This document shows, one piece after another, positions 1-13,154 of a stretch of 13,154 nucleotides of DNA (its first letter is position 1; every line of letters begins with the position of its first letter). Location: NCBI GenBank assembly GCA_003150315.1, contig QAML01000053.1, positions 1 through 13,154 of the forward strand, read 5' to 3'. Made by a program: the position numbers and the translations under genes. The notes under the pieces were generated by a model. It did not search any database, was not told the DNA's origin, and was given only the letters and a program-made list of their open reading frames with translations. This stretch comes from Prevotellaceae bacterium. Its GTDB lineage: Bacteria; Bacteroidota; Bacteroidia; Bacteroidales; Bacteroidaceae.

Positions 1-45
1 GCTGCCGTTCACGTAGAACAGCACTTTGAATGTACTTCTTGCCAT
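1..45 (-). CDS. Tyrosine recombinase / integrase, N-terminal 15 codons only
   Basis: The reverse strand from 45 reads MARSTFKVLFYVNGS and runs off the window. This opening (basic start, then STFKVLFYVN) is the typical beginning of the arm-type DNA-binding domain of Bacteroidetes tyrosine recombinases, the integrases of conjugative transposons, mobilisable elements and phase-variable loci. Only the N-terminus is visible, so the catalytic R-H-R-Y residues, the length and the intactness cannot be judged. A TAACTTTG box at 64-71 on the same strand would start transcription a few bases before the ATG. The gene is divergent from the thioredoxin-like gene at 352. The family call rests on recall of the N-terminal pattern; whether it belongs to a mobile element or an invertase-like system is unknown. 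Confidence 0.7.
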   Translation of the reverse strand, partial: MARSTFKVLFYVNGS

Positions 46-63
46 ACTCGTTTTTTTTGTTTG

Positions 64-71
64 CAAAGTTA
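64..71 (-). promoter_or_regulatory. Bacteroidetes -7 box for the integrase
   Basis: The reverse strand reads TAACTTTG, an exact match to the Bacteroidetes -7 consensus TAnnTTTG, 18 bp before the integrase ATG. No good TTTG element is seen 19-21 bp further upstream, so the promoter is only half supported. Confidence 0.4.
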
Positions 72-312
72 TTACTCAACGAGTTAGACCTTGATAAGCA
101 AATCGGCGCAGAACGGCGCAATCATTGCAGGGAGCGTTAAAAATACATCTCACTACGGGTAACGATTTGAAAACCGTTCTGCTTCATAGAACTGCTTTCC
201 TTTGCGTTTCCCGTTTTTTACGGTTGCCTTCGTTTGGCACTGTAAACGCTTTAATGATAGTCATTTCAGTGACATTTCAACCTCTTTTCTCGGTTATTCC
301 AAAGATTTTGCG
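72..312. other. Non-coding gap between integrase and thioredoxin-like gene
   Basis: No convincing gene lies here. The open frame at 125-325 starts with TTG, lacks a ribosome binding site and has no recognisable domain. The only local structure seen is a 10-bp tandem (CGGCGCA at 104-110 and again at 114-120) close to the integrase start. No tRNA, riboswitch or attachment core could be recognised. Confidence 0.5.
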
Positions 313-320
313 TAAGTTTG
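313..320 (+). promoter_or_regulatory. Bacteroidetes -7 box for the thioredoxin-like lipoprotein
   Basis: TAAGTTTG matches TAnnTTTG and lies 31 bp before the ATG at 352, a plausible leader length. The -33 element is weak. Confidence 0.45.
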
Positions 321-351
321 CATAAATGTCAAACAAAGTCATTATTCGGAT

Positions 352-909
352 ATGAAAAAAGCATTTCTTTTGGCGGCTTGCGCGGTGCTGACGGTGATGC
401 CGTCGTGTGCAAGAAAGAACGCCTCCACGGTTTCAGCCACCGACAAAACAGAACAAACAGCCGTTGACAAAAAGAAAGTCAATGTAAAGACACTTCCGCT
501 CACTGTTACGACGGGCATTCTTGATACAATAAAGAACAACTACAAGGGAAAAGTCGTTTTCATAGACTTGTGGGCTACATGGTGCGGTCCGTGTCGCAAA
601 GCAATGGTTTCGGTTGACTCCATAAAGCCGGAACTCATGAAGAAAGGCGCGAAGTTTGTTTACATAACAGGTGAAACTTCTCCCGAAAATACATGGAAGG
701 AAATGATTCCTAATATTGAGGGCGACCACTACCGCCTTACAAAAGAGCAATGGAAAAGTTTGTGCAATGAAAAATTCGTGCGCGGCATTCCATGCTATGT
801 TCTTTTCAACAAAGACGGTTCTGTTGCGTTCTCAAACCTGAATGAAGGCGGATACCCGGGCAATGATTTAATGAAACCCGAGATAGAAAAAGCCCTCAAA
901 AAGAAATAA
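352..909 (+). CDS. Thioredoxin-like (TlpA/ResA-type) lipoprotein
   Basis: The 185-residue protein begins with a lipoprotein signal: MKK, a hydrophobic stretch, then a lipobox-like MPSC with the acylated cysteine at residue 19. A polar linker follows to about residue 45. The thioredoxin fold has the redox motif WCGPC at 77-81, preceded by VVFIDLWAT, and the cis-proline motif GIP at 145-147. It should act in the periplasm or on the outer membrane as a thiol reductase or oxidase; the partner is unknown. An additional cysteine follows the cis-proline (C148), and another is at C138. No AhpC/TSA peroxidase domain is fused to it, unlike many larger Bacteroides TlpA-like proteins. It appears to be monocistronic: its own -7 box lies upstream and a terminator directly downstream. 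The fold is certain, the exact role is not. Confidence 0.9.
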   Translation: MKKAFLLAACAVLTVMPSCARKNASTVSATDKTEQTAVDKKKVNVKTLPLTVTTGILDTIKNNYKGKVVFIDLWATWCGPCRKAMVSVDSIKPELMKKGAKFVYITGETSPENTWKEMIPNIEGDHYRLTKEQWKSLCNEKFVRGIPCYVLFNKDGSVAFSNLNEGGYPGNDLMKPEIEKALKKK

Positions 910-929
910 TTTCATTGAAACCCTACATA

Positions 930-958
930 CCTCGGAGCAAAAGTCCCGGGGCTTTTTT
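930..958 (+). terminator. Rho-independent terminator after the thioredoxin-like gene
   Basis: CCTCGG (930-935) pairs with CCGGGG (946-951), including one G-U pair, and is followed by a six-T run at 953-958. It separates the thioredoxin-like gene from the DUF59 gene. Confidence 0.75.
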
Positions 959-982
959 GATATAAGTAATTCAGGCTAAAAT

Positions 983-1303
983 ATGACCGAAGAAGAAAAA
1001 CTGAAAACCGAAGACCGGATAGTTGAAGTGTTGAAAACTGTATATGACCCCGAAATTCCCGTAAACATATACGACCTCGGACTTGTTTACAAGATAGATT
1101 TTAAGGACGACGGGGTTTTGGACGTGGACATGACGCTTACTGCTCCCAATTGTCCCATGGGCGATTATATAATGGAGGATGTGCGCCAAAAACTTGAGGG
1201 CATAGACACCGTGAAACAAGCTAACGTAAACCTTGTGTTCGACCCCGTGTGGGACCAGTCCATGATGAGCGACGAGGCAAAGATTGACCTCGGATTCATG
1301 TAA
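983..1303 (+). CDS. DUF59 / MIP18-family Fe-S assembly protein (SufT/PaaD-like)
   Basis: This 106-residue protein is one complete DUF59 domain. It has the family signature YDPEIPVNIYDLGLVY at residues 21-36 and the APNCPMGD loop carrying the conserved cysteine at residue 57, then the VFDPVW segment near the C-terminus. Members of this family help mature Fe-S proteins (SufT, the eukaryotic MIP18/FAM96 proteins, PaaD). In Bacteroidetes a free-standing copy of this size is usual. It is cytoplasmic, with no signal peptide. The gene ends 7 bp before the lpxH ATG, so the two are very probably cotranscribed, although no shared pathway is known. No suf or isc genes are in the window. Confidence 0.88.
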   Translation: MTEEEKLKTEDRIVEVLKTVYDPEIPVNIYDLGLVYKIDFKDDGVLDVDMTLTAPNCPMGDYIMEDVRQKLEGIDTVKQANVNLVFDPVWDQSMMSDEAKIDLGFM

Positions 1304-1310
1304 TGACATC

Positions 1311-2075
1311 ATGAAAAACATATACTTCATATCCGATGCCCATCTCGGTTCGCTGGCAATAAAACACCGACGCATGCAGGAACGCAGGCTTGTTCGTTTT
1401 CTCGACGACATAAAGCCTCACGCCGCTGCGGTATATATGCTCGGCGATATGTTTGATTTTTGGTACGAATACAAATATGTCGTACCGAAAGGCTATACCC
1501 GTTTCCTCGGCAAGGTAAGCGAACTGACCGACAACGGAATTGAGGTGCATTTTTTCACGGGAAATCACGACCTTTGGCTACTTGATTATTTCGAAAAGGA
1601 ATGCGGCATGATTGTTCACCGTGAACCAATGACCGTTGAGCTTTACGGTAAACTTTTTTTCCTTGCTCACGGCGACGGACTCGGAAGTAGCGATATGAAA
1701 TTCAAAATGCTTCGCGCCGTTTTCCATAGCAGCGTGTGCCGTCGCCTTTTCTCCAATCTCCATCCCCGTTGGGCAATGCAGTTCGGGCTTTCATGGGCAA
1801 AACATTCGAGACTTAAACGCACCGACGGCAAAGAACCGGCTTTCATGGGGGCAGACAACGAGCCGCTTATAAGGTTTGCAAAAGAATATTTGGCTACACA
1901 CCCCGAAATAAACTATTTCATTTTCGGACACAGGCATATAGAAGTAGATGTAAATCTGACTTCCGAATCACGGCTTCTTATTACCGGGGAATGGATATCC
2001 CTTTTCACCTACGCCGTGTTTGACGGCGAACATCTTTTCATGGAGAACTACGTGGAAGGAGAAAGTAAACCGTAA
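1311..2075 (+). CDS. lpxH: UDP-2,3-diacylglucosamine diphosphatase LpxH
   Basis: LpxH hydrolyses UDP-2,3-diacylglucosamine to lipid X and UMP in lipid A synthesis, at the inner face of the cytoplasmic membrane. The 254-residue protein has all the calcineurin-like metal motifs: SDAH (8-11), GDMFD (45-49), GNHD (84-87), HGDG (120-123) and GHRH (206-209). The basic, hydrophobic insertion at about 131-170 matches the lipid-binding cap of the family. I chose the ATG at 1311, not the in-frame TTG at 1284, because the protein then opens directly with MKNIYFISDAHLG and does not overlap the DUF59 gene. Length and motif order are normal for LpxH. It is the second gene of a pair and is followed by a hairpin that begins inside its last codons. 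Confidence 0.92.
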   Translation: MKNIYFISDAHLGSLAIKHRRMQERRLVRFLDDIKPHAAAVYMLGDMFDFWYEYKYVVPKGYTRFLGKVSELTDNGIEVHFFTGNHDLWLLDYFEKECGMIVHREPMTVELYGKLFFLAHGDGLGSSDMKFKMLRAVFHSSVCRRLFSNLHPRWAMQFGLSWAKHSRLKRTDGKEPAFMGADNEPLIRFAKEYLATHPEINYFIFGHRHIEVDVNLTSESRLLITGEWISLFTYAVFDGEHLFMENYVEGESKP

Positions 2076-2095
2076 TGCCATAACGGTTTACTTTC
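2061..2095. terminator. Perfect 13-bp hairpin overlapping the lpxH stop codon
   Basis: Bases 2061-2073 (gaaagtaaaccgt) pair perfectly with 2083-2095, leaving a 9-base loop. The stem contains the last sense codons of lpxH and the first base of the TAA. The T-run after it is poor (ttatcc), so it may be a stabilising hairpin as much as an intrinsic terminator. It sits between convergent genes and could serve both strands. Confidence 0.6.
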
Positions 2096-2114
2096 TTATC
2101 CCGCCCCGTTCGCT

Positions 2115-4946
2115 TTATTTCTTGTCAAGTATAGTTTTATTTTTGTCGAGTTTCGCAGCCACAACCTTTGCTTTGCCGCCCTCCACACCAAGCATGTAAT
2201 CGCCGCCGTCGGTTATCGTGAACTCAATAACCGTTTTGGCGGTTTGGGCATTTGAAAACTTTTTCGAAGCAACGGTTTTGTTGTCTCCGCTTCCTATTAT
2301 CTTTACCTCGCCATCCCCCGAAGCGTCAACCGTAAAGGAATATTTTCCTTTTTCGAGCGTCAAACCCTGAAACAAAAGCTGTCCCGGCTCTATTTCAGCC
2401 CCGTTGCGAGAAATTCTGACGTTTCCCTTGCGGCTCCAATAGCATCTGCCGTCCCGGAAATCGCCATTGAGAATCGTGGAACTTGACGGAATTCCGCAGT
2501 CATTGCGAAAGTTCGTCGGCGTAACGCACAACAAACTGCACTCATTGAGATAATCGTTGTTGAAAACCCAAAAGTTTTGAACTGTAGAGAAGTCGTCGGT
2601 CTCCGTATTGGTAAACGGTTTTCCGTCAAAGGGATTGTCAGGCCACGTTCCCACCGAATATCCTCCGGCAAGGATACAATCCGTAACTTTAACGCTGTCT
2701 ATTATCTGGTTTTGCGGTTCCGGATTTGTGGAACCCCATGGTATTACCGCTATAGCCTTACCTCCTCCGCTGCTAAAGTAAGAATGTTCCACCGTAACGC
2801 ATCTTGCGCCGTGCGGATTGAGGTCGTGATATGTTCGCCAAGGCGAAACGTTGTTGCGAGGATCCCTGTACGAAGAAGATAGAGTAACACCGTCGTCATT
2901 AGACTCGAAAAAGCATCGCTCAATCTTCACTCTGTGCGTACCACTACTGAGTCCGAGACCATCACCACTGACACAGGCGGCATCATACATCTTTACGTTG
3001 CCGACAAACAGGTTTGAATCGTTATCAAAACTCGTGTGGTAACAATTTGTACGCATAATGTCGAAATCTTGAAGCACTATGTCGTGGCAATCACTGAACA
3101 CAACGGGAACTATGTGTATTCTGTCTTCGCAATTTGTGGCATAGTGTGAAATATCCGGGTCTTTTGTGTAAGGATCATTCATTCTTATTTTACCTCCTCC
3201 GCATATTTTAATGCGATATTGGTTCTTGGCAAACAAAAGAGGCTTGTTTACGAAGTGCGAATGTGTCCATTCTATGCCGGGAATTACCATATCGTGTCCG
3301 TAGAGCGGCATGTAATCGTAATCTCTCCTGTCTCCGCTTTGCCACAATACCGCACCTTTTTCAATTTTCAGTTCTACATCGTGTTTCAGTTCTATGCTCG
3401 TAAGCACATACCGCCTTCCGTAAGGGTCATTACCGCCCGGAACCACAACTCTTCCGCTTCCCGCTCCGCTTGCAGCGTTTATGGCAAGTTGGAAAGCCCT
3501 TGTATCATCGGTAAAGCCGTCTCCTTTTGCTCCGTAGTCAAGCACATTGAAATTTTCCTCCGTAACAAGAAAATCATAAGGGTTATCGGTGAAATTCTCC
3601 CAATTCTCTATATAGAAAGGAGAACCCACAGGAATTTCCTCTTTACCGTTACTGAGAGTTGCCATAAAGCGCGACGCGAGATGTGTCATGCTTTTCTTAT
3701 CCGCGCGCATGAACGGAAGGTCGTCTATGCTGGTTTTCGCGGCGAGGTTTTTGGTTGAATAAATTTTCGTACCCTTCTTAAAATCTCCGAAGTGCATCAG
3801 CGGCAGCGTGTAAATGTTCAATTCATTGTACTCGCGGGCTGCCGTTTCGCCTATGTCGGCTACGATGTGAATTACAGGGCTGTCTGCGCGGCACGAGAGT
3901 ATTTCCCCGATTTTCTTGTGTATAAGTTCTTCGCGTTCAAAGGTAATGCGGTCGATTGCCATGCTGCCTTTTTCTGCGCCGAGCGGTTCGAATTTTATGC
4001 CGGCATAGTTGCCTTCGGTTGGTATATCCGAAAGATTGAAGAAATAGTTCTTTTTGCCGGTTTCTTTCGATATGGCGAACACCTTGGAATGGTTTTCGAA
4101 CACACTGTCCTTGTCGGTAATGTAGCTGACCCTCATGCTGTCGGCACCGCAACGGTTGTCAATGACGGCGCGTATGGTATTGCGCTCCTTTGCCGGCGGA
4201 CTGAAAATATTGTTGATGCTCCCCGAAAGAACATCCGTGTAAACGGCTCCCGGTTTCTTGAAAGTATAGACAAGAGCATCGTCGGCGTAAGAAAGTTTCC
4301 CGTTGGTGGCTTTGAAAGCTCCTATGCTCTGCGGCACGGTAAAGTCAAAATCTACCGGAGCTCCCGCCACTACGCCGTCAACAAGGAATTCGCGCCAACT
4401 GCTCCATACATCGGGCGTGGGAGAACAGAGCGCAATTTCCATGTCGTCTATTTTGTTAAGAAACTTGCAGCCTGTGCAGTCAAAAGCCACGGTTCTCCAG
4501 AGTGTCGGAATTATATGTGCCACGCAGTCAAAGCTTTCTTTTCCGTTTTTCAAAGTGAGTTTCACATAAATGTCCTGCACCGGAGCGGTGCGGGCAAAGA
4601 TTCCGAACTGCACAAACGGAGTACGCTGCAGATTGAGCGGCTTTTCAAATTTCCTGCCTATGGTTCTCCACGTGTCTCCACTCACCGCTTTGCTTCTTAC
4701 CATCATTACCTGCCTGCCCTCATGCACTGTGGGATAAAAATCCTTCCCGTTGGTAATTTCCACACTCGCCACACCGCCGCGCGCTTCAAATCCGTCGACT
4801 CCGTCTTCAAACAAAGCAATAGCTTTTTTGTTTACGAGCGAAACTCTGTGGGAATAATCGTGTACGGGGGTTACGTTTTCTTGTGCCGAAGTCCCGGAGC
4901 GAGAAAACGCTAACAGTAATGCAAGTGCAAAAAGGCTTTTTTTCAT
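2115..4946 (-). CDS. Large secreted parallel beta-helix protein, GH28/pectate-lyase superfamily-like
   Basis: The protein has 943 residues. A signal peptide covers about 1-21 (ending GTSA|Q). Residues about 25-450 look like beta-rich jelly-roll or Ig-like modules with no catalytic signature that I recognise. Residues 467-482 (NVLDYGAKGDGFTDDT) are the classical entry to the pectate-lyase/GH28 beta-helix, which runs to about 815. GDGLGL (661-666) and NDDG (683-686) sit 22 residues apart, the spacing of the NTD and DD catalytic aspartates in GH28. The segment SGGGKAIAVIPWG (726-738) falls where GH28 normally has its HG motif but lacks the histidine. A C-terminal domain (about 823-930) resembles a carbohydrate-binding module. 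The likely role is cleavage of an acidic or plant-type glycan in the periplasm or outside the cell, with substrate unknown. No SusC/SusD pair lies beside it. It has its own promoter box. Confidence 0.65.
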   Translation of the reverse strand: MKKSLFALALLLAFSRSGTSAQENVTPVHDYSHRVSLVNKKAIALFEDGVDGFEARGGVASVEITNGKDFYPTVHEGRQVMMVRSKAVSGDTWRTIGRKFEKPLNLQRTPFVQFGIFARTAPVQDIYVKLTLKNGKESFDCVAHIIPTLWRTVAFDCTGCKFLNKIDDMEIALCSPTPDVWSSWREFLVDGVVAGAPVDFDFTVPQSIGAFKATNGKLSYADDALVYTFKKPGAVYTDVLSGSINNIFSPPAKERNTIRAVIDNRCGADSMRVSYITDKDSVFENHSKVFAISKETGKKNYFFNLSDIPTEGNYAGIKFEPLGAEKGSMAIDRITFEREELIHKKIGEILSCRADSPVIHIVADIGETAAREYNELNIYTLPLMHFGDFKKGTKIYSTKNLAAKTSIDDLPFMRADKKSMTHLASRFMATLSNGKEEIPVGSPFYIENWENFTDNPYDFLVTEENFNVLDYGAKGDGFTDDTRAFQLAINAASGAGSGRVVVPGGNDPYGRRYVLTSIELKHDVELKIEKGAVLWQSGDRRDYDYMPLYGHDMVIPGIEWTHSHFVNKPLLFAKNQYRIKICGGGKIRMNDPYTKDPDISHYATNCEDRIHIVPVVFSDCHDIVLQDFDIMRTNCYHTSFDNDSNLFVGNVKMYDAACVSGDGLGLSSGTHRVKIERCFFESNDDGVTLSSSYRDPRNNVSPWRTYHDLNPHGARCVTVEHSYFSSGGGKAIAVIPWGSTNPEPQNQIIDSVKVTDCILAGGYSVGTWPDNPFDGKPFTNTETDDFSTVQNFWVFNNDYLNECSLLCVTPTNFRNDCGIPSSSTILNGDFRDGRCYWSRKGNVRISRNGAEIEPGQLLFQGLTLEKGKYSFTVDASGDGEVKIIGSGDNKTVASKKFSNAQTAKTVIEFTITDGGDYMLGVEGGKAKVVAAKLDKNKTILDKK

Positions 4947-4998
4947 GATATTTCAGGGTTTTGTTTTATTATAACAGCCATTGAATGACCATTATGTG

Positions 4999-5032
4999 CA
5001 AAGTTAATGAAAAATCTCAGTTTTTCGACAAA
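4999..5032 (-). promoter_or_regulatory. Promoter of the beta-helix glycosidase-like gene
   Basis: On the reverse strand TAACTTTG (4999-5006) matches the -7 consensus, and TTTG (5029-5032) lies 22 bp upstream, one base longer than the usual 19-21. The -7 box is 52 bp before the ATG at 4946. Confidence 0.6.
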
Positions 5033-5085
5033 ACGACAATAAAGATGACACAGCGTACATAAGGTAAAAAATCCCGGCTTTGCCG

Positions 5086-5187
5086 ATCTCCGAAAAAACA
5101 CATGGCTTATCGTAAAAAATACAAGGCACTTATTTTAAAATAAGTGCCTTGTATTTCAAAATATATGCCTTGTATTTTTCGCCTTTA
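5086..5187. repeat. 21-bp repeat array A, two units diverging on each side of an 18-bp palindromic centre
   Basis: Cores related to GCCTTGT occur on the minus strand at 5100-5106 (as GCCATGT) and 5121-5127, and on the plus strand at 5146-5152 and 5167-5173. Within each arm the step is exactly 21 bp. The centre (5128-5145, acttattttaaaataagt) is a perfect palindrome, so that 5117-5156 is a flawless 40-bp inverted repeat. After each core comes an AT-rich tail (ATTT or GTTT). The array lies upstream of the beta-helix gene promoter and downstream of btuG. In RNA it would form a long hairpin; in DNA the 21-bp step equals two helical turns. Function unknown. Related arrays occur at 9663 and 13081. 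Confidence 0.9.
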
Positions 5188-5310
5188 CAAGTCTTTGACA
5201 GACAACAACTTACAAAAACTTTTCAAAACCTCTTAACTGTCTGGTTTTAAGCCTTTTGTGATTTTCGGCGATTCTTGCAGGAATTTTTCTGCCAAATGCT
5301 GTTTCGAAAC

Positions 5311-5339
5311 ATTCCGTCCGCCTTGAAAACGGACGGGAT
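5311..5339 (-). terminator. Hairpin downstream of btuG
   Basis: ATTCCGTCCG (5311-5320) pairs with CGGACGGGAT (5330-5339), with one G-U pair, around a 9-base loop, starting 5 bp after the btuG stop. The T-run beyond it on the minus strand is short, so termination efficiency is uncertain. Confidence 0.55.
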
Positions 5340-5344
5340 GTCTT

Positions 5345-6529
5345 TTACTTCAAACCTCTCAACGAAGTGGTTGTAAAGGCTATGTGTCCCGGAATGATTC
5401 CCGTTGTCGCGCTCCATTTGAGTTTTCCGTCTGCGGTGTAGCAGTAGAGCTGTCCGGGGTTCTTAAAATCTTTTGCGTCAGCCACGAAAATTTCTTTTGT
5501 GTCGGGATTCACAGCTATGGCATAGGGCATGACTATACGGCTGTCGCTTCCGTCGGTTATGAAACCGCTCTTCGATAGTTCCTTGGTCTTTGTGTTGTAT
5601 AGCGAATAGGAATTGGTGGCTTCGTAAGTGGGAGCCTTGTATTCCACACCTATTATATATAGGTTGTCGCCCGCTGCGGCAATGGCCGAAACCCTCGTGT
5701 CGATAGAATCGCTCAATGCTGCAGTTGCTGTGTTGACTACGTAAATTTTTGAACTAACCGTAGAATAGTTTCCGGTTGATATAACGTAAAGGTTGTCGTT
5801 TTTATCGAGCGCAACCTTGCCAAGATTCAAACCGGCATCTATTGTCTTTTCAATCTGCATGGTTTCGGGATTGATTACATTTATCGAGTGCTCGTAGTTG
5901 GGATACATGTATCCGCCCGAATTAGCCACAAAAATTTTTCCGTTGGCATAAGCAATTCCTTCCGGCTGATACCCCACGGTTACTGTGGTTTCCACTGTGT
6001 TTGTGTTGAGGTTCACTTTATAGACCGAGCCTTTGGGCGTTGCAGAAGTTTGGTCGTTGGGATCGATATAAGAGGAAACATAAGCATAATTGCCGTTGAA
6101 GGCTATGAAACGACAGGCAGGAATATTGATCGAAGCCACATGTTTGCCGGTTTTGGCATTCATAACCTCAACAAGATTCGAACCGTTTATAACGGCATAG
6201 ACCTTGTTTTTGTAAACCTGTATGTCGTTTCCCGTATCGCCGAGACCGAGAGTAACGTCAGGGTTAATGGTCGGAAACAAATTGAGATAGAAGCTGCCAT
6301 TGCTGTAATCGAAATAATCCAACGAGGCTTTGTTCGTGTCCTTTTGCCCTTCGTTCAGCACAAAAACGCCTTTCTGCGCAATATTCTTTTGCGGAGTGGT
6401 TACATTAGTGCCCGCAATGTCGATTTTAGGGGTTTCGTTGTCTTCGGAGCAGGATGTAAACTGAAAAGCCGCCGACAAAGTCAAAACGGCAATCGCACCT
6501 AAGCGATAGAATTTCTTTGAATTTCTCAT
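5345..6529 (-). CDS. btuG: BtuG-like cobalamin-binding surface lipoprotein (YncE/DUF5074-type beta-propeller)
   Basis: This is a 394-residue lipoprotein. The signal ends TSC with the acylated cysteine at residue 27, followed by SEDNE, an acidic stretch of the kind that directs Bacteroidetes lipoproteins to the cell surface. The rest is a series of beta-propeller blades with repeated patterns such as VYKVNLNTNTVE and INVINPETMQIEKTI, each followed by a segment like IFVANSGG or LYVISTG. In Bacteroides thetaiotaomicron, BtuG is a surface propeller that captures cobalamin with very high affinity and associates with BtuB. Here the gene starts 3 bp after the btuB stop, downstream of a cobalamin riboswitch, which makes this assignment much stronger than fold alone. 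The ligand-binding residues cannot be checked by eye. The gene is likely cotranscribed and translationally coupled with btuB. Confidence 0.78.
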   Translation of the reverse strand: MRNSKKFYRLGAIAVLTLSAAFQFTSCSEDNETPKIDIAGTNVTTPQKNIAQKGVFVLNEGQKDTNKASLDYFDYSNGSFYLNLFPTINPDVTLGLGDTGNDIQVYKNKVYAVINGSNLVEVMNAKTGKHVASINIPACRFIAFNGNYAYVSSYIDPNDQTSATPKGSVYKVNLNTNTVETTVTVGYQPEGIAYANGKIFVANSGGYMYPNYEHSINVINPETMQIEKTIDAGLNLGKVALDKNDNLYVISTGNYSTVSSKIYVVNTATAALSDSIDTRVSAIAAAGDNLYIIGVEYKAPTYEATNSYSLYNTKTKELSKSGFITDGSDSRIVMPYAIAVNPDTKEIFVADAKDFKNPGQLYCYTADGKLKWSATTGIIPGHIAFTTTSLRGLK

Positions 6530-6532
6530 ATT

Positions 6533-8527
6533 CTATATGTTTATTAATAAAGTGATCTTATAATTTCTTCCCGGCATGGGGTAACACCTCACTACATCGT
6601 AGTGTCGGTTCAAAACATTATTGACAGCCAGCGAAAGTTTTGCCTCGAAGCCCCCGAACAAAAGGTCGCGGTTCACGGCAAAGTCATTTATGTAGTAACT
6701 GCGAATGAAATTCGCGGGAACATTTGCACTTGAATCGTAACGCTTTCCCGTGTACAGGAAACTATAATCCGCGCTCCACCGCTTCCAAGCCACATTCACC
6801 ACCGCCGAAGCCGAATGTTTCGGAATGTAAGCAATCTGTCCCTTGTAATAAGGACTGTGGCGGTCGGAACAATCCATTGAGCGTTGATAAGAATAGTTGG
6901 CTTTCGCCGCAATTTCCACTTCTCCCGCCCTGAGTGCCGCCTCGCCTTTGACATCAATCCCGTGAACCAAAACTTTCCCGAGATTTATCATCGTCCAACG
7001 GAATTGGTTGGTGGTGGGAACGGCTATGATTTTGTTGGTAATGCGATTTATGTATCCGTCAACTTTTATCTCGAGGTTTCTAACCGTTTTGCGGTCTCTC
7101 ACAATGCTCCACGAAATTCCCAAGTCCGCCTGCAAGGCGTTTTCGGGCTTCAAATTGGAATTTCCGATAAAGGTGTAATACAAATCGTTAAGCGTTGGCA
7201 CACGATAGGAACGCTTGCAAAAAGCACGCAAAGCCACTCCCTGCAAAAAATGCGGGTACCACGCCGCAAAAACTGCGGGAGTGAAGCCAGTATGTTCCGA
7301 ATCTTTTCCGCCGCGATGGTTTCGTGCGCGATTATATATGTATGTAGTCAATGCGTTTCCCTGTATTTCGAAATCACCCAACCTTCCGTTTACGGCGGCA
7401 GAGACATATATGCTGTTTCGCAAAGGCTTGGCAAATTCCTTCAAATCGGCATCGAGAGCATCGAGAGCGTAATCGGCGGAAAACGATGCCTGCAGTTTTT
7501 CGGAGAAATCATATTTGTTTGCCACCGAAAGGTACACGCCGTTCTGATGATAGTGATTGTTCACGAACATAGTGCCTTGGTCGCGGCGCGAGTCATGAAA
7601 GTAATGGAGGTAGTCGTATGAAAACTTCGTGTTGACCTGCAACGAATAATTTCCGAACCTTTTGGTCATCGCGCCTTGCGCAAATGCGTTGAAATCTCTC
7701 TGACGGTCAATGTTCGAGAGGCGGTTTCTTACCACAGCTCCCGGCAATCCGCGCCGCGAGGAATAGACATATCCCCTTGCACGCCAGTTACCGTTGTTCA
7801 TAAGTCCGTAAAGCGAAGCCTCGCCTCTCATCACGGTTATGTCGCCATTGCGTCTTGTGGCTGTGGTGTCGTATCCGCCGTCAAGGTGATAGCGGTATTT
7901 ATATCTGCCGTCGGACGTGAGCCACGCGGCATTGATTTGCAGAGCCGTTTTGTCCGACAGTTTTTGCTCCCAAAGCAGTTCGGGCGAAAAAGTTCCGAAT
8001 GACCCGCCCTCCAGAACGGCTCGCAGGTTATAAGATTTGTCTTGAAATTCGGGGCGGCGCGGCACTATGTCCACATCGGATGCCGAAGCGAAATTGCGGG
8101 CAGGCTTGAAAATACTGCCGTTTCCGCCATTACTGAGGGTTATTCCGCCTATGTTTGCGAGCGAAAACTTTCCGAGATCCACAATACCGTTTTGCGCGTT
8201 CACCATCTGCACTCCGTCATAGCTCACAGAGGTATGTTCCGTTCCCATGCTGCGTACATCTATGGTTTTCAGCCCGCCTATTCCGCCGTAGTCCTTGAGC
8301 TGCACGCCCGAGAAGTATCGCATGGCATCGGCTACGCTGTATGAATTCATGCGTCTCAGGTTTTCGCCGGAGAGAGTCTGCTGCGAAGTCATGGCGTATG
8401 CCTTGCGATGCACGCTCACCACCGCTTCGGACAGAGCGGGAGCGGTAATGGTGTCGCGCAATGCGGGTTGCTCCTGCGCATATACGCCGGAAAACCAAAA
8501 CAACAATATATATATGTATTTCTTCAT
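6533..8527 (-). CDS. btuB: TonB-dependent vitamin B12 receptor BtuB
   Basis: The protein is a 664-residue outer-membrane receptor. Its signal peptide is about 1-17 (MKKYIYILL...VYA|Q), a TonB-box-like LSEAVVSV lies at 32-39, and the plug follows (DAMRYFSGVQLKDYGGIGGLKTIDVRSMG, then VSYDGVQM). A long 22-strand-type barrel ends in LAVNNVLNRHYDVV and a final strand KITLLINI. No N-terminal carboxypeptidase-regulatory domain is present, which fits BtuB-type rather than SusC-type receptors. Cobalamin as substrate is inferred from the B12 riboswitch in the leader and the btuG neighbour. I chose the ATG at 8527: it gives a proper signal peptide and has AAGGAA just upstream, while the open frame extending to 8635 would start inside the regulatory leader. 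It ends in TAG. Confidence 0.88.
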   Translation of the reverse strand: MKKYIYILLFWFSGVYAQEQPALRDTITAPALSEAVVSVHRKAYAMTSQQTLSGENLRRMNSYSVADAMRYFSGVQLKDYGGIGGLKTIDVRSMGTEHTSVSYDGVQMVNAQNGIVDLGKFSLANIGGITLSNGGNGSIFKPARNFASASDVDIVPRRPEFQDKSYNLRAVLEGGSFGTFSPELLWEQKLSDKTALQINAAWLTSDGRYKYRYHLDGGYDTTATRRNGDITVMRGEASLYGLMNNGNWRARGYVYSSRRGLPGAVVRNRLSNIDRQRDFNAFAQGAMTKRFGNYSLQVNTKFSYDYLHYFHDSRRDQGTMFVNNHYHQNGVYLSVANKYDFSEKLQASFSADYALDALDADLKEFAKPLRNSIYVSAAVNGRLGDFEIQGNALTTYIYNRARNHRGGKDSEHTGFTPAVFAAWYPHFLQGVALRAFCKRSYRVPTLNDLYYTFIGNSNLKPENALQADLGISWSIVRDRKTVRNLEIKVDGYINRITNKIIAVPTTNQFRWTMINLGKVLVHGIDVKGEAALRAGEVEIAAKANYSYQRSMDCSDRHSPYYKGQIAYIPKHSASAVVNVAWKRWSADYSFLYTGKRYDSSANVPANFIRSYYINDFAVNRDLLFGGFEAKLSLAVNNVLNRHYDVVRCYPMPGRNYKITLLINI

Positions 8528-8570
8528 CTGTTTCCTTCTGCTATAAAGGTTGGCTCCGAAAGGAAACAGA
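8527..8570 (-). promoter_or_regulatory. Helix sequestering the btuB ribosome binding site (riboswitch expression platform)
   Basis: In the mRNA, UCUGUUUCCUU (8570 to 8560) pairs perfectly over 11 bp with AAGGAAACAGA (8537 to 8527). The 3' strand holds the only good Shine-Dalgarno of btuB (AAGGAA) and the first base of the AUG. A closed helix would block initiation, so this is the likely translational switch of the upstream cobalamin riboswitch. The 22-base loop is free to pair elsewhere in the alternative state. Confidence 0.75.
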
Positions 8571-8587
8571 ACACATACGACAACACT

Positions 8588-8613
8588 GGCGGCACAGTTC
8601 CCCACACACCGCC
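8588..8613 (-). other. Linker hairpin in the btuB leader
   Basis: In the transcript GGCGG (8613 to 8609) pairs with CCGCC (8592 to 8588), and the stem can be lengthened by several G-U pairs. It lies between aptamer and the RBS helix and has no T-run. It may be part of the switching region; its role is not evident. Confidence 0.4.
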
Positions 8614-8654
8614 TTGGGAAGAACGCCCGGGGCATGCTTCCGCCATGTTGTCCG

Positions 8655-8885
8655 CTCCCGTCCTCGCAGGTACCGAACAGTTATGGGCTGCGGCAGGTCT
8701 TCCGGCTCGTCATGTTTCACACCTTCTCACAGCCAACGGCTGCAATGGCTTTCATACCCGCAGGTACGGCGAAACATTGTCCTCAAGGGACATGGCGAAA
8801 GCGCACACGGCACTTTCCGAGAGACACACGGCAACGGGATTGTGCGGGATTCCCACCCGCTTCCCTTTTAATTGCATGAACACGC
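8655..8885 (-). ncRNA. Cobalamin riboswitch (B12 element) of btuB-btuG
   Basis: The reverse strand carries the conserved landmarks of the cobalamin aptamer in order. First AAAAGGGAA (8869 to 8861). Then a GCGGG/CCCGC hairpin (8856-8860 with 8844-8848) in the place of the usual GGTG..AATCC arm, followed by AATCCCGTTGCC (8841 to 8830). A variable central region follows. Finally the B12 box GAGCCGGAAGACCTGCCGC (8708 to 8690), nearly identical to the consensus AGCCAGGAGACCTGCC, then CCATAACTG. Cobalamin or adenosylcobalamin binding should repress the downstream genes. The exact P1 and kissing-loop boundaries are my estimate. The start of btuB lies about 130 bases downstream, with an RBS-sequestering helix in between, so control is probably translational. 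Confidence 0.93.
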
Positions 8886-8898
8886 CCTTTCGGGGGCG
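8883..8898 (-). other. GC-rich 5' leader hairpin before the riboswitch
   Basis: CGCCC (8883-8887) pairs with GGGCG (8894-8898) around a six-base loop, just upstream of the aptamer in the transcript. No T-run follows, so it is not a terminator; it may cap or protect the 5' end. Confidence 0.4.
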
Positions 8899-8919
8899 GA
8901 ATGCAAACCGCAGTCGGTG

Positions 8920-8927
8920 CAAAGTTA
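8920..8927 (-). promoter_or_regulatory. -7 box of the riboswitch-btuB-btuG transcript
   Basis: The reverse strand reads TAACTTTG, an exact TAnnTTTG match, placed so that transcription begins shortly before the leader hairpin and the whole aptamer. The -33 region has only a TTTT stretch around 8944-8947. Confidence 0.55.
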
Positions 8928-9002
8928 CGGATATTTGGCTTAAGAAAAGGCTTTGCCACGAAAATTCTGTGCGCCGGCAAAACGACGCATGAGCCTGCCC
9001 CG

Positions 9003-9437
9003 CTAAATCTTCTTTATATAAACGTTGGTTTCCTTGGTTTCGAAACCCACGGAACGATAGAGCGCGTTGGCGGCAATGCGCGAAGGGCGCGACGTGAGCA
9101 TAACTGTGAGTCTTCCGAGCTTCCGTGCACGCTCGAGAATGTGCATGACAAGAAATTTTCCGAACGAACGCCCGCGAAAACGGGAATCAACAACCACATC
9201 TTCTATCCACGCTTTTCTGCCAATGGGCGAAACATAGACGCACAGGCTTGCCATTCCCACAATCTCCCCGCCGCAAGAAAGCAAAAACAAACAGCTTGCC
9301 TCCGAACCTGCGATAGTTTCGAGATTGCTCCGTGTGAACACGGGGCTTTCTCCGTCAAGCTGCCTCAAAAGGCGGTTTACCGCCGCAACATACTCGTCGC
9401 GGCATTCGCGCACTTCGAAAATTTCCACATTATCCAT
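9003..9437 (-). CDS. GNAT-family N-acetyltransferase
   Basis: This 144-residue protein is a single GNAT domain. The core strand and acetyl-CoA loop read AWIEDVVVDSRFRGRSFGKFL (beta 4 and motif A at about 76-95), with R86-x-x-G89-x-S91 in place of the usual R-x-x-G-x-G/A. The NALYRSVGFE-like end is the typical motif B. GNAT enzymes of this kind acetylate small amines or protein termini; the substrate cannot be read from the sequence. I chose the ATG at 9437 and not the one at 9482, because a TAnnTTTG box at 9461-9468 would put the transcript start downstream of 9482, and because homologous GNAT proteins begin close to the EIFEVREC strand. It lies on the same strand as the B12 locus but upstream of that promoter, so it is a separate unit. 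Confidence 0.85.
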   Translation of the reverse strand: MDNVEIFEVRECRDEYVAAVNRLLRQLDGESPVFTRSNLETIAGSEASCLFLLSCGGEIVGMASLCVYVSPIGRKAWIEDVVVDSRFRGRSFGKFLVMHILERARKLGRLTVMLTSRPSRIAANALYRSVGFETKETNVYIKKI

Positions 9438-9460
9438 GTCATACCTATTACAAAACGCTG

Positions 9461-9468
9461 CAAATCTA
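9461..9468 (-). promoter_or_regulatory. -7 box of the GNAT gene
   Basis: The reverse strand reads TAGATTTG, matching TAnnTTTG, 23 bp before the ATG at 9437. It argues against the upstream start at 9482. No convincing -33 element is seen. Confidence 0.45.
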
Positions 9469-9662
9469 CCACAAATCGGCAACAGCAGCGCGCACCGCGA
9501 CTTAATCGGAAAAAGTTAAGGTTTTTTCGCCGAACTCCATTAATATATTTCGGGAATATCGCAAAAACCGGGAAAAACACATACGTTGCAAACCATGCGA
9601 AAAGCCCAAAAATCACATTCGCTAAGTTCTTGAATATCAACGTTCCCATTTTCGCGAAAAAT

Positions 9663-9736
9663 ACAAGCCATATATTTTAAAATACAAGGCACATATTTTG
9701 AAACAAATGCCTTGTGTTTTGAAACAAGTGCCTTAT
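9663..9736. repeat. 21-bp repeat array B, two units diverging on each side of an 18-bp centre
   Basis: Minus-strand cores lie at 9663-9669 (GGCTTGT) and 9684-9690 (GCCTTGT); plus-strand cores lie at 9709-9715 (GCCTTGT) and 9730-9736 (GCCTTAT). The steps are 21 bp in each arm and the central gap is exactly 18 bp (9691-9708), the same layout as array A. Here the centre acatattttgaaacaaat is an imperfect palindrome and single bases have drifted, but no spacing has changed. The array lies between the divergent GNAT and nitroreductase genes, outside both promoters. Confidence 0.9.
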
Positions 9737-9809
9737 ATTTTTTTTGCTTCAAAATGTGTGCAGAAAAATTTACTGCTGCTTAAAAAAAACAAAAGCCATG
9801 CGCCGGAAC

Positions 9810-9840
9810 TTGCGGATTGCGCAAATTAATAGTAATTTTA
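9810..9840 (+). promoter_or_regulatory. Promoter of the nitroreductase-family gene
   Basis: TTG (9810-9812), 20 bp, then TAATTTTA (9833-9840), which matches TAnnTTTG at all but the last base. It lies 25 bp before the ATG at 9866. Confidence 0.55.
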
Positions 9841-9865
9841 CCGCGACATATAAAACAGGAAAACA

Positions 9866-10504
9866 ATGAACATTTCACTTTTACGCAATTTTGCCGTGGC
9901 AGTTTCAATGGCAGCCGCCTCGGTTTGCTCGGCACAAAACGACATAAAACTTCCGCAACCCGACAAGACGTTGAAAACCACGCTTATCGACGCACTTCAG
10001 AACCGACACTCGGTGCGCGATTTCACAGAAAAAGATTTCAGCAACCAAGACCTCGCCACACTTCTTTGGGCTGCAAACGGCATTAACCGCGAAGACGGCA
10101 AGCGCACGGCACCGTCGGCTCTCAACAAGCAAGACGTGGAGATTTTTGTCATTCGCAAAGACGGTGCATACTATTGGAATGCGCAAACCAACACACTCGA
10201 ACTGCGCAGCAACCAAGACCTGCGTTCCGCCGTGGCTCGCGGACAGGAATTCGTGGCAAAAGCCCCGCTGTCATTGGTATTGGTGAGCAACGGAGCCAAA
10301 TTCGGCAACATGCCCAACAAGTTCGGACTTGCCGATGCGGGCTATGTGAGCCAGAACATCTGTCTAATCTGTTCGGCTGCGGGATGGGCTTGCTGCCCGA
10401 GGGCAACAATGGACAACGAAACCCTTGCGGAGCAACTGAAACTCACTCCCAAACAAGTGCCAATGCTCAACAACACCGTGGGATATAGTAAAAGCGCGAA
10501 ATAA
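9866..10504 (+). CDS. Nitroreductase-family (SagB/ThcOx-like) protein with signal peptide
   Basis: The protein has 212 residues. The first 23 form a signal peptide (MNISLLRNFAVAVSMAAASVCSA|Q). The mature part is a single nitroreductase fold: RHSVRDF (47-53) is the FMN-phosphate-binding start, followed by LLWAANGINREDGKRTAPSALN (about 67-88), the typical second flavin-contact segment, and GLADAGYVSQNICL before the C-terminal helices. The family binds FMN and reduces nitro groups, quinones or other acceptors with NAD(P)H, or dehydrogenates peptide heterocycles. Export is unusual, since NAD(P)H is not available in the periplasm, so the electron donor is unclear. It may be lipid-free and periplasmic, since AASVC is a poor lipobox. 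It is monocistronic, with its own promoter and a terminator that overlaps its stop codon. Confidence 0.87.
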   Translation: MNISLLRNFAVAVSMAAASVCSAQNDIKLPQPDKTLKTTLIDALQNRHSVRDFTEKDFSNQDLATLLWAANGINREDGKRTAPSALNKQDVEIFVIRKDGAYYWNAQTNTLELRSNQDLRSAVARGQEFVAKAPLSLVLVSNGAKFGNMPNKFGLADAGYVSQNICLICSAAGWACCPRATMDNETLAEQLKLTPKQVPMLNNTVGYSKSAK

Positions 10505-10517
10505 TTCGCGCTTTTTT
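10490..10517. terminator. Bidirectional terminator shared by nitroreductase and DUF2461 genes
   Basis: AAAAGCGCGAA (10490-10500) pairs perfectly with 10505-10515 around the loop ATAA, with six T on the plus strand. The plus gene's TAA (10502-10504) lies in the loop, and the stop codon of the minus-strand gene (10516-10518) lies in the T-run. The reverse strand ends in only four T. Confidence 0.88.
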
Positions 10518-11202
10518 ATTCGTAATCATCAACTGTATAATTCACAAAATCGAGCAGCGGTTTCATTTCCCTGAAAATTTCCACAACTTTCTCCTCCCAG
10601 CCCTTCGAAAGCAGAAGATCGTCATCAACAGGTGTGGAAACAGAGTAATCCTTAGGCTGCAGGTAACTTAAATATTGAAAATCTTTCGGAAAACCTTTGG
10701 GAGCGGTTTTCAAACGCTCCTCGCCGATAACCGGGAAAAGGCTTTTGAATTCGTTTTTTTCAACTATGTTTCTGAATTCGTCCAAATTGTCAACAATACT
10801 TTCCCTTATGGCTTTCAGCGTCTTGTTATCCAGACAGTAGCATCCGCCTGCAGCGAAGCAATTTCCGGGTTGGAAATGTATGTAATAGCCTCCGTGCATT
10901 GACTTCTTGCCGTGCGAATTGATATAAGCCCCCATGTGCAATTTGTAAGGACGCTTGTCGTTGCTGAAACGCACGTCTCTGTAAATGCGGTAAGTGCAAT
11001 CGTGCGGAGAAAGCCGCCCCACCTCCGGCTCAAACTCCGAAATCCTTGCGATAAGTCCTTCCACAATTTCATTAAAAGCCTCTGTCGCGGTATCATACAG
11101 ACTGCGGTGGGACTTAAACCAATCACGGTCGTTATGCTCTGCTATCTGCGCAAGAAAATCAAAAACCTTTTCGCTGCGGGAATCAACTGTTTTCTTTGAC
11201 AT
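10516..11202 (-). CDS. DUF2461 (TIGR02453) family protein
   Basis: The 228-residue protein carries the family hallmark CTYRIYRDVRFSNDKRPYK in its first half, preceded by FDFLAQIAEHNDRDWFKSHR near the N-terminus, and later GGYYIHFQPGN. It has no signal peptide and is presumably cytoplasmic. The family is widespread and its biochemical function is not established, so none is assigned. I chose the ATG at 11202. The open frame continues to 11436, but that extension covers the minus-strand -7 box at 11256-11263 and the rubrerythrin promoter, and its sequence is not protein-like. It is single, convergent with the nitroreductase gene and divergent from rubrerythrin. Confidence 0.88.
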   Translation of the reverse strand: MSKKTVDSRSEKVFDFLAQIAEHNDRDWFKSHRSLYDTATEAFNEIVEGLIARISEFEPEVGRLSPHDCTYRIYRDVRFSNDKRPYKLHMGAYINSHGKKSMHGGYYIHFQPGNCFAAGGCYCLDNKTLKAIRESIVDNLDEFRNIVEKNEFKSLFPVIGEERLKTAPKGFPKDFQYLSYLQPKDYSVSTPVDDDLLLSKGWEEKVVEIFREMKPLLDFVNYTVDDYE

Positions 11203-11255
11203 ATCGTTCTTTAGTATAAAAAGTAGGATGTTTTCAAGACCATATAAGCCTTTTG

Positions 11256-11263
11256 CAAAATTA
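11256..11263 (-). promoter_or_regulatory. -7 box of the DUF2461 gene
   Basis: The reverse strand reads TAATTTTG, matching TAnnTTTG, 53 bp before the ATG at 11202. No clear -33 element. Confidence 0.45.
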
Positions 11264-11311
11264 ATAAAAAGGCGGCACTTCAGACAGCCCTTAAATTTTT
11301 TACGAAAACAT

Positions 11312-11342
11312 TTTGTCAATTCAAAAAGTCGCCGTACCTTTG
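11312..11342 (+). promoter_or_regulatory. Promoter of rubrerythrin, full Bacteroidetes consensus
   Basis: TTTG (11312-11315), 19 bp, then TACCTTTG (11335-11342). Both elements and the spacing fit the Bacteroidetes sigma consensus, the best match in the window. The leader to the ATG at 11414 is about 65 bases and contains CCCC/GGGG complementarity (about 11350-11367). Confidence 0.8.
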
Positions 11343-11413
11343 CGCCTTCCCCCAATAAGAAACGGGGCGGAGACAAATAAACTTTTACATAACAATATAA
11401 AAAGAACAGAGTC

Positions 11414-11968
11414 ATGAAGAAGAAATTTATTTGCACCGTATGCGGTTATGTTTATGAAGGTACCGAAGCTCCGAAAGAATGCCCGATTTGCCACGCTCCG
11501 GCTTCCAAGTTTCAAGAAGTAGACGAAAACGAAGAATTGAAATTCGAAACCGAACACGTAATAGGCGTAGCAAAAGGTTGCGATGATGAAATGATAAAAG
11601 ATTTGAACGCTCACTGGCAAGGCGAATGCGGAGAAGTGGGAATGTATCTGGCTATGAGCCGTCAGGCAGACCGTGAAGGTTATCCCGAAATAGCAGAAGC
11701 GTTCAAACGTTACGCTTTTGAAGAGGCAGAACACGCTGCTAAATTCGCAGAACTCCTCGGCGACGTGGTTTGGGACACCAAAACAAATCTCGAAAAACGC
11801 GCTGCCGCAGAATCAGGTGCCTGCTCCGACAAATTCCGTATAGCTAAACGCGCAAAAGAACTGAATCTCGACGCAATACACGACACCGTGCACGAAATGG
11901 CAAAGGACGAAGCACGCCACGGACGCGGTTTCAAAGGTTTGCTCGACCGTTATTTCGGCAATAAATAA
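11414..11968 (+). CDS. rbr: Rubrerythrin with N-terminal rubredoxin domain (reverse rubrerythrin)
   Basis: Rubrerythrins are cytoplasmic NADH-linked peroxidases that remove hydrogen peroxide in anaerobes. In this 184-residue protein a rubredoxin domain comes first: [10 protein letters not shown] with cysteines 7 and 10, then CPIC with 23 and 26, the short-loop type. The ferritin-like diiron domain follows, with ECGE (71-74), EEAEH (103-107), a further glutamate near 133, and DEARH (165-169) as metal ligands. The domain order is reversed relative to classical rubrerythrin, as in the reverse rubrerythrins of clostridia. The strong promoter fits an abundant stress protein. The gene is monocistronic and ends in a strong bidirectional terminator. 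The fold is certain. Confidence 0.95.
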
Positions 11969-11984
11969 GCACTGTTTACGAAAC

Positions 11985-12030
11985 AGACACTAAAAAAACG
12001 CACCGTTAAACGGTGCGTTTTTTAGTGTCT
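11985..12030. terminator. Bidirectional terminator between rubrerythrin and the broken GNAT gene
   Basis: CGCACCG (11999-12005) pairs with CGGTGCG (12011-12017) around TTAAA; the stem is flanked by seven A (11992-11998) and six T (12018-12023), so it works on both strands. Pairing continues outward, with AGACACT (11985-11991) against AGTGTCT (12024-12030). A small extra hairpin CTGTTT/AAACAG (11972-11986) lies just upstream. Confidence 0.9.
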
Positions 12031-12056
12031 ATGCTCTCCTGGAAAATATTCTGGTT

Positions 12057-12755
12057 TCACTTTATCCAAAGGTGGTAAACATTAGTAACAGATTCGATAT
12101 GAAACCCGTTTTTCTCGTAATAATGACAGGCAACACGGTTACGCTTCTGTGTGGCAACGCTTATTTTAACGCCCAAAGCCATGCGCGACAAAAAAGACTG
12201 CATCAGCTTTGAACCGATACCCTTTCCCGCCGCCTCGGGACTTACTGCCACAATGCCTATTTCCGCTTCATTTTCGTTTATCTTGTAAGTAAGCACTCCC
12301 AAAACGTGTCCGCCCTCGCTATAAACAAGAACATCCGTTGCAATCTCGCCATTCAGCGAACGTACAATCCATAATCTGTACAACGTATCGAATACGGACT
12401 TCGGGAAGTTCTCATCCAAACGATAGCGTGAGTATTTTCCGCTTTCGTAAGACAGTTGGAGCAGCTACTCCGTCAGCGGACTGTTAAGCGCGGAAGCCAC
12501 ACGCTCATCGTCAACAGGCGTTTCGCGTCCGCTGTTCACCTGAACGTAAACAACTTTCTCATCTGCCAGAATAACATTCTCCGACAAGCAATCGCAAGGC
12601 AGGTTAACGCCTTTCAGATAAAGCAAATCATAATGCTCTTCCCGGGCATGAGCCATTTCGCGCAGGAGAAAAGATTTGTTCAAACCGCCCTCTGCAATCA
12701 GATTTCCCACCTTAATATAAAAATTATCCGTATCCCATCGTGCCGGTACTATCAT
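12057..12755 (-). pseudogene. WecD-like GNAT acetyltransferase interrupted by an in-frame amber codon
   Basis: One continuous reading frame of 233 codons runs from ATG 12755 to TGA 12057-12059, broken only by TAG at 12465-12467 (codon 97). The N-terminal half opens with ARWDTDNFYIKVGNLI, the WDSxFFG-like start of dTDP-fucosamine acetyltransferase (WecD/RffC)-type proteins. After the TAG the frame goes straight on with LLQLSYESGKYSRYRLDENF and then a complete GNAT domain (IGIVAVSPEAAGKGIGSKL is the acetyl-CoA loop; RVACHYYEKNGF is motif B). No base is missing or added, so this is a point nonsense change, a sequencing error, or readthrough. The C-terminal half has no good internal start: its first in-frame candidate is a TTG that encodes the Leu of RLDENF. 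Sugar-amine specificity is inferred from family resemblance only; no sugar nucleotide genes are nearby. Confidence 0.8.
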
Positions 12756-12918
12756 ATCTGTTTCTTTTTCAAATTCATGGATTTCACAAAACCTTAAAGG
12801 CTGCAAGGAAACCCGCACCGCACATCGGAACACTGTTCGCGCCGGAGCATTCCCGCATTTCATCTCGGCAGTAAGCACAAACACCCGTGCCACAACCGCC
12901 GTAAAAACCTTTCAAAGG

Positions 12919-12926
12919 CAAAGTTA
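12919..12926 (-). promoter_or_regulatory. -7 box upstream of the interrupted GNAT gene
   Basis: The reverse strand reads TAACTTTG (consensus TAnnTTTG), with TTG at 12945-12947, 18 bp upstream. It would give a leader of roughly 155 bases before ATG 12755. I see no riboswitch in that leader. Confidence 0.45.
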
Positions 12927-13080
12927 CAAGATTCCAAGCCTCTCATCAACTTTTTAACGCCGGTAGTTTGGAAACACGTCTGAAAGAGAAAAGATAAACC
13001 ATCTGATTTTTCGTATAAAACGTATCCTTGTTGGCATATATATGCACTTGAAGAAAAAGATTTACCTTGTAGGAAAAAAC

Positions 13081-13154
13081 ATAAGGCACGTTGTAAAAAA
13101 CACAAGCCATATATTTTAAAATACAAGGCACTTATTTTAAAATAAGTGCCTTGT
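13081..13154. repeat. 21-bp repeat array C, at least three plus one units, cut by the window end
   Basis: Minus-strand cores lie at 13081-13087 (GCCTTAT), 13102-13108 (GGCTTGT) and 13123-13129 (GCCTTGT), each 21 bp apart. An 18-bp centre follows at 13130-13147, identical to that of array A. A plus-strand core GCCTTGT begins at 13148 and ends with the window. One arm therefore has an extra unit compared with A and B. The array lies upstream of the interrupted GNAT gene. Confidence 0.9.

What the first reader, a model, noticed from the sequence alone, without database searches (positions are those of the whole stretch)
5086..13154. Dispersed 21-bp repeat arrays with fixed divergent geometry
Three intergenic arrays (5086-5187, 9663-9736, 13081-13154) share one plan: cores GCCTTGT on the plus strand to the right, the same core on the minus strand to the left, stepping by exactly 21 bp, around a centre of exactly 18 bp. 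All seven within-arm steps that I measured are 21 bp and all three centres are 18 bp, although the cores and tails carry substitutions (GGCTTGT, GCCTTAT, GCCATGT). Constant spacing with drifting sequence suggests selection on geometry. 21 bp is two turns of DNA, so a protein array bound on one face of the helix is one reading; a transcribed long hairpin acting as terminator or RNA-processing signal is another; a miniature mobile element or recombination site is a third. Three copies in 8 kb implies many in the genome.
Basis: partly seen in the sequence, partly recalled or inferred. Interest (0 to 1): 0.72.

Follow-up and report, generated by a model that had tools for sequence, protein, structure and literature searches.

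The report
Helix-phased repeat elements between genes
The three arrays look like copies of a scattered, non-coding DNA element whose short sites sit exactly two turns of the double helix apart even though their letters drift, which suggests a row of protein landing pads rather than a gene or an RNA.

Summary
Near-palindromic 21-bp boxes (AAAATACAAGGCACWTATTTT) lie end to end, each in either orientation. A relative, draft genome G001 (hRUG897, Prevotellaceae), has 89 copies of the enclosing ~180-bp element in 865 kb of unpicked sequence. Its cores come from a small set of interchangeable words; 301 of 303 core pairs keep the 21-bp lattice. None of 122 copies lies in a called gene. The window arrays are clear to weak members. 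G001 and a second draft genome, G004, hold many other arrays: 84 of 93 noncoding tandem arrays of period 14 or more have period 21 or 22. A capped model search found the element in none of 100 G001 relatives and only weak matches in 2 of 49 genomes. Tests speak against RAYT/REP, a transcribed hairpin, a dedicated terminator and a recently active MITE. Best reading: a BOX/BrickBuilt-like dispersed composite repeat whose middle is a helix-phased platform for an unidentified DNA-binding protein. Element and lattice are shown; the protein is inferred.

The parts
5095..5178 (+). Array 1: four 21-bp boxes (slots 5100 -, 5121 -, 5142 +, 5163 +)
   Evidence: box at 5100 weak (3 mismatches)
5064..5094 (+). 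Array 1, end X of the element (weak; the HMM match starts at 5075)
   Evidence: element HMM hit 5075-5216 (+), 41.4 bits with an HMM that excludes the window; no hit reported in 100 shuffled windows
5179..5240 (+). Array 1, end Y of the element (ACTTACAAAAAC etc.; the HMM match ends at 5216-5221)
9658..9741 (-). Array 2: four 21-bp boxes (slots 9663 -, 9684 -, 9705 +, 9726 +); element lies in reverse orientation, in the gap between two divergent genes
   Evidence: HMM hit 9743-9598 (-), 27.6 bits
9598..9657 (-). Array 2, end Y (GTTGATATTCAAGAACTTAGC...GATTTTTGGGC on the - strand)
   Evidence: HMM positions 51-174; reading
9742..9775 (-). Array 2, possible remnant of end X (GCACACATTTTGAA on the - strand)
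   Evidence: by eye against the consensus; outside the HMM hit
13076..13154 (+). Array 3: three full 21-bp boxes and one cut by the window end (slots 13081 -, 13102 -, 13123 -, 13144 +)
13042..13075 (+). Array 3, end X (GCACTTGAAGAAAAAG...), weak; end Y, if present, lies beyond the window
   Evidence: HMM hits 13042-13122 (+), 25.5 bits (seed HMM) and 13073-13154 (+), 15.9 bits (all-copy HMM without the window)

Best explanation
Each array is the middle of a dispersed, non-coding, intergenic composite element of about 180 bp: end X, then usually three, sometimes four, boxes of 21 bp, then end Y. Shown: the element family in G001 and in the window, the uniform 21-bp lattice, and the interchangeable, flippable core words. 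Inferred: each box (AAAnTACA...GAnATnATTT, quasi-palindromic) is a site for a sequence-specific, probably dimeric DNA-binding protein. Because the sites are two helical turns apart, the bound proteins line up on one face of the DNA and can touch; selection for that cooperative array holds the spacing while the letters drift. What the filament does (folding the chromosome, insulating neighbouring transcription units, or keeping the element itself alive as the platform of its own mobilising protein) is not resolved. The mixed gene contexts and the turnover of positions favour a genome-wide or selfish role over control of particular genes.
For: Homology across genomes: an HMM from 16 G001 copies finds window array 1 (58.8 bits), 2 (42.1) and 3 (25.5), and reports nothing in 100 shuffled windows. 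Number: 122 copies in 1.107 Mb of G001; 89 in the 865 kb not chosen for its hits. Lattice: 301 of 303 core-word pairs within 70 bp are 21, 42 or 63 bp apart centre to centre, whatever the word or orientation. With slot 2 taken from the lattice fit and slots 1 and 3 then sought freely within 6 bp, 230 of 230 intervals are exact, while the slot3-to-Y linker is 46 bp in 61 and 47 in 34 of 101 copies (the other 6 are mostly poorly anchored Y ends). Interchangeability: 116 copies, 29 combinations of word and orientation; orientations --+ 102, -++ 13, +++ 1. Direct, non-inverted arrays at 21 bp exist too (G004 L083, L085; G103), so the lattice does not need hairpins. Different families converge: 36 of 61 unit families have modal period 21 or 22; so have 51 of 56 (G001), 33 of 37 (G004) and 3 of 3 (window) noncoding arrays of period 14 or more. 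Copies are old (mean pairwise identity 58%, median nearest neighbour 75%), so geometry has outlasted sequence. No RNA strand signature. 0 of 122 in called genes.
Against: No protein is identified and no binding was measured. Fixed spacing with drifting letters is also what an old tandem duplication gives, and the copies were found with an HMM that penalises gaps. The X-to-slot1 distance is as rigid as the lattice (102 of 103 at 20 bp), so rigidity is not confined to the boxes. The central box pair covaries (score 0.428 against 0.195 shuffled), as a hairpin would. A/T periodicity at 21 bp over the whole element is weaker than at periods 13, 26 and 28. Other families have period 22, a slightly different phase. 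In other Bacteroidales the 21/22 share is lower (10 of 28 and 3 of 9 arrays) and 14-bp arrays are at least as common (12 and 5).
Confidence: 0.5

Rival explanations
1. A non-autonomous mobile element (MITE-like), spread by a transposase acting in trans. The 21-bp boxes are that transposase's binding sites or an internal minisatellite, and geometry is inherited rather than selected.
For: About 103 dispersed copies per Mb in G001, in intergenic DNA; conserved ends X and Y round the boxes; tandem dimers at 231-233 bp in 11 of 12; positions differ between species: the nitroreductase ortholog of G001 has no array within its fetched 1.5-kb flank, its rubrerythrin ortholog has a 22-bp array where the window has none. 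BrickBuilt of Porphyromonas gingivalis is a precedent: a leader, 23-nt direct repeats and a tail (PMC4596501, passages).
Against: By eye no terminal inverted repeat and no sharp boundary in the position profile; no near-identical copies (best pair 92%; identical copies may be lost in a draft assembly, 42 of 89 unpicked copies lie within 700 bp of a stretch end). It does not explain why different unit families share periods 21/22.
Confidence: 0.27
2. A transcribed long hairpin: bidirectional terminator or RNA-processing signal.
For: Each window array folds far better than shuffles as RNA on both strands (z -5.5 to -10.3); the central box pair covaries; gaps with a 21/22-bp tandem array are commoner among convergent than divergent gaps in G001 (15 of 52 against 5 of 66, p=0.003).
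Against: G-T mismatches in the central stem do not exceed A-C mismatches on the X-to-Y strand (185 and 229 cells), and folding energy prefers neither strand (55 against 57 of 116 copies); 44 of 102 copies with divergent central boxes are imperfectly complementary; elements show no significant preference (convergent 14 of 52, divergent 11 of 66, p=0.26) and G004 arrays lean the other way, not significantly; array 2 lies between divergent genes; the terminator scan lists none of the three palindromes, only a small hairpin beside array 1 (its rules on loop and tail apply); no Rfam match above gathering score.
Confidence: 0.13
3. A mutational by-product: a copying process that duplicates DNA in steps of two helical turns (slippage, or a nuclease or integrase acting across two turns), with no function of the arrays.
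For: Many different families at 21/22; long mosaics of drifting 21/22-bp units in G001 (L136, L140); one copy, L128, has one more box with end Y one step further out, and a recognisable box adjoins the three on the lattice 3 times before slot 1 and 3 times after slot 3 among 116 copies.
Against: In-place flips and swaps of core words within a conserved element; three-slot layout kept at 58% mean identity.
Confidence: 0.1

Closest known systems
BOX elements of Streptococcus pneumoniae (PMC3049150, passages seen)
   Different: Other phylum and sequence (not compared); no 21-bp two-turn lattice of flippable sites is described in the passages seen; BOX has TIRs resembling an insertion sequence.
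BrickBuilt MITE of Porphyromonas gingivalis (PMC4596501, passages seen)
   Same: Same order; reported as strictly intergenic (review PMC10969869, passages); leader and tail round short direct repeats (23 nt).
   Different: 19 copies, TIRs like those of IS5-family elements, duplications beside three of four copies with both TIRs; direct repeats only in the passages seen; no sequence comparison made here.
REP/BIME with RAYT transposases (search listing and abstract starts only; features otherwise recalled)
   Same: Many short palindromic units, alternating orientation, intergenic.
   Different: No RAYT seen: the only Y1_Tnp of G001 sits beside an OrfB_IS605 gene, and G004 gave none.
Iteron or operator arrays of DNA-binding proteins (recalled)
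   Same: Same-phase repeated sites with fixed spacing and drifting letters.
   Different: Those belong to one replicon origin or promoter; here some hundred dispersed copies per megabase in G001.

Membership tests
MITE | Terminal inverted repeats and a sharp boundary | tested here: not met
   Anchored position profile of 110 X and 102 Y ends, read by eye: gradual decay, no TIR
MITE | Target-site duplication, empty sites | not testable with these tools
   No sister-strain genomes held; boundaries unclear
MITE | Dispersed, intergenic, non-coding, many copies | tested here: met
   89 copies in 865 kb unpicked, 0 of 122 in called genes (gene calls are crude)
REP/BIME (RAYT system) | A RAYT (Y1_Tnp) in genomes that hold the repeats | tested here: not met
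   G001: one Y1_Tnp match, next to an OrfB_IS605 gene, so IS200/IS605 type; G004: none (drafts may be incomplete)
BOX/BrickBuilt-like composite repeat | Two distinct conserved ends round tandem modules | tested here: met
   Ends X and Y conserved, three boxes between
BOX/BrickBuilt-like composite repeat | Number of middle modules varies from copy to copy | tested here: inconclusive
   An extra box 3 times before slot 1 and 3 times after slot 3 among 116 copies, only one (L128) with end Y shifted by one step; window arrays 1 and 2 have four boxes
BOX/BrickBuilt-like composite repeat | Sequence homology to BOX or BrickBuilt | not tested
   Not compared; likened by architecture only
Structured RNA / terminator | Strand-specific pairing (G-U tolerated on one strand) | tested here: not met
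   GT 185, AC 229 cells; energy better on one strand in 55, on the other in 57 of 116 copies
Known Rfam RNA | Match above gathering score | tested here: not met
   Only a cobalamin riboswitch elsewhere in the window
Helix-phased protein-binding array | Sites at whole helical turns regardless of orientation and word | tested here: met
   301 of 303 pairs on a 21-bp lattice
Helix-phased protein-binding array | A protein that binds the boxes | not testable with these tools
   No candidate gene identified

The most novel reading that the evidence does not exclude
Some Bacteroidales have filled their intergenic DNA with a chromosome-wide lattice: many different site families, all phased at two helical turns (21 or 22 bp), in G001 at a hundred or more loci per megabase, forming landing strips for a family of cooperative DNA-binding proteins that organise the nucleoid or fence off transcription units. 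Selection acts on phase, while the site words are free to turn over.
Probability: 0.25. Interest if true: 0.82.

Novelty: new variant of a known kind. Interest (0 to 1): 0.55.

Why it matters
Bacterial interspersed repeats are usually explained as mobile debris or RNA hairpins. Here spacing is kept better than sequence, across core words, orientations and different families, which gives a direct handle on whether such repeats are protein platforms. If they are, a layer of chromosome organisation in some Bacteroidales has gone unannotated; such repeats may also be one reason why these draft assemblies break between genes. The test is cheap: shift the phase by half a turn and look for lost binding.

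Tried and rejected
Rejected: (1) the two-rule 'arms plus centre' geometry, replaced by one lattice. (2) My idea that the whole ~180-bp element is phased at 21 bp in A/T content: periods 28, 13 and 26 were stronger. (3) RAYT/REP. (4) RNA hairpin, after covariation had at first favoured it. (5) Dedicated terminator. A promoter role is not excluded: 6 of the 25 sigma-70-like matches of the window lie in the arrays (25 found, 16.6 expected from shuffles), but the arrays are AT-rich and Bacteroidetes promoters are of another type (recalled). (6) Conserved gene-specific control: of three window loci whose G001 counterparts I could compare, two differ. The third, the gap downstream of DUF5074, holds array 1 in the window and, in G001 (L224), two tandem copies of the same element with other core words besides 21/22-bp arrays; at such density this may be chance. 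The GNAT match in G001 (35% identity, L318) was too distant to compare. (7) Spread by phages: three exact pattern scans of viral contigs found 0. (8) An exact centre pattern in genome contigs: 0; too strict, since a similar pattern matches G001 only with 3 mismatches. (9) A statement I had drafted, that four copies are longer by one box, fell on a recheck: only one is.

Literature: ten searches listed no paper that, from its title and abstract start, describes these elements or a 21/22-bp lattice in Bacteroidales; the library is open-licence PMC only. I saw passages of PMC5771137, PMC4596501, PMC10969869 and PMC3049150, and listings only for the rest. Typical features of REP, iterons and IS200/IS605 are partly recalled.

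My gene calls are crude (coding fraction 0.66 in G001). The E. coli control is only 100 kb. The model R1 scored at most 32 or 67 candidates per genome with strict filters; at least five of the 49 genomes bear handles that also occur among the 100 relatives. Unit families rest on a loose 72% single-linkage clustering, and some have only two units.
Full report
WHAT IS THERE. Seven of the eight exact GCCTTGT cores of the window lie in them (shuffle mean 1.59), the 18-bp centre is exact in all three, and all six within-arm steps that I count are 21 bp. Box by box the window units read AAAATACAAGGCACWTATTTT with drift; of twelve boxes one is weak (5100) and one is cut by the window end. The typical box is itself nearly palindromic (AAAATA...TATTTT), so a unit can be flipped in place without leaving the lattice.

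ONE RULE, NOT TWO. In G001 (below) the convergent distances that this predicts, 19 and 40, were seen once each. Of 303 core-word pairs within 70 bp, 200 are at 21, 99 at 42, 2 at 63 and 2 elsewhere. Of four control words, three show no such peaks; the fourth differs from the core by a single base and so detects the arrays.

WHERE ELSE. No genome is held for the window. The closest rubrerythrin (90% aa) is in L001, contig OMUV01000095.1 of uncultured Prevotellaceae hRUG897, genome handle G001. Other shared genes: the iron-sulphur assembly protein 88%, the metallophosphoesterase (LpxH-like, my label) 74%, nitroreductase 68%, DUF5074 59%, TonB receptor 50%, so G001 is a relative but not a close one. 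G001 gave 19 matches to GTGCCTTGT-N12-GTGCCTTGT with up to 2 mismatches and 0 reversed-control matches. At that looseness 43 of 101 genomes have some match, mostly one or two as in their controls. Those with more than three are genomes with 7-bp repeats (G086, G077), G067 with 5 scattered matches, and G103 with 8, of which 7 are one 21-bp tandem locus. With an AT-aware pattern 12 of 393 Bacteroidales matched, G001 with 18 places and the others with at most 5; the 5 are 7-bp repeats (G199), and G236 has one 21-bp tandem.

THE ELEMENT. An HMM from 16 G001 arrays with flanks found 123 non-overlapping matches of at least 50 bits, 122 in 1.107 Mb of G001 and window array 1. Eighteen of the 98 G001 stretches had been chosen because they held matches; the other 80 give 89 copies in 864,817 bp, about 103 per Mb, in 52 of the 80. 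The consensus is end X (CACAC...AAAAACCTTCCGCAT), three boxes, end Y (GCACTGATTTTCATATAGTTACAAAGGG). Most G001 copies carry other core words than the window (ACATAGGAC, ACATTTGAG); GCCTTGT words are a minority. A sequence model (R1) found G001 but none of 100 relatives at E up to 1e-4. Of 49 further genomes two had weak matches at E up to 0.001: G453, whose match lies in what reads like a gene and which I take as chance, and G004, whose two matches (about 20 bits) are arrays with different cores. Candidates per genome were capped in both searches. The element proper is therefore known to me only from G001 and the window.

HOW TIGHT IS THE GEOMETRY. In 116 full copies (115 of G001 and window array 1; 7 of 123 ran off an end and were dropped) all three boxes are recognisable, in 29 combinations of word and orientation; orientations --+ 102, -++ 13, +++ 1. 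With slot 2 taken from the lattice fit and the others sought freely within 6 bp, slots 1 and 3 are at the exact place in 115 of 115 copies each. The linker from slot 3 to end Y is 46 bp in 61, 47 in 34, and other in 6 of 101; of those six, one (L128) has a real extra box and an intact end Y one step further out, the others look like poorly anchored Y ends. An extra box adjoins the three on the lattice 3 times before slot 1 and 3 times after slot 3 among the 116 copies. The X-to-slot1 distance is also rigid (102 of 103), which weakens the contrast, and HMM detection favours ungapped copies. Copies are old: mean identity 58%, best pair 92%. Eleven of 12 close tandem element pairs are 231-233 bp apart, about eleven lattice steps; this could be one old dimer copied about.

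A WIDER PATTERN. In noncoding DNA of G001 and G004 repeated 9-mers peak at lags 21 and 22 and their multiples; in the panel of 78 other Bacteroidales lags 14, 28 and 33 are as prominent. Tandem arrays of period 14 or more have period 21 or 22 in 51 of 56 (G001), 33 of 37 (G004), 3 of 3 (window), 10 of 28 in loci of 78 other Bacteroidales and 3 of 9 in 20 more; 100 kb of E. coli had no array at all. Clustered loosely by unit, 36 of 61 families have modal period 21 or 22 and 13 have 14. Some intergenic regions of G001 are mosaics of fifteen or more drifting 21/22-bp units of several kinds (L136, L140). G004 has direct arrays of units that do not look palindromic at 21 bp (L083, L085), so the lattice does not depend on inverted repeats.

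TESTS BETWEEN MECHANISMS. RNA: the arrays fold well on both strands (z -5.5 to -10.3) and the central box pair covaries (0.428 against 0.195 shuffled, slid versions at most 0.209). But a transcribed hairpin should tolerate G-T on its own strand more than A-C: I count 185 G-T and 229 A-C cells over 116 copies, and energies favour the two strands in 55 and 57. Terminator: elements lie in 14 of 52 convergent, 28 of 412 tandem and 11 of 66 divergent gaps (convergent against divergent p=0.26). Gaps with any 21/22-bp tandem array (134 arrays in G001, 19 of them in called genes; element boxes included) lean to convergent in G001 (p=0.003) and the other way, not significantly, in G004. Array 2 lies between the divergent GNAT (9006-9440) and nitroreductase (9866-10501) genes. 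Promoter: six of 25 sigma-70-like matches fall in the arrays; not followed. Mobile element: by eye no TIR or sharp edge, no recent copies, no RAYT. Gene-specific control: G001's nitroreductase gene lacks an array in the fetched flank, its rubrerythrin gene has a 22-bp array downstream that the window lacks. Only the gap after DUF5074 agrees: array 1 in the window, two tandem copies of the element and other arrays in G001. Curvature: no special A/T period of 21 over the element.

CONCLUSION. Shown: a dispersed composite intergenic element in two Bacteroidales, built on a uniform two-turn lattice of interchangeable, flippable boxes. Inferred: the boxes are protein sites and the lattice is selected for cooperative binding. 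Not shown: the protein, its effect, the mode of spread. The architecture resembles that of BOX elements (passages of PMC3049150) and of BrickBuilt (passages of PMC4596501), to which it is likened but not assigned by sequence.

Noticed in passing
window 8675-8927 (-): Cobalamin riboswitch (Rfam RF00174, 66.4 bits) upstream of the TonB-receptor and DUF5074 genes; probably a B12 uptake operon.
   Followed up: no
window 12057-12893 (-): A GNAT acetyltransferase reading frame (12060-12416) and an open frame with no Pfam hit (12468-12758) lie in one frame separated by a stop codon; perhaps one interrupted gene.
   Followed up: partly
L266, L269, L273, L274, L277-L280, L282-L285 (G004): A 22-bp family TTCTCATCGCGATGAGAAAACT, mostly about four units each, at 19 loci by my count in 363 kb of G004.
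   Followed up: no
L001 6724-6827, L135 9199-9370, L203 7215-7387, L210 71-223, L241 9046-9216: A 22-bp family GCATCGCARYTGTCATG in G001, about 5-8 units each.
   Followed up: no
L136 15800-16120, L140 16480-16915: G001 intergenic mosaics of about 15-20 units of several kinds at 21 or 22 bp.
   Followed up: partly
L127, L129, L133 flanks of elements: Repeated TGAATATTATTCA / TGCATATTATTCAT motifs near some elements, resembling ARG boxes as recalled.
   Followed up: no
L224 104-1774: IS200/IS605-type pair (Y1_Tnp and OrfB_IS605 genes) about 1 kb from two tandem elements in G001.
   Followed up: yes
78 other Bacteroidales loci, 20 more: Noncoding tandem arrays of 14 bp are common there (12 of 28 and 5 of 9), unlike in G001 and G004.
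   Followed up: no
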